From: Flavivirga aquatica
Lineage (GTDB): Bacteria; Bacteroidota; Bacteroidia; Flavobacteriales; Flavobacteriaceae
Length of the DNA: 64,000 nt
Direction: 5' to 3'
Assembly: GCF_001747085.1 (NCBI RefSeq)
Contig: NZ_MDJD01000054.1
Span: 1,054,001 to 1,118,000 of the forward strand
This document shows, piece by piece, positions 1 through 64,000 of the stretch. Positions within the stretch are counted from its first letter, which is position 1, and every line of letters starts with the position of its first letter. The notes beneath the pieces are model-generated. The model was not told where the DNA came from. It saw only the letters and a list, made by a program, of their open reading frames with translations, and searched no databases. The translations under genes and the position numbers were made by a program.

Positions 1-2
1 TT

Positions 3-1187
3 CAAGTAGCACCTACAGATATTTCGGTATTAGTAACAGGTGAAAGTGGTGTTGGTAAAGAAAGTATTCCAAAAATAATACATCAATTATCACACAGAAA
101 ACACAATAAATATATTGCGGTAAACTGTGGAGCTATACCTGAAGGCACAATAGATAGTGAGCTTTTTGGTCATGAAAAAGGTGCTTTTACAGGTGCAACA
201 CAAACTCGCGAAGGCTATTTTGAAGTTGCAGATGGTGGTACTATTTTTCTAGATGAAGTTGGTGAACTACCACTCACCACTCAAGTACGTTTATTACGTG
301 TTTTAGAAAATGGCGAATTTTTAAAAGTAGGTTCAAGTAAAGTACAAAAAACCAATGTCCGTATTGTAGCAGCAACAAACGTTAACATGTTTGAAGCTAT
401 ACAAAAAGAAAAATTCCGTGAAGATTTATATTATAGATTAAGTACGGTAGACATTAACTTACCTCCACTACGTGAGCGCCAAGAAGACATTCATTTGTTA
501 TTTAGAAAGTTTGCTAGTGATTTTGCTCTTAAATATAAAATGCCAACCGTAAAGTTAACAGATAACGCTGTTCAAACACTTATAAAACACCGTTGGGGAG
601 GGAATATTCGTCAATTACGAAATATTGCTGAGCAAGTATCTGTTCTAGAACAAAACAGAACAATTACTGCAGATACTTTAAAAAGTTACTTACCTACTTA
701 TGGAACCAATTTACCTGCTGTTATTAAAACATCAAAGGAGGAAAGTGATTTTAGTAATGAACGTGAAATTTTATATAAAGTCCTTTTCGATATGAAAAGC
801 GACTTAAATGATCTAAAGAAACTTACTTTAGAACTCATGAAAAATGACAACACTAAAGATGTTGAGAAAGATAATGAAAGTCTCATTCAAAAAATCTATG
901 GCAGTTCTGATGAGAAAGATATTTCCTTTGAATCTCCTTCTGAAAACAATGACATTCTTGCTATTTCCGAACATGCTACAGATAATGAAGAGATCATAAC
1001 TGTTCAAGACAAATATCATTTTGCTGAAGAAATTGAAGAAGAAGAAACCTTATCACTTCATGATAAAGAATTAGAATTGATAAAAAAATCCCTTGAACGC
1101 CACCATGGAAAACGTAAATTAGCTGCTAACGAGCTCGGTATTAGTGAACGTACATTATACCGAAAGATTAAACAATACGATTTATAA
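3..1187 (+). CDS. Sigma-54-dependent transcriptional activator, 5' end missing
   Basis: This is an enhancer-binding AAA+ activator that remodels RNA polymerase bound to sigma-54. The reading frame is open from the window edge, so the start and any sensor domain are not visible. The AAA+ domain shows a Walker A motif (GESGVGKE), the sigma-54 contact loop GAFTGA, and Walker B (IFLDEVGEL). The C-terminus carries a Fis-type helix-turn-helix ([18 protein letters not shown]). Between them lies an unusual acidic linker of about 120 residues rich in Glu and Asp. It precedes lptE, secG and groESL, and the groES promoter below looks sigma-54 dependent, so a regulatory link is plausible but unproven. 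Confidence 0.93.
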
Positions 1188-1240
1188 GTAATCGTTATAA
1201 AAATACTTGTTATCAATATAAAAAATACAAACAAAAACAA

Positions 1241-1747
1241 ATGAGATACATAACATACGTTTTTTTATTTTTGATTACCATAACTCTAACAAATTGCGGT
1301 ATATACTCTTTTACAGGAGCATCTATCCCACCTGGTACAGAGACCTATCAAGTAAATCGTTTTGAGAACACATCCATATTAGTAGAACCTGGAATAGAAC
1401 GGGACTTTAAATTAGCTCTTGAAGATTTAATACAAAACCAAACTAACTTAAACCTTGTTCCTTCAAATGGTGATTTAACTTACGAAGGCGAGATAACAGA
1501 ATATAGAATTTCGCCAACAACAGCTACATCTCAAAATACTGCCGCACAAAACAGACTAACAATTAGTGTGAAACTTCGATTCTTTAATAGAAAAAAAGCT
1601 GAAGATGATTTAGAAAAATCATTTTCGTTTTTCTTTGATTTTGAAGGAAGCTCCCTGTTAACTGGTGCAAAAAAAGCTGAGGCACATGAAGCCATATTTG
1701 AACGTATCACACAAGATATTTTTAATGCTACATTAGCCAAATGGTAA
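1241..1747 (+). CDS. lptE: LptE-like lipoprotein (LPS assembly)
   Basis: LptE plugs the LptD barrel and helps place lipopolysaccharide in the outer membrane. The 168-residue protein has a lipoprotein signal with the lipid-attachment cysteine at residue 19 (TLTNCG). After it comes the short LptE core: a basic/hydrophobic start, an RDFKLALEDLI helix and a strand-rich YEGEITEYRI segment. Length and order (between a sigma-54 activator and secG) fit the flavobacterial LptE family. It starts 53 bp after the regulator and 47 bp before the next gene, so it is likely cotranscribed. Assignment is by family resemblance. Confidence 0.8.
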   Translation: MRYITYVFLFLITITLTNCGIYSFTGASIPPGTETYQVNRFENTSILVEPGIERDFKLALEDLIQNQTNLNLVPSNGDLTYEGEITEYRISPTTATSQNTAAQNRLTISVKLRFFNRKKAEDDLEKSFSFFFDFEGSSLLTGAKKAEAHEAIFERITQDIFNATLAKW

Positions 1748-1794
1748 TTTATTTATAGTTTTTAGTAACAAATATTAAAAGACAAAAGAAACCA

Positions 1795-2811
1795 ATGAAT
1801 CTAACAGATTTCACACACATACTTCAACACCCTCAAGTTATAACACATGAGCAAACTGAAGCTGTAAAATCTATCATTGAAGAGTTTCCTTATTTTCAAC
1901 CTGCACGAGCTATTTATCTCAAAGGTTTAAAAGACCTAAATAGTTTTAAATACAATCAAGAACTAAAAACAACTGCAGCTTATACTACGGATAGAAGTAT
2001 TTTATTCGAATTTATTACTTCAGATGCATTTGTTCAAAATGAAATATCTCAATTCATTAAACAAAATGACACTTCTTTAAAAGATATAGAGGTTGACATT
2101 GAAGATATTTCAGTTCAAAAAAATGTAACTATTGATGACATATTAAAACAACAAATAAAAGATACAGATGGTGTTTTAGATCCTACATTGTTTCAACCCA
2201 AAGAGGAACGTCCAAAAAAAACTATTAGTAATATCCCTTTAGACAAACCTAAAAATATTATTAATAGTACTAATGAAGAAACTAAATCTCAAGAAAAAAG
2301 ACAAGAGATACCTGCGAATGATGTATTAAATCTTGGCAAGCCTTTCGAATTTAATAAAAAAGAAACTCACTCTTTTAACGAATGGCTTAAACTAACTCAC
2401 TTTTCTCCTATTGAAAGACCAGAAGATGAAGAAAAAGAAGACAACAAGGAAAAGGAAGAAATCAAAAATGATAACAAAATAATTGAAAAAGAAGTTACTA
2501 AGAAAAAAACTACAGACACTTTAGATAAAGAAAAAAAGTTTCAACTTATTGATCAATTTATTATTAAGAACCCAAAAATACGACCTATAAAACCTATTAC
2601 CCAAAAAGGTAATTTAGCAAAAGCACAAATGATACAACCAGAGTCGCTAATGACAGAGACTCTAGCACGTATTTATGTAGAACAAAAAAACTATAAAAAA
2701 GCAATTCAATCTTATAAAGTTTTAAGTTTGAAATATCCAGAAAAAAGTGGTTTATTTGCAAACCAGATCAAAGCAATAGAACAATTACAAGAACAAAACA
2801 ATAAAGAATAA
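1795..2811 (+). CDS. Conserved TPR-like protein of unknown function
   Basis: A 338-residue cytoplasmic protein with no signal peptide or membrane segment. The N-terminal third (to about 110) looks folded and helical (HILQHPQVITHEQTEAV, then an EFPYFQPAR motif). The middle (about 130-260) is low in complexity and rich in Lys/Glu, probably disordered. The last 60 residues form one tetratricopeptide-like unit (ETLARIYVEQKNYKKAIQSY). The stop codon overlaps the secG start by one base, so translation is coupled. I do not know its function; the position beside lptE and secG suggests envelope biogenesis only by context. Confidence 0.8.
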   Translation: MNLTDFTHILQHPQVITHEQTEAVKSIIEEFPYFQPARAIYLKGLKDLNSFKYNQELKTTAAYTTDRSILFEFITSDAFVQNEISQFIKQNDTSLKDIEVDIEDISVQKNVTIDDILKQQIKDTDGVLDPTLFQPKEERPKKTISNIPLDKPKNIINSTNEETKSQEKRQEIPANDVLNLGKPFEFNKKETHSFNEWLKLTHFSPIERPEDEEKEDNKEKEEIKNDNKIIEKEVTKKKTTDTLDKEKKFQLIDQFIIKNPKIRPIKPITQKGNLAKAQMIQPESLMTETLARIYVEQKNYKKAIQSYKVLSLKYPEKSGLFANQIKAIEQLQEQNNKE

Positions 2812-3170
2812 TGAGTACGTTTACAATATTTTTAGTCCTGATAGTAGTCGTAGCATTTTTACTAATCGTAGTAATTATGGTACAAAACCCTAAAGGTGGA
2901 GGTTTATCATCGTCTTTTGGCGGTGGTGGCACACAACAATTGGGTGGTGTAAAAAAGACAACCGATTTTTTAGATAAAAGCACATGGACATTAGCAACGG
3001 TATTATTAGTATTAATATTAGTATCTAATGTAGCTATTAACAGAGGTCCAGGAGGAGTAGAATCTAAAGCATTAGATCCTGATGCAACAACAACAGCTCC
3101 AGCTTTACCAACAGCTCCAGCGCAAACAACTAACGATGCTGCAACTGCAACACCAAAAGATTCTTTATAA
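2811..3170 (+). CDS. secG: Preprotein translocase subunit SecG
   Basis: SecG is the small non-essential part of the SecYEG channel. The 119-residue product has two membrane helices (about 3-23 and 55-74) joined by the typical glycine-rich loop (NPKGGGLSSSFGGGG). A flexible Ala/Thr/Pro tail of about 40 residues extends beyond the family core. The start overlaps the previous stop by one base. A strong hairpin terminator follows, which ends this operon before groES. SecY is encoded separately in the ribosomal cluster of this window. Confidence 0.93.
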   Translation: MSTFTIFLVLIVVVAFLLIVVIMVQNPKGGGLSSSFGGGGTQQLGGVKKTTDFLDKSTWTLATVLLVLILVSNVAINRGPGGVESKALDPDATTTAPALPTAPAQTTNDAATATPKDSL

Positions 3171-3195
3171 GAATTTATTATTATGATAAATAAAC

Positions 3196-3228
3196 AAAAA
3201 ATGCCAACTTTTTAAGTTGGCATTTTTT
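3196..3228 (+). terminator. Rho-independent terminator after secG
   Basis: A 10-bp perfect stem (ATGCCAACTT with AAGTTGGCAT) closes a 3-base loop. It is flanked by A-runs and followed by six T residues, so it can work in the plus direction. It separates the lptE-secG group from groESL. Confidence 0.9.
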
Positions 3229-3279
3229 GTTGCTGCCTGTCTAAATAGGAAGGTCTGAAAGTTTGTCAGTTCAAAGTAA

Positions 3280-3296
3280 TTGGCACATTTTTAGTA
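3280..3296 (+). promoter_or_regulatory. Sigma-54-type (-24/-12) promoter of groES
   Basis: TTGGCAC at 3280-3286 matches the -24 element. The invariant G of the -12 element lies exactly 12 bases further at 3294 (AGTA, against TTGCA). The start point would be near 3307, giving a leader of about 35 bases before groES. No CIRCE element is present. An upstream GTTTGTCAG stretch (3261-3269) could belong to an activator site. The call rests on spacing and sequence only. Confidence 0.6.
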
Positions 3297-3341
3297 CAAC
3301 GCATAAGCGTTAAGATTAATTTAAAAATACAAAATACACAC

Positions 3342-3617
3342 ATGGCATTAAACATTAAACCATTAGCAGATCGTGTTCTTATAGAACCAGCTGCTGCTGA
3401 AACTAAAACAGCTTCAGGAATTATTATCCCTGATAACGCTAAAGAAAAACCACAAAAAGGGACTGTTGTTGCTGCTGGTAAAGGTACCAAAGACGAGCCT
3501 ATTACTGTACAAGTTGGTGATACTGTTTTATATGGAAAATATGCAGGAACAGAACTTAAGCTAGAAGGAAAAGATTATTTAATCATGCGTGAGAGTGACA
3601 TATTAGCAATTATCTAA
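3342..3617 (+). CDS. groES: Co-chaperonin GroES
   Basis: GroES caps the GroEL chamber as a seven-subunit ring. At 91 residues it has the normal size. It shows the N-terminal core ([12 protein letters not shown]), a mobile loop region around residues 17-33 ([12 protein letters not shown]), and the conserved [10 protein letters not shown] segment near the end. It is 109 bp upstream of groEL; no terminator-like hairpin is evident between them, so the pair should form one transcript. Confidence 0.98.
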
Positions 3618-3702
3618 TTGTAAATTCTAATAAATAAAATAAATTCCAAATAACTTTCAAATATCAACTTATCCTAAATTTGGGTTTTGTTTTTAAAATT
3701 GA

Positions 3703-5361
<1,659 letters not shown>

Positions 5362-5396
5362 TTTAAACTCGAAAACCTCAGCATACAAATTATATG

Positions 5397-5433
5397 AAAA
5401 CGCTTTTCTTATTAAAAAGAAAAGCGTTTTTTA
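5397..5433 (+). terminator. Rho-independent terminator after groEL
   Basis: A 14-bp perfect stem (AAAACGCTTTTCTT with AAGAAAAGCGTTTT) has a 6-base loop and a T-run after it. It ends the groESL transcript. Confidence 0.92.
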
Positions 5434-5797
5434 TTTTTAATAAATTTTCTTTTTTATCTTTATCTTAAGTTCATCGTTCTAAATTAAACGATTTCTAAAA
5501 TTTATAGTTTTATCTCCTTTTTAAATACTTAGTTACACCTATTATATAACCACTTTTCACATAGCTTTACCCTTCCTTTTTAATACAGTAATTATCTAAA
5601 AAGTTCTTATTTATGATATAGGCATATCATACAACTTCATTTGTTAATAATTTCAACTATTTTCCAACACGTATAAATACTTCTTTTGTGAAACAAGTGT
5701 TTTTACGTGTTTTATCATCACTACTGATATCTAAATTAGCAGAAAAGTATTACAATAAATAACAACCTCTTCTCTAAGAACTTTAAAATATATAGTT
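5434..5797. other. AT-rich intergenic region upstream of the 451-residue protein
   Basis: This 364-bp stretch holds no gene that I can support. It is very AT-rich. Its one clear structure is an imperfect 17-bp inverted repeat listed separately. No TAnnTTTG box with good spacing to the next start was seen. Confidence 0.7.
5666..5711. repeat. Imperfect inverted repeat, possible operator or RNA stem
   Basis: AACACGTATAAATACTT (5666-5682) and AAGTGTTTTTACGTGTT (5695-5711) pair at 15 of 17 positions around a 12-base centre. The repeat lies about 90 bp before the next start codon. No T-run follows it, so it is not a normal terminator. Confidence 0.5.
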
Positions 5798-7153
5798 ATG
5801 GAATCAACTACATTGAATTACGTTAGGCATTTAAATATTACAGAAAATGAATGGTTAAAAAAAAATAAAACCCAATCTATATGGAGGCAACAACATCAAT
5901 TAAACTTTGGATCCGTATTTAACTTAAAAAATATTTCATACACTGCCCAAAGATATTTAATAGAAAATGATGTTCTTATTGAAAAGAAAAGTTGGATGAA
6001 AAGGTTTAGTATCAGACTAAATGATATAAACATTAAAGCTAATAAAAAAGGTCATATTGATATAGAAATAGAAATTCAAGGAAGCTTTATGGAATTCAAT
6101 ATTCCAGCTAATACCATTTTAAGAGGTAGTATTAATCCTAAAATGCTAAAATTAGTAGAAAAAGAAGATAAAGCTCATAAAATTATTGATATCATAATCA
6201 ATTTAAATAAAGTAGATTGGATAGATATAGAAATCACAGAGCATGATGCCATATCCTCTAATCTTCTTATTAAAATAATGACCATTTTTACTGGTAAATA
6301 CTTTTTACTAAATTCAATGGTATTTCCAACAACAATTTCAAACATTAAAATACCAAGTCCTTCATTATCCGATATTGTTATTTATATAAACCATAAATAC
6401 AATACATTATGTATTGGATTCATTGATAGAAGTTTTAAACCAACAGATGGTAATCAAGAATATCAATACATTCTAAATAACTTATCCAAAGAAATTTTAA
6501 AAGACAAAAGTCTTATTACTATAACTAAAATAAGTAATTATTACTTGATTAATGAGTTGATAAATTTTTCAAATCAGATTCTAAAAAAATATATAGAAGA
6601 AAAATCATCTGCACTATACCTCAACAATTTTAATACATATTTTATAAATGGGGTTGATGCTCATCAAAGTATGCTTAAAAAGTATGGGAAAGCCCCTATT
6701 AACACTATAATATCGGACAAATTAGTTTCAATTAATAATATTATTGTTTCAATTGGATTTGATAACTCTGAGGAATTATATGTTCGGTTTTTGGTAGAAG
6801 TTGATAGTAAAGTAATTGGACTTAATGTAGATTCGGTTAAAGGCGGAGCTACAGCTAAAATTAAAATGGATTATAACACCTCCAAACACTGTCCTAGTTT
6901 TGATATAAATATCGATTTCATTCACACTAGTATTAAAAATTGGTTTGAAACACTACTTGAAGGTTATTTTTCTTTTTTCATTAAACTTTTGACGTCTAAA
7001 ATAACATTTCAAATTAATGAAAAAATCAATCATGCTATTTCCGAAAATTTAATTATTCCTAATTCTTTTTTAAAACATGCCAAAATAAAACATTTTACTA
7101 GCAACTCTATAACTCGCGATATTTGGACTCAAATAGACATCCAAATGGATTAA
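5798..7153 (+). CDS. Unrecognised 451-residue protein, possibly a lipid-binding TULIP-like fold
   Basis: I do not recognise this family with confidence. The protein has no signal peptide, no clear membrane helix and no cysteine cluster. It alternates long hydrophobic strands with polar turns in the N-terminal half (for example IDIEIEIQGSFMEFNIP at about 89-105). It ends with an amphipathic region and a strand pair (KITFQINEKINHAISENLII). That pattern recalls tubular lipid-binding (TULIP/P47-like) proteins, but this is only a visual impression. It is a single gene between groEL and the convergent metal cluster, preceded by an inverted repeat and followed by a shared terminator. Confidence 0.75.
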   Translation: MESTTLNYVRHLNITENEWLKKNKTQSIWRQQHQLNFGSVFNLKNISYTAQRYLIENDVLIEKKSWMKRFSIRLNDINIKANKKGHIDIEIEIQGSFMEFNIPANTILRGSINPKMLKLVEKEDKAHKIIDIIINLNKVDWIDIEITEHDAISSNLLIKIMTIFTGKYFLLNSMVFPTTISNIKIPSPSLSDIVIYINHKYNTLCIGFIDRSFKPTDGNQEYQYILNNLSKEILKDKSLITITKISNYYLINELINFSNQILKKYIEEKSSALYLNNFNTYFINGVDAHQSMLKKYGKAPINTIISDKLVSINNIIVSIGFDNSEELYVRFLVEVDSKVIGLNVDSVKGGATAKIKMDYNTSKHCPSFDINIDFIHTSIKNWFETLLEGYFSFFIKLLTSKITFQINEKINHAISENLIIPNSFLKHAKIKHFTSNSITRDIWTQIDIQMD

Positions 7154-7249
7154 TTAGCACTTATAACATCCAAATTATTACACTTATTTTATAAAAACTA
7201 GACTAATACATAGGCATTATATTGATTAGAGTACTCCATTGAATTGAAG

Positions 7250-7287
7250 CAAAGCGCCCAAATTAATTAATTTGAGCGCTTTTTTTA
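7250..7287. terminator. Bidirectional terminator between convergent genes
   Basis: AAAGCGCcCAAATTAA pairs with TTAATTTGaGCGCTTT with a single mismatch and almost no loop. A-runs lie on one side and T-runs on the other. It stands between the plus-strand gene ending at 7153 and the minus-strand gene ending at 7311, so it can serve both. Confidence 0.8.
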
Positions 7288-7310
7288 CATATTATTTACT
7301 CTTATTTTTC

Positions 7311-7661
7311 TTACTTATGATCCTCTTGCACTACTTGATCTCGATATTTACAACAAGGATGTACTTTTGCATAAGCTTCATCTGTCGCTTTTATATTTTT
7401 GGTATCATGACCTACTGCTAGTATTTTAGATTGAATCGTTTTTAAATCTGTTTTGCGTTCATCATAAATCAATTTCAACTCATGTGTTTTCACATTCCAC
7501 ACAGCAGACTTAACCCCTTTTGTATTTAAACTTGCTTTTTCAATTCTAGTTTTACACATTAAACAAACCCCATCAACTTCCATAGAGGCCTTTGCATTCT
7601 TGTTTTGTGCAAATGCTACTGTTGTTACAAATAACACAATAATAATTATTAATTTTTTCAT
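7311..7661 (-). CDS. Periplasmic heavy-metal-associated (HMA) domain protein
   Basis: A 116-residue exported metal-binding protein. A signal peptide covers residues 1-19 (VAFAQ). One HMA ferredoxin-like domain follows, with the metal site C33-LM-C36 (GVCLMCK in place of the usual GMTCxxC). The tail adds a second thiol pair, HPCCKY, at C103-C104. HMA proteins carry Cu(I) or related soft metals; periplasmic location is inferred from the signal. Its start lies 4 bp after the TonB receptor gene, so the two are translated together. It is the last gene of a metal-related group and ends at the shared terminator. Confidence 0.85.
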   Translation of the reverse strand: MKKLIIIIVLFVTTVAFAQNKNAKASMEVDGVCLMCKTRIEKASLNTKGVKSAVWNVKTHELKLIYDERKTDLKTIQSKILAVGHDTKNIKATDEAYAKVHPCCKYRDQVVQEDHK

Positions 7662-7665
7662 AGTT

Positions 7666-9906
7666 TTATTTTATTTTAAATCTTAATCCTGCATAATACA
7701 AACTTCCAAATATAGGCCCATATACAAAAGTACTATCAAAATTTGATCCAAAAGGGTTATCAGCTCCTAATATAGGATTATTCTGCCTTATATTGGTAAT
7801 ATTTTCACCTCCTAAATATATTTCAAATTTAGGAGAAAACACTCTTGTTACTTGTACATTTAAAGTTCCTAGCGTTGGGGTATATTTTGGCAATTGATAT
7901 TGAACAGGGCTACTTATTGTAGATGAAAATCGTTGTTTACTTAACCAATTATATGTAACATCAAATTTCCATTGTTTAATGCTATCTGCATGCATGTGCG
8001 TTTCATAAGAAGCGTTTGCAAATAAACGATGTTTAGGAGTTAAAGGTTTCGATAATTTCCCAGAATTATAATCTGTTTTCACATCATAATATTTATAAGC
8101 TAGTCTTAAATTAAAATGCTCAAAAACATTATAATTAATTTCCGTTTGAAAACTATTCGCAAAACTATCGCCTTCTAAATTATAAAAATTAACTTCTTGA
8201 GGATTTTCATAATCGACTACTACTTGATTTTTAAAATCAGTTTTATAATAATCTAACATAATATCTGCTTTTCGTCCAAAAAGATTAAATCCTTGTAAAT
8301 AAGAAACACCATAATTCCATGCTATTTCTGGGTCTAAACCATAAATCTTCCCTGTCCCATTTATAATATTAATCGTTCTTGAGGTAGAAAACATTTGTTG
8401 GTTTTCTGCAAAAATATTAGCACTACGTTTACCTCGACCAAAAGAAGCTCTTAAGGCTGACTTTTCCCAAGGTGTGTAGCGTATATGCAACCTAGGAGTG
8501 ACAAAGTTCCCTAATAAATTATGATTGTCAATCCGTATTCCTGCAGTTAAGTTCAATTTATCCAAATTATCCAAATTGTATTCAAAAAAAGCACCAACAG
8601 ATTCTTCTGTCCTTTCATAATCTGTATTATTTACGAACTCATCATAATTATCATAAGTATAACTCACTCCTGTTTTAATTTTATGCCTAGAATCGCTAAT
8701 TATAGAATTATAAATAGCATTTGTATAAAAACTATTATGCTTAATATCATATTGATTTAAACCAAAATACGATTCCTGTTTATGATTACTAAATGCTGTT
8801 TGAATCCCTAAACTTTGATATGGAATTTCAGGATTCACATAACCTAATTTGGCAGAAATTTCATAACGTCTTGTATCTATCTCACTTCCCCAAGCATTTG
8901 TTGTTAACTTATCTCTATCTGAATCAAAATCTAACGCTCCAGTTTCTTTTTCATCATTTAAAAATTTCAAATTAATAAAGCTCACAAATCCTTTTTCGGC
9001 ATTGGTATATTGCCAGCGATTCATCATATTAATTTGATTGTACTTGGGCATATCTAAAAAGCCATCACTATTCACATCATGTTCATTATTATGAATGTTT
9101 CCATGCAAATACAACCCTGTATCCCATTTGTTACTCACTTTTGTATTTATATGAGTATTTAGCTCAAATCGCTCACTAGAAGCTCCATATAGATTAACAA
9201 ATAGCTTATCGTCTGTTGATGGCTTAACCAATTCGGCATTAATTTGACCCGCAATACTCTCGTAACCATTAACTACACTACCTGCTCCTTTTGTTATTTG
9301 AATACTCTCTACCCAAGTACCTGGAATAAAACTTAATCCATAAGCTTGAGAAGCGCCTCGAATAGACGGAATATTCTCTGTAGCAATTAAAATATATGGA
9401 CTTGTAAGCCCTAACATTCTAATTTGACGTGTTCCTGTAACAGCATCTGCAAAATTAACATCAATAGAAGGGTTTGTTTCAAAACTTTCAGATAGGTTAC
9501 AACATGCTGCTTTTAATAACTCATCACTACTTACCGTAACCACATTTGTAGCTTGCAAATATGATTTTGTGGTAGTTTGCTTTCTTGATGTAACTGTAAT
9601 AGCTTCTAAATCATCCATAGATTGTAACCAATGGCGTACTTCTTTAGGTTCTGTAATAGTTAATGTATCTGTTTTAAAACCAATATAACTAACTACTAAT
9701 TTTTTATATTCCTTTTTATATGAAAGTTCAAAACTCCCATCAATATCTGTTACAACTCCAACAGTAGTGTTGAGCCAATATACATTAGCTCCAACTAAAC
9801 CAATGGTTTTATTTTTTTCATTAGCTTCCATTATTATTCCTGTAATTTTTTCTTGTGAAAATAGAAAAGTGGGAAGTAATAATATTATGTATAGTAGGTA
9901 TTTCAT
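7666..9906 (-). CDS. TonB-dependent outer-membrane receptor, metal-linked
   Basis: A 746-residue receptor that would import a ligand through the outer membrane using TonB energy. A signal peptide (1-17) is followed by a carboxypeptidase-regulatory-like beta-sandwich (about 20-95), a plug domain (about 110-235) and a 22-strand barrel ending in the aromatic-rich YYAGLRFKIK. The plug begins with an unusual adjacent cysteine pair, C135-C136 (KAACCNLSESF). The gene lies between two HMA-domain genes, so a metal or metal complex, most likely copper, is the probable ligand. No siderophore genes are nearby. Substrate is inference from context. Confidence 0.92.
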   Translation of the reverse strand: MKYLLYIILLLPTFLFSQEKITGIIMEANEKNKTIGLVGANVYWLNTTVGVVTDIDGSFELSYKKEYKKLVVSYIGFKTDTLTITEPKEVRHWLQSMDDLEAITVTSRKQTTTKSYLQATNVVTVSSDELLKAACCNLSESFETNPSIDVNFADAVTGTRQIRMLGLTSPYILIATENIPSIRGASQAYGLSFIPGTWVESIQITKGAGSVVNGYESIAGQINAELVKPSTDDKLFVNLYGASSERFELNTHINTKVSNKWDTGLYLHGNIHNNEHDVNSDGFLDMPKYNQINMMNRWQYTNAEKGFVSFINLKFLNDEKETGALDFDSDRDKLTTNAWGSEIDTRRYEISAKLGYVNPEIPYQSLGIQTAFSNHKQESYFGLNQYDIKHNSFYTNAIYNSIISDSRHKIKTGVSYTYDNYDEFVNNTDYERTEESVGAFFEYNLDNLDKLNLTAGIRIDNHNLLGNFVTPRLHIRYTPWEKSALRASFGRGKRSANIFAENQQMFSTSRTINIINGTGKIYGLDPEIAWNYGVSYLQGFNLFGRKADIMLDYYKTDFKNQVVVDYENPQEVNFYNLEGDSFANSFQTEINYNVFEHFNLRLAYKYYDVKTDYNSGKLSKPLTPKHRLFANASYETHMHADSIKQWKFDVTYNWLSKQRFSSTISSPVQYQLPKYTPTLGTLNVQVTRVFSPKFEIYLGGENITNIRQNNPILGADNPFGSNFDSTFVYGPIFGSLYYAGLRFKIK

Positions 9907-9960
9907 TTTTTATATTCGCTAATATGCGTTTATGTATTTTTTTAGGTTTAAGTTTTTCGA

Positions 9961-9980
9961 ATTCTTGTTAATTCAAGAAT
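9961..9980. repeat. Small hairpin between the fusion gene and the TonB receptor
   Basis: ATTCTTG and CAAGAAT form a 7-bp stem around a 6-base loop in the 81-bp gap. It might act in processing or partial attenuation. There is no long T-run. Confidence 0.35.
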
Positions 9981-9987
9981 AACAGTA

Positions 9988-10695
9988 TTATTTAATTAAC
10001 ATCATAATTGCCATAATAATCATAATACTATTTTCAATAAATGTTGCTTGTGTCATGGGTAATTTTAAAGCCGTACCTAAACAGGCACATTGGATAGATT
10101 TCTTATCTAACAATGTTTTGATGACACCTATAGTAGTGATTCCTAAAATGATTAGCGTAACCATCAATGCTATTGAAATTTCAATACGCATTAAAAAAAG
10201 CACACCTAAAACTACCTCTATAAATGGATAAATCCAACCATAAAAAGGTATTGCTCTTGCTAATGGATCGTACATTCTAAACGACTCTGGAAATCCTTTT
10301 AAATCTAATAACTTGAAAAAACTAAATACAATATAAAATAAGCCCATAAAATCCAGCATAAACCCATTAATCTCCCAAGGCTTGATGTTGAGTAAAATAG
10401 ATGTTATTGTTATATAACCAAATATTAAAAACAATGGGAATAGCTGTTGCAACTCACTTTTTTCTATAATTTTAGAATCTAAGCTAGAAATGGTTTTTTC
10501 TGAAATAGAATATTTACTAGGTAAAACGTCTTGCAATATTTTTGCTGAAAAGGGTTGAGATATTTCTACAATTGCTTCAGAAGTTTCTAAATTAACAAAA
10601 GCTTTTTCAACTTCTGGAATTTCATTTAGAGTATCTTCAACAAAAGTTCTACAACCATTACAGGTCATTCCTGTAATTGTATACGTATGTTTCAT
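9988..10695 (-). CDS. HMA domain fused to a MauE/DoxX-like membrane domain
   Basis: A 235-residue fusion. Residues 1-65 form an HMA metal-binding domain with the classic GMTCNGC site (C12, C15). A linker (about 70-85) leads to four membrane helices (about 85-235) resembling the MauE/DoxX fold seen in quinone- or thiol-linked redox proteins. Before the last helix is a CAC thiol pair (C203, C205; IQCACLGTALKLPMT). The likely place is the inner membrane, passing metal or electrons. It sits between the TonB receptor and the HYC_CC_PP gene on the same strand. The precise reaction is unknown. Confidence 0.85.
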   Translation of the reverse strand: MKHTYTITGMTCNGCRTFVEDTLNEIPEVEKAFVNLETSEAIVEISQPFSAKILQDVLPSKYSISEKTISSLDSKIIEKSELQQLFPLFLIFGYITITSILLNIKPWEINGFMLDFMGLFYIVFSFFKLLDLKGFPESFRMYDPLARAIPFYGWIYPFIEVVLGVLFLMRIEISIALMVTLIILGITTIGVIKTLLDKKSIQCACLGTALKLPMTQATFIENSIMIIMAIMMLIK

Positions 10696-10769
10696 TTTTG
10701 AAAATAATTTGAATTATAAATAATTTATATACTCTCTTTCTTAAAGAGAATAGCAAAAAAATCTATTTA

Positions 10770-11183
10770 TCAAATAATAAAGACTTGGTCTAAAACTTGG
10801 ATATTTGTAACCAAATTAGGGGGAGAATAATCTTTATGAGGAATAATTTCCTTTTGTAGGTATTCTAAGAGGTTAGTATATGAGTAAGTATATACTATAA
10901 TAAATCGTTGTTGCTCTAAATCTAAATCATCAAACGAGGACATTTTTAATTCGTCTTGTCCTTTTACAACATCTATTTTATCTTTACAACAGGGTATTTT
11001 TGTGATTTTTTCTAAAGCTATTTCATAAGCTTCCATAGCACATTTCTCTACTTCAGTAAAAATAGATACATCTACTAATACATCGCCACAAAAATGTTTT
11101 TCAATAGTGAAAGACACTGTTGAAAACAAAACAAGTAATGCTAAAATAGCAGAAAAGCCTTTATGTAATAATACTTTAATCAC
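10770..11183 (-). CDS. HYC_CC_PP-type small exported protein
   Basis: A 137-residue protein with an N-terminal hydrophobic helix (about 11-26). It shows the three signatures that name the family: H30-F-C32-G, the adjacent pair C65-C66 (KIPCCKD) and YSPP near residues 119-122. A further cysteine is at C48. The spaced Cys and His residues suggest metal binding in the periplasm or at the membrane. It is the first gene of the metal group on this strand and starts with GTG. No function is established that I know of; the metal role is inferred from residues and neighbours. Confidence 0.75.
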   Translation of the reverse strand: MIKVLLHKGFSAILALLVLFSTVSFTIEKHFCGDVLVDVSIFTEVEKCAMEAYEIALEKITKIPCCKDKIDVVKGQDELKMSSFDDLDLEQQRFIIVYTYSYTNLLEYLQKEIIPHKDYSPPNLVTNIQVLDQVFII

Positions 11184-11240
11184 AAAACAAAAATACTAAA
11201 AATTAAAATCTAAACAGTTTTTTTTATAAATGATTAACAC

Positions 11241-11669
11241 TTATTTGTGAAGTTTATGATAGTAAAAAGCAGGTAATAATAAAATTAAAATAATGGGTTG
11301 AATTAAAAACCTACGTACATTAAAAAACATATAATAATCTTCTTGCCTTGGGTTAATTACAAAATACATATATACTATTAAAAGTAAAGCAAATGCAATA
11401 GTATATATAATTACAGAGAACTTAATAATACTTTTATCTTTAAATACAATATATAAGATAGCTAATGAAGTTATTGTATTTAATACATAACGCAACATTG
11501 TATTGCTTACCAGTTTTATTAACTCTCGTCTGGGACTATCCATGTAGAGATAATCATTTTCAAAAAAAGTTAAATACGGATCGTAAAATAAATCATTTTC
11601 AAAAAACCGGATTAAAACCAATAGTCCGAATAAAATAAAAAGCAATATGTATTTAATCACTTTATGCAT
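11241..11669 (-). CDS. Exosortase F system-associated membrane protein
   Basis: A 142-residue protein with four predicted membrane helices (about 7-23, 58-75, 83-105, 118-136). A conserved aromatic and acidic periplasmic loop follows the first helix (FENDLFYDPYLTFFENDYL). It overlaps the 3' end of xrtF by 8 bp, the usual arrangement for this exosortase partner in flavobacteria. It is thought to work with XrtF, but its biochemical role is not known. Confidence 0.8.
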   Translation of the reverse strand: MHKVIKYILLFILFGLLVLIRFFENDLFYDPYLTFFENDYLYMDSPRRELIKLVSNTMLRYVLNTITSLAILYIVFKDKSIIKFSVIIYTIAFALLLIVYMYFVINPRQEDYYMFFNVRRFLIQPIILILLLPAFYYHKLHK

Positions 11670-12213
11670 TTTTCTTATTCAATTTTGAAAACCTATTCAC
11701 CCAAAAAAACCATAGGAAAAAGACCATACCATAAATAACTATAGGGAAAACAACATTGTGTAATATACTTTCATATTTTGGATAATGATACATTCCCATT
11801 GTTAAAACTACGATACGTAACACATTACCTATATAAATTAAAATACTACCTAAAATAAGATAAATCAAAGTAGCTCTTGCCTTTCCCGAAAAAGCAAGAA
11901 TAAAGGAAATAAACAGGATAATGACACTAAATGCATTACAACCTTCTATAACTCGAACTAAATACCTATTATTAACAATCACTTTTATTGAAGGTTCATC
12001 TGGATGTGGTAAAACCTCTGCTCTATAACCAATAATATTAAGCAAAGCTTCTACCTGTTTAGAAACCATATGTGTTACATAATCGGGATAAAATTTAACT
12101 CCATTAGAGTATTGCAAATACAACTTATATAAAATTGATAATATTATGTACACTAATAAAAACGTAAGTATAAATTTTATTACCGACTTGTATTTTATAA
12201 AGAGTTCTTTCAA
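11662..12213 (-). CDS. xrtF: Exosortase family protein XrtF
   Basis: Exosortases are membrane transpeptidases that cut and transfer proteins bearing a C-terminal sorting signal. This 183-residue protein has several membrane helices and the catalytic set Cys92 (EGCNAF), Arg133 (NVLRIVVL) and His152 (LHNVVF). The size suits the short F-type. The start is TTG, with a weak upstream context. It overlaps its partner gene by 8 bp. I saw no PEP-CTERM-like substrate in the window. Confidence 0.88.
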   Translation of the reverse strand: MKELFIKYKSVIKFILTFLLVYIILSILYKLYLQYSNGVKFYPDYVTHMVSKQVEALLNIIGYRAEVLPHPDEPSIKVIVNNRYLVRVIEGCNAFSVIILFISFILAFSGKARATLIYLILGSILIYIGNVLRIVVLTMGMYHYPKYESILHNVVFPIVIYGMVFFLWFFWVNRFSKLNKKNA

Positions 12214-12323
12214 TTATTTTACAAATATTTTTTGTTTCCTAAAAAAGGAAATCTGTTAAAATTATTAAAACCGAATATCGAAATTACACCTTTTTAAATA
12301 CTTTTACCAAAACTTTTAAATTT

Positions 12324-12779
12324 ATGATTTTCGAGGAACTAAAACCCCAAATAGAAACTATTGTTCTTAATACTAAAAAAACAGTTAACGAACGCCTTTT
12401 AAACATTTGTGAATTATTAGAAACAAATATAAAGTATTATAATTGGGTTGGTTTTTATTTTAGAAATGGAAACAAAGAAGAATTACTCTTAGGACCATAT
12501 GTTGGAGCGCCAACCGACCACACAGTGATTCCTTTTGGAAAAGGTATTTGCGGACAGGTGGCTGTAAATAATGAAAACTTCATTGTACCTGATGTCACTG
12601 CTCAAGATAACTATATAGCTTGTAGCATTACTGTTAAAGCTGAAATTGTGGTGCCCATTTTTGTTAATGGCAAAAATATTGGACAAATTGATATCGACTC
12701 TAATACTCCAAATCCTTTTAGTAAAGCAGATGAACATTTTTTAGAATTTATATGTAAAAAAATAGCAGAGATATTATAA
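12324..12779 (+). CDS. GAF-domain protein, free-methionine-(R)-sulfoxide reductase type
   Basis: A 151-residue single GAF domain. The family reduces free methionine-R-sulfoxide with thioredoxin, protecting the cytoplasm from oxidation. It keeps the GKGICG and IACS cysteines that correspond to two of the three family cysteines. The first one, which in the Escherichia coli enzyme lies in the segment just before GxGxCG, is absent (PTDHTVIPFG here). The strands ending in QIDIDSN match the family. The gene is monocistronic, running against the beta-helix gene and ending in its own terminator. Activity is likely but the missing cysteine leaves doubt. Confidence 0.85.
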   Translation: MIFEELKPQIETIVLNTKKTVNERLLNICELLETNIKYYNWVGFYFRNGNKEELLLGPYVGAPTDHTVIPFGKGICGQVAVNNENFIVPDVTAQDNYIACSITVKAEIVVPIFVNGKNIGQIDIDSNTPNPFSKADEHFLEFICKKIAEIL

Positions 12780-12800
12780 AGTATCTTAAATCATTTTAAA

Positions 12801-12836
12801 CAAAAAAACCTTTGTAGAAATACAAAGGTTTTTTTG
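12801..12836. terminator. Terminator between convergent genes
   Basis: AAAAAACCTTTGTA and TACAAAGGTTTTTT form a 14-bp perfect stem with a GAAA tetraloop. A and T runs on both sides allow it to end the GAF gene and the minus-strand secreted-protein gene. Confidence 0.92.
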
Positions 12837-12871
12837 TTTAAAAGAAGTATTAATTATTTTAATTTGTTAAT

Positions 12872-15649
12872 CTAATCTACTAGCAATTTAGATTGAACTG
12901 TAGCTTTACCTTCTCCAGAAATTGAAACTAAATATAATCCAGAAGCAAAATGTGTTAATTCAATTGAAATTTCATCATTTGCTACTTGTTTATGAAACAA
13001 TGTTTTACCTGTAAGGTTACTAATTCTAATAACATCTCCAGTTGTTAAACCTTCTATATTCACCTTATCTCTTGATGGATTAGGGAACAATAAAATAGAA
13101 TTTTCTTGTTCATTAATCTCATCAACAGATAATCTTGCAGTATTATCAACCAAAACTATTTTCCATTTCTGATTTACATTACTCTTATGATAAGTGTGAG
13201 TAATCACATTTGTATTTAATTGCCCAAAATTACGATCTAGACCTTGCCCTAAACAATGAGCAGGTTTTAAACCATAGATAGCGTTCCCATTTTTAACAAC
13301 TTTCCATTTTTGATGATCTCCACGTACTTCGTCATATGTAGACACCTGCTCTCCATCTTTACACGCTGCAAAAGGAACTTCTAAAAATCTTTGAGTTCGT
13401 TTATTTTTAATTGTATAAATATTATCTCCCAAGTGCTTAAAAATCCATTGTTGCTCATTTTTTCCACTTGGGTTAACCATATATGCATCATGATTATTCT
13501 TATTTTCAACCGATCTTAATCGTTGGTTAGAGGTCGTTGATGTTAAAAAATACAAATCATTATCAATCAATTGATCTGTTGGTGTTGGATCTGGATCTGG
13601 AGTTCCTCCTTGCCCTTTTAATAATGCTAACGAAGTATATGGCTGCAACGTAACACTTCCTGTATAAGAGACATTTTTAGCATCTACATAATTAGTACTC
13701 CCTAAATTTATCTGTTTTACACTACCCGTATTATTAACCTCAAACCTAATAATAGAGTTTGGGTTTACCGAAGCGTTAAACTTAACAGGCGCATTAACAC
13801 CTTTCTTCTCATAATTTGGATATGTAGATTTAAACTCCGATAAAACATATGAGTTTTCACGTCTACCTACTCGAATACTTATTTCTTTACCACCATTAAA
13901 AGGTTGGCAGTAATAATTATTATTTACTTCACCTAAAAAAGTATTAAATCCAGATTCGGTAATTTGATTGGTATACCTAGCACAAACTTGAGATGATTTT
14001 CTATTAAAGAAAATATTTCTTAAAACTTTATTATCAGTTGCTTTTGCTGTATTTCCTCCTGCTGCAAAACTATTTGGATATGTAGATAGAACTAAGCCAA
14101 TACTACAGTTATAAACGGTATTATCTCTAATAGTGCTTTTGCTAGATAGGTTAGCCATTAAGCCCCAACCTACAACATTATAAACTGTGTTTTTGTAAAT
14201 CAATTGGTTTTGCGAATCGTTATCAATATAAATACCAGCAGTTTTAACACCTCTACCAGCAGGAATCCCTCTTATTGCTCCAGGAGAATCATGAACAATA
14301 TTTCCATGAATTCTATTATTAGCATCATGAGTTCCAACAGTATAAATACCTCCTCCATCATCTTTTGTATAACAGTAATCCTGAATATCGTTATATCTTA
14401 TTTTGAAATTTCCTCCACTAAAATTTAAAGCGTGATACCCTATTTTATTTAATGTGTTTTTTTCTATAATATTTTCCGATGCTCCAGAACGGCTAATAAA
14501 TCGAACACCAGTATATCCAATAAAACTTCGTGCCCCCATTCCTGAACGCATTCCTATATTTGTTATTTTGTTATTAGAGAAATTAAGGCCACTACATCCC
14601 TCTAACCTCATACCAACATTATTACTTTCATTTATCGTGTTATTTGTAAATGTTATATTAGTTAAGGTGAAACCTAAAATCAAATAATTATTACCATTGT
14701 AAAAATAGCACCCAGAAACATTTACATTTTGTGCACCACTTAACGCAAAAGTACTAGATAAACTACCTTCAAATCTTAAATCTTCTATATTAATATACTT
14801 CGCATTATTAATAGCAATTGTATTTTCACTGTTTGGCACCTCAACACTTAAACCATTAGGATTTGTATTACTGTATAAGTATAATACTCCAGTATTAATA
14901 TCATGAGCCCATTCACCATTAAGATCCAATGCTTTAACATGGTTCTGAAAAAAATAACCAAAATTATCTTCAATTTTATTTTCAAAATTATCACCAGGCT
15001 TCTCTAAACTAAAATTCACCGTATTTCCTGAGTGTGATATTATGGTTTCAACCTTTACATTATCATCTGTAGTTCTAATAACTATTTCTCCACCTTTAAA
15101 TCTATTCGCTGCATAAGGTAAACCTGAAGATTCAGAAATTGATCTGTTGTTTTGCGCATGACTATTTATAGTTCTATACCCTCCGTTTGCTGCCGATGTA
15201 TTTGGCTCTCGACCAATTTGTTGAGCTTTATTATTTAAAAATAATGAAGGCGTTCTACTATTATTAATCTTGGGTAAATTTGCTTTCCAAATATTTCCAC
15301 TATGCAACCTCCAATTATTTATTTTTCGAGAAGCCCTAATTACTGGTCGATCTCCAGAACCATATGATTTTAAAACAATAGGCTGAGCTGCTGTACCGCT
15401 TTTCCCTTTAAAATCAAGAGTACCATAAAAAATATCTCCACGTTTAAAATTAATAATATCTCCAGCTTGAAAAGATCTTTTATTACTATTTACTTTCGTT
15501 AACGTTTTCCACGCAGTAGCAGGTGAGGTTCCATTATTTGAATCGTTACCAGATGAGCTCACGTAATATTTTTTTTGCGAGTAGCCTGAGCCGGTAAAAA
15601 AGACTACTAACAAGAGTGATAAAATTGTTTTAAATAATTTTTTTTTCAT
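12872..15649 (-). CDS. Secreted right-handed beta-helix protein with ricin-type domain and T9SS sorting domain
   Basis: A 925-residue exported protein. The signal peptide covers about 1-24. A YYVSSSGNDSNNGTS start and many short N-rich coils (about 280-600) form a pectate-lyase-like parallel beta-helix, a fold of polysaccharide lyases and epimerases. A ricin-type carbohydrate-binding trefoil follows (about 695-835), with QxW-like repeats (QQWIFK, QKWKVV, QKWKIV). The last 75 residues are a type A T9SS sorting domain (LLFPNPSRDKVNIEG). It is a single gene with a long 5' region. It probably attacks an algal or animal polysaccharide; the substrate cannot be read from sequence. Confidence 0.88.
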   Translation of the reverse strand: MKKKLFKTILSLLLVVFFTGSGYSQKKYYVSSSGNDSNNGTSPATAWKTLTKVNSNKRSFQAGDIINFKRGDIFYGTLDFKGKSGTAAQPIVLKSYGSGDRPVIRASRKINNWRLHSGNIWKANLPKINNSRTPSLFLNNKAQQIGREPNTSAANGGYRTINSHAQNNRSISESSGLPYAANRFKGGEIVIRTTDDNVKVETIISHSGNTVNFSLEKPGDNFENKIEDNFGYFFQNHVKALDLNGEWAHDINTGVLYLYSNTNPNGLSVEVPNSENTIAINNAKYINIEDLRFEGSLSSTFALSGAQNVNVSGCYFYNGNNYLILGFTLTNITFTNNTINESNNVGMRLEGCSGLNFSNNKITNIGMRSGMGARSFIGYTGVRFISRSGASENIIEKNTLNKIGYHALNFSGGNFKIRYNDIQDYCYTKDDGGGIYTVGTHDANNRIHGNIVHDSPGAIRGIPAGRGVKTAGIYIDNDSQNQLIYKNTVYNVVGWGLMANLSSKSTIRDNTVYNCSIGLVLSTYPNSFAAGGNTAKATDNKVLRNIFFNRKSSQVCARYTNQITESGFNTFLGEVNNNYYCQPFNGGKEISIRVGRRENSYVLSEFKSTYPNYEKKGVNAPVKFNASVNPNSIIRFEVNNTGSVKQINLGSTNYVDAKNVSYTGSVTLQPYTSLALLKGQGGTPDPDPTPTDQLIDNDLYFLTSTTSNQRLRSVENKNNHDAYMVNPSGKNEQQWIFKHLGDNIYTIKNKRTQRFLEVPFAACKDGEQVSTYDEVRGDHQKWKVVKNGNAIYGLKPAHCLGQGLDRNFGQLNTNVITHTYHKSNVNQKWKIVLVDNTARLSVDEINEQENSILLFPNPSRDKVNIEGLTTGDVIRISNLTGKTLFHKQVANDEISIELTHFASGLYLVSISGEGKATVQSKLLVD

Positions 15650-15958
15650 AGTTAATGATTTTTGTTATTAAAAATTTTGGGTTTTAGTTCATCTATTTAT
15701 ATAACCATTTTATTTTCAAACGATTATCTTTATGATTAAAGAAATAACTTACTTATTTATTTATACGAATAAATACGCAAAATAGATCTTTTGTATTAAA
15801 TAATTATGTGAATAAATTTCATATTAATTTAAAATATTAAAACTTAGCATAAAGAAGTCTTAAAGCTTTTAAAGTTAACACTTAGTAAAGCTATTCAATT
15901 AAGTTAAAATCTTATGAATAAATTTAAAAGTTACACTCTCTTTTTTAATCAAAATAGC

Positions 15959-15966
15959 TACTTTTG
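15959..15966 (+). promoter_or_regulatory. Promoter -7 box of purH (TACTTTTG)
   Basis: The sequence matches the Bacteroidota TAnnTTTG consensus and continues as CA. No good TTG box lies 17-23 bp upstream (a T-rich tract is there instead). The start point would be near 15972, leaving about 86 bases before purH. Confidence 0.55.
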
Positions 15967-16008
15967 CATTTTATAAAAATCACGTATTTAATTTTAACTT
16001 AAAATAAC

Positions 16009-16047
16009 ATGAAACCCTCATTTTCAAAACAATGGGAGTTTCAATAA
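16009..16047 (+). CDS. 12-codon leader peptide before purH (MKPSFSKQWEFQ)
   Basis: ATG at 16009 opens a frame of 12 codons ending in TAA at 16045-16047, 10 bases before the purH start. A 12-bp stem (16011-16022 with 16031-16042, one mismatch and one G-T pair) lies almost wholly inside this frame. Ribosomes translating the peptide would melt it. This is how leader-peptide control looks, but no terminator T-run follows, so it would act on purH translation rather than as a classical attenuator. Confidence 0.45.
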   Translation: MKPSFSKQWEFQ

Positions 16048-16057
16048 CTGAACATCA

Positions 16058-17590
16058 ATGAGCAACGAAAAAACCATTAAATCGGCATTAATATCTGTAT
16101 TTAGTAAAGACGGCTTAGAACCTATTGTAAAAAAACTAAACGAACAAGGAGTTACTATTTACTCTACTGGAGGTACTGAAAAATTTATAAATGATTTAGG
16201 TATTGATGTTGTTCCTGTTGAAGATGTTACTTCATACCCTTCAATTCTTGGTGGTCGTGTAAAAACGTTACACCCTAAAGTATTTGGTGGAATTTTAAAC
16301 AGACAAAACCATTCTGGTGATGTTGCTGAATTAGCTGAATATAATATTCCACAAATAGATGTGGTTATTGTTGATTTATATCCTTTTGAAAAAACAGTAG
16401 CATCTGGTGCTAGCACTCAAGATATTATTGAAAAAATTGATATTGGTGGTATTTCTTTAATTCGTGCAGCTGCAAAAAATTATGCAGATGTTATTTGTGT
16501 GTCTTCAGTCAATGATTATGCTGAATTTTTAGATGTTATTTCTGAAAATAACGGTAGCATATCTGAAGAAAATAGAAAACGTTTTGCTGGAAAAGCTTTT
16601 AATGTATCCTCACATTACGATACAGCTATTTTTAATTACTTTAATCAAAATCATGATGAAACTGTATTAAAAATTAGTGAAACTAATGGTAAAGTATTAC
16701 GTTACGGCGAAAACCCACACCAAAAAGGTTTTTTCTTTGGAAACTTTGATGAATTGTTCACAAAACTTCATGGAAAAGAATTAAGTTACAACAATCTACT
16801 TGATGTTGATGCTGCGGTTAACTTAATGAATGAGTTTAAAAACGATGCTCCTACATTTGCTATTCTTAAACACAATAATGCTTGTGGATTAGCACAACGC
16901 GACAATTTACACCAAGCCTATGTGGATGCTTTAGCTGGTGATCCTGTTTCTGCTTTTGGTGGCGTATTAATTAGCAATAAAGAAATCGACCTAGCAACTG
17001 CAGAAGAAATTCATAAACTTTTCTGTGAAGTAGTAATTGCTCCTTCGTTTGCTCCAGAAGCATTAGAATTATTGAAAGGAAAAAAGAACAGGATTTTATT
17101 AGTAATTCATGATATTGAATTACCAAAAATGAATGTTAGAAGTTGTTTAAATGGTGTTTTACTTCAAGATAGAAATAATATTACAGATACTGCTGAAGGA
17201 CTAAAGAATGTTACAAATACTGCTCCAACAACAAGCGAAATAGAAGATTTAATTTTTGCTTCAAAAATTTGTAAACACACAAAATCCAACACTATTGTTT
17301 TAACCAAAAACAAACAGTTATGTGCTAGCGGGACAGGACAAACAAGTCGTGTAGATGCCTTACAACAAGCAATACATAAAGCAGAATCTTTTAATTTCGA
17401 TTTAAATGGTGCTGCTATGGCAAGTGATGCTTTTTTCCCATTTCCTGACTGTGTAGAAATAGCTAATAAAGCTGGTATTAAAGCTGTTATTCAACCAGGT
17501 GGATCTATAAAAGATCAATTAAGTATTGATTATTGTAATGAAAATAATGTTGCTATGGTAATGACAGGAACGCGTCATTTCAAACATTAA
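16058..17590 (+). CDS. purH: Bifunctional AICAR transformylase / IMP cyclohydrolase
   Basis: PurH makes the last two steps of IMP synthesis: formylation of AICAR with 10-formyl-tetrahydrofolate, then ring closure. The 510-residue protein has the N-terminal methylglyoxal-synthase-like cyclohydrolase domain (about 1-195; YSTGGT, GGRVKTLHPK) and the transformylase domain (about 200-510; LRYGENPHQ, KHNNACG, DAFFPFPD). It is a single gene with its own leader and terminator. Mid-domain segment KGKKNRILLV is typical of the shorter Bacteroidota form. Confidence 0.97.
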   Translation: MSNEKTIKSALISVFSKDGLEPIVKKLNEQGVTIYSTGGTEKFINDLGIDVVPVEDVTSYPSILGGRVKTLHPKVFGGILNRQNHSGDVAELAEYNIPQIDVVIVDLYPFEKTVASGASTQDIIEKIDIGGISLIRAAAKNYADVICVSSVNDYAEFLDVISENNGSISEENRKRFAGKAFNVSSHYDTAIFNYFNQNHDETVLKISETNGKVLRYGENPHQKGFFFGNFDELFTKLHGKELSYNNLLDVDAAVNLMNEFKNDAPTFAILKHNNACGLAQRDNLHQAYVDALAGDPVSAFGGVLISNKEIDLATAEEIHKLFCEVVIAPSFAPEALELLKGKKNRILLVIHDIELPKMNVRSCLNGVLLQDRNNITDTAEGLKNVTNTAPTTSEIEDLIFASKICKHTKSNTIVLTKNKQLCASGTGQTSRVDALQQAIHKAESFNFDLNGAAMASDAFFPFPDCVEIANKAGIKAVIQPGGSIKDQLSIDYCNENNVAMVMTGTRHFKH

Positions 17591-17610
17591 AACAACAAAA
17601 ACATATTTTA

Positions 17611-17640
17611 AAAAAGAGCACTGTAACGGTGCTCTTTTCT
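17611..17640 (+). terminator. Rho-independent terminator after purH
   Basis: AAAAGAGCAC pairs with GTGCTCTTTT across a short loop and is followed by T-rich sequence. Confidence 0.88.
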
Positions 17641-18359
17641 TTTAAAATAAATTTATATGGTTAACCAACTCCCTAGCTAGTTATAATATCAAATTTTATA
17701 TCAAACTAAAACCTCTTATAACAACCTAGTTCGATACCTATGTTTCTACAACTAAAGAGGTCTCCCTTTTAAAATGGTTCATTAAAAAACTGATTTACTT
17801 TTTTCGATTCACCTATACTTTAAATCTATTCAAAGCTCAACTTTTATCATTTTAAAACTCTTTATTATATAGAAACTAACTGAACCAAACGATATATTAA
17901 GAGTATTAATTGAAGTACAACAGCTAATATAATCAAGCACATAAAGTACTCTGTTACAGTTTTTCGGGTTTTGATTATGGACATTTTAAATTTATCTTTT
18001 GGTTTGTTTTTGTTAGTAAAGTTTTTTTCAGAATACATTTTTACATTATTAAAGCGTTCTGTATTATTCTTATCTTATTTCTGAATAAATCTACTAATAA
18101 CCAACCTGTTATTTAAAAAAATGAGCATAAGGCAGGTATTCTTAGTCACAAGAGAGGTAAAATAAAACACATAAACACATCCTTGATCTATTTCCTACAA
18201 AAACTCCAACATAAAAACCTATTAAATAGATAGATAACATCAATTTTTAACATAAAAATATAAGCCAAGAATCTACCAAGAAAACCACAAAATCAGCTTT
18301 ATTTATAACCTCTTTTATTCTGAAAAAAGAACGCTTATTACAAAAACTTAACCCTACAT
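17641..18359. other. Long low-coding spacer between purH and the response regulator
   Basis: About 720 bp without a conventional gene. It is AT-rich with scattered short inverted repeats, none strong. The only coding signal is a 39-codon minus-strand frame with a hydrophobic helix, listed separately. No tRNA-like or structured RNA pattern was found. Confidence 0.65.
17865..17984 (-). CDS. Possible 39-residue single-span membrane protein
   Basis: ATG at 17984-17982 opens a frame ending in TAA at 17867-17865. The product has a short basic N-terminus (MSIIKTRKTVTEYF) and one strongly hydrophobic helix of about 20 residues (about 16-32), ending in RLVQLVSI. That is a sound layout for a small membrane protein. 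It sits alone in an otherwise empty spacer. There is no recognisable ribosome site or promoter box, so it may be chance. Confidence 0.4.
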   Translation of the reverse strand: MSIIKTRKTVTEYFMCLIILAVVLQLILLIYRLVQLVSI

Positions 18360-19106
18360 TTATTTTAAAGTGCGTATCTTTTTTAAGATATCTTTATAAG
18401 TATCACTTAATGTTGCCTTGTAGTTTCCAGATAAGATAATGAGATTATCTGCTGGAATAATTTCTATGATTTTTTCTGTATTTACAATATAATTTCTATG
18501 CGTTCTACAGAACATAGCATCGTCTAACAATTTCAAGATTTTTGTCAACGATATAAGGATCACAAATTTTTCTTTTTCTGTTATTATATTACAGTATTTC
18601 TCTTCTACTTCTATATATATAATATCTGTAATTAGAACCTTTTTTAAAGATTTTCCTTTTTTTATAAATAAGTATTCTGCACTAATAATAGTATCTTCTT
18701 CTTCACTTAAAAACACATTGGGTTGTGCATAAAATTTTTCCACAGCCATTTCTAAAGCATAAAGAATTTCTAATTCATTAAAAGGCTTCATTAAATAACT
18801 AAAAGGCTGTGTTACTTTAGCTCTTTCAAATATTTGTCGATCTGTAGAACTGGTTAAAAACACAAATGGCTTTGATGGATTTGGACTAACACTTATTGTT
18901 TCTGCAAAAGAGATACCATCTGGGTTACCATTTAAAAAAATATCAATGATGGTAATATCAACTGCATTATGATAAAATAACTCTAATGCTTCTTTAAAAC
19001 TAGTAGCAACTCCAACAACATTGTAATTATTAGTTTGAAGTACTTTTATTAGGGCATCACTTTCAGAAGGTGTATCTTCAATAATAAGTACATTTACTTT
19101 ATCCAT
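18360..19106 (-). CDS. LytTR-family response regulator
   Basis: A 248-residue two-component regulator. The receiver domain (about 4-125) has the acidic pair E10-D11, the phospho-acceptor Asp55 (ITIIDIF) and the conserved Lys in LMKPFNE. The C-terminal LytTR DNA-binding domain (about 145-245) shows the family signature FCRTHRNYIVN. It lies 166 bp downstream of a sensor kinase gene on the same strand, its likely partner. Target genes are unknown. Confidence 0.93.
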   Translation of the reverse strand: MDKVNVLIIEDTPSESDALIKVLQTNNYNVVGVATSFKEALELFYHNAVDITIIDIFLNGNPDGISFAETISVSPNPSKPFVFLTSSTDRQIFERAKVTQPFSYLMKPFNELEILYALEMAVEKFYAQPNVFLSEEEDTIISAEYLFIKKGKSLKKVLITDIIYIEVEEKYCNIITEKEKFVILISLTKILKLLDDAMFCRTHRNYIVNTEKIIEIIPADNLIILSGNYKATLSDTYKDILKKIRTLK

Positions 19107-19183
19107 TTAATACTATTTTAGGTAAATATACAATCATTTTTGTACCTCAGCAATTGTAAAGATTATGTCGTCCAATGTTTTTA

Positions 19184-19272
19184 CGTCACTACGAAGTGGT
19201 ATAACTTGGCAATTTGTTTACTTATAGTTACTTCTCATGAGATTAATTCAGTCGTTATTACCTCGTAATGAC
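19184..19272. repeat. Palindromic interspersed repeat of the flavobacterial CGTCATTGCGAG kind (degenerate)
   Basis: The ends GTCACTACGAAG (19185-19196) and CCTCGTAATGAC (19261-19272) are inverted copies matching at 10 of 12 positions. Inside are GGCAATTTG and TCATGAGATTAATTCAGTCG tracts. I recall similar CGTCATTGCGAG...CTCGTAATGAC palindromes as common dispersed repeats in flavobacterial genomes. It ends exactly before the kinase stop codon, between kinase and regulator genes. Confidence 0.5.
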
Positions 19273-21021
19273 CTAAGCCTTCTTAAGTAAAGACACAATC
19301 ATTTTCGTTCCTTTCCCTAATTCACTTTCTATAGAGAATTTTCCTTTGTTTTTTTGAATCATAGATTTACACAACTGTAAACCTAATCCAGTCCCAATAC
19401 TATTTTCATTTTCTTTTTTAGAAAGCAACTCAGATTCTTTAAGAAGCCCTGCCCGAGTCGTTTCGTTCATACCAATTCCAGAATCTTCAATAACTAAATC
19501 GCAGTAAGCTTCATCTGTCTGTTGCGTATAGATTTTAATAGATCCATTAACTTCAGAAAACTTAATAGCATTATCTAGTAAGTTTCTTAATATTATTTTT
19601 AAAGATTCTTGGTCTGCAAAAACGAGATCGCTCTTTAAAACAGTACTTTCAAAAGCGATGTTTTTATCCAACATAAGCGGTTTATAGTTATAAATCACTT
19701 GTTCTACTATAAAAAACAAACGCAAAGATGTTATTTCAAAATACGATTGCTTGGTTTGCAACAACGCCCAATGCAGTAAATTATCCAATAAATTATACGC
19801 ACCATTTACAATAGCACTATTATTATGAAGCAAACCATCTAATACCTCTAAATTCTTAGCCTCCAAATTATCTAATAATTTGGTATTACTTGTTTTTAAG
19901 GCATTAACAGAAGACCGTAAATCATGACTTACAATAGAGAAGAGCTTATCTTTAGTAGCATTTAAATCATCTAACCCTTCTTTTTGAGCCACTATAATTT
20001 TGTTTGTTTTTATTTTTTCTTTGTAGAAATAAATGGTTGTTCCTAATAAAAATAACAGAATTAATGCCGAATAAAACAAACCATTTCGTTCTACTATCTT
20101 AGCTTTGTTTTCAGTTTGCAATAAGCTTACCTCTTTTTGTTTTTCTTTTACTGCAAATTGTTTTTCAAGTTGAGCAACTTCCCATATTTTATTTTGATCG
20201 TTTAAAGAATCTTTCCATTTTTCGTATTCTTTTCTGTATACTAATGCCTTTTTAAAGTCTTTACGATTTTCTTCTACTATAGCCATATTAAGAGCTGTAT
20301 TTTGCTTAGACTTATAATCTTTTGTTCTTTTAGAAAGTTGATAAGCTTTTTCAAAATAAGGAATGGCTAAATCATCTTTATATTGCTCATAGTATAAATT
20401 AGCAATATCTCCATATGCCCATATAGTTTCTAAAGTATCTTTTTGTTGTTCTTGTAATCTTACACTTTTAACCAAATAGGGTTCTGCCTCTTTAAATTGA
20501 TTTAAATGTAGGTGACATAGTCCCAAATTATGAAGTACATTTCTTTTTTTTAAATAAAAATAGTGTTTATCAGATAATTTTGTTAATTCTTCGAAATAGG
20601 AAATAGCTTTTTTAAACTGACCCTGTTCCAAAGCAATTTCACCTAAACATTTCTTAACAAGGAAATAAAAATCAAATTCAGGAGATATTAAATCAAATTC
20701 TTTTTGAGCTTCTTTTAATAACTTTTTTTGGTCAAAACTATAACCCCTATAATAATGAGAATAATCTGCTAAATCTCTATTTTTTTTTGATACGTTAAGC
20801 TGTTTCATAGAGTGTACCAAAGTAGAATCCCAGTTTTTCTCTATAAAATATAAAGTAGCGCTATAAAAAAAAGTGTTGTTTTTATACTCATATGCTTTTT
20901 TTTTAATTTCTAGGTGAAATGATTCGCTTTTAAATTGATCTTGAGAAAAAAGAGAATATCCCGAAAACATTAAAATTAATAACCATTTAATTTTAATCAT
21001 TGTATCCTTAAAAATTTTCAT
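19273..21021 (-). CDS. TPR-containing sensor histidine kinase
   Basis: A 582-residue kinase with a signal-like N-terminus, tetratricopeptide repeats in the periplasmic part (about 85-275), a coiled coil, one membrane helix (about 315-333), a HisKA-type helix with His366 (SIVSHDLRSS) and an ATPase domain (DNAIKFSE, EDSGIGMN, GTGLGLQL). It should phosphorylate the LytTR regulator encoded just downstream. A TAnnTTTG box at 21027-21034 lies so close that the start may be Met8 (ATG at 21000), which also gives a cleaner signal peptide. Confidence 0.92.
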   Translation of the reverse strand: MKIFKDTMIKIKWLLILMFSGYSLFSQDQFKSESFHLEIKKKAYEYKNNTFFYSATLYFIEKNWDSTLVHSMKQLNVSKKNRDLADYSHYYRGYSFDQKKLLKEAQKEFDLISPEFDFYFLVKKCLGEIALEQGQFKKAISYFEELTKLSDKHYFYLKKRNVLHNLGLCHLHLNQFKEAEPYLVKSVRLQEQQKDTLETIWAYGDIANLYYEQYKDDLAIPYFEKAYQLSKRTKDYKSKQNTALNMAIVEENRKDFKKALVYRKEYEKWKDSLNDQNKIWEVAQLEKQFAVKEKQKEVSLLQTENKAKIVERNGLFYSALILLFLLGTTIYFYKEKIKTNKIIVAQKEGLDDLNATKDKLFSIVSHDLRSSVNALKTSNTKLLDNLEAKNLEVLDGLLHNNSAIVNGAYNLLDNLLHWALLQTKQSYFEITSLRLFFIVEQVIYNYKPLMLDKNIAFESTVLKSDLVFADQESLKIILRNLLDNAIKFSEVNGSIKIYTQQTDEAYCDLVIEDSGIGMNETTRAGLLKESELLSKKENENSIGTGLGLQLCKSMIQKNKGKFSIESELGKGTKMIVSLLKKA

Positions 21022-21026
21022 GAATA

Positions 21027-21034
21027 CAAATATA
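21027..21034 (-). promoter_or_regulatory. Candidate -7 box (TATATTTG) for the kinase gene
   Basis: It reads TATATTTG on the minus strand, a consensus match. Transcription would begin near 21020, which favours the start codon at 21000 over that at 21021. No -33 box was confirmed. Confidence 0.4.
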
Positions 21035-21090
21035 TCTAAAAAAATCCATGAGCTTTTATACTTATGGATTTTCTCTAAAACAAATGTTTT

Positions 21091-21534
21091 TTAATCTTTT
21101 CTTACAGTAGTTACTGTCCCTCTAGAAGTCACAGGATCCTCATCCCAAAGGTAAGTTTCTATTTGCGCTAAATCTTCAGGAGGATTTTCGATAACAAAAT
21201 CAACACGGTAAGCATTAAATGTTTGATAGCTTACTTCTGGAGCGTCGTATATTATAAAAAAATCTAATTGCGTTTCTCCAGCGTCAGAAATAACAGATTC
21301 TTGATTAACAGAAGATATCTCAGCTCTTTCTATTGAAGACGCAATAAAAACAACAGCACTAATTTGTAGTTTTCTATCTGGACTAAAACTTACTTGAACA
21401 AGCGGTTGTAAAGGTTTTATAGTTGTTGAATTATAGCTAAAACTAATTTGAGAATCTAATGGTGTAACAGTTACATTTTTTGAGTTAATAGGTCTTCCGG
21501 GTGGTTTTTTAATACTCGCATCTTGAGTGCTCAT
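21091..21534 (-). CDS. Hypothetical soluble protein, 147 residues
   Basis: I do not recognise this family. There is no signal peptide or membrane helix. A Pro-rich start (KKPPGRPINSKN) leads into a body of alternating beta strands, ending near TVTTVRKD. It contains no Cys or His. It lies upstream of the kinase-regulator pair on the same strand with a 69-bp gap, and might be cotranscribed, though the kinase seems to have its own box. A long AT-rich spacer lies ahead of it. Confidence 0.7.
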   Translation of the reverse strand: MSTQDASIKKPPGRPINSKNVTVTPLDSQISFSYNSTTIKPLQPLVQVSFSPDRKLQISAVVFIASSIERAEISSVNQESVISDAGETQLDFFIIYDAPEVSYQTFNAYRVDFVIENPPEDLAQIETYLWDEDPVTSRGTVTTVRKD

Positions 21535-22171
21535 TGTAATTCGGTTTTAAATTAATATTTTAGGTTTGTTTATATTTATTTTTATAGATCATACTTATTA
21601 AAACAATTCCTTTCTTTAAAATAAGAATAACTCTACAAAACTTCTATCAAATAAACAATAAAATATTTAAGAAAAAAAGAATGAAACAAGAAATTACTAG
21701 CTCAAAATCATCAAAACATATCATGAAATGAAAATTTCATATTAACATTTACAGGTGTTACTAAAACAATTATTACTAGGTTAATTTTTATAAAAAGCAC
21801 ATTTTATGTCATTACATCAAAAATTTCTAAAAAATATATTAAAAAAAGCACGCCCATTTTAATCTTTTTAAAATCTATAATTCTTTCATTCTTAACATCA
21901 CCCTGCACTACTACACTTTTATTTAAAACCATAAAAAACAACTAGTTAAACAAAACCCTTACTTACTAATAAAAATAAAAACAAAAAAATATCTCTCTTT
22001 TTCAAATTTTTATATTTTTTATATTGCATCAAAACATATTTTTTAATTTAAGAATGCTCTCACACTAAGAAAATTAATTACATAACAAACAACAATAAAC
22101 TCCTTTTTTTTCGTTAGTTTTATTACTTTTACATCAACTCAATATTAACTTCATAAATTACTACTTAATAC
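21535..22171. other. AT-rich divergent spacer upstream of mreB
   Basis: A 637-bp region of extreme AT content with no supported gene. A near-match to the -7 box (TACTTTTA, 22124-22131) may belong to mreB, with start about 40 bp before the ATG. I found no conserved structure otherwise. Confidence 0.6.
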
Positions 22172-23203
22172 ATGGGATTTTTTGATTTCTTAACAGAAGA
22201 AATTGCAATAGATTTAGGTACTGCAAATACACTTATTATTCACAATGACAAGGTTGTTGTTGATGCTCCATCTATTGTTGCACGAGATAGAGTCACAGGT
22301 AAAATAACCCATGTTGGTCAACAAGCCAGTTTAATGCAAGGAAAAACCCATGAGAATATTAAAACTATTCGTCCGTTAAAAGATGGGGTTATTGCAGATT
22401 TTGATGCTTCCGAGCAAATGATAAGTATGTTTATAAGAAACATACCTGCTTTAAAAAAGAAGTTTTTCACACCTGCTTTAAGAATGGTTATTTGTATTCC
22501 ATCAGGAATTACAGAAGTAGAGATGCGAGCTGTTAAAGAAAGTGCAGAACGTGTTAATGGTAAAGAAGTCTATTTAATTCATGAACCTATGGCTGCGGCT
22601 ATTGGTATTGGAGTAGATATTATGCAACCTAAAGGAAATATGGTGGTTGATATAGGTGGCGGAACTACTGAAATTGCTGTTATTGCATTAGGTGGTATTG
22701 TTTGTGATAAATCTGTTAAAATTGCTGGGGATGTTTTCACTAACGATATTGTTTATTACATGCGTACACAACATAATTTATATGTCGGCGAACGTACTGC
22801 TGAAAAAATAAAGATTCAAATTGGTGCTGCTACCGAAGATTTAGAACTTCCTCCTGAAGACATGAGTGTTCAAGGTCGTGATTTATTAACAGGAAAACCA
22901 AAGCAAGTATCCATCTCGTATAGAGAAATAGCAAAAGCTTTAGATAAATCTATATTACGTATTGAAGATGCTGTTATGGAAACCTTATCGCAAACCCCTC
23001 CAGAATTAGCGGCAGATATTTATAATACTGGGATATATTTAGCTGGTGGTGGTTCTATGCTGCGTGGTTTAGACAAGCGTTTATCTCAAAAAACAGATTT
23101 GCCGGTTTACATTGCAGAAGACCCGTTACGTGCTGTTGTTAGAGGTACTGGTATTACACTTAAAAATCTACCTAAGTATAAAAGTGTATTAATAGGCAAG
23201 TAA
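22172..23203 (+). CDS. mreB: Rod shape-determining protein MreB
   Basis: MreB is the bacterial actin that guides side-wall peptidoglycan synthesis. The 343-residue protein shows the actin-fold phosphate loops (IDLGTANT at 13-20; VDIGGGTTEIAV) and the conserved HEPMAAAIGIG and LAGGGSMLRG segments. An N-terminal amphipathic start (MGFFDFLTEE) suits membrane binding. It is the first gene of the five-gene shape operon, six bases before mreC. Confidence 0.98.
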   Translation: MGFFDFLTEEIAIDLGTANTLIIHNDKVVVDAPSIVARDRVTGKITHVGQQASLMQGKTHENIKTIRPLKDGVIADFDASEQMISMFIRNIPALKKKFFTPALRMVICIPSGITEVEMRAVKESAERVNGKEVYLIHEPMAAAIGIGVDIMQPKGNMVVDIGGGTTEIAVIALGGIVCDKSVKIAGDVFTNDIVYYMRTQHNLYVGERTAEKIKIQIGAATEDLELPPEDMSVQGRDLLTGKPKQVSISYREIAKALDKSILRIEDAVMETLSQTPPELAADIYNTGIYLAGGGSMLRGLDKRLSQKTDLPVYIAEDPLRAVVRGTGITLKNLPKYKSVLIGK

Positions 23204-23209
23204 TAAGTC

Positions 23210-24025
23210 ATGCAACAAATAGTAAACTTTATAATAAAGAACAAAAATTTTTTGTTGTTCTTTTTCTTGTTTTCTATATCTATCTTGTTCACGATTCAGT
23301 CGCATTCTTACCATAAAAGTAAGTTTATTAATTCTGCTAATTTTTTAACTGGCGGCATATATAATTCGGTAAATAACATTAGTGTTTATCTTAATTTAAA
23401 GTCTCAAAACCAGCTATTAGTAGAAGAAAATAACAGATTGAGATCTTTGGTACTTAATTCTGGAATAGAAATAGATTCGACCTATATAGACAGTACATCT
23501 TTTAATAATATATATAACGTTTATAATGCCAATATTATAAAGAACAACTATTCGTTAACAGATAACATACTAACAATTAACAAAGGAAATAACGATAGTA
23601 TTAAACAAGATTTTGGTGTTATTTCATCAAAAGGTATTATAGGCATAATAGATAGAACAAGCAATAATTATGCTACTGTAATATCAATTTTAAATACAAC
23701 TAGTAAAATTAGTGCGCAGTTAAAAAAAACCAATCACTTTGGAACTTTAATTTGGAATGCTAAATCTCCCGAATTCGTTCAATTAATAGATATTCCCAAA
23801 ATAGCTCCCGTTAAAACTGGAGACACCATAATTACTTCTGGTCGTTCTTCTATTTTCCCTAAAGGAATTCCAGTTGGGGTTATTTCTAATTTTCAACTTG
23901 ACACCTCCGAAAATTATTACGAAATTAATATCCAACTGTTTAATGACATGACTAACCTTGAGCATACATATATTATAAAAAACAAAAACGCTAAGGAAAT
24001 TAATAAATTGCAAAAAGAAAACTAA
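23210..24025 (+). CDS. mreC: Rod shape-determining protein MreC
   Basis: MreC is a periplasmic scaffold that links MreB with the cell-wall enzymes. The 271-residue product has one N-terminal membrane helix (about 12-29), a coiled coil (about 60-85, LVEENNRLRSLV) and the beta-rich MreC core (VISSKGIIGIID, GDTIITSGRSSIFPKGIPVG). It lies directly between mreB and mreD; the mreD start follows the stop without a gap. Confidence 0.95.
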   Translation: MQQIVNFIIKNKNFLLFFFLFSISILFTIQSHSYHKSKFINSANFLTGGIYNSVNNISVYLNLKSQNQLLVEENNRLRSLVLNSGIEIDSTYIDSTSFNNIYNVYNANIIKNNYSLTDNILTINKGNNDSIKQDFGVISSKGIIGIIDRTSNNYATVISILNTTSKISAQLKKTNHFGTLIWNAKSPEFVQLIDIPKIAPVKTGDTIITSGRSSIFPKGIPVGVISNFQLDTSENYYEINIQLFNDMTNLEHTYIIKNKNAKEINKLQKEN

Positions 24026-24532
24026 ATGAACAGTATTAGATCTATACATACCATTCGTTTTTTTTTACTTATATTGGTACAGGTATTAATATTAAATCAC
24101 ATTGATTTTTTAGGATATATAAACCCTTATATCTACATCTTATTTATTGCTTTATTTCCTGTTAAAAAAAACCGAACAACTGTCATTTTTTTAGGTTTTT
24201 TAACAGGTCTTACTATTGATTTATTTCAAGATACAGGAGGTATTCATGCTGCTGCATGTGTTTTAATAGCCTATTTAAGACCTATAGCTCTAAAATTTTC
24301 ATTTGGTACTATTTATGAACACCAAACTATAAAATTTAATACTGTAGATTTTGGATCTAAACTTATATACATTACATTATTAGTTATTATACATCATCTC
24401 ATTTTATTTCTGTTAGAAATATTTAGCCTGTCCAAAATAATTTTAGTGCTACAAAAAACGTTATTTTCTAGTATATTTACTATTGTACTAAGCATCATTA
24501 TAATTATTATTTTTAGTAAAAAAACTAAATGA
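24026..24532 (+). CDS. mreD: Rod shape-determining protein MreD
   Basis: A 168-residue inner-membrane protein with about five or six helices and little polar surface, as expected for MreD. The conserved segment near the second helix pair (FLTGLTIDLFQDTGGIHA) fits the family. It starts directly after mreC and overlaps the PBP2 gene start by four bases (ATGA). Its role is within the elongation complex. Confidence 0.92.
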   Translation: MNSIRSIHTIRFFLLILVQVLILNHIDFLGYINPYIYILFIALFPVKKNRTTVIFLGFLTGLTIDLFQDTGGIHAAACVLIAYLRPIALKFSFGTIYEHQTIKFNTVDFGSKLIYITLLVIIHHLILFLLEIFSLSKIILVLQKTLFSSIFTIVLSIIIIIIFSKKTK

Positions 24533-26460
24533 GACAATTTTTACTTTTCGCTTCTATAATTCTTGTTGGGCTTTTATTTATTTCTAGGCTTTTTTACCTA
24601 CAGATATATAACTCAAGCGCACACAACTTATTCGATGATAATGCTATTAGAAAAGTGTACGATTACCCTAAACGCGGTTTTGTTTACGACAGAAATGGTG
24701 AACTTTTAGTAGCTAATCAACCATCTTATGATGTCATGGTTATTCCTCGCGAGGTAGAACCTTTAGATACCATTGAATTTTGTTCGTTACTAAAAATAAA
24801 TAAAGAACAATTTATTAAAAAATATAATAGGGCTTATAGATATTCTCCAAGGTTACGATCTGTTTTTGTTTCACATCTATCAAAAGAAGATCATGCAGTT
24901 TTACAAGAAAAAATGAGAAAATATAGCGGGTTCTATATTCAAAAACGTTCGTTAAGACTTTATCAGACCAGCATTGGCGCCAATGTTCTAGGAGATATTG
25001 GAGAAGTTAACAATTCTAATATTAGAAAAGATGCTTATTATAAAATGGGCGATTTAATAGGCAAACAAGGTGTAGAAGCTTCTTATGAATCGACATTACG
25101 TGGTGTAAAAGGTATTAAATTTATTCAAAAAGATAGATTTAATAGAAATATTGGACCTTATAAAGATGGTAAATTTGATACTATTCCGAAACCAGGAAAA
25201 GACATTACCATAACTATTGATTCAAAATTACAAGCTTATGGTGAATTGCTTATGCAAAATAAACGAGGTGGTATTATAGCTATAGAACCTAGTAGTGGGG
25301 AAATACTTGCTATGGTTGCTGCTCCAACCTACGACCCTAATATTTTAGTAGGAAGGAAACGTTCTAAAAACTTTACTAAACTTCATAACGACTCTATAGC
25401 AAAACCACTATTTAACAGAAGTTTAAAAGGTGTTTACGAACCTGGTTCTCCTTTTAAATTAATGAATGCCTTAATTGCTCTTCAAGAAAACGTAATTTCT
25501 CCTACCGAAAGAGTAACCTGCTATAAAGGTTATAAATACGGTAATCGCTTTATGAAATGTCATTGTAATTATGGCACTAAGAATGATATGATTAGTGGTA
25601 TACAAAGATCTTGTAATGCTTATTTCTCAAATGCTTATAGAAAAATTTTAGATAAAGACGGTAATGCTTCTAAAGGCATTGATAATTGGAGTAACCATGC
25701 TAAAAGTTTTGGTTTAGGTAAATATTTAAATAACGATTTATATGTAGGTGCTAAAGGAAGAATACCTAATAGAGAGTACTATAAATATGCATACCCAAAA
25801 ACGTTTTATTCTACCTATACCATATCGAATGCTATTGGGCAAGGAGAAGTGGCGACTACTCCTATACAATTAGCTAATATGGTTGCAGCTATAGCAAATA
25901 GAGGTCATTATTACACACCTCACATTATAAAATCTATAGAAGACGAAAAACTTCCTGAACAATTCACAAAACCAAAACATACAACTATAAACAAAGAACA
26001 TTTTGAACCTGTAATAGAAGGTATGCTACAAGTATATAAAAAAGGGACAGCAGCTACTTTACAAGTAAAAGATATTGACATTTGTGGAAAAACAGGAACT
26101 GTAGAAAACTTTGCTATTATAGATAGTTTAAAAACACAACTTACAGATCATTCTATTTTTGTTGCTTTTGCACCAAAAGACAACCCTAAAATTGCACTTG
26201 CAGTATTTGTTGAAAACGGCTATTGGGGAAGTCGTTTTGCTGGTAGAATTGCCAGTTTACTCATAGAAAAACATATTAAAGGCTACATTACAAGAAAAGA
26301 TTTAGAAGAATGGATTTTAAAGCATAGTTTGGAAAATGAATATGCTAAACCATATTCTGGAGAACCTTTTTTAATTAATGGTAGAACAACTTTACAAACC
26401 ATTGAAGACTCAGAATACCAACAACTTCAAGAACATTTAAAAAAATTACAAAACCCATAA
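24529..26460 (+). CDS. mrdA: Penicillin-binding protein 2 (elongation transpeptidase)
   Basis: This 643-residue enzyme cross-links peptidoglycan during rod elongation. It has one N-terminal membrane helix (about 5-25), a dimerisation domain (about 45-215; YDYPKRGFVYDRNGELL) and a transpeptidase domain with the active set S307-P-F-K310, S361-C-N363 and K521-T-G523. The length is normal for the family. It overlaps mreD by four bases and ends four bases before rodA. Confidence 0.97.
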   Translation: MRQFLLFASIILVGLLFISRLFYLQIYNSSAHNLFDDNAIRKVYDYPKRGFVYDRNGELLVANQPSYDVMVIPREVEPLDTIEFCSLLKINKEQFIKKYNRAYRYSPRLRSVFVSHLSKEDHAVLQEKMRKYSGFYIQKRSLRLYQTSIGANVLGDIGEVNNSNIRKDAYYKMGDLIGKQGVEASYESTLRGVKGIKFIQKDRFNRNIGPYKDGKFDTIPKPGKDITITIDSKLQAYGELLMQNKRGGIIAIEPSSGEILAMVAAPTYDPNILVGRKRSKNFTKLHNDSIAKPLFNRSLKGVYEPGSPFKLMNALIALQENVISPTERVTCYKGYKYGNRFMKCHCNYGTKNDMISGIQRSCNAYFSNAYRKILDKDGNASKGIDNWSNHAKSFGLGKYLNNDLYVGAKGRIPNREYYKYAYPKTFYSTYTISNAIGQGEVATTPIQLANMVAAIANRGHYYTPHIIKSIEDEKLPEQFTKPKHTTINKEHFEPVIEGMLQVYKKGTAATLQVKDIDICGKTGTVENFAIIDSLKTQLTDHSIFVAFAPKDNPKIALAVFVENGYWGSRFAGRIASLLIEKHIKGYITRKDLEEWILKHSLENEYAKPYSGEPFLINGRTTLQTIEDSEYQQLQEHLKKLQNP

Positions 26461-26464
26461 ATTA

Positions 26465-27742
26465 ATGGTTAGGGAAACTAACAGAAATTTTAAATTTGAT
26501 TGGATTACAATCATTCTCTTTTTTTTACTAGTCGCTTTTGGTTGGTTAAATATATTATCTGCTTCACACACAGGAGACCTTATAAACTATTTAGATATTT
26601 CTCACCCTTACGGAAAGCAAACTGTTTTTATTTTTTTAACCTTCGGACTTATTATTGTATTACTAGCCATTGATGCTAAATTTTACGAACGCTTTTCCAG
26701 TATCATATACTTAGTCTCCATGGTATCCCTCGTTGGACTTTTTATATTTGGAAAAAATGTAAATGGAGCCACTTCTTGGTATGCTATAGGAGGCATGACC
26801 TTACAACCAAGTGAGTTTGCTAAAACAGCAACAGCTCTAGCTGTGGCTAAATATATTAGTGATTTAAACACTAACATTAAGAATCTTAAAGACCAAATAC
26901 AAACCTTTGTTATTATCTCTATACCTGCCCTTTTAGTACTACTTCAAAATGATACAGGTAGTACTATTGTTTATGGCGCCTTCTTTTTTGTATTATATAG
27001 AGAAGGCTTACCTAAATATTATTTAACAATAGCTATATCTGCCATTCTTTTATCTATTCTAGCTTTAAAATTTGGTGCTATTATAACATCTGTAATTGCA
27101 GCAATTTTCATTTTTGGTTATCATTTTTTTAACAAGAAGAAATTACGTTTTGCGCAAACCATATTCATTTTTATTGCTGCTTTATGTATTTCATTTGGTG
27201 TAAAATATTTTTATCAAAGTATTTTAAAGCCTCATCAACAAGATCGAATAAGTTTATGGTTACGCTTAGAAAAAGATCCAGTAAAGCTTGAGAAAATGAA
27301 AAAAACGTTTGCCTATAATTTAAATGAATCTGAAAAAGCTATTGGTTCTGGTGGATTCTCAGGCAAAGGTTTTATGGAGGGCACCAGAACAACAGGAAAG
27401 TTTGTTCCAGAACAACATACAGATTATATTTTTAGCACCGTTGGCGAAGAATGGGGCTTTTTAGGCTGCTCCTTTGTGGTTATTGTATTCGTTTTGCTTT
27501 TACTACGTATTCTCCATCTAGCTGAATTACAAAAATCTCAATTTAGTAGAGTTTATGGCTATGGTGTAGCTTCCATTATTTTTATACATTTCCTTATTAA
27601 TATTGGTATGGTTATGGGCTTAATACCAACTATTGGTATTCCATTACCCCTATTTAGTTATGGTGGTTCTGGACTCTGGGCTTTTACTATTTTAATTTTT
27701 ATCTTTATTAAATTAGATTCTAATAGAATAAACGAATGGTAG
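26465..27742 (+). CDS. rodA: Rod shape protein RodA (SEDS glycosyltransferase)
   Basis: RodA polymerises lipid II glycan strands with PBP2. The 425-residue protein has about ten membrane helices, the conserved GGMTLQPSEFAK loop and the late signature FVPEQHTDYIFSTVGEEWGF. The C-terminal GIPLPLFSYGGSGLW segment is the SEDS family mark. It is the last gene of the mre operon. Confidence 0.97.
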   Translation: MVRETNRNFKFDWITIILFFLLVAFGWLNILSASHTGDLINYLDISHPYGKQTVFIFLTFGLIIVLLAIDAKFYERFSSIIYLVSMVSLVGLFIFGKNVNGATSWYAIGGMTLQPSEFAKTATALAVAKYISDLNTNIKNLKDQIQTFVIISIPALLVLLQNDTGSTIVYGAFFFVLYREGLPKYYLTIAISAILLSILALKFGAIITSVIAAIFIFGYHFFNKKKLRFAQTIFIFIAALCISFGVKYFYQSILKPHQQDRISLWLRLEKDPVKLEKMKKTFAYNLNESEKAIGSGGFSGKGFMEGTRTTGKFVPEQHTDYIFSTVGEEWGFLGCSFVVIVFVLLLLRILHLAELQKSQFSRVYGYGVASIIFIHFLINIGMVMGLIPTIGIPLPLFSYGGSGLWAFTILIFIFIKLDSNRINEW

Positions 27743-27774
27743 CCAATAATTAAATTGGTTTTTAATTATTTCAT

Positions 27775-28404
27775 ATGCTTATGAAAAACTTTGCTTTTTT
27801 AATTCTTATACTGCTTTTAATTTCAGCTTGTTCAAGCTCGAAAAGTGCCTTTAAAAACACTTTTTCTCCCAAAGAAATTCATTTAATTTCTAATGGTGAT
27901 AACTTAAAACCTATGCGAATTTATAAAATAACGAATAAGAAAGACTCTCTTTTACTTAGAACAAAAAGTACTTATATAAAACCTAACCTCAATAACCCAA
28001 TTTTAAAAAACTTTGTAAAAAGGCTTTACGCCACAGTTAGGGATAGTATGTCTATGGGGATTGGTATAGCTGCTCCTCAAGTTGGTATTTTAAAAAATAT
28101 TATTTGGGTACAACGTTTTGATAAAAAAAATTTTCCGTTTGAAGTGTACTTAAACCCAAAAATTATCAAATATTCAGAAAAAAAACAAACATATAGAGAA
28201 GGCTGTTTATCTATCCCCAACAGAACAGATACTTTGAATAATAGATCTCATAGTATTTCAATAGAATATGATACCATGAATAGTATACATAAAACAGAAA
28301 CAATCGAAGGCTTTACAGCTATTATCTTCCAGCATGAAATAGATCACTTAAATGGTATTTTGTATTTAGACCATTTAGAGAAAGACATTAGAGACTCTAA
28401 ATAA
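27775..28404 (+). CDS. Peptide deformylase-type metalloprotein with a lipoprotein signal
   Basis: Peptide deformylases remove the N-formyl group from new proteins in the cytoplasm. This 209-residue protein has all three motifs: GIGIAAPQVG (95-104), EGCLSIP (142-148, metal ligand Cys144) and QHEIDHLNG (186-194, ligands His187 and His191, catalytic Glu188). However, it begins with a lipoprotein signal ending in ISA-C19 followed by SSSK, which points to the outer membrane facing the periplasm. The second ATG (27781) is a likely alternative start. It follows the rodA gene by 32 bp. A role in the envelope, not general deformylation, seems likely. Confidence 0.88.
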   Translation: MLMKNFAFLILILLLISACSSSKSAFKNTFSPKEIHLISNGDNLKPMRIYKITNKKDSLLLRTKSTYIKPNLNNPILKNFVKRLYATVRDSMSMGIGIAAPQVGILKNIIWVQRFDKKNFPFEVYLNPKIIKYSEKKQTYREGCLSIPNRTDTLNNRSHSISIEYDTMNSIHKTETIEGFTAIIFQHEIDHLNGILYLDHLEKDIRDSK

Positions 28405-28452
28405 GAAAGAAAATATATTTTTCTTATAAAACATATTAATTATACTACATAT

Positions 28453-28483
28453 AAATCGAGCTAGCCTAAGAGCAGCTCGATAA
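28453..28483 (+). terminator. Hairpin downstream of the deformylase-like gene
   Basis: ATCGAGCT (28455-28462) and AGCTCGAT (28474-28481) form an 8-bp stem with an 11-base loop. Only AATTAATT follows, so termination would be weak. Confidence 0.4.
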
Positions 28484-28493
28484 TTAATTAAGG

Positions 28494-28501
28494 GAAATAT
28501 T
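28494..28501. repeat. Left target-site duplication (GAAATATT) of the IS256-family element
   Basis: Identical to 31106-31113 on the far side of the element. Eight bases is the normal duplication length for IS256. Confidence 0.93.
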
Positions 28502-28594
28502 GGCATTATCTCATAAACTGTGTAAGTTTTAAAAACTCAGATAAATAATTTAGCTGAGATTTTTTTATTGATTAATTTTAAATTTTACACAGAA

Positions 28595-29584
28595 ATGAAA
28601 CCAGAAGATTTATTAAACGACGATTTTTTAAAACAATTTAAAAACGGACCAGAACTAACCAGCTTTTTAGAAGAGCTTCACAAACGCGGTGTAGAAAAGA
28701 TTTTAGAAGGAGAACTTGATGCGCATTTAGACTATGCAAAGCATCAAAAAAGTAAATCTATTAATCTTAGAAATGGTTATTCTAAAAAGAAACTAAAAAC
28801 TACTTTAGGCGAAACAGAAATACAAGTACCTCGTGATCGTGATAGCTCTTTTAACCCAATGATAGTAAAGAAAAGAGAAAGTACATCCCAAGGCATTGAA
28901 AACATTATTATATCTCTTTATGCCAAGGGTATGAGCAATAGTGATATTGAAGAGCAAATACGAGAACTTTACGATTTTAACATCTCCACAAGTACTATCT
29001 CTAGAATCACAGATAGTATAACTAATGACATTATTTCTTGGAAAAACAGACCCTTAGAAGCTACCTATTTAATTGTTTGGATGGACGGTATTGTTTTTAA
29101 AGTTAGAGAAAACTCTAAAGTAATAAATAAGACCATTTACATTGCAGTTGGACTTAGAACAGATGGTAAAAAAGAAGTATTAGGCCTATGGTTAGGAAAA
29201 AACGAATCCTCCGCCTTTTGGATGAGTGTTTTAACCGATATAAAAGCTAGAGGTACACAAGATATATTAATAACAGCAACCGATAATCTAAACGGATTTA
29301 CAGATACCATAAAAACCATTTTCCCAAACTCTGTAACTCAAATATGTGTAGTACACCAAATTAGAAACTCCTGTCGTTACGTAGTCTGGAAAGATAAAAA
29401 AGAATTTACCAGAGACATGAAACAAATCTATACAGCTCCAACAAAAGAAGCTGCAAAAGCAGCATTAGAAGATTTTAAAAATAAATGGAACTCTAAATAT
29501 TCTTATGCTATTAGAAGTTGGCAAAACAACTGGGATGAACTTAATGTATTCTTCGACTTTCCGATAGAAATAAGAACTATTATT
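28595..29584 (+). pseudogene. IS256 (Mutator-type) transposase, N-terminal 330 codons, broken by insertion
   Basis: The transposase begins at ATG 28595 (MKPEDLLNDDF); an upstream TTG at 28568 is in frame but less likely. It shows the family's GYSKKKLKTTLGE and PRDRDSSF segments, the first catalytic Asp in VWMDGIVFK and the second in ATDNLNGF, and the CVVHQIRNS motif. It stops being homologous at 29584, where the IS3 element enters; the frame then runs three codons into that element before a TAG. The rest resumes at 30849. Confidence 0.92.
29582..29584. repeat. 3-bp target duplication (ATT) of the inner IS3 element, left copy
   Basis: The matching ATT is at 30846-30848. Removing the element and one copy rejoins the IS256 frame as [15 protein letters not shown], the expected family sequence. 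Confidence 0.85.
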
Positions 29585-29614
29585 TGGAGTTCCTAGTAAA
29601 TTTGGTAGTATTTT

Positions 29615-30454
29615 TTAAGCGACTTTTTTATATTTTTTCATTCTGATTTTGAGTTCCATTTCTGCCGGTGTTAAATAGCCAATACTAGAATGTAACCTTT
29701 CATAATTGTACCAATTTATATAATTTTCGATAATTTTATGAGCGAATAATCTACTTTTGAATACATATCTATTAGTGCATTCATATTTAAGTGTTTTAAA
29801 AAAAGATTCCGCCACGGCATTATCCCAACAATTTCCTTTTCTACTCATAGATTGAGTAATTTTGAGATTACTTGTAAACAGATTTTTCATTTTGTTAGAA
29901 GCATATTGTACACCTCGGTCAGAGTGAAAAACGTGATTTAAGGTTATTTGTCTGATTTGTATTGCTTTTAACCAAGTTTTGTAAACCGTATTTTCAGTGG
30001 TCATGTCATCACTTAATGTCCATGCAACGATTTTTCTATCAGCTAAATCTAATATTGTCGTAACATAATTCCATTTCCCAGCTATTTGAATATAGGTAAT
30101 ATCGGATACCCATTTTTCACCTAATTCTGTACTGTCAAAATTTCTATTTAATATATTTTTAGTAATGGGAAAATGATGATTAGAATCAGTAGTATTTACT
30201 CTAAATTTTTTAGGGTGTATACTTTTAATTTTCAATTGTTTCATCAGATAAGCAACATAAGAGCGATGTAAAATAACTCCCTCTCTTTCCTGTTGCTTTT
30301 GAATACGAATTGAACCGTAGGTTTTTCTACTAGCTTCCCAAACTTGTTGAATTCGTTTTTTATAAAAACTTGTTTTTGATTTCGGTTTAAGCTTATCCTT
30401 AGTTCTTAACCAGTTATAGTAAGAATTAACACTTACTTCCATACATTTACACAT
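29615..30454 (-). CDS. IS3-family transposase, orfB (DDE integrase)
   Basis: The catalytic half of the transposase. The 279-codon frame from ATG 30454 has the rve/DDE core with Asp in SDITYIQ, Asp in HSDRGVQYAS and Glu in NAVAESFFKTLKYE, and the ending HSSIGYLTPAEME. Upstream of the ATG the frame is open to the slippery site at 30541-30535, coding KHLLRERQIRYEFIKR. That shows it is normally made as an OrfAB fusion by -1 frameshifting. Confidence 0.94.
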   Translation of the reverse strand: MCKCMEVSVNSYYNWLRTKDKLKPKSKTSFYKKRIQQVWEASRKTYGSIRIQKQQEREGVILHRSYVAYLMKQLKIKSIHPKKFRVNTTDSNHHFPITKNILNRNFDSTELGEKWVSDITYIQIAGKWNYVTTILDLADRKIVAWTLSDDMTTENTVYKTWLKAIQIRQITLNHVFHSDRGVQYASNKMKNLFTSNLKITQSMSRKGNCWDNAVAESFFKTLKYECTNRYVFKSRLFAHKIIENYINWYNYERLHSSIGYLTPAEMELKIRMKKYKKVA

Positions 30455-30501
30455 CTTCTCAACAACATAGGTTTTTGAGTTTCGTTTTATAAACTCATAT
30501 C

Positions 30502-30780
30502 TTATTTGTCTCTCACGGAGAAGATGCTTACTGCCTTTTTTAAGATATCTCGCTCTTCTTGAGCATCTTTTAATTGCTTTTTAAGCGCTTTGATCTCTTT
30601 TTCGTAAGCAAGGATAGATTCATCTTTAAAAGCGCCAGTCTCTGTTTTAAATTCTTTGAGCCACCTGTAAACGGTCGCTTTTTTTAAATTGTATTCTTCG
30701 CATATTTCTTCTACGCTTTTAGGTTCGTCGAGCGATAGTAAATCTACAATCGTTTGTTTAAATTCTTTGTCGTAATTAGA
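30502..30780 (-). pseudogene. IS3-family orfA (helix-turn-helix), start codon frameshifted
   Basis: The 92-codon frame SNYDKEFKQTIVDLL... to ...SVRDK has the helix-turn-helix (SVEEICEEYNLKKATVYRWL) and a leucine-zipper-like tail. The only nearby ATG (30784-30782) is one base out of frame: ATG A TCT AAT TAC. One extra A would explain it. No in-frame ATG, GTG or TTG lies in the first third. So OrfA and the OrfAB fusion probably cannot be made from this copy. Confidence 0.75.
30535..30541 (-). promoter_or_regulatory. Programmed -1 frameshift site (AAAAAAG)
   Basis: A6G in the orfA frame (TTA AAA AAG) lies 33 bases before the orfA stop. A slip of -1 enters the orfB frame (register checked). This is the standard slippery site of IS3-family elements. 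Confidence 0.8.
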
Positions 30781-30848
30781 TCATAAGTAAGTAAATTTAA
30801 GATTTATTCGCTTAAATAATCCTACCAGCTAAACTAGACATTCCAATT

Positions 30849-31055
30849 TATACAACTAATCTTATTGAAAATCTCAATGGCAAGATTAGAAAATACACTA
30901 AAAATAAACTCTCATTCCCAACGGATGAAGCTGTAATGAAATCAGTTTATTTAGCATTAAGAGAAAGTACTAAAAAATGGACTATGCCTATTAGAAATTG
31001 GGGCATTATTCTAAATCAATTTTTAGCTATATTTGAAAACAGGATTAAATTATAA
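30849..31055 (+). pseudogene. IS256 transposase, C-terminal 68 codons
   Basis: Continuation of the broken transposase: [16 protein letters not shown], then [16 protein letters not shown] and [17 protein letters not shown], ending with TAA at 31053-31055. It has no start of its own and is separated from the N-terminal part by the inner IS3 element. Confidence 0.92.
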
Positions 31056-31105
31056 ATAATCTAATCCTGAGTTTTTTTAACTTACACAGATTTTAGGATA
31101 GTGTC

Positions 31106-31113
31106 GAAATATT
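31106..31113. repeat. Right target-site duplication (GAAATATT) of the IS256-family element
   Basis: Perfect copy of 28494-28501. Confidence 0.93.
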
Positions 31114-31156
31114 AAATACTTAATAAATAGTTTATTATTCGTTCTCAAACACAACT

Positions 31157-31294
31157 TCATTCAAAAAAAGGATAGTCAGTATAACCTCTATGATCTCCTC
31201 CATAAAACATTTTCATATCCCAACACATTCTATTAGGTGTATTTTGCTTAAAACACTCTGGTAAATCAGGATTAGCGATAAAGAAACCTCTAAT
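31157..31294 (-). pseudogene. C-terminal relic of an old-yellow-enzyme (NADH:flavin oxidoreductase / alkene reductase)
   Basis: On the minus strand a 45-codon frame reads IRGFFIANPDLPECFKQNTP... and ends FYGGDHRGYTDYPFFE-stop. The FIANPDLPERF and FYGGxxxGYTDYP signatures mark the end of the flavin-binding barrel of the family. A stop (TAA at 31297-31295) stands just before it, and the rest of the gene is absent, replaced by argS. It lies 44 bp from the IS256 duplication. Confidence 0.75.
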
Positions 31295-31310
31295 TTAATA
31301 GTAGAACAAA

Positions 31311-33095
31311 TTACATACGCTCAGGAACTTGAATACCTAGTAAACTAAAACCGTTTTTTATAGTATTAGCTACTGTAGTAGAAAGCTGAACTCTAAACGT
31401 CTTTTCATTATCATTATCTGCTCCAAGAATAGATACATTTTGATAAAAAGAGTTAAATTCTTTTACTAAATCGTAAGTGTAATTAGCTATTAAAGCAGGA
31501 CTGTGGTTTTCGGCTGCATTTTGAACAACCTCTGGAAATAATTGAATTTGTTTGATAAGCTCTCTTTCCTTATCATGAAGTAAAGAATCTGTTGCATTTA
31601 AAACAATATTAGAATCTACATCTGCTTTTCTTAAAATAGACTGAATTCTAGCATAGGTATACTGTATAAATGGCCCAGTATTCCCTTGAAAATCAATAGA
31701 CTCTTTAGGATCGAATAAAATACGTTTTTTAGGATCTACTTTTAGTATGTAATATTTTAGAGCTCCTAAACCTATAGTCTTATAAAGTTCTTCTTTTTCT
31801 TCACCTGAATAGCCATCAAGTTTCCCTAATTCTTCAGAAATCTCTCCTGCTGTTTTTGCCATATCAGCTATTAAATCATCAGCATCAACAACAGTTCCTT
31901 CTCTACTTTTCATTTTTCCACTAGGCAAATCCACCATACCATAACTTAAATGATATAAGTTTTTAGCCCAATCGAATCCTAATTTCTTCAGAATTAAAAA
32001 CAATACTTGAAAATGATAATCTTGCTCATTTCCAACGGTATAAACCATACCTCCTACATCTGGAAAATCTTTTATACGTTGTATAGCCGTACCAATATCT
32101 TGGGTCATATAAACCGATGTCCCATCTGCACGTTGTACTATTTTTTTATCTAATCCATCTTCCGTTAAATCACACCAAACAGAACCATCCTCTTCTTTAT
32201 GAAAAACACCCGATTTTAACCCTTCCGTTACAAGCTCTTTTCCTAATAAATAAGTATCACTTTCATAATGCAAAATGTCGAAATCAACCCCTAAATTTTT
32301 ATAACTTTCATCAAAACCTTTATACACCCATCCATTCATCATTTTCCATAAAGCAACAGTTTCTTCATCACCTGCTTCCCATTTTAAAAGCATTTTTTGA
32401 GCTTGTAGTAAAATTGAAGCATTCTTTTTGGCTTCCGCTTCTGTACTACCTTCCTCAATTAAACTTTGAATTTCTTTCTTATATTCTTGATCAAACTTTA
32501 CATAGTAATTGCCTACCAATTTATCTCCCTTCAAACCTGTGTTTTCTGGAGTTTCATTATTACCAAACAATTTCCATGCTAACATACTTTTACATATATG
32601 TATACCTCTATCGTTTATAATTTGAGTTTTATAAACTTTTTTACCTGATGCTTTTATTATTTCGGCAACACTATACCCTAAAAGGTTATTTCTTATATGC
32701 CCTAAATGCAGTGGTTTATTAGTGTTTGGTGAAGAATACTCTACCATAACGGCCTTCTCTTCTGTATTTGGAGATATAAATCCATAAGTCTCTTTATCTT
32801 TAATACTGTTAAAAAAGTTTATATAATAAGAATCATTTATTTCTACATTTAAAAAACCTTTTACAACATTAAATGCTTTTACATCATCTACCTTTTCTAC
32901 TAAATAGTTCCCAATAGTTTCTCCAATTTGTACTGGATTTCCTTTAATAAAACGTAGCATTGGAAAAATAACAACCGTAATATCTCCTGCAAACTCTTTT
33001 CTAGTTGCCTGAAATTCTACTGTTTCTAATTCTATACTAAAATTTTCTTTTACTGCTTTCTTAACGTAATTTGATAAGGTATCCTGAAGATTCAT
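31311..33095 (-). CDS. argS: Arginyl-tRNA synthetase
   Basis: Class I synthetase that charges tRNA(Arg). The 594-residue protein has an N-terminal Add1 domain (1-105), the HIGH-type motif in NKPLHLGHIRNN, a KMSK-like KMKSREG loop and the C-terminal anticodon-binding domain (about 470-594; TYARIQSILRKA and an ending PERM). Length is normal. It appears monocistronic, with a -7 box at 33121-33128. A long antisense open frame within it is only a shadow. Confidence 0.97.
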   Translation of the reverse strand: MNLQDTLSNYVKKAVKENFSIELETVEFQATRKEFAGDITVVIFPMLRFIKGNPVQIGETIGNYLVEKVDDVKAFNVVKGFLNVEINDSYYINFFNSIKDKETYGFISPNTEEKAVMVEYSSPNTNKPLHLGHIRNNLLGYSVAEIIKASGKKVYKTQIINDRGIHICKSMLAWKLFGNNETPENTGLKGDKLVGNYYVKFDQEYKKEIQSLIEEGSTEAEAKKNASILLQAQKMLLKWEAGDEETVALWKMMNGWVYKGFDESYKNLGVDFDILHYESDTYLLGKELVTEGLKSGVFHKEEDGSVWCDLTEDGLDKKIVQRADGTSVYMTQDIGTAIQRIKDFPDVGGMVYTVGNEQDYHFQVLFLILKKLGFDWAKNLYHLSYGMVDLPSGKMKSREGTVVDADDLIADMAKTAGEISEELGKLDGYSGEEKEELYKTIGLGALKYYILKVDPKKRILFDPKESIDFQGNTGPFIQYTYARIQSILRKADVDSNIVLNATDSLLHDKERELIKQIQLFPEVVQNAAENHSPALIANYTYDLVKEFNSFYQNVSILGADNDNEKTFRVQLSTTVANTIKNGFSLLGIQVPERM

Positions 33096-33120
33096 TTTTT
33101 GTCTTGGTATTATAAGCTGA

Positions 33121-33128
33121 CAAAGATA
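33121..33128 (-). promoter_or_regulatory. Candidate -7 box (TATCTTTG) for argS
   Basis: It matches TAnnTTTG on the minus strand, 26 bp before the start codon, so the leader would be about 20 bases. A correctly spaced TTG box was not found. Confidence 0.5.
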
Positions 33129-33490
33129 GAACTTTTATTAATTTTTTAAATAAAATAGACAAGACTTAATTGCTCTATTCTGAATATCAAATAAAATTTA
33201 AAATTTAAAAAAGAAGCTTTCTTTTTTCTCATAAAGAGGTTCTTTTTCTATGATTTTTGCCGTTAATCTATTAATCGATTTTTACTGTATTTTTCTTACA
33301 ACATTTCAACTAATTTATTGGTATTAAAACGCAGAAATTAGATTTTGGCTAGTCTTTTTCCAACTTTTGTTTATGTAAAAGCTATTAATCCACTCATTTG
33401 GATAGACTTAAAAACTAACAAATGGTTATTACTTGATAAAAACAGTCTTATTTCTCTCAACTTAAGACAACTCTCAAACTAATGTTTTAT

Positions 33491-33510
33491 CACGTATTAT
33501 AACCTACGTG
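33491..33510. repeat. Palindrome CACGTA-N8-TACGTG just upstream of the kinase start
   Basis: The 6-bp arms are perfect inverted copies around 8 bases, and end four bases before the ATG at 33515. It could be an operator or a hairpin hiding the ribosome site. Confidence 0.4.
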
Positions 33511-33514
33511 TTGT

Positions 33515-35557
33515 ATGAGGAAAGTAATAACATTAATTGTATATTTATTTATATCAATTAGTTTTTCGCAAACTAATGATATAGACAGTCTTTCTATACA
33601 ATTAGCTTACCAAAATCAAGATTCTTTAAAAGTAGATACATCTTTAAAGCTTATAAAATCACTTTATAAAATTAATGATTATGATAGAGCTCTAAAGTAT
33701 ATCATTGAAAGTGAAAAACTTTCTCTTAACCTAAATTATAAAAAAGGTATTGCAGAAATCACCTATTACAAGGCTTTAATTTATGCTCAAAAAAACGATT
33801 ATATAAACGCTACTAGTGGATACACCAAATCGAAAGCCCTTTATACTGCTTTAAAAGATACACTAGGGATAGCAAAAGTTAATAATGGAATAGGTTTAAT
33901 TGAAATAAAGAGAGGTAATTATGCCAAAGGTTTACAATTTTCTCTTGCTGCTATTAACGAATTAGAAAAACGACACCTTATAAGTGATCTTAATTTAGCT
34001 TATAGTAACTTAGCTAAGGCTTATTACAATGTTAACGCTTATGAAAAAGCTTTAGAAAATTATTTAAAAGCTTTAGAAAATCAAGAACAATTAAATGATG
34101 AAATAGGTATTAATGAATCTCATAGTAAATTAGCAGAACTTTACTCATTAAAAAATGAGCATAGAAAAGCTATAGAATATTATGAAAAAATTATAGATAG
34201 AAATACATCCAATAAAGATTCTATTAATGGTTCTGTATTTCCTAAATTAGGTGGGGAATATTTAAAATTCAATGATTATAACAACGCTACCAAATACCTT
34301 GTTAAAGGTTTAAATATTAACAGACGTAGAAATAGCAAAAAGGATTTATTAATAGCCTTAAATAATTTAGGAGACCTTAACTTACAACAGGATCGATTAG
34401 TTGTAGCCGAAAAACAACTTCTTGAAGCTGGTGATATAGCTAAAAGCATTGACAATAAAACAGAATTACTTAAGCATTACAAGTTAATGAAATCTCTGGA
34501 TTCCACAAAGGAGCGATTTGATAAAGCTTTTCTATGGCAACGCGAATATTACGACCTCAAGAGTAAACTTAATAGAATTGAGAAAAGCACACAAAAACCT
34601 ATAGAACTAGAGTTAAATCCTGATTTTGATAAAACAACTACTAATATAAATGACGTACCTATTAGTAGATCGCAACCAGAAGAAAATCCCAATAAATTTA
34701 ATTTAATTTTTTATGGATTACTAGCTGCCTTAACTATTGTGTCTACCTTTTTAATTTTAATTTACTTAAAAAGAAATAACAATATTAAATATACTCAAGA
34801 ACTTGAAGAAAAGAATATTAAAATTGAATTACAAAACGAAGCTTTTTCTGAACAAACAAAACATCTTGAGAATGTTAACAATGTAAAGGATAAATTATTT
34901 TCTATTGTATCGCATGATTTAAAAGATTCTCTTTCTTCAATTAATGGTTTTATAGATTTACTAAAAGATGGCTCTTTATCTAGAGAAGAATTTGATAATT
35001 TAATTCCTGAATTAAGTGAAAATGCAAATAATGCATCATTACTTTTATTTAATTTACTAAACTGGTCTAAATCGCAAATGCAATCTTTAGAGCCCAAACC
35101 TAGCCTATTTGATATTCAAGAAGTTTTTGAAAATAAGGTGAAACTTATTGAACAACGTATAGAAAATAAAGGCATCTCATTAATAGACCATTCTTTACGT
35201 GATTTTGCTTATGCAGATAGGAGTATGTTTGAAATTGTTGTTCAAAATTTACTAGCAAATGCCTTAAAGTTTTGTAAAAATGGAGATACCATTACGATTT
35301 CAAATCATATTAGCAATGGAAGTTGCATTATAAGCGTTGCAGATACTGGTATTGGCATTTCTAAAGATAATATAGAAAAGCTATTTCAGAACAGCTCATA
35401 TACAACTGTAGGCACTAACAATGAAAAAGGCACTGGTTTAGGACTTTCTATTTGTAAAGAATTAGTAGAATTAAATAATGGTAAAATCTGGGTAGAAAGC
35501 AAAAAAGATGTGGGTAGTACGTTTTATGTACAACTACCCAAATCTAAACCATCTTAA
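33515..35557 (+). CDS. TPR-containing sensor histidine kinase
   Basis: A 680-residue kinase. A signal peptide (1-19) precedes about seven tetratricopeptide repeats (about 45-345), then a membrane helix (398-418), a coiled coil, a HisKA helix with His467 (SIVSHDLKDS) and an ATPase domain (NLLANALKFCK, VADTGIGIS, KGTGLGLSICKEL). It has the same plan as the other kinase of the window but only moderate similarity. No regulator gene lies next to it, so it is an orphan. It ends 10 bp from the opposed ctlX gene. Confidence 0.92.
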   Translation: MRKVITLIVYLFISISFSQTNDIDSLSIQLAYQNQDSLKVDTSLKLIKSLYKINDYDRALKYIIESEKLSLNLNYKKGIAEITYYKALIYAQKNDYINATSGYTKSKALYTALKDTLGIAKVNNGIGLIEIKRGNYAKGLQFSLAAINELEKRHLISDLNLAYSNLAKAYYNVNAYEKALENYLKALENQEQLNDEIGINESHSKLAELYSLKNEHRKAIEYYEKIIDRNTSNKDSINGSVFPKLGGEYLKFNDYNNATKYLVKGLNINRRRNSKKDLLIALNNLGDLNLQQDRLVVAEKQLLEAGDIAKSIDNKTELLKHYKLMKSLDSTKERFDKAFLWQREYYDLKSKLNRIEKSTQKPIELELNPDFDKTTTNINDVPISRSQPEENPNKFNLIFYGLLAALTIVSTFLILIYLKRNNNIKYTQELEEKNIKIELQNEAFSEQTKHLENVNNVKDKLFSIVSHDLKDSLSSINGFIDLLKDGSLSREEFDNLIPELSENANNASLLLFNLLNWSKSQMQSLEPKPSLFDIQEVFENKVKLIEQRIENKGISLIDHSLRDFAYADRSMFEIVVQNLLANALKFCKNGDTITISNHISNGSCIISVADTGIGISKDNIEKLFQNSSYTTVGTNNEKGTGLGLSICKELVELNNGKIWVESKKDVGSTFYVQLPKSKPS

Positions 35558-35567
35558 ATAATTAAAA

Positions 35568-36515
35568 TTAAGTATTTTTTGGTAAAAATACTTCTGCCAT
35601 CATACAACGAGCGCTACCTCCTCCACATGCTTCAATAGTATCTAAAGAGCTCGATAATATTTTTGTATGCATTTCAAGCGAATTAATTTGCGACTTTGTT
35701 AAAGCATTATATGCGGCTTGACTCATAATTAAATGAGGCGTATCATTTGTTCCTTTTACTTGTAACATGTTACCAGCAAAATTATTCACCTGTTCTTCCG
35801 TAATATCTATAATTTCTTTTTCGTCTTCTTTTAAATGATTGATAATATTCTTGCGCTCTTTTTTATCATCAATACTACTTAAACAAATCACAGCAAAAGT
35901 CTCTCCCAAACACATCATAACATTTGTATGGTAAATTGCTTTACGCTCTCCATTAGTGGTTTGATTTGCTGTAAAAACAACTGGAGTATATTCAAAATCT
36001 TCGCAAAATTCTATAAATAAATCTTCTTCTGCTCGTGGTGATAAAGCACAATAAGCTTTACGATTTACACGATCTAATATAAGACTCCCTGTTCCTTCTA
36101 GAAAAACATGTTCTGCTTCAGCATTGGTATAATCTATTATATTATTTATAGTAAAACCTTTTGTTTCTATAGTTTCTAAAATATCTTCTCGACGCTCTAA
36201 ACGCCTATTTTCTGCAAACATAGGATACAACCCCACATTTCCATTTTCATGAAAAGACACCCAATTATTAGGGAAAATAGAATCTGGTGTATCTGTTTCT
36301 AAAGTATCATCTACCACAATAACATTCACTCCTATACTTCTAAGTTTTTCTACATACGCATCAAACTCCTGTTGTGCTTTAGCGTTTACAGTTTCTGGTA
36401 ATACATTATCTAACACTTTTTGATAATAATTATTCACTGCTGTTTGCTCATTCATCCTAAAATTTACTGGACGAATCATTAAAATAGTATTTGTAATTTG
36501 CTGCATTGTGTTCAA
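35568..36515 (-). CDS. ctlX: Citrulline-utilisation hydrolase type CtlX (arginine deiminase superfamily)
   Basis: A 315-residue pentein-fold hydrolase. It begins MRPVNFRMNEQT-like (IRPVNFRMNEQTAVNNYY) and has the SIFPNNWVSFH and EGTGSLILDR segments and a C-terminal catalytic Cys in GGGSARCMMAEVFL. Known CtlX-type proteins are linked to citrulline or arginine use. It lies 13 bp after the next amidinotransferase-like gene on the same strand. No terminator is seen between it and the convergent kinase gene. Confidence 0.82.
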   Translation of the reverse strand: MNTMQQITNTILMIRPVNFRMNEQTAVNNYYQKVLDNVLPETVNAKAQQEFDAYVEKLRSIGVNVIVVDDTLETDTPDSIFPNNWVSFHENGNVGLYPMFAENRRLERREDILETIETKGFTINNIIDYTNAEAEHVFLEGTGSLILDRVNRKAYCALSPRAEEDLFIEFCEDFEYTPVVFTANQTTNGERKAIYHTNVMMCLGETFAVICLSSIDDKKERKNIINHLKEDEKEIIDITEEQVNNFAGNMLQVKGTNDTPHLIMSQAAYNALTKSQINSLEMHTKILSSSLDTIEACGGGSARCMMAEVFLPKNT

Positions 36516-36528
36516 AATTATATATAAA

Positions 36529-37443
36529 TTAATCTCTTATCAAAGGCATCGTAGTGCAACGTAATAAACCTTCTTGTTTAGATATTTCTGCATAAGGAAC
36601 TTCTTCAACTGTAAAACCCTGCTCTCGTAACCATGTATTTAGCCTTGTAAAATTCTTTTCTGAAATTATAACTTCTTCAGATATTGAAAATATGTTACTA
36701 TTCATATTATACATCTCATCTTTAGTAATTTCAAATATATTTTCCTTTCCAAAAAAATCAACTAACCATTCATATTCACTTTCAACTAAAAACCCATTTT
36801 TATGTATAATTGCTTTATCTTTTCCTACAGGTTGAAAACAACAATCTAAATGCAATGCATTCTCTTTAGCATTTGTATTTGATTTTCTAAGTTCAAATGA
36901 TTTCACCGTTTTCTCAGGAAAAAGTTCTTGAATAGCTATCACTGCGTCCATGTTCGTTCTAGCAGTTATATAGTCTGGATAATCTTCACCAGAATAAGTA
37001 CCAATAAAAATATAATCATTCCAAGGCATAACATCTCCCCCTTCTACATGACACTCTTCTGGTAAAACAATTCTATTTTCATCTTTTATTTGATTCCAAA
37101 CTGACTCAATAGCCTCAATTTCTTTTTCTCTGTCTGGTAAAATATTAGCCCTAATAATTTTCTCTTCTATCACAAAAGCAATATCTCTTGAAAATATTTG
37201 ATTGCAATCTTCAATAATTTTGGGTCTAAAAACAGTTACGTCATATTTTTTAAAAACTTCAGCTACCGCTTCCATTTCCAAAATCATATCCAATTCCTTA
37301 GGGTATGTTCCTGCTAAAACATGTTCAACACTCTTCGGGTCATAACAATCTTCAACTTTCGGTGTTGGACCGTTACTTTTTGCTGTTCCAAGAACCACTG
37401 CACGCAATCTAGATGTTTCGTTTTTGATATTTAATTCTAACAT
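36529..37443 (-). CDS. Amidinotransferase / dimethylarginine dimethylaminohydrolase-like protein
   Basis: A 304-residue second member of the arginine-deiminase superfamily. It shows the guanidine-binding FSRDIAFV and EGGDVMPWNDYIFIG segments, a catalytic His region (HLDCCFQPVG) and the nucleophile Cys in GLLRCTTMPLIRD. It is encoded before ctlX in the same direction, with a 13-bp gap, so they probably act in one pathway (arginine, citrulline or ornithine breakdown). The exact substrate is not readable. Confidence 0.82.
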   Translation of the reverse strand: MLELNIKNETSRLRAVVLGTAKSNGPTPKVEDCYDPKSVEHVLAGTYPKELDMILEMEAVAEVFKKYDVTVFRPKIIEDCNQIFSRDIAFVIEEKIIRANILPDREKEIEAIESVWNQIKDENRIVLPEECHVEGGDVMPWNDYIFIGTYSGEDYPDYITARTNMDAVIAIQELFPEKTVKSFELRKSNTNAKENALHLDCCFQPVGKDKAIIHKNGFLVESEYEWLVDFFGKENIFEITKDEMYNMNSNIFSISEEVIISEKNFTRLNTWLREQGFTVEEVPYAEISKQEGLLRCTTMPLIRD

Positions 37444-37542
37444 ACCTAATATCTAAAAAATGTTTAATTATTAATGAGCCAAAACTAATAATAATTAAAC
37501 AATTTTTACATTATTCTAAAAAATATTGCTTTATAAAAAAGA

Positions 37543-37570
37543 AAAGTTTCATGAATAAACATGAAACTTA
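37543..37570 (-). terminator. Rho-independent terminator after gltA
   Basis: AAGTTTCATG and CATGAAACTT form a 10-bp perfect stem with a 6-base loop. Read on the minus strand it is followed by TTTCTTTTTT. Confidence 0.88.
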
Positions 37571-37596
37571 ACAATATTATAAAATTATGTTAAATT

Positions 37597-38883
37597 TTAT
37601 CTTTCTTCAATTGACACAAAAGCTCTTTCTGTTTCTCCTGTATAAATCTGTCTTGGTCTTCCAATTGGCTCTTTACGTAAACGCATTTCTCTCCACTGTG
37701 CAATCCAACCTGGTAAACGACCTAGAGCAAACATTACTGTAAACATATCTGTAGATATGCCCATGCCTCTATATATGATTCCTGAATAAAAATCTACATT
37801 AGGATACAATTTTCTGTCTACAAAATATTGATCCTCTAATGCCTCTTTTTCAAGACCTTTAGCTATATCCAAAATAGGATCTTCAATACCTAAATTTCCT
37901 AACACTTCATCTGCTGCTTTTTTAATAATCTTAGCACGCGGATCAAAGTTTTTATATACACGATGTCCAAAGCCCATTAAACGGAATGGATCATTTTTAT
38001 CCTTAGCCTTAGCCATATACTTCTTAGTATCCCCACCATCTTCTTTAATAGCTTCTAACATTTCTAACACAGCTTGGTTAGCTCCACCATGTAATGGCCC
38101 CCAAAGTGCAGAAATTCCAGCCGAAATTGAAGCAAATAATCCAGCATGTGATGAACCTACTATTCTTACTGTAGAAGTCGAACAGTTTTGCTCATGATCT
38201 GCATGCAAAATTAAAAGCTTATCTAAAGCATCTACTAAAATTTTACTTTGAGTATAATCTCCATTAGGCTTTTTAAACATCATCTTTAAAATATTCTCAA
38301 CATACCCTAAAGAATTATCTCCATAATCAAGTGGTAAACCTTGTTTTTTACGAAGTGTCCATGCTACTAACACAGGAAACTTTCCTAAGATTCTTACTAC
38401 TGATTTGTACATTTCTTCCTCAGAATCTACATTAACCGAAGATGGATTAAATGCAGTTAACGCACTTGTCAAAGACGATATAACACCCATTGGATGTGCC
38501 GATTTAGGAAAAGCATCTAATATCTTTTTTATATCCTCGTCTACGATAGACTGTGCTTTTATATCTGAATGAAATTTTTCGTTTTGTTCTTTTGTTGGAA
38601 GCTCTCCAAAAATCAAAAGGTAAGCTACTTCTAAAAAATCAGCTTTTTCTGCTAATTCTTCTATAGAATAACCCCTATATCTCAAAATACCTTTTTCACC
38701 ATCTAAAAAAGTAACGGCGCTTTGGCAAGAGCCTGTATTTTTATAACCTGGATCTATAGTAATTACGCCACCTGTAGCTCCCCTAAGCTTGGTAATATCT
38801 ATTGCAACTTCATTTTCTGTTCCTTCTACTAAAGGGAATTCATTTTTTTGACCGTTTATTTCTAAGGTAGCAGTATTCGCCAT
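37597..38883 (-). CDS. gltA: Citrate synthase (type II)
   Basis: Joins acetyl-CoA and oxaloacetate to begin the citric acid cycle. The 428-residue protein has the N-terminal beta domain (NEFPLVEGTENEVAIDI) of the hexameric bacterial form. The active-site residues are visible in HADHEQNCSTS, WGPLHGGANQ and the GFGHRVYKNFDPR loop. It has its own terminator. The hydrolase genes downstream start 153 bp beyond its stop, so they may be separately transcribed. Confidence 0.98.
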   Translation of the reverse strand: MANTATLEINGQKNEFPLVEGTENEVAIDITKLRGATGGVITIDPGYKNTGSCQSAVTFLDGEKGILRYRGYSIEELAEKADFLEVAYLLIFGELPTKEQNEKFHSDIKAQSIVDEDIKKILDAFPKSAHPMGVISSLTSALTAFNPSSVNVDSEEEMYKSVVRILGKFPVLVAWTLRKKQGLPLDYGDNSLGYVENILKMMFKKPNGDYTQSKILVDALDKLLILHADHEQNCSTSTVRIVGSSHAGLFASISAGISALWGPLHGGANQAVLEMLEAIKEDGGDTKKYMAKAKDKNDPFRLMGFGHRVYKNFDPRAKIIKKAADEVLGNLGIEDPILDIAKGLEKEALEDQYFVDRKLYPNVDFYSGIIYRGMGISTDMFTVMFALGRLPGWIAQWREMRLRKEPIGRPRQIYTGETERAFVSIEER

Positions 38884-39000
38884 ATGTTTGAGAAATTTAT
38901 TTATTTTTATTGGATTGCTAATTTACGAAATCTCTTAGTATTTATAAAGGCTTATAACAAAGATTTAATCAATTAGTATATTGTTAAAATTAATGATAAA

Positions 39001-39037
39001 AAAAAGCGATTATTAAAATTAATAATCGCTTTTTTTA
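39001..39037 (-). terminator. Rho-independent terminator after eno
   Basis: GCGATTATT and AATAATCGC form a stem with a 6-base loop, extended by A/T runs to at least 14 bp. The T-run on the minus strand fits the end of eno. Confidence 0.9.
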
Positions 39038-39057
39038 TAAAAATTCAATCGAACTTT

Positions 39058-40380
<1,323 letters not shown>

Positions 40381-40381
40381 T

Positions 40382-40389
40382 CAAATTTA
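40382..40389 (-). promoter_or_regulatory. Candidate -7 box (TAAATTTG) for eno
   Basis: Consensus match on the minus strand, 31 bp before the start codon. No -33 TTG with the right spacing was seen. Confidence 0.4.
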
Positions 40390-40508
40390 CGGCTAAATCT
40401 TATTTGTTTTTAGATGTTCTTTAAGAAATAAACAAAAAAACATCTATAACGTTTTAGTTAACCTAAACCTCAAGAATAGACTAGTATCCTTAAGGTTTAT
40501 ATATAATT

Positions 40509-41612
40509 TTATTTTTTGATATTTTGAATAAATTGATCAAATAAATATGATGAATCATGCGGTCCTGGACTTGCTTCTGGATGGTATTGCACCGAAAAAC
40601 AATTTTTATTTTTCATCGCCAAACCTGCAACTGTATTATCATTTAAATGTACATGTGTAATCTCTAAATCTGGATGCGATTCTGCTTCTTCTCTATTAAC
40701 TGCAAATCCATGGTTTTGAGATGTTATTTCACCTTTGCCTGTAATAAGATTTTTAACAGGGTGATTAATTCCTCTATGCCCATTATGCATCTTATATGTA
40801 GAAATTCCATTCGCTATTGCAATAACCTGATGCCCCAGACAAATACCAAATAATGGTAAATCTCTCTTTATAATCTCTTTAGCTACTTCTTGAGCACTTA
40901 CTAAAGGTTCTGGATCCCCTGGTCCATTTGATAAGAAATAACCATCTGGTTTAAATGCTTCTAAATCCTCAAACTTTGCATCATAAGGAAACACTTTTAT
41001 ATAAGCATCTCTTTCTGCTATGTTTCTAAGAATGTTCTTTTTAATTCCAATATCCAAAGCTGCAACTCTATATGTGGCATTTTCATTTCCAAAAAAATAA
41101 GGTTCTTTAGTAGATACTTGAGATGCCAGTTCTAAACCTTCCATCTTAGGCACTTCAGCCAATTGTTTTTTTAACCCTTCGATATTATCAACTTCTGTAG
41201 AAATAACAGCATTCATAGCTCCGTTATCTCTAATGTAGCTTACCAAAGCTCTGGTATCTACATCAGATATCGCTAATAAGTTATTTTTATCCAGAAAATC
41301 TTCTAACGAACTATCCGCTATATCTCTAGAATATTCATAACTAAAATTTTTAACTATAAGCCCAGCAATTTTAATTGAATCTGACTCAATCTCATCTACA
41401 TTTGTTCCGTAATTACCAATATGTGCATTAGTAGCTACCATTAATTGTCCAAAATAAGAAGGGTCTGTAAAAATCTCTTGATATCCAGTCATACCAGTGT
41501 TAAAACAGACTTCTCCAAAAGAAGTTCCTTGCTTATTACCTACTGCTTTACCGTAAAAAACGGTACCATCTGCTAGAAGTACGATGGCTTTTTGTCTTTT
41601 TTGATATTTCAT
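40509..41612 (-). CDS. carA: Carbamoyl-phosphate synthase small subunit (glutaminase)
   Basis: CarA frees ammonia from glutamine for carbamoyl phosphate, used in arginine and pyrimidine synthesis. The 367-residue protein has the N-terminal CarA domain (LADGTVFYGKAVG; FTDPSYFGQL) and a class I amidotransferase domain with the nucleophile Cys in GICLGHQ and the His-Glu pair in QYHPEASPGPHD. carB is not in this window. It lies 172 bp downstream of rplQ's terminator. Confidence 0.98.
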   Translation of the reverse strand: MKYQKRQKAIVLLADGTVFYGKAVGNKQGTSFGEVCFNTGMTGYQEIFTDPSYFGQLMVATNAHIGNYGTNVDEIESDSIKIAGLIVKNFSYEYSRDIADSSLEDFLDKNNLLAISDVDTRALVSYIRDNGAMNAVISTEVDNIEGLKKQLAEVPKMEGLELASQVSTKEPYFFGNENATYRVAALDIGIKKNILRNIAERDAYIKVFPYDAKFEDLEAFKPDGYFLSNGPGDPEPLVSAQEVAKEIIKRDLPLFGICLGHQVIAIANGISTYKMHNGHRGINHPVKNLITGKGEITSQNHGFAVNREEAESHPDLEITHVHLNDNTVAGLAMKNKNCFSVQYHPEASPGPHDSSYLFDQFIQNIKK

Positions 41613-41726
41613 CTATGTGCTAATATTTTTTTCAATATTATATGAGTATTCTGTAATCTTTTCTATACAGTAAAACTTATAGCTGTGAATCTTTCATATT
41701 AATTTGAAAAGTTTAACAAAATTGCA

Positions 41727-41763
41727 TAAAAAAAAGGATAAACTAAAATAGTTTATCCTTTAT
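41727..41763 (-). terminator. Rho-independent terminator at the end of the ribosomal cluster
   Basis: AAAGGATAAACT and AGTTTATCCTTT form a 12-bp stem with a 5-base loop. On the minus strand it is followed by a run of nine T residues. It ends the transcript after rplQ. Confidence 0.92.
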
Positions 41764-41784
41764 ATTTTAAATGCTTATTAACAT

Positions 41785-42261
41785 TTATTCTTCTTCTTCG
41801 TTTGTTGCTTTAGCCTCTACAACAGGAGCAACAGCTGGTTTAGAACCACCTCTTCTACTTCTTCTTGTAGTTTTCTTCTTAGCCTTATCTGCATTGTAAA
41901 TTTCATTGTAATCTACAAGCTCTATCATAGCCATATCTGCATTATCTCCTAAACGATTTCCAAGTTTAATAATTCTTGTATATCCTCCTGGTCTATCTGC
42001 AACTTTAGCAGCAACATCTCTAAACAATTCGGCAACTGCTTCTTTTTGTCTAAGGCGAGCCATCACAATACGTCTGTTATGCGTTGTATCTTCTTTAGAC
42101 TTAGTAATCATTGGCTCTACAAATTGTTTTAGAGCTTTTGCTTTAGCTACAGTTGTATTAATACGCTTATGTTCAATTAATGAACATGCCATATTAGCCA
42201 GCATTGACTTTCTGTGAGCAGTTTTTCTACCTAAATGGTTTACTTTTTTTCCGTGTCTCAT
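41785..42261 (-). CDS. rplQ: 50S ribosomal protein L17
   Basis: L17 lies near the peptide exit tunnel. The N-terminal 115 residues match the family ([44 protein letters not shown]). The last 40 residues form a low-complexity tail ([12 protein letters not shown] ... EEE) that is common in this phylum. It is the last gene of the alpha-operon part, 151 bp after rpoA, before a strong terminator. Confidence 0.97.
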
Positions 42262-42412
42262 GACTTTTGTTTTATCATCTTGCTACCATACTCTTTTAAT
42301 AGAGGAGCAAAATATGATTAATTAATTCTAGTTGATCTTTTTGGTTATATCGTCTAAATGAAGATTAGAAATCCTAAGCTATACATTTACATTTACAACC
42401 TAAAATCCTTTA

Positions 42413-43405
42413 CTAGTCTTTATCTAATTTATATTTGCTTAAATCCATTCCGAAATTTAATCCTTTAACATTTACAAGCTCTTCAAGCTCTGTTAAAGAT
42501 TTTTTACCAAAATTTCTAAATTTCATTAAATCATTTTTATTGAATGATACTAAATCACCTAAAGTATCAACTTCAGCAGCTTTTAAACAATTAAGTGCAC
42601 GTACAGATAAATCCATATCGATTAACTTAGTCTTAAGCAACTGTCTCATATGAAGTGATTCTTCATCATAAGTTTCAGTTTGCGCAATTTCATCCGCTTC
42701 TAATGTAATTCGCTCATCAGAGAATAACATAAAGTGGTGAATTAAAGTTTTAGCACCTTCAGTTAAAGCATCTTGTGGAGTAATAGAACCATCTGTAATG
42801 ATTTCAAAAACTAATTTTTCATAATCAGTTTTTTGCTCAACACGATAATTTTCAATACTATACTTAACGTTTTTTATAGGTGTATAAATTGAATCTGTAA
42901 AAATTGTCCCTATTGGTGCAGCAGCTTTTTTATTTTCTTCTGCAGGTACATAACCTCTACCTTTTTCAATAGTGATTTCCATGTTAAAATTAACTTTAGG
43001 ATCTAAGTTACAGATAACTAATTCTGTATTCAATACTTGGAATCCTGAAATAAACTTTTGAAAATCTCCAGCAACAATACGATCTTGACCAGAAATTGAA
43101 ATTGAAATTGATTCATTATCAATATCTTCAATTTGTCTTTTAAAACGTACTTGTTTTAAATTCAAGATAATTTCTGTTACATCTTCAACCACACCAGCTA
43201 TAGCTGAAAATTCATGATCTACTCCTTCTATTCTAACCGATGTAATTGCAAAACCTTCCAAAGAAGAAAGTAATACTCTTCTTAATGCATTACCTACTGT
43301 TAATCCGTAACCAGGTTCTAAAGGGCGAAATTCGAATTTCCCTTCAAAATCTGTTGAATCAATCATTATTACTTTGTCGGGCTTTTGAAAATTAAATACT
43401 GCCAT
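42413..43405 (-). CDS. rpoA: RNA polymerase subunit alpha
   Basis: The alpha subunit dimerises to start polymerase assembly. At 330 residues it has the N-terminal dimerisation domain (about 15-235; [21 protein letters not shown]) and the C-terminal helix-hairpin domain that touches DNA and activators (about 250-320; [21 protein letters not shown]). It sits between rpsD and rplQ, as in most bacteria. Confidence 0.99.
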
Positions 43406-43499
43406 ACTTTCTTCGTTTTAATTGTTATTTAGTTGCGCGATCTAAAAGTTTGAAGAAGACTAATAGATCCTTTGGCCAAATACCAATATGATTAATTTA

Positions 43500-44105
43500 T
43501 TATTTAGAATATAATTCTACTATGAATTGCTCGTTTATGTTTTCAGGAATTTGAATTCTTGCAGGTACAGAAACATAAGTTCCTTGCTTCGTGTCATCAT
43601 TCCAAGTAATCCACTCATAAACATGACTTGAGTTTGAAAGAGATCTATCAATTGCCTCAAGTGATTTTGATTTTTCTCTAACCGCTACAACATCTCCTGC
43701 TTTTAAAGAATATGAAGGTATATTTACTAACTCTCCATTAACTGTAATGTGTCTGTGAGATACTAATTGTCTAGCACCACTTCTAGAAGGAGATATTCCC
43801 ATTCTATATACCACATTATCTAATCTGGACTCACAAAGTTGTAATAAAACTTCACCTGTAATACCTTGTGCAGCTCTAGCCTTTTTAAATAACCCTCTAA
43901 ATTGACGCTCTAATATACCATAAGTATATTTAGCTTTTTGCTTTTCCATTAATTGGATTGCATATTCAGATTTTTTTCCACGACGTCTAGCGTTACCGTG
44001 TTGACCTGGAGGGTAATTTCTTTTTTCAAAAGATTTATCATCTCCAAAAATAGCTTCGCCGAATTTACGTGCTATTTTAGTTTTAGGACCAGTATATCTT
44101 GCCAT
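43500..44105 (-). CDS. rpsD: 30S ribosomal protein S4
   Basis: S4 is a primary binder of 16S rRNA and, in other bacteria, represses its own operon. The 201-residue protein has the N-terminal region ([25 protein letters not shown]) and the S4 RNA-binding domain (about 90-155; [29 protein letters not shown]). It lacks the N-terminal zinc cysteines. A 194-bp gap with a hairpin and a -7 box precedes it. Confidence 0.98.
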
Positions 44106-44208
44106 AATAAATTTGTTTTAAAGAGTGATTATGAATTAAGGTCTTAATCTTATCCTTCGATAATCATCGATCTCTTGTTTGATACTTGTTAATTATTTTT
44201 TCAGTTTG

Positions 44209-44216
44209 CAAATTTA
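44209..44216 (-). promoter_or_regulatory. Candidate internal -7 box (TAAATTTG) upstream of rpsD
   Basis: Consensus match on the minus strand, followed by CA. It lies just downstream of the intergenic hairpin, so it could restart transcription of rpsD-rpoA-rplQ. No proper -33 box was found. Confidence 0.35.
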
Positions 44217-44220
44217 TACA

Positions 44221-44260
44221 AAAAATTAATACCATCTAAAATCAGATGATATTAATTTTT
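44221..44260 (-). terminator. Intercistronic hairpin between rpsK and rpsD
   Basis: A 17-bp stem with one mismatch (AAAAATTAATAcCATCT with AGATGaTATTAATTTTT) has a 6-base loop. On the minus strand a T-run (TTTTTTG) follows. It may act as a partial terminator or processing site inside the cluster. Confidence 0.6.
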
Positions 44261-44299
44261 TAAAATTGCTTTATTTAAATCTCGTTAATTATAACTCGA

Positions 44300-44683
44300 T
44301 TAAACTCTCCTACGTTTTGGAGGACGACATCCATTGTGTGGTAATGGAGTAACATCGATAATTTCTGTTACTTCTATACCTGCATTATGAATAGAACGAA
44401 TAGCAGATTCTCTACCATTTCCTGGTCCTTTAACATATACTTTTACTTTCTTTAAGCCAGCTTCTTGAGCTACACGAGCAGCATCTTCAGCAGCTAATTG
44501 AGCAGCATAAGGTGTGTTTTTTTTGGAACCTCTGAATCCCATTTTACCAGCAGATGACCATGATATAACGTCACCTTTTTTGTTAGTAAGCGAAATAATA
44601 ATGTTATTGAAAGAAGCTGTTACGTGTGCTTCTCCAACAGAGTCAACAATAACTTTACGTTTTTTTGTGCTTGTTTTTGCCAT
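44300..44683 (-). CDS. rpsK: 30S ribosomal protein S11
   Basis: S11 forms the platform of the small subunit beside the mRNA exit. The 127-residue protein has the family core ([33 protein letters not shown]) and the C-terminal signature [18 protein letters not shown]. It lies between rpsM and rpsD. Length is normal. Confidence 0.99.
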
Positions 44684-44789
44684 ATTTTCTAGTACTTAGT
44701 TTTAGTGATAGTCGCTAGAATCCTAAACCTTATAATTTCAAACAGATTCCTTCCAACGTCTAAAGACTAAAGACTAAAATTTCTAATTA

Positions 44790-45164
44790 TTACTTAGTTG
44801 CCTTTTTCTTGTTAGCAACTGTTTTTCTTCTACCTTTTCTAGTTCTAGAGTTATTTTTAGTACGTTGCCCTCTTAATGGAAGACCTGATCTATGACGAAT
44901 ACCTCTGTAACATCCAATATCCATTAATCTCTTAATGTTTAATTGTGTTTCAGAACGTAATTCACCTTCGATTGTAAAAGTTCCAACAGCTTCACGAATA
45001 CCACTAATTTGGTCATCGGTCCAATCTTGAACTTTAATACTCTCATCAACTTTAGCAGCTACTAAAATTTCTTTTGCTCTACTTCTACCTATTCCATAGA
45101 TATAAGTTAAAGAGATAACTCCTCTTTTGTTTTTTGGTATGTCTACACCTGCAATTCTTGCCAT
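44790..45164 (-). CDS. rpsM: 30S ribosomal protein S13
   Basis: S13 sits in the head of the small subunit and touches the P-site tRNA. The 124-residue protein shows [13 protein letters not shown], the helix-turn segment [14 protein letters not shown] and the basic tail [14 protein letters not shown]. It starts two bases after the rpmJ stop. Confidence 0.99.
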
Positions 45165-45166
45165 AA

Positions 45167-45283
45167 TTACCCTTGTCTTTGTTTAAATCTAGGATTCTTT
45201 TTGTTTATCACGTAAAGTCTACCTTTTCTACGCACGATTTTACAATCGGCGCTTCTCTTTTTTATTGATGCTCTTACTTTCAT
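45167..45283 (-). CDS. rpmJ: 50S ribosomal protein L36
   Basis: A 38-residue large-subunit protein read from ATG 45283 to TAA 45167 ([15 protein letters not shown] ... FKQRQG). It keeps the MKVRAS start and KQRQG end, but has one cysteine and so lacks the zinc ribbon of the classical form. It is the cysteine-poor type typical of Bacteroidota. It lies between infA and rpsM. Confidence 0.96.
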
Positions 45284-45293
45284 CGTATTCGTA

Positions 45294-45509
45294 TTAGTAT
45301 CTATAAGTTATTCGAGCCTTAGTTAAATCGTAAGGACTCATTTCTAATTTCACTTTATCACCTGGTAACAATTTAATGTAATGCATACGCATTTTTCCAG
45401 AGATATGTGCAGTCACAATGTGACCATTTTCCAATTCAACACGAAACATAGCATTAGATAATGCTTCTATAATTGTTCCATCTTGTTCTATTGCTGCTTG
45501 TTTTGCCAT
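45294..45509 (-). CDS. infA: Translation initiation factor IF-1
   Basis: IF-1 covers the A-site during initiation. It is a 71-residue OB-fold protein ([37 protein letters not shown] in part), with the normal ending of the family ([11 protein letters not shown]). It is placed between secY and rpmJ, with 10-11 bp gaps on both sides; map and adk are not here. Confidence 0.98.
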
Positions 45510-45520
45510 AGTATAAATTT

Positions 45521-46867
45521 TTAAGCTACTGCTTTTCTATTTTTACCTGTCTTCATCAAACCGTCATAGTGTCTATTTAACAGATAAGAATTTACCTGTT
45601 GCATAGTGTCAATTGCAACTCCAACCATAATTAATAATGAAGTTCCTCCGAAAAATAAAGCCCAACCTTGTTGTACTCCCATAAGTTTAACAATAAATGC
45701 TGGAAACACAGCAAGAAGTGCTAAAAATACAGAACCTGGTAAGGTTATTTGAGACATTATTTTATCTAAATACTCAGATGTTTCAGAACCTGGACGAATA
45801 CCAGGAATGAAACCACCACTACGTTTTAAATCATCAGCCATTTTATTAGTAGGTACCGTAATTGCAGTATAAAAATATGTAAATACAATAATTAGTAAAG
45901 CAAAAGTAATGTTATATGCTAGTCCAAAAATATCAGAATAATTAGTTTGCAACCATGTTCCTACAGCAGTTTCTTTTAATAAAGCAGAACCACCAATTAA
46001 ACTTGGTACAAACATAATAGCCTGAGCAAATATTATAGGCATAACTCCAGAAGCATTAAGCTTTAATGGAATATATTGTCTTGAACCAGCAACAGCACTT
46101 TTTTCATAACCACCAGTAGCGGTTCTTCTTGCATATTGTACAGCTATCTTTCTAACACCCATTACTAACATAATAGCTGCAAGAATGATAACAAACCATA
46201 TTACTAATTCAAAAAGAATTAACATTACATTATTTCCTTCTAATCTAGTTGCTGCATTTTGTAAAAATACTTGAGGTAAACTAGCAATAATACCTACCAT
46301 AATTAATAAAGAGATACCATTACCAATACCTTTATCCGTTATCTTTTCTCCTAGCCACATTGCAAAAATACAGCCTGTAACTAAAATACTAACTGAAGAA
46401 AAATAAAATAAAGGTCCTGTTCCTAATAAAAATGCGCTTTGAGGAATCCCTAAAGCAGGTAAGCTTGCTAGATAACCTGGGGCTTGTAATAAACAGATCG
46501 CAATGGTTAACCAACGCGTAATCTGATTTATTTTCTTTTGACCACTAGCTCCTTCTTTTTGCAATTTTTGCAAATAAGGTATGGCAATACCCATTAATTG
46601 TACAACAATAGAAGCAGAAATGTAAGGCATAATACCCAGTGCAAATACAGAAGCATTAGCAAATGCTCCTCCTGTGAAGGCATTGAGCAAACCTAGTAAA
46701 CCGCTATCTGTTTTATCTGCTATACCTCCTAATTGAGAGGCATCAATACCAGGTAAAACAACTTGTGCACCAAAACGATAAACTAATAACAAACTCAAAG
46801 TTACTATGATTCTGTTTCTTAGTTCTTCTATTTTCCAAACATTCTTTAATGATTCTATAAATTTCAT
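45521..46867 (-). CDS. secY: Preprotein translocase subunit SecY
   Basis: SecY is the channel of the general secretion pathway. The 448-residue protein has ten membrane helices, the plug-region start ([11 protein letters not shown]), the [21 protein letters not shown] signature (first part) and the cytoplasmic loop [13 protein letters not shown]. It is encoded after rplO, as usual in the spc operon. SecG lies elsewhere in this window. Confidence 0.99.
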
Positions 46868-46881
46868 ACTTATAATGAGTC

Positions 46882-47334
46882 TTATAATGTTATAGCTTCT
46901 CCGCCAGCAGCTTCAATAGCAGCTTTTGCTGAAGCAGTAAACTTGTGAGCAGATACTTTTAATTTTGCTTTTAATTCACCTCTACCTAAAATTTTAACTA
47001 GATCATTCTTTCCAGCTAAACGGTTTGAGAATAATGTATCAAAATCCACAGTATCCTTAATTTTCTTATCATCAACCAATTGTTGTAAGGTATCTAAATT
47101 GATGCCTTGATATTCAACACGGTTAATATTAGTAAAACCAAATTTAGGAACACGTCTTTGAAGTGGCATTTGACCACCTTCAAATCCTAGTTTCTTAGAA
47201 TAACCAGAACGCGATTTAGCTCCTTTGTGACCACGTGTAGCAGTACCACCTTTACCAGAACCTTGCCCTCTACCTATTCTTTTTCCTTGGTTTTTTACTG
47301 AACCTTCTGCAGGTTTTAAATTACTTAAATCCAT
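46882..47334 (-). CDS. rplO: 50S ribosomal protein L15
   Basis: L15 is a late-assembly protein of the large subunit. The 150-residue product has the N-terminal Gly/Arg-rich extension (GKRIGRGQGSGKGGTATRGHKGAKSR in part) and a C-terminal globular domain ending AIEAAGGEAITL. It lies between rpmD and secY, 14 bp before secY. Confidence 0.98.
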   Translation of the reverse strand: MDLSNLKPAEGSVKNQGKRIGRGQGSGKGGTATRGHKGAKSRSGYSKKLGFEGGQMPLQRRVPKFGFTNINRVEYQGINLDTLQQLVDDKKIKDTVDFDTLFSNRLAGKNDLVKILGRGELKAKLKVSAHKFTASAKAAIEAAGGEAITL

Positions 47335-47348
47335 TTTCAGTTTATTTT

Positions 47349-47528
47349 TTAAGCTTCTTCTACAGAAACTAAATGTGAAACTTTAGCAACCATACCAAGA
47401 ATATTTGGTGTAGCTTCATGCTCTTTTACCTGACCAATCTTTTTAAGACCCAGAGCTTCTAAAGTTCTTTTTTGTCTTAGCGTACGATTGATTGCGCTTT
47501 TAACTTTTTTTACTTTAATCTTTGCCAT
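47349..47528 (-). CDS. rpmD: 50S ribosomal protein L30
   Basis: A 59-residue protein read from ATG 47528 to TAA 47349. It begins MAKIKVKKVKSAINR and ends KVSHLVSVEEA, and includes RTLEALGLKKIGQVKEHEAT, the L30 signature. It fills the gap between rpsE and rplO, with 11 and 14 bp spacings. It binds 5S/23S rRNA at the base of the large subunit. Confidence 0.97.
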   Translation of the reverse strand: MAKIKVKKVKSAINRTLRQKRTLEALGLKKIGQVKEHEATPNILGMVAKVSHLVSVEEA

Positions 47529-47539
47529 CTGTGATGTTA

Positions 47540-48064
47540 TTAAGCGTTAAAAACTTGTTCAAGTGAAATACCTCTATCTCTAGCTATAGTATTCGCATCT
47601 CTTAATTGTAATAAAGCATCAAAAGTTGCCTTTACTACGTTATGAGGATTTGAAGAACCTTGAGATTTAGATAATACATCGTGTATTCCAACTGCTTCAA
47701 GTACTGTTCTAACAGCACCTCCAGCGATTACACCTGTACCAGGAGCAGCAGGAATAATATTTACTCTTGCTCCACCATATTTACCTTTTTGTTCATGTGG
47801 TAAAGTTCCTTTAATAATAGGAATTCTAACTAGGTTTTTCTTAGCATCTTCGACAGCCTTTGCAATTGCACTAGCAACGTCTTTAGATTTACCTAAACCT
47901 TGTCCTACAACACCTGCTTCGTCACCAACTACTACAATTGCTGAAAAACCAAATGCTCTACCACCTTTAGTTACTTTTGTAACTCTTTGTACACCAACTA
48001 AACGATCTTTAAGATCTAATCCACCTGGTTTTACTAACTCTGCACTTTTATATTTTTGAAACAT
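47540..48064 (-). CDS. rpsE: 30S ribosomal protein S5
   Basis: S5 helps decoding accuracy and mRNA unwinding. The 174-residue protein has the N-terminal dsRNA-binding-like domain ([21 protein letters not shown]) and the C-terminal GHMP-like part ([22 protein letters not shown]). The start [10 protein letters not shown] fits flavobacterial S5. It follows rplR by 6 bp. Confidence 0.98.
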
Positions 48065-48070
48065 AATTTC

Positions 48071-48427
48071 TTAGAATTTAAGTCCTGCTTCTCTAGCTCC
48101 TTCAGCTAATGATTTTATTCTACCGTGATATAAATATCCACCTCTATCAAAAGCTATAGTTTCTATACCTGCTTTTAAAGCTTTTTCAGCAAGTGCTTTA
48201 CCTACTAATTTAGCTACTTCTGATTTAGTTGCTTTCACAGAACTAATGTCTTTATCTCTTGAAGATGCAGCACTGATAGTATTACCAGTGACGTCATCTA
48301 CAATTTGAGCATAAATTTCTTTATTACTTCTAAAAACAGCTAATCTTGGTCTAGCTTCTGTTCCAGAAACTATCTTACGAATTCTGTTTTTTATTCTTAG
48401 TCTTCTTTCGTTCTTTGTCAATGCCAT
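48071..48427 (-). CDS. rplR: 50S ribosomal protein L18
   Basis: L18 binds 5S rRNA. The 118-residue protein has [31 protein letters not shown] (in part) and the C-terminal [23 protein letters not shown]. Between rplF and rpsE with short gaps. Confidence 0.98.
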
Positions 48428-48437
48428 AACTTAATTA

Positions 48438-48980
48438 TTAAGCTGATTTACCTGCTTTTCTTCTTATTATCTCACCTACAAACTTAATCCCTTTACCTTT
48501 ATAAGGCTCTGGTCTTCTAAAACCACGAATTTTTGCTGCTACCTGACCAACAAGTTGTTTATCATGAGAAGTTAATTTAATGATTGGGTTTTTTCCTTTT
48601 TCAGAAACTGTTTCAACTTTAACTTCTGGAGCTAAGTTCATAACAATACTATGAGAAAAACCTAATGCTAAATCTAATTTTTGACCTTGGTTAGATGCTC
48701 TATAACCTACACCAACCAATTCTAATTCTTTAGTCCATCCTTTAGATACACCTTCGATCATGTTATTCATAAGTGATCTATAAAGACCATGCTTAGCTTT
48801 TTGATCTTTAGAATCAGAAGAACGTGTTACTAAAACATTTCCTTCTTCAACTTTGATTTCTACAGAGTCGTAATTTTGTGTTAACTCTCCTAATTTTCCT
48901 TTTACAGTTACAACGTTATCTTTAACTTCAACTGTTACACCTTCTGGAATGGCTACTGGATTATTTCCTATTCTTGACAT
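48438..48980 (-). CDS. rplF: 50S ribosomal protein L6
   Basis: L6 lies near the factor-binding stalk. The 180-residue protein has two repeated alpha/beta domains and the family signature around EPYKGKGIKF followed by VGEIIRRKAGKSA. It is placed after rpsH with a 17-bp gap. Confidence 0.98.
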   Translation of the reverse strand: MSRIGNNPVAIPEGVTVEVKDNVVTVKGKLGELTQNYDSVEIKVEEGNVLVTRSSDSKDQKAKHGLYRSLMNNMIEGVSKGWTKELELVGVGYRASNQGQKLDLALGFSHSIVMNLAPEVKVETVSEKGKNPIIKLTSHDKQLVGQVAAKIRGFRRPEPYKGKGIKFVGEIIRRKAGKSA

Positions 48981-48997
48981 TTCTTTCTGGCTTTAAA

Positions 48998-49396
48998 TTA
49001 GTAAACGTAACATAAAACTTCTCCACCTACATTGTCTCTCTTAGCTTGTTTACCTGTCATCACACCGTGAGATGTAGAGACAATAGCAATACCAAGACCA
49101 TTAAGGATTCTAGGTAAATCATTAGCACCAGCATACTGACGTAAACCTGGTGTACTAATTCTTTGAAGTTTCTTAATTACTGGTTCTTTTGTTTCTTTGT
49201 TGTACTTAAGTGCTATTTTAATAGTCCCTTGTACAGACGAATCATCAAATTTATAACTTAAAATATATCCTTGTTCGAATAATATTTTAGTGATGTCTTT
49301 TTTTAAATTAGATGCAGGTATCTCAACCACTCTGTGGTTAGCACGCACTGCATTTCTAATTCTTGTCAAATAATCCGCAATTGGATCTGAGTACAT
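48998..49396 (-). CDS. rpsH: 30S ribosomal protein S8
   Basis: S8 binds the central domain of 16S rRNA and regulates the spc operon in other bacteria. The 132-residue protein starts MYSDPIADYLTRIRNA and ends GVMTGKQAKRDNVGGEVLCYVY. A 68-bp gap to rpsN ahead of it is longer than the others nearby; no strong hairpin was noticed in it. Confidence 0.98.
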   Translation of the reverse strand: MYSDPIADYLTRIRNAVRANHRVVEIPASNLKKDITKILFEQGYILSYKFDDSSVQGTIKIALKYNKETKEPVIKKLQRISTPGLRQYAGANDLPRILNGLGIAIVSTSHGVMTGKQAKRDNVGGEVLCYVY

Positions 49397-49464
49397 AATG
49401 AATTGATTTTGTGATTTTGGTTTTCAGTTTATTCTGAACCTAAAATCTGATTATTTAAATAATA

Positions 49465-49734
49465 TTACCAACTAGCTTTTCTTACTCCAGGGATAAGTCC
49501 TTGATTAGCCATTTCCCTAAATGTTACACGAGAAATACCAAAAGTTCTCATATATCCTTTTGGTCTTCCTGTTAATTTACATCTATTATGCATACGAACT
49601 GGAGAAGCATTTTTTGGTAACTTTTGCAATGCATCATAATCTCCAGCTTCTTTTAAAGCTTTACGTTTTTCAGCATACTTAGCTACTGTTTTAGCTCTTT
49701 TTACCTCACGGGCTTTCATTGATTCTTTAGCCAT
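49465..49734 (-). CDS. rpsN: 30S ribosomal protein S14
   Basis: S14 sits in the 30S head. At 89 residues it is the longer form without the CxxC zinc ribbon; the conserved tail reads [17 protein letters not shown] and ends GVRKASW. It lies three bases after rplE. Confidence 0.98.
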
Positions 49735-49737
49735 AAC

Positions 49738-50289
49738 TTAGTTCTTTTTAAAAGGTAACCCTAATTCAGTTAATAATGATTTTGCTTCTTTATCAGTATC
49801 CGCAGTTGTTACAAATGTAATATCCATTCCAGAAATTTTGTTGACTTTGTCAATATTTATTTCTGGGAATATAATTTGCTCAGTAACCCCTAAATTGTAG
49901 TTACCTCTTCCGTCAAACCCTGTAGCTTTAATTCCGTTAAAATCTCTAACACGTGGAAGTGCTGAAGTTACTAAACGATCTAAAAACTCATACATCATTT
50001 CTCCTCGTAAAGTTACTTTTGCTCCAATTGGCATACCTTTACGTAATTTAAATGATGCAACATCCTTTTTAGATAATGTAGATATCGCTTTTTGTCCAGA
50101 TATAGTAGTTAATTCTTCTACAGCGTAGTCAATTAACTTTTTGTCTGCAACAGCTCCTCCAACACCTTTAGATATTACTATCTTAGTTAGTTTAGGAACT
50201 TGCATTACATTATTATATCCAAATTCTTCTGTAAGAGCTGCAATTACTCTGCTTTTATACTCTTCTTTAAGTCTAGGTGAATATGCCAT
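49738..50289 (-). CDS. rplE: 50S ribosomal protein L5
   Basis: L5 binds 5S rRNA and contacts the P-site tRNA. The 183-residue protein has [16 protein letters not shown], the [21 protein letters not shown] core and [16 protein letters not shown]. It is two bases after rplX. Confidence 0.98.
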
Positions 50290-50291
50290 AA

Positions 50292-50603
50292 CTATATTAC
50301 TTCATTAGATTTTGTTGAAAATCTTACTTTTTTATCGCCTTCTATTCTATAACCAACTCTAGTTGTTTCTCCTTTTGAAGTTAACAATGATAAGTTAGAA
50401 ATATGAATAGCTGCTTCTTTCTCTACGATTCCTCCTTGAGGGTTTTGTGCACTTGGTTTAGTATGTTTCTTAACCATGTTCACTCCCTCAACTATCGCTT
50501 TGTTCTTTTCTATTAATACCTTTTGCACTTTACCTTCAGATCCTTTATGATCTCCAGCAATTACTTTTACAGTATCTCCAGTTTTTATTTTAAGCTTTGT
50601 CAT
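50292..50603 (-). CDS. rplX: 50S ribosomal protein L24
   Basis: An early assembly protein of the large subunit. The 103-residue product has the KOW motif at the start ([21 protein letters not shown]) and the [11 protein letters not shown] and [14 protein letters not shown] segments. Spaced 15 bp from rplN. Confidence 0.98.
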
Positions 50604-50618
50604 CTTAAATATAATGTA

Positions 50619-50987
50619 TTAAAGCACCTCAGGTGCTAATGATACAATCTTCATGAATTGTTTATCACGAAGCTCTCTAGCAACAGGACCAAATACACGT
50701 GTTCCTCTCATTTCACCCGTTGGGTTTAATAAAACACAAGCATTATCATCAAATCTTATATAAGATCCATCTGGTCTTCTTACTTCTTTCTTAGTACGCA
50801 CAACAACTGCTGTAGAAACTGCTTTTTTCTTAATGTTTCCATTAGGAGTTGCATCTTTAACAGAAACAACTATCTTATCTCCAACAGAAGCATATCTTCT
50901 TTTAGTACCTCCTAAAACACGGATAACTAAAACTTCTTTTGCCCCAGTGTTGTCTGCTACTTTTATTCTTGATTCTTGTTGTAACAT
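50619..50987 (-). CDS. rplN: 50S ribosomal protein L14
   Basis: L14 lies at the subunit interface. At 122 residues it shows [17 protein letters not shown], the [17 protein letters not shown] segment and the ending [18 protein letters not shown]. It is two bases after rpsQ. Confidence 0.98.
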
Positions 50988-50989
50988 AA

Positions 50990-51247
50990 TTATTTAGCTC
51001 TTTCTAGGATTTCTACTAATCTCCAACATTTAGATTTACTTAAAGGTCTTGTTTCCATGATCTTTACTGTATCACCAATATTACAATCGTTTGTTTCGTC
51101 GTGTGCAACGTATTTTTTCGTTTTTAACACGAACTTACCATACATAGGATGTTTTACTTTTTTAACTTCTGCAACAACTATTGATTTTTGCATTTTGTTA
51201 CTTGTAACAACTCCTATACGTTCTTTTCTTAAATTTCTTGTTTCCAT
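50990..51247 (-). CDS. rpsQ: 30S ribosomal protein S17
   Basis: An 85-residue OB-fold protein of the small subunit. It has [33 protein letters not shown] and [21 protein letters not shown], the full family pattern. Confidence 0.98.
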
Positions 51248-51259
51248 CTTTCAGCAGAA

Positions 51260-51451
51260 TTATTGTAATTCTCTTTTAGTTAATTCAGTCGCAATTCTAG
51301 CTACACTTCTTCTAATAGAACGTAATTGAATTGGATTTTCTAAAGGAGATATTGCATGAGCCAATTTTAGGTCTGAATAACTCTTTTTTGTTTCACCAAG
51401 TTTTTCTTGTAACTCAGCTACAGATAATTCTTTAATTTCTGATTGTTTCAT
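51260..51451 (-). CDS. rpmC: 50S ribosomal protein L29
   Basis: A 63-residue helical protein at the exit tunnel. It begins MKQSEIKELSVAELQEKL and ends RIATELTKREL. It lies between rplP and rpsQ. Confidence 0.97.
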   Translation of the reverse strand: MKQSEIKELSVAELQEKLGETKKSYSDLKLAHAISPLENPIQLRSIRRSVARIATELTKRELQ

Positions 51452-51464
51452 AATATCAAATAAA

Positions 51465-51884
51465 TTATGCTTCGTAATCTCTAGCGATTAAAAACTTAGT
51501 TTTAACAGGCAGTTTTTGTGCTGCTAAACGTAATGCTTCTTTAGCAACGTCTAATGGCACTCCACCAATTTCAAATAATACACGACCTGGTCTGCAAACA
51601 GCTACCCAATATTCAACGGCACCTTTTCCTTTACCCATACGTACTTCAAGAGGTTTTTTAGTAATAGGCTTGTCTGGAAATATTTTAATCCAAAGTTGCC
51701 CTTCTCTTTTCATGTAACGTGTAGCGGCAATACGAGCTGCTTCAATTTGACGTGATGTTATAAAAGTTGCGTCTAATGCTTTTATTCCAAAAGTACCGTT
51801 TGAAAGTTGATGTCCTCTTCCAGAGAGACCTTTCATACGTCCTTTTTGTTGCTTACGAAATTTTGTTTTTTTAGGCTGTAACAT
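51465..51884 (-). CDS. rplP: 50S ribosomal protein L16
   Basis: L16 helps place tRNAs in the A-site. The 139-residue protein starts [19 protein letters not shown] and shows [20 protein letters not shown], with [19 protein letters not shown]. Normal length and position. Confidence 0.98.
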
Positions 51885-51905
51885 TTTTCTTTACTTTATA
51901 AAAAA

Positions 51906-52631
51906 TTACTTTCTACGACGAGGGTTAGATTTGTTTCCACCACGTCCTCCGGCTCCACCTTTTCCTTGCTTCTTAGATAATCCAACAAGCGGAGAAAGTT
52001 CTCTTTTACCATATACTTCACCTTTCATGATCCATACTTTAACACCCAATCTACCATAAGTAGTGTGTGCCTCAACTAAAGCATAATCAATATCGGCTCT
52101 AAAGGTTGACAAAGGAATACGTCCCTCTTTGTAGTGTTCAGAACGTGCCATTTCAGCACCATTTAAACGACCACTAATCTGGATTTTTATTCCTTCAGCG
52201 TTCATACGCATTGTAGCAGCAATAGCCATCTTAATTGCACGTCTGTATGAAATTCTATTTTCAATTTGACGAGCGATACTTGATCCTACTAAAAATGCAT
52301 CAAGTTCAGGTCTTTTAATCTCAAAGATATTAATCTGAACTTCCTTTCCAGTAATTTTCTTAAGCTCTTCTTTTAACTTGTCTACCTCTTGACCGCCTTT
52401 CCCAATAATAATACCTGGTCTTGCAGTAGTGATAGTAACGGTTACAAGTTTTAAAGTTCTTTCAATAATTACTCTACTTACACTAGCTTTAGATAAACGT
52501 GCATGAACGTATTTTCTAATTTTATCGTCTTCGGCAAGCTTATCTCCATAATCATTACCTCCGTACCAGTTAGATTCCCATCCTCTGATAATTCCTAAGC
52601 GATTTCCGATTGGATTTGTCTTTTGTCCCAT
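51906..52631 (-). CDS. rpsC: 30S ribosomal protein S3
   Basis: S3 lines the mRNA entry channel. I set the start at ATG 52631 ([20 protein letters not shown]), giving 241 residues. A longer frame from 52667 would add 12 unrelated residues and overlap rplV, so it is unlikely. The KH domain shows [13 protein letters not shown], the later part [20 protein letters not shown], and a Gly/Arg-rich tail ends it. Confidence 0.98.
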
Positions 52632-52638
52632 ATCTATC

Positions 52639-53046
52639 TTAGCTTTGTGTATTATTGTTTGCTCCAACTACGATTGTTACGTGGTTTGAACGTTTTCTTA
52701 TTCTGTGTGCACGACCTTGAGGTGCTGGACGCAATCTTTTTAACATTGATCCACCATCAACTCTAATCTCTTTTATAATTAACTCAGCCTCTTCTAGATT
52801 AGCTTCTTCGTTTTTAGATTGCCAGTTTGCAATTGCAGACAATAACAATTTCTCTAAACGACCAGATGCTTCCTTTTGGTTGAATTTTAAGATATTAAGT
52901 GCTTTTTCTACTTTTTCACCTCTTACTAAATCGGCTACTAAACGCATTTTTCTTGGTGATGTAGGACAATTATTAAGTTTAGCAAAAGCAACTTGCTTTT
53001 TCCCTTCCTTAATAGCGTCTGCCATTTGTTTTTTACGACTTCCCAT
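52639..53046 (-). CDS. rplV: 50S ribosomal protein L22
   Basis: L22 has a long loop lining the exit tunnel, a target region for macrolides. The 135-residue protein shows [18 protein letters not shown] and the tip segment [21 protein letters not shown] (in part). It carries an N-terminal extension of about 20 residues compared with Escherichia coli. Confidence 0.98.
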
Positions 53047-53052
53047 AGCTTA

Positions 53053-53331
53053 CTACTTTTTACCTTTATTTTTAGCACCTGCATGTCCACGGAATGAACG
53101 TGTTGGTGAAAATTCTCCTAATTTATGACCTACCATGTTTTCTGTAACATATACTGGTACGAATTGGCGGCCATTGTGTACTGCTATTGTTTGTCCAACA
53201 AAATCAGGTGTAATCATACTAGCTCTAGACCAAGTCTTGATTACTGTTTTTTTGTTATTTTCAACATTTACAGCTACTTTCTTCTCTAATTTATAATGAA
53301 CGTAAGGTCCTTTTTTTAGTGATCTTGCCAT
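53053..53331 (-). CDS. rpsS: 30S ribosomal protein S19
   Basis: A 92-residue protein of the 30S head. It begins [19 protein letters not shown] and has [23 protein letters not shown] (in part) and the [17 protein letters not shown] tail. It lies three bases after rplB. Confidence 0.98.
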
Positions 53332-53334
53332 GTC

Positions 53335-54162
53335 TTATTTCTTTCTACGTTCTACAATATATTTATTACTTGCTTTAGTCTTAGAACGGGTTCTATAACC
53401 TTTAGCTGGTATACCGTTTCTAGAACGAGGATGTCCACCTGAAGATTTACCTTCACCACCACCCATTGGGTGATCAACTGGATTCATTACTACCGGTCTA
53501 GTACGTGGTCTTCTACCTAACCATCTTGTTCTACCTGCTTTACCAGATACTAACAATTGATGATCTGAGTTAGAAACAACACCTATTGTAGCCATACAGT
53601 TAACAAGAATTAGTCTTGTTTCACCAGATGGTAATTTAACCGTAGCAAACTTACCATCTCTTGCCATTAGTTGAGCAAAAGCACCAGCACTACGCGCCAT
53701 AATAGCTCCTTGCCCTGGACGTAACTCTACACAAGAAATAATTGTTCCTAATGGAATTTCACTTAGAGGCATTGTATTTCCAATTTCTGGAGCTACACCT
53801 GTTGAACCAGACACTACATTTTGACCAACTTGTAAACCATTTTGAGCAATAATGTATCTTTTTTCACCATCTTGATAATTCAATAATGCGATAAAAGCTG
53901 TTCTGTTTGGATCGTATTGAATCGATTTAACTTCAGCAGGGATTCCTGCTTTGTCTCTTTTAAAATCGATAATACGATACTTTCTTTTATGACCACCACC
54001 GATATAGCGCATGGTCATTTTTCCTTGACTGTTTCTACCACCAGACCTTTTGTTCGGAACGAGTAAACTCTTTTCCGGCTTATCAGTAGTTATGGCGTCA
54101 AATCCATTTACTACTCTAAATCGCTGTCCTGGTGTGATTGGTTTTAATTTTCTTACTGACAT
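53335..54162 (-). CDS. rplB: 50S ribosomal protein L2
   Basis: L2 is the most conserved large-subunit protein, needed for subunit joining and peptidyl transfer. The 275-residue product has the SH3-like domain and the C-terminal [16 protein letters not shown] loop with the conserved His. Position between rplW and rpsS is standard. Confidence 0.99.
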
Positions 54163-54173
54163 TTTTTGTCTAA

Positions 54174-54464
54174 TTACATGTTACTGTATAAATCAATCAT
54201 TTCACCTTCCGCCAGTTGTACAATTGCTTTTTTAACAGCATTTGTTTTACCATATTGAATACCAGTTTTTGTGTGTTTGGTACTACGATCTGGACGGACA
54301 TTTATAGTACGAACTTTTTCAACAGAAACACCATAAACAGCTTCCACTGCCTTTTTGATTTCTACCTTGTTCGCCTTTGTCTTCACTGCGAAAGTATAGC
54401 AGTTTCTTAACTCGCTATCTGCAGTCGCTTTTTCTGTGATTATAGGTTTAATTAAGATACTCAT
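54174..54464 (-). CDS. rplW: 50S ribosomal protein L23
   Basis: L23 is the docking site for trigger factor and signal recognition particle at the tunnel exit. The 96-residue protein starts [18 protein letters not shown] and includes [20 protein letters not shown]. Confidence 0.97.
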
Positions 54465-54469
54465 TGCTT

Positions 54470-55099
54470 CTATTTACTTAAGTTTGTTTCAATTCCTGCT
54501 ATAGCTCCTTCTAAAAGCACTACTTGATTTGCATTTAAAATCTTGTAAGTGCTTAATTCTGAGCTAGTTAAAACCTCAGAGCTTTTTAAATTACGCGATG
54601 ACAAATATACGTTATTATTTGACCCACCCAACACAAAGAGCGTTTTTTTGTTTTCCAGATCTAAAGCCTTTAAAACTGCTGTGAAATTCTTAGTCTTCAC
54701 AGTATCAAAGTTAAAGTCCTCTATAACTGTAATTGATTTCTCTCCTGCTTTGATACTTAATGCAGATTTACGAGCTAAGCGTTTTACGTTTTTATTAAGT
54801 TTAAAACTGTAATTTCTAGGTCTTGGACCGAACATACGACCACCACCTTTAAAAACACCAGACTTAATACTACCTGCTCTTGCTGTACCAGTTCCTTTTT
54901 GCTTCTTAATCTTACGTGTACTTCCAGAAATCTCAGCTCTTTCTTTAGATTTGTGAGTTCCCTGTCTTTGGTTTGCTAAATATTGCTTAACATCCAAGTA
55001 TACAGCATGATTATTAGGTTCAATAGCAAACACATCTTTAGAAAGGTCTGCCTTTCTACCTGTGTCTTTTCCGTTTATATCTAAAACTGCTACTTTCAT
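54470..55099 (-). CDS. rplD: 50S ribosomal protein L4
   Basis: L4 lines the exit tunnel and, in gamma-proteobacteria, represses the S10 operon. The 209-residue protein has the KGTGTARAGSIKSGVFKGGG tunnel loop and FGPRPRNYSFKLNKNVKRLA. Its ATG overlaps the last base of the rplC stop. Whether it controls this operon is unknown. Confidence 0.97.
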   Translation of the reverse strand: MKVAVLDINGKDTGRKADLSKDVFAIEPNNHAVYLDVKQYLANQRQGTHKSKERAEISGSTRKIKKQKGTGTARAGSIKSGVFKGGGRMFGPRPRNYSFKLNKNVKRLARKSALSIKAGEKSITVIEDFNFDTVKTKNFTAVLKALDLENKKTLFVLGGSNNNVYLSSRNLKSSEVLTSSELSTYKILNANQVVLLEGAIAGIETNLSK

Positions 55100-55716
55100 T
55101 ATTTCTGAATAATTACATAAGAGTTTTTATGACCAGGAACACATCCTTTAACCACAAGTAGATTCTTTTCAGCAACTACTTTTAAAACTCTTAAATTTTG
55201 AACTTTAACTGTGTCTCCACCCATTCTTCCTGCCATTTTCATTCCTTTGAAAACTCTTGCAGGGTAAGATGCAGCTCCAATAGATCCTGGTGCTCTTAAA
55301 CGATTATGCTGACCGTGAGTAGCTTGACCTACACCACCGAAACCATGACGTTTTACAACCCCTTGAAACCCTTTTCCTTTAGATGTTCCTGCTACATCAA
55401 CAAATTCACCTTCAGTGAAATGTTCAACAGTGATTGCATCTCCTAATTTGTACTCCTCATCAAAACTTTTAAATTCAACGACTTTGCGTTTTACAGAAGT
55501 ACCCGCTTTTTTAGCATGACCTAAGTCTGCTTTAGTAGCGCTCTTTTCTGTCGCGTCATCGAAACCAAGTTGAATAGCTTCATAACCATCAACTTCTTCA
55601 GTTCTGACTTGGGTAACGATACATGGTCCAGCTTCGATTACTGTACAAGGAATATTTTTCCCGTTTTCATCAAAGATGCTGGTCATACCGATTTTCTTTC
55701 CAATTAACCCAGACAT
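55099..55716 (-). CDS. rplC: 50S ribosomal protein L3
   Basis: L3 is an early binder of 23S rRNA near the peptidyl centre. The 205-residue protein has [40 protein letters not shown] and [16 protein letters not shown] 123-bp gap with a long perfect hairpin lies ahead of it, the largest gap in the S10 part. Confidence 0.98.
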
Positions 55717-55751
55717 AATTATTTATTTAATTTATTACTATTTGTTATTAA

Positions 55752-55786
55752 AATTCAAGGCTGAAAAATACGTTTCAGCCTTGAAT
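55752..55786 (-). promoter_or_regulatory. Long perfect hairpin in the rplC leader (between rpsJ and rplC)
   Basis: AATTCAAGGCTGAAA and TTTCAGCCTTGAATT form a 15-bp perfect stem with a loop of 5-6 bases. On the minus strand it is followed by TTTTAATAAC, a short T-run. It may be an attenuator, a processing site or a binding place for a ribosomal protein. Confidence 0.6.
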
Positions 55787-55839
55787 TGTATTTTTACCGT
55801 TTTTCCCTCGCTCGCAGCTTAGGACATGTGAGTTTATTA

Positions 55840-56145
55840 CTAAACTTTGATTTCTACTTCAACACCACTTGGCAATTCAAGTTTCATTAACGCATCAATA
55901 GTTTTTGATGATGAAGAGTAAATATCAAGTAAACGCTTATAAGAGCTTAATTGAAATTGTTCTCTTGACTTCTTGTTTACGTGTGGAGAACGTAGTACAG
56001 TGAAAATTTTCTTGTGTGTTGGTAATGGAATTGGTCCAGTTACAACAGCTCCAGTACTTTTTACCGTTTTTACAATCTTATCAGCAGACTTATCTACTAA
56101 GTTATGATCGTAAGACTTTAATTTTATTCTGATTTTTTGACTCAT
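55840..56145 (-). CDS. rpsJ: 30S ribosomal protein S10
   Basis: S10 works in the 30S head and in transcription antitermination with NusB. The 101-residue protein begins [20 protein letters not shown] and has [25 protein letters not shown] (in part). It follows fusA by 11 bp and precedes the rplC leader. Confidence 0.98.
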
Positions 56146-56156
56146 TTTCTTAACTT

Positions 56157-58283
56157 TTAAGATTGATCTCCTTTAGCTGCTTTAATAACTTCTTCAGATA
56201 TATTTGAAGGTGTTTCAGCATAATGTGAAAATTCCATTGTTGACGTTGCACGACCTGATGATAATGTTCTTAATGTTGTAACATATCCAAACATTTCTGA
56301 TAATGGCACAGTAGCTTTTACAGTTTTTGCTCCTGCCCTATCTCCCATATCACTTACCTGTCCTCTTCTTCTATTTAAATCTCCAACAATATCTCCCATG
56401 TTTTCTTCAGGAGTAATCACCTCAAGTTTCATAATAGGCTCCATAATTACCGCTTTAGCTGCTTTAGCACAGTTTTTGAATCCTAACTTAGCTGCTAATT
56501 CGAAAGATAATTGATCAGAATCCACATCGTGGTAAGATCCATCTTTTAAAGTAACTTTCATCGCATCGATCTCGTAACCTGCTAAAGGTCCGTTTACCAT
56601 TGCCATTTTAAATCCTTTTTCAATAGAAGGAATAAATTCCTTAGGAACGTTACCACCTTTAATAATAGATTCAAACTGAAGTCCAACTTGACCTTCTTCT
56701 GCTGGTTCAACTGTAAATACAATATCAGCAAATTTACCACGACCACCAGATTGTTTTTTATAAACCTCTCTATGATCAGCACTTTGAGTAATAGCCTCTT
56801 TGTACTCTACTTGTGGTTGTCCTTGGTTAACCTCTACTTTGAACTCTCTTTTTAAACGATCTACAATTACATCTAAGTGAAGCTCACCCATTCCTGAAAT
56901 AATTGTTTGACCTGAAGCTTCATCAGAACGTACTGTAAATGTAGGATCTTCTTCAGCTAGTTTAGCTAAGCCCATTCCTAACTTATCAACATCTGCTTTA
57001 GTTTTAGGTTCAACCGCAATACCAATTACTGGATCAGGGAAGTCCATCGATTCTAAAACAATAGGATGCTTTTCAGCTGAAAGTGTATCTCCTGTTTTAA
57101 TAGATTTAAATCCAACAGCAGCTCCAATATCTCCAGCTTCTATATATTCAATTGCATTTTGCTTGTTAGCATGCATTTGATAAATACGAGAAATACGTTC
57201 TTTTTTACCTGAACGGTTATTTAACACATAAGAACCAGCATCTAAACGACCAGAATATGCTCTAAAAAAGGCTAAACGACCTACAAAAGGATCTGTAGCA
57301 ATTTTAAATGCTAAAGCAGCAAACGGCTCCTTTACATCTGGTTTACGTAAAATCTCTTCTCCTGAATCTGGATCTGTACCTACAATACCTTCTTTATCAG
57401 TTGGAGATGGTAAATAACGACATACAGCATCTAATAAGAATTGTACACCTTTATTTTTAAATGCAGATCCACAAATCATTGGGATGATGGCCATATCCAT
57501 TACAGCAGCTCTAAGTGCAGCATGCACTTCTTCTTCTGTAATAGAATCTTCATCTTCCATGAATTTTTCTAAAAGATTCTCATCATAACCTGCTACTTCT
57601 TCTATAAGTAATGCACGATATTTACGAGCTTCTTCTTTTAAATCTTCTGGAATCTCAATAACATCAAAAGTTGCTCCTTGAGTTTCATCATGCCATACAA
57701 TAGCACGATTTTTAACTAAATCAATAATACCTTTAAAATCATCTTCGTCACCAATGTTTAAAACGATTGGCACCGCGTTAGATTTCAACATATCTTTTAC
57801 TTGTTGACAAACACCTAAAAAGTCAGATCCTTGACGGTCCATTTTATTAACGAAACCAATTCTTGGCACTTTATAGTTATCAGCTAGTCTCCAGTTGGTT
57901 TCAGATTGTGGTTCAACACCATCAACTGCACTAAACAAGAATACTAAACCATCAAGCACACGTAAAGAACGATTTACTTCAACCGTAAAATCTACGTGAC
58001 CTGGTGTGTCAATTATATTAAAATGATAGCCTTTAGTATCCGGTGTTGGGTTTCCATTCTCAATAGGGAATTTCCACTCACAAGTTGTAGCTGCCGAAGT
58101 AATTGTAATACCTCTTTCTTGCTCTTGCTCCATCCAGTCCATTGTAGCAGCACCATCATGTACTTCTCCAATTTTATGCGAAACACCTGTATAATAAAGA
58201 ATACGTTCTGTAGTAGTAGTTTTTCCTGCATCAATATGTGCAGCAATACCTATATTTCTAGTAAATTTTAAATCTCTTGCCAT
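56157..58283 (-). CDS. fusA: Elongation factor G
   Basis: EF-G moves tRNA and mRNA after each peptide bond. The 708-residue GTPase has the P-loop AHIDAGKT (15-22), DTPGH (92-96) and NKMD (146-149), then the domain II-V parts ([36 protein letters not shown]). The [17 protein letters not shown] switch segment is intact. It lies 6 bp after rpsG. The tuf gene is not in the window. Confidence 0.99.
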
Positions 58284-58289
58284 TTCCTA

Positions 58290-58766
58290 TTAAAATCTAA
58301 AGTGAGAGAATGCTTTGTTTGCTTCTGCCATTTTGTGAGTATCAACTCTTTTCTTAACAGCTGCTCCTTCTTCTTTAGCTGCTGCTAAAACCTCTGAAGC
58401 TAAACGTAATGCCATAGATTTTTCATTTCTTTTACGTGAAAAGCTAATTAGCCATTTCATTGCCGTTGAAACTTTACGATCTGGACGAATTTGCATTGGT
58501 ATTTGAAATGTTGCACCACCAACTCTACGACTACGTACTTCTACGTGAGGCATAACGTTAGATAAAGCATCTTTCCAAATTTCTAAAGCTGTTTTCTCTT
58601 CGTCAGTTTTCTTTGATTCTACAATGTCAATAGCATCGTAAAATACTTTAAAAGCGATAGACTTTTTACCATCCCACATCATCATATTAACGAAACGAGT
58701 TACTAACTGATCGTTAAAACGAGGATCCGGTAAAAGTGGTCTCTTTTTTGCTGCTCTTTTTCTCAT
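58290..58766 (-). CDS. rpsG: 30S ribosomal protein S7
   Basis: S7 starts assembly of the 30S head and binds near the E-site. The 158-residue protein has the family core ([34 protein letters not shown]) and ends with NKAFSHFRF. Between rpsL and fusA, with 22- and 6-bp gaps. Confidence 0.99.
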
Positions 58767-58788
58767 GTCTTCTTCTTAAAAGTTTTAA

Positions 58789-59163
58789 TTACTTCTTAGG
58801 GCGTTTAGCACCATACTTAGATCTACGTTGCGTTCTACCCGAAACACCTGCTGTGTCTAAAGCACCACGTACAATGTGATATCTAACTCCTGGCAAATCT
58901 TTTACCCTTCCACCTCTAACCAATACTATCGAGTGCTCTTGTAGATTATGTCCTTCTCCACCGATGTATGCATTAACCTCGTTGCCGTTTGTTAAACGAA
59001 CCCTTGCTACCTTACGCATTGCTGAGTTAGGTTTTTTAGGAGTTGTTGTGTAAACACGAGTACACACACCACGTCTTTGCGGACAAGAATCTAAAGCAGC
59101 CGATTTACTCTTCTTGGTTATTTTGGCTCTTCCTATTCTTACTAATTGTGAAATTGTTGGCAT
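58789..59163 (-). CDS. rpsL: 30S ribosomal protein S12
   Basis: S12 checks codon-anticodon fit. The 124-residue protein has the [11 protein letters not shown] and [12 protein letters not shown] loops, where Lys43/44 and Lys88 are the wild-type residues at the positions tied to streptomycin resistance in other bacteria. It is the first gene of the whole ribosomal cluster. Confidence 0.99.
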
Positions 59164-59207
59164 ATATATTATATATAAATTTTAATAATCCTCTTCTAAG
59201 AGGGCTG

Positions 59208-59238
59208 CAAAGGTAGTAATTAAAATGAATAATTCAAA
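59208..59238 (-). promoter_or_regulatory. RpoD-type promoter of the ribosomal cluster
   Basis: On the minus strand TTTG (59238-59235), a 19-bp spacer and TACCTTTG (59215-59208) match the Bacteroidota consensus TTTG-N(17-23)-TAnnTTTG. Transcription would begin near 59202, about 38 bases before rpsL. This is the best promoter match in the window. Confidence 0.78.
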
Positions 59239-59340
59239 CCCTAAACCATTAATTTTCAATAGAATTTAAAAATTATTCTTTTAACTATATCATAAGGATA
59301 TATTTTCCGTTAGATTTACAAAACAAATAGCCAGTTAAAA

Positions 59341-61035
59341 GTGCGAAAAACTTCTTTTTTAATACTTATAATATATATATATTTCTCTTCAAGTTTAATT
59401 TGTCAAAATTTAAACTTAAGAATTGATGGACAAACCAAACAAGAAACATTGATAATTGATTCTTTGAATTACTCAAAAAAACATAAAGACTACAAATCCA
59501 TTGAGCTTGAAATAGACTTTGTTCAAAAAAGGCTTTTCAAAATGGGATATATTGAAAATAAATTAGAGGAAACAAAAAAAGCAAACGATTCTACATTTAT
59601 AACTAGCCTCAATTTAAAAAGAAAGTTTAACACTATATACATATATTATGATAAAACCACATTAAATATCAATACACTAAAGAGTGTGTCGAAAAAAGTT
59701 TTTGACAATTATTTTGAATTAAAATTCTCCGAAATTGAAAAGACCTTAAATTACATTAATTCCAAAACCTCAGAAAACGGCTATCCGTTTTCTAAATTAT
59801 ATTTATCAAATATTAGCATTCAAGATGAATCAAATTTAAAAGCTAATTTAATAATAGAAGTTCCAAAGCAAAAAAGAAGCATAAACAATATTATAATTAA
59901 AGGCTACGAAAAATTTCCAAAATCTTATTTAAAACATTATTTAAAAATAAAGCCATCTCAGGTTTTTGATTTAAATACTATAAAAAGCAAAACCGAGCAA
60001 CTCAACAACCTAACCTTTACTAATGAAATAAAATCACCTGAAGTTTTATTCTCTAAAGACTCTACAACTTTATACTTATATCTTGAAAAAACTAAGAGTA
60101 ATTCTTTTGATGGTTTTTTAGGTTTTGGAACAAATGAAAAAACAAGTAAATTAGAATTTGATGGCTACCTAAGCTTAAACCTCACAAACAACCTTAATTA
60201 TGGTGAATCATTTAGTCTACTATATAAGAGCGATGAAAATGACCAAAAAACTTTTCAGGCAGACATTACATCACCTTACTTATTCAACTCACCAGTTGGT
60301 GCAGATTTTCTATTACGTATTTTTAAAAAAGATTCTTCTTTTACAACTATTAACCAGTCTGCAAAACTACATTATCAAATAAACTCAAGACATAAAATAT
60401 ATGGAGGAATCATTTCTACTGAATCAAATAATTTACTAACAGAAAACATAACTTCAACAATAACTGACTACAAAACACAATACTACACATTCGCATATCA
60501 ATTTCTAAATCCTCAATCCTACAATCTTCTTTTCCCAATAAAATCCAAGGTATATCTAGAAGCAAATTTTGGAAAAAGAAAAACATCCATCAACTCGGAA
60601 AAACAATCACAACTTACTATTGACGTTTTTAAAATTTTTAATTTAAATCAAAAAAACAGCTTCTATTTTAGACTAAATGGTTCAAATTTAATTTCAGATA
60701 CTTATTTTGAAAATGAACTTTTAAGATTTGGTGGTATTAATTCTATTAGAGGTTTTGAAGAAAACAGCCTCTTCTCTACTCTTAATGGCGTAATCAATTC
60801 AGAATACAGGCTTCAACTTAACAACTCAATTTACATACACTCAATAACAGATATTGCTTATTTTGAAAACAAAACAAACAATATCAAAGAAAAACTTTTC
60901 GGATATGGATTTGGATTTGGCATTCTAACTAAAGCTGGATTATTTAAATTTAATTACGCTAATGGCAAAACCGAGAACACCAAATTCAAACTCTCCAATT
61001 CTAAAATACATCTAAGTTTAATAGCTACATTTTAA
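59341..61035 (+). CDS. Omp85/BamA-like outer-membrane protein
   Basis: A 564-residue exported protein starting at GTG 59341 with a signal peptide (about 1-22). POTRA-like units occupy about 75-255 (SINNIIIKGYEKFPKSYLKHY). The rest is a beta barrel (about 265-564) with the family's loop motif in RFGGINSIRGFEENS, and it ends with an aromatic residue (LIATF). BamA-type proteins fold or export outer-membrane proteins; this short form is probably a secretion or assembly pore rather than BamA itself. It is divergent from rpsL. Confidence 0.85.
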   Translation: MRKTSFLILIIYIYFSSSLICQNLNLRIDGQTKQETLIIDSLNYSKKHKDYKSIELEIDFVQKRLFKMGYIENKLEETKKANDSTFITSLNLKRKFNTIYIYYDKTTLNINTLKSVSKKVFDNYFELKFSEIEKTLNYINSKTSENGYPFSKLYLSNISIQDESNLKANLIIEVPKQKRSINNIIIKGYEKFPKSYLKHYLKIKPSQVFDLNTIKSKTEQLNNLTFTNEIKSPEVLFSKDSTTLYLYLEKTKSNSFDGFLGFGTNEKTSKLEFDGYLSLNLTNNLNYGESFSLLYKSDENDQKTFQADITSPYLFNSPVGADFLLRIFKKDSSFTTINQSAKLHYQINSRHKIYGGIISTESNNLLTENITSTITDYKTQYYTFAYQFLNPQSYNLLFPIKSKVYLEANFGKRKTSINSEKQSQLTIDVFKIFNLNQKNSFYFRLNGSNLISDTYFENELLRFGGINSIRGFEENSLFSTLNGVINSEYRLQLNNSIYIHSITDIAYFENKTNNIKEKLFGYGFGFGILTKAGLFKFNYANGKTENTKFKLSNSKIHLSLIATF

Positions 61036-61328
61036 CACCACAATAACGTAAAACCAAAACACTTTCTCGCTTTTTTACACAAAACTTAAATTTTACATCA
61101 AAAACAGTAAGAATTAACAACTTTAATTAATTGTTTTGTAGGTTTTTAATACTAAAAAATTAATTAATTTCTGTATAAAAATAAGACGTCAAAAATGAAT
61201 TATTAACAAAAAAACAACAAAAATAACATATTATAACCATAAAAAACACGTTTTTTTTACCAAAAACCCACTACTTTATCAGTTTTTAATTATGATTTTT
61301 GAATCGACTAATTTAAATAAATTATAAT
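61036..61328. other. Intergenic region before the SusC-like gene
   Basis: 293 bp, AT-rich, no gene or convincing terminator seen. A partial -7-like TTTTTG lies near 61295-61300. Confidence 0.6.
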
Positions 61329-64000
61329 ATGAAAACACAATTCAGTGGAATACTAACATTATTATTAGCATTTGTCGTGCAAATAACTTTCGCACAAGAA
61401 AAGACAATCTCTGGCATAATAACAGATAGTTCAGGTTTACCACTTCCAGGAGCAACTATATTAATTAAAGGAACCTCCTCAGGCTCATCATCAGACTTTG
61501 ATGGCAAATATTCAATATCAGCAAAACAGGGAGGCATCCTGATTTTCAGTTTTGTTGGATACACTACTCAAGAAACCCCAATAAACTCTTCCAACACAAT
61601 TAACATCACAATGAAGGAAGATACCGAATCCTTAGAAGAAGTAGTTATTACCGCATTAGGCGTATCTAGAGAAAAAAAATCTTTAGGATACTCAACTCAA
61701 AAAGTAAAAGGAGACGAATTAACCGCTGTAAAAAGCGGAAATTTTGTTAATGCTCTATCCGGCAAAGCTTCTGGTATAAAAATAACCAAAACCACTAACA
61801 TGGGTGGATCAACTAATGTCTTAATTAGAGGAAACACATCTCTTACAGGCAACAATCAAGCATTATTTGTTATTGATGGCGTACCAATTAGCAACAGAAA
61901 TACAAACACAAGAGCCCAACAACAAGCTCAAGGCGGAAATTATGATTATGGTAATGCCGCTTCAGACATAAATCCAGACAACATTGAATCTGTTAACGTC
62001 TTAAAAGGAGCAGCAGCATCAGCCTTATACGGCTCAAGAGCTGCTAATGGAGTTATTATGATTACCACAAAAAAGGGCAAAAAATCTAAAGGTTACGGAG
62101 TTACTATAAATTCTGGCGTTACTTTTGGCTCTATTGATAAAAGTACGTTTACAAAATACCAAAATGAATATGGAGCTGGCTACGGCCCTTATTATGGAGA
62201 TTGCGAATGCTTATACCTAAATAATCATATTGACATTAATGGAGATGGAATACCAGACACCTCAGTACCTTTTACAGAAGATGGATCTTATGGAGCTAGG
62301 TTCAACCCTAACTTACTAGTATATCAATGGGACTCTTTAGATCCTGACAACCCAAATTTTGGAAAACCAACTCCTTGGGTTAGTGCCAAAAATGGTCCAA
62401 TTTCATTTTTTGAAACACCAATTACAATAACAAACTCAGTATCCTTAGATAAAGCTGGCGAAAATGGTTCCTTTAGAATTAATTACACAAATTTTGATCA
62501 AAAAGGACTAATGCCAAACAGTTCCATAAAAAAACACAACCTCGCTATGAGCGGAAGTCATGATTTTAATAAAAAGTTACACGCTACAGGATACGCAAAC
62601 TATATTAAAACAAATGGGCTTGGCAGAAATTCTACAGGTTACAATGATAATATTGTTTCTGGTTTTAAACAATGGTGGCAAACTAATGTTGACATTCAAC
62701 AACAAAAAGATATTTATTTTGCCACAAGAAGAAATATAACATGGAACCCAAGTAGCTCTAATGATCTAACTCCTATTTATTGGGACAACCCTTATTGGAC
62801 TAGATATGAAAATTATCAAACAGACGAAAGGAACAGGTTTATTGGTAATACGTCTTTAACTTACGATTTAAAAGATTGGTTAACTATAACTGGTAGAGTT
62901 GCTACCGATACATATAATGAATTACAAGAAGAAAGAAGACAAGTAGGCAGTGTACCAACCGCCTTTGGAATAGGCTCTGGCATTGATGGCAGCATAAACA
63001 GAAACACTGTTGATTCTGGCTACATGAGAAGAGACATCACAGCCACAGAATCTAACTACGATTTATTTTTCAACATTAACAAAGATTTAAGCGATTCATT
63101 TAACCTAAAATCAATTTTTGGTGTAAATATTAATAGAAATGAATTTAGCAGATTAACTTCCGCAACACAAGGAGGTATTAGCGTACCTGGTCTTTATGCT
63201 TTAAAAAACAGCAAAGACCCTTTAGCTCTACCAGTGGAAACCGTTTGGAAAAATGGTACTGATGGTCTATACGGTAGCATATCCCTAGGATATAAAAACA
63301 CTTACTACATAGATGCAACCATGAGAAAAGACCACGTATCAACATTACCAAAAAACAACAGTACTTTTTATTACCCAGGGATATCTGGTAGCTTTATATT
63401 TAGTAAATTAATAACAATTGACTGGTTATCTTTTGGTAAACTTAGCGCTAATTATGCAGAAGTTGGAAATGGAGCAAGCGGAGCAAATCAATTACAAGAT
63501 TTCTTCGATATAAACACCCCTATTGGATCAGCAAGTACATCTGTTAGCAATACCAAAAATAACCCAGACTTAAAACCAGAAAGAACAAACAGTTATGAAT
63601 TTGGCTTAGAATTAGACTTCTTAAAAAACCGTTTTGGGGCGGATATCACTTATTACCAATCCAAATCAATAGATCAAATTGTCGGAGTTAGAGTTTCCGA
63701 AGCTACGGGTTATTTATATAAAATAGTGAATGCTGGCGAAATAGAAAACAAAGGTTTAGAATTATCTCTATCTGGAACACCAATAAAGGCAGATAATTTT
63801 AACTGGAATGTTAACGTGAACTGGACAAGAAACAGAAACAAGGTATTATCCTTACCAGAAGGATTACAAACCCTACAGTTAGGAAGCTTTCAAGGAGGCA
63901 TTACAATAAACGCTCAAGTTGGTCAACCATATGGTGTTATTTACGGTTCCGATTACACCTACCTAAACCCAGAAAACCCTATAGCTAGCGAACGTCTAAT
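61329..64000 (+). CDS. SusC/RagA-family TonB-dependent receptor, 3' end beyond window
   Basis: The frame from ATG 61329 stays open to the window end (890 codons). A signal peptide (about 1-22, FVVQITFAQE) is followed by a carboxypeptidase-regulatory-like domain (about 24-100; ISGIITDSSGLPLPGATI), the TonB-box-like EEVVITALG, a plug (PDNIESVNVLKGAAASALYG; SRAANGVIMITTKKG) and the start of the barrel. SusC proteins bring glycans or peptides across the outer membrane with a SusD lipoprotein, which should lie just beyond the window. Substrate unknown. Confidence 0.95.
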   Translation, partial: MKTQFSGILTLLLAFVVQITFAQEKTISGIITDSSGLPLPGATILIKGTSSGSSSDFDGKYSISAKQGGILIFSFVGYTTQETPINSSNTINITMKEDTESLEEVVITALGVSREKKSLGYSTQKVKGDELTAVKSGNFVNALSGKASGIKITKTTNMGGSTNVLIRGNTSLTGNNQALFVIDGVPISNRNTNTRAQQQAQGGNYDYGNAASDINPDNIESVNVLKGAAASALYGSRAANGVIMITTKKGKKSKGYGVTINSGVTFGSIDKSTFTKYQNEYGAGYGPYYGDCECLYLNNHIDINGDGIPDTSVPFTEDGSYGARFNPNLLVYQWDSLDPDNPNFGKPTPWVSAKNGPISFFETPITITNSVSLDKAGENGSFRINYTNFDQKGLMPNSSIKKHNLAMSGSHDFNKKLHATGYANYIKTNGLGRNSTGYNDNIVSGFKQWWQTNVDIQQQKDIYFATRRNITWNPSSSNDLTPIYWDNPYWTRYENYQTDERNRFIGNTSLTYDLKDWLTITGRVATDTYNELQEERRQVGSVPTAFGIGSGIDGSINRNTVDSGYMRRDITATESNYDLFFNINKDLSDSFNLKSIFGVNINRNEFSRLTSATQGGISVPGLYALKNSKDPLALPVETVWKNGTDGLYGSISLGYKNTYYIDATMRKDHVSTLPKNNSTFYYPGISGSFIFSKLITIDWLSFGKLSANYAEVGNGASGANQLQDFFDINTPIGSASTSVSNTKNNPDLKPERTNSYEFGLELDFLKNRFGADITYYQSKSIDQIVGVRVSEATGYLYKIVNAGEIENKGLELSLSGTPIKADNFNWNVNVNWTRNRNKVLSLPEGLQTLQLGSFQGGITINAQVGQPYGVIYGSDYTYLNPENPIASERL

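Follow-up and report, generated by a model that had tools for sequence, protein, structure and literature searches.

The 64,000-nt window analysed here (Flavivirga aquatica, contig NZ_MDJD01000054.1, positions 1,054,001 to 1,118,000) carries a compact cluster of four genes on its minus strand, encoding in order a small HYC_CC_PP protein (HYC), an HMA-MauE fusion, a TonB-dependent receptor (TBDT) and a periplasmic HMA protein, with a predicted RNA element at the first junction:

11188..11195, minus strand: TATTTTTG, a -7 box-like sequence seen 4 nt before the HYC GTG start
10770..11183, minus strand: HYC_CC_PP small exported protein, 137 aa (NF047658, 125.4 bits), with H30, C32, C48, C65-C66, P121-P122, terminal I137 and a TGA stop; proposed copper-sensing leader (from conservation, stop codon and AF2 model)
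10707..10775, minus strand: predicted RNA element with inner hairpins between its arms (MFE fold of the junction)
10770-10775, minus strand: predicted 5' arm of the RNA element, at the HYC stop (MFE fold)
10707-10712, minus strand: predicted 3' arm, which stops 11 nt short of the HMA-MauE start (MFE fold)
9988..10695, minus strand: HMA-MauE fusion (PF00403, PF07291), predicted inner-membrane with 5 TM helices, with C12xxC15, M113xxxM117, C203xC205, M225, M228 and M232
7666..9906, minus strand: TonB-dependent receptor (by domains) with plug motif AACCN(L/I)(S/A)ESF (C135-C136), M164 and H268
7311..7661, minus strand: periplasmic HMA protein (HMA match) with VCxMC (C33, C36), H60, H85 and C103-C104

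All four open reading frames are real, and the arrangement recorded in an earlier note, four genes on one strand with 4-81 bp gaps, is borne out, the gaps being 74, 81 and 4 nt. The first protein scores far above the curated HYC_CC_PP cut-off of 28 bits, both parts of the fusion exceed theirs (HMA at 37 bits, MauE at 63.7 versus 27 bits), the receptor comprises CarbopepD_reg_2, Plug and TonB barrel domains, and the last protein contains an HMA domain (32 bits) preceded, in our own reading of the sequence, by an N-terminal hydrophobic stretch. The element upstream of HYC is one we take to resemble the Bacteroidota -7 box, and TAnnTTTG is found no more than 60 nt from the HYC start, as called mechanically, at 54 of 79 loci versus 7% in shuffles.

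Among 81 loci with this TonB receptor (the window and the best 80 of 592 confirmed relatives, a set biased to close relatives), HYC, TBDT and HMA genes follow one another in order at 74, whereas HMA-MauE is present at 33. Within the same set, the complete four-gene order occurs at 26 loci and HYC-TBDT-HMA without HMA-MauE at 47; one locus has HMA-MauE placed after the HMA gene, five read HMA-MauE-TBDT-HMA, their receptor being separated from the nearest upstream HYC by over 2.5 kb, and two are ended by a contig edge. Where loci were instead fetched through HYC, 15 of the 22 with a receptor (window included) show the four-gene order and the remaining 7 lack HMA-MauE only, so that the grouping exceeds chance; by hand comparison, HYC went unmatched in 13 of the 36 receptor-bearing genomes of the phylum. 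Three of the four families therefore form the conserved unit, HYC-TBDT-HMA, and HMA-MauE is an optional addition to it.

Surveying the receptors, we found the plug Cys-Cys pair in 114 of 115 and in 14 of 14 among distant ones, and M164 in 112 of 115; solved relatives were limited to FepA/PirA-type proteins, matched weakly, and a single SusC domain, and the profile returned none at 1e-10. A structure search with the AF2 model of HMA-MauE (pLDDT 88) mostly matched HMA domains. The MauE-like part had been credited with possible redox help, a suggestion for which we find no specific support: among 33 loci in relatives, taken without selection for CxC, MauE was matched at 29, and all 27 non-fused proteins among them have CxCxG, so that CxC is general to MauE proteins. 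What the fused form adds is methionines, with M225 and M228 both present in 27 of 27 fused proteins versus 0 and 1, respectively, of 18 non-fused ones, in a comparison for which 19 of 30 MauE loci were chosen by CxC[FL]G (L251, fused, among them) and in which Met113 aligned to a gap. These conserved methionines suit Cu(I) transfer better than redox help.

Copper is the likely metal of the operon: in the host a second HYC gene stands first in a CusA-CusC-CopA-CusB-HMA operon, and the CusA encoded there has retained the methionine triad. This CusA scores 653 bits to solved CusA versus 401 to ZneA, and M573, M623 and M672 of E. coli CusA all align on Met (numbering from PMC11213822, chain numbers being taken as 7 higher), while the CopA of the same operon has CPC. 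That the genes handle a soft metal other than copper, such as zinc, mercury or cadmium, or else a chelate, strikes us as quite improbable: scores to HMA and MerP-like models do not tell one metal from another, and a Riemerella zntR mutant changes many TonB receptors (in the part of PMC11960050 available, which shows no link to this receptor family), but the paralogous HYC sits on an operon with Met-triad CusA and CopA, and the host genome has no MerA above the curated cut-off, the best match reaching 370 of 454 bits. Likewise, MerTP (NF033556) was scored at 31 versus a required 180 bits, and MerP is also far under its cut-off. The envelope route for copper or another soft metal proposed in the earlier note survives in part, since a path from outer to inner membrane, most likely for copper, fits the receptor plug Cys-Cys, the periplasmic and predicted cytosolic HMA domains and the paralogous HYC on the Cus/CopA operon.

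HYC itself shows an unusual pattern of conservation. The Cys-Cys pair and the terminal Ile column are present in 139 of 139 distinct sequences, the conserved set in the window protein being HxC, C and CC, and in a wider set of 181 HYC ORFs (from loci chosen through HYC or TBDT, with a few genomes present twice) Ile is the last residue in 164 and PP lies within the last 35 residues in 170. The Cys-Cys-to-PP spacing is 55-56 in 128 of 133 near relatives, falling to 19 of 37 distant HYC, and exactly 15 residues follow PP in 114 of 131. Apart from Cys-Cys, residues 25-50 and the C-terminal tail are the most conserved parts (mean pairwise identity 0.57 and 0.59, compared with 0.22 for residues 51-64 and 0.40 for 67-115), and the amino acid sequence of the tail is retained although synonymous codons differ. 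Across the phylum, HYC lies mostly 5' of copper-type genes in the loci fetched, the next gene after the 181 ORFs being TBDT-like in 65, host CusA-like in 47, HMA-MauE in 41, HMA in 11 and CopA in 5.

The HYC stop codon is similarly distinctive. It is TGA in 140 of 147 genes of the window family and near it, versus 5% of 627 other ORFs, and beyond the family in 44% of 32 versus 27% of 85 other ORFs. Just 5' of the next start the stop codon is predicted to be paired at 120 of 152 junctions versus 25 of 248 controls (control junctions and ORFs being mechanical calls), and outside the family at 8 of 19 versus 26% in shuffles, while an outer stem running from the HYC stop over at least 60% of the gap is predicted in 78% versus 26% of both controls and shuffles. 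The folds thus place the HYC stop codon in a predicted RNA helix over the start of the next gene. Swapping gaps between loci leaves the stop pairing in 83%, because both arms are near-invariant (UUUGAU/AUCAAA), and the outermost pairing therefore has little covariation of its own. CusA genes 3' of HYC also favour TGA (64% of 39), which the leader model does not explain.

In 18 CusA-type junctions picked by sequence likeness, 9 of 28 pairs have two-sided changes, a level reached by 0 of 500 shuffles, the structure being derived from the same rows. A model of this covariance-tested form matches at HYC 3' ends only (26 of 26 matches in 60 genomes, 17 of them absent from the training set). Uptake-type junctions aligned too poorly for covariation testing; with RNAalifold neither 53 pooled uptake junctions nor 43 pooled CusA junctions gave a common structure, and five aligned uptake junctions, a smaller group, gave a consistent structure. 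Three uptake junctions (L103, L123 and L176) match RNA model R1 weakly, at E 0.13 to 7.1, and we give these matches no weight. The junction element has no Rfam match.

Could the junction be a processing or mRNA-stability hairpin without regulatory role in an ordinary transport operon? The window gap alone is not extreme in folding (z -1.81) and control intergenic regions are structured too (mean z -1.35), yet the HYC stop codon lies within the predicted helix, the helix ends near the next start, TGA is enriched at HYC stops and the window junction has no terminator-like site, and we hold such a hairpin to be very unlikely. The missing terminator-like site also led us to reject an intrinsic attenuator.

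From these observations it is likely that HYC regulates the operon as a leader and does not belong to the transport machinery as its fourth part, a role that the earlier note missed. We infer a copper-sensing leader gating a copper-uptake operon, CutF/CruR-like in action, and consider it somewhat more probable than otherwise, on present sequence evidence, that the locus serves copper acquisition in the Bacteroidota cell envelope, as an operon controlled by its own first gene. The receptor would bring copper through the outer membrane, either as the ion or in chelated form, import being what TBDTs do in general, with the plug Cys-Cys as a putative ligand; the periplasmic HMA protein would take copper from it, and HMA-MauE, where present, would use its methionines to relay Cu(I) to CxC and to the HMA domain in the cytosol. 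HYC would be translated and exported, its His/Cys site binding copper while the ribosome finishes the protein. A CruR-like arrest at PP was rejected, as it would leave the ribosome ~45 nt before the stop, too far from the helix, and the stop codon itself is therefore our preferred pause site. At termination the tail SPPxLVxDIQVLDQVFLI would occupy the exit tunnel and Cys-Cys, ~72 residues from the last-added residue, would lie roughly at the translocon exit, a distance that fits the chain length at which nascent proteins leave the translocon. A ribosome terminating at or pausing on the stop would open the helix that has this codon at its base and free the next gene's start, and copper on nascent HYC may alter how long it dwells there. 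Cus efflux operons would be headed by the same kind of leader; a leader of one kind would then have to respond with opposite sign before uptake and before efflux operons.

The junction helix alone is also explained by plain translational coupling, and HYC could be a CusF-like periplasmic copper chaperone for uptake and efflux, the helix merely coupling translation for proportionate protein. Predicted export, the conserved H, C, C and CC and the adjoining copper-type transport genes agree with a chaperone, and a helix by itself requires no sensing. We nevertheless regard it as unlikely: the tail is among the most conserved parts though predicted with low confidence (the AF2 model has pLDDT 65 and a low-confidence C-terminus), the Cys-Cys-to-PP spacing is near-fixed though the intervening residues vary, and Ile is still the last residue in the 10 family genes that end in ATC or ATA, although the helix has no use for it there. 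For the leader, our fullest proposal is put forward tentatively, with belief in it a little short of even: HYC_CC_PP would be a widespread Bacteroidota copper-sensing leader, a Pfam-unrelated counterpart of CutF/CruR with its own UGA stop built into the RNA helix over the next start, the ribosome being held at termination by the conserved tail of 18 residues while the copper site lies just beyond the membrane, and would set copper uptake, through a new Cys-Cys TonB receptor family and methionine-lined HMA-MauE, and, with a different tail, efflux. If so, a family so far named for three sequence motifs alone would be a metal sensor whose state is read by a ribosome as it reaches a stop codon, and a substrate could be assigned to a widespread TonB receptor, in a phylum whose copper sensing and uptake seem little described in the literature found.

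Periplasmic HMA and inner-membrane thiol proteins also make up the MerT/MerP mercury-uptake system, which the locus resembles in outline, although MauE replaces MerT and no MerA above cut-off accompanies it. The Bizionia argentinensis copper inventory likewise lists periplasmic HMA proteins and Cus/CopA genes for a flavobacterium, and its section 12 describes neither this four-gene operon nor HYC (PMC11213822). CrtA/BfrG (PMC12914433) and OprC (motif from PMC11213822) share the predicted passage of copper over the outer membrane. CrtA is, by its description, without conserved Cys or Met and has mostly PepSY_TM neighbours, unlike the receptor here with its C135-C136, M164 and HMA-type next genes, and OprC uses CxxxM-HxM, whereas both patterns together occur in 0 of 115 receptors (CxxxM in 1, HxM in 5, counted as residue patterns in the sequence).

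As for the leader, HYC has, like CutF and CruR, a C-terminal proline motif at a fixed Cys distance (conserved PP, not RAPP), and its loci have a structured gap and head copper operons. Homology to DUF2946, the family of Rhodobacter capsulatus CutF (CxxxC; PMC9973294), was not detected: the window HYC has no PF11162 match at E<=1 and ten other HYC none at E<=10; DUF2946 occurs in 4 of 99 Bacteroidota genomes, one above cut-off. A CXXC or CxxxC copper motif is absent from the window HYC, and some distant HYC (L192, L200, L203) have CxxC. CruR of Bordetella pertussis is also a first gene before a copper TonB transporter, and a fixed distance separates its Cys motif from a C-terminal PP, but it differs in its DUF2946 domain, in a RAPP arrest motif that lies three residues short of the C-terminus and in Rho termination in a 162-nt gap (PMC9426467). 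CruR arrest was shown in vitro, and the 2025 survey, in its available part, finds TonB-related RAPP/RGPP leaders throughout Gram-negatives and no Cu-related ones in Bacteroidota (PMC12992588). The CutF screen demanded PP at most 15 residues from the C-terminus, whereas in most HYC 15 residues follow PP; it includes Bacteroidota proteins in its CutF-like list D, with TonB and RND genes as frequent neighbours (PMC9973294). CutF is likewise small and exported, carries a copper motif and prolines near its C-terminus and immediately precedes a copper gene, whose ribosome-binding site is hidden by an RNA stem-loop in the gap (PMC9973294); in HYC it is the stop codon itself that lies within the predicted helix.

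The four genes that the earlier note had described do lie at the positions it gave; all four are read from the minus strand, separated by 74, 81 and 4 nt, and their family assignments hold:

7311-7661 (-), periplasmic HMA protein (the HMA gene)
7666-9906 (-), TonB-dependent receptor
9988-10695 (-), fused HMA-MauE protein
10770-11183 (-), HYC_CC_PP protein (NF047658), hereafter HYC
11183-11195 (-), -7-like box TATTTTTG, ending 4 nt before the HYC GTG start
11241-12213 (-), exosortase XrtF and associated membrane protein (TIGR04128, TIGR04127), directly upstream of HYC across a 57 nt gap

The idea that the four families also recur together elsewhere survives for HYC, the receptor and the HMA gene, which stand in order in 74 of 81 loci found via the receptor (the window and the best 80 of 592 confirmed relatives), and holds in part for HMA-MauE, which is within the cluster in 33 of the same 81 and can be located in the Cus locus instead (e.g. 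L048, L061, L069 and L075). What is conserved is thus a three-gene unit, to which HMA-MauE may be added. Among the 22 loci fetched via HYC that carry the receptor, window included, 15 have all four genes in the same order and the remaining seven lack HMA-MauE alone. The window's receptor family is represented once per genome in 36 of 148 Bacteroidota genomes (profile, E ≤ 1e-60); comparison of two profile listings by hand finds 13 of these 36 with no HYC match, and HYC and receptor at most 1 kb apart in 22 of the 23 that have both. In one of the 36 (G263:C2:78462-80712) the receptor gene is split between two frames, and one of the pieces contains a stop. In 54 of 79 loci TAnnTTTG occurs no more than 60 nt from the called HYC start, most commonly at exactly 4 nt (28 loci); the HYC mRNA may be leaderless. 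The end of the upstream gene (exosortase XrtF region) is recognisable before HYC in many of 30 upstream stretches.

HYC itself is widespread: within the window's family 108 of 120 genomes have a match, and across the phylum 46 of 148 do. In the fetched loci, 181 HYC ORFs precede genes that resemble the window's receptor (65), the host's CusA (47), HMA-MauE (41), an HMA protein (11) or CopA (5), or else unknown genes, other Cus genes or locus ends; these counts come from loci picked via HYC or receptor, with a few genomes entered twice (L078, L120), and are not unbiased rates. At three loci (L081, L087, L089) two HYC genes stand back to back, one before CusA and the other before an unknown ORF of 193-205 aa. 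Across 139 distinct HYC sequences, H30 is kept in 132, C32 and C48 each in 138, and C65-C66 in all, while PP is missing in eight. A spacing of 55 or 56 separates Cys-Cys from PP in 128 of 133 near relatives and in 19 of 37 distant HYC proteins. Averaged over pairs, identity is 0.57 for residues 25-50, 0.22 for 51-64, 0.40 for 67-115 and 0.59 for the last 22. The tail conserves its amino acids but not its codons, apart from the final Ile (last residue in 164 of 181 ORFs), for which ATT is the usual codon. The AlphaFold2 model is of low confidence, tail included. The commonest tail residues are YSPPNLVxDIQVLDQVFLI in HYC of uptake operons versus YKPPLVIRDIYKLDETYLI in HYC of efflux operons.

Conservation extends to the stop codon and the RNA beyond it. 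TGA is the stop of 140 of 147 HYC genes in and near the window's family (ATT TGA in 128), versus 5% of the 627 other ORFs of 300 aa or longer from these loci (Fisher p 2e-65, TAA compared with the other two stops); in distant loci, TGA ends 44% of 32 HYC genes versus 27% of 85 other ORFs. The 39 CusA genes that follow HYC in and near the family use TGA in 64%, versus 5% of other ORFs. Predicted structure is stronger in the gaps that follow HYC (mean z -2.87, n = 72) than in control gaps (-1.35, n = 120; p 9e-10). Of 152 gaps with a length of 45-145 nt, 78% have an outermost stem that begins no more than 6 nt from the stop and covers 60% or more of the gap, as against 26% both of 248 controls and of shuffles; this stem ends a median of 12 nt before the next start. 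When the fold takes in the last HYC codons, 120 of 152 junctions have the stop predicted to pair no more than 30 nt from the next start, versus 25 of 248 controls (43 of 57 before receptors, 34 of 37 before HMA-MauE, 34 of 43 before CusA; 112 of 133 family and 8 of 19 distant junctions, versus 24-26% after gap shuffling). An exchange of gaps between members leaves this pairing unchanged (83% family, 43% distant), because both arms are near-invariant in the family. Eighteen CusA-type gaps share a three-way structure with 97.8% paired cells and two-sided changes in 9 of 28 pairs; either value is reached by 0 of 500 shuffles, and when the partner is slid the count does not exceed 4. From 17 of these gaps plus the HYC end a covariance model was built; a search of 60 whole genomes with it returned, at E ≤ 0.01, 26 matches spread over 25 genomes, each at an HYC 3' end and 17 outside the training set. 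Rfam gave no match to the window stretch at E ≤ 1 and, above gathering scores, only a tRNA in L045, L060, L072 and L083.

The metal is best read as copper or silver and, for uptake, copper. The host genome carries a second HYC gene, 108 nt upstream of a run of genes in the order CusA, CusC, CopA, CusB and an HMA gene whose start is lipoprotein-like, names assigned by likeness and, for CusA, also by comparison with solved structures. Host CusA scores 653 bits to solved CusA versus 401 to ZneA and aligns the three copper methionines, CopA carries CPC, and the host genome holds no MerA over cut-off. Adjoining this operon, L039:9612-9923 (-) encodes a 103-aa Cys-/His-rich protein with an N-terminal hydrophobic stretch.

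Receptors of 21 relatives are 56-83% identical to the window protein. Of 115 distinct receptors encoded near HYC, 114 retain C135 and C136, 112 retain M164, 114 retain H268 and 112 have the plug motif AACC[ND][LI][SA]ESF; both cysteines persist in 14 of 14 distant receptors. None of the 115 combines OprC's CxxxM and HxM, and CrtA, unlike this family with its kept C135, C136 and M164, lacks conserved Cys or Met according to its authors (PMC12914433). The receptor therefore looks like a member of another TonB family, one that would carry copper. HMA-MauE is modelled confidently by AlphaFold2 (pLDDT 88) as an HMA domain and five long helices, taken as membrane helices; positive loop residues, read by eye, would place the HMA domain and C203xC205 in the cytosol. 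C12, C15, M113, M117, C203, C205, M225 and M228 are invariant in 27 fused proteins. CxCxG belongs to MauE proteins in general, being present in all 27 non-fused ones found. None of 18 non-fused proteins (L251, a fused protein, left out) has Met at 117, 225 or 232, and one has it at 228; we propose a methionine-lined Cu(I) route.

The junction helix suggests, with good support from sequence comparison, that the next gene would open while a ribosome occupies the stop codon of HYC. That dwell at this codon may be controlled is suggested, with moderate support, by the conserved tail; the position of the Cys-Cys, some 72 residues earlier, raises the possibility that copper exerts this control. As the same leader precedes uptake and efflux operons, the sign of the response must differ between them, and their tails do differ. 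Searches on HYC_CC_PP, DUF2946, copper leaders, copper TonB receptors and flavobacteria (top matches, few subscription papers) yielded no recognised account of this leader or receptor operon, and no paper naming HYC_CC_PP. Published reports describe candidate arrest peptides near the stop ahead of secDF in Bacteroidota (PMC10987492) and two proteobacterial leaders: CutF of R. capsulatus, which is exported and carries both C-terminal prolines and a copper motif, before a stem-loop covering the next gene's ribosome site (PMC9973294); and CruR of B. pertussis, the first gene of a copper TonB operon (PMC9426467), reported to arrest in vitro (PMC12992588). Some distant HYC proteins (e.g. L192, L200, L203) replace the single middle Cys by a CxxC like that of CruR, which hints that the HYC and DUF2946 leaders may share more than layout. 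CutF and CruR have the layout of HYC but belong to a different family, and within that one family they provide precedents for opposite signs.
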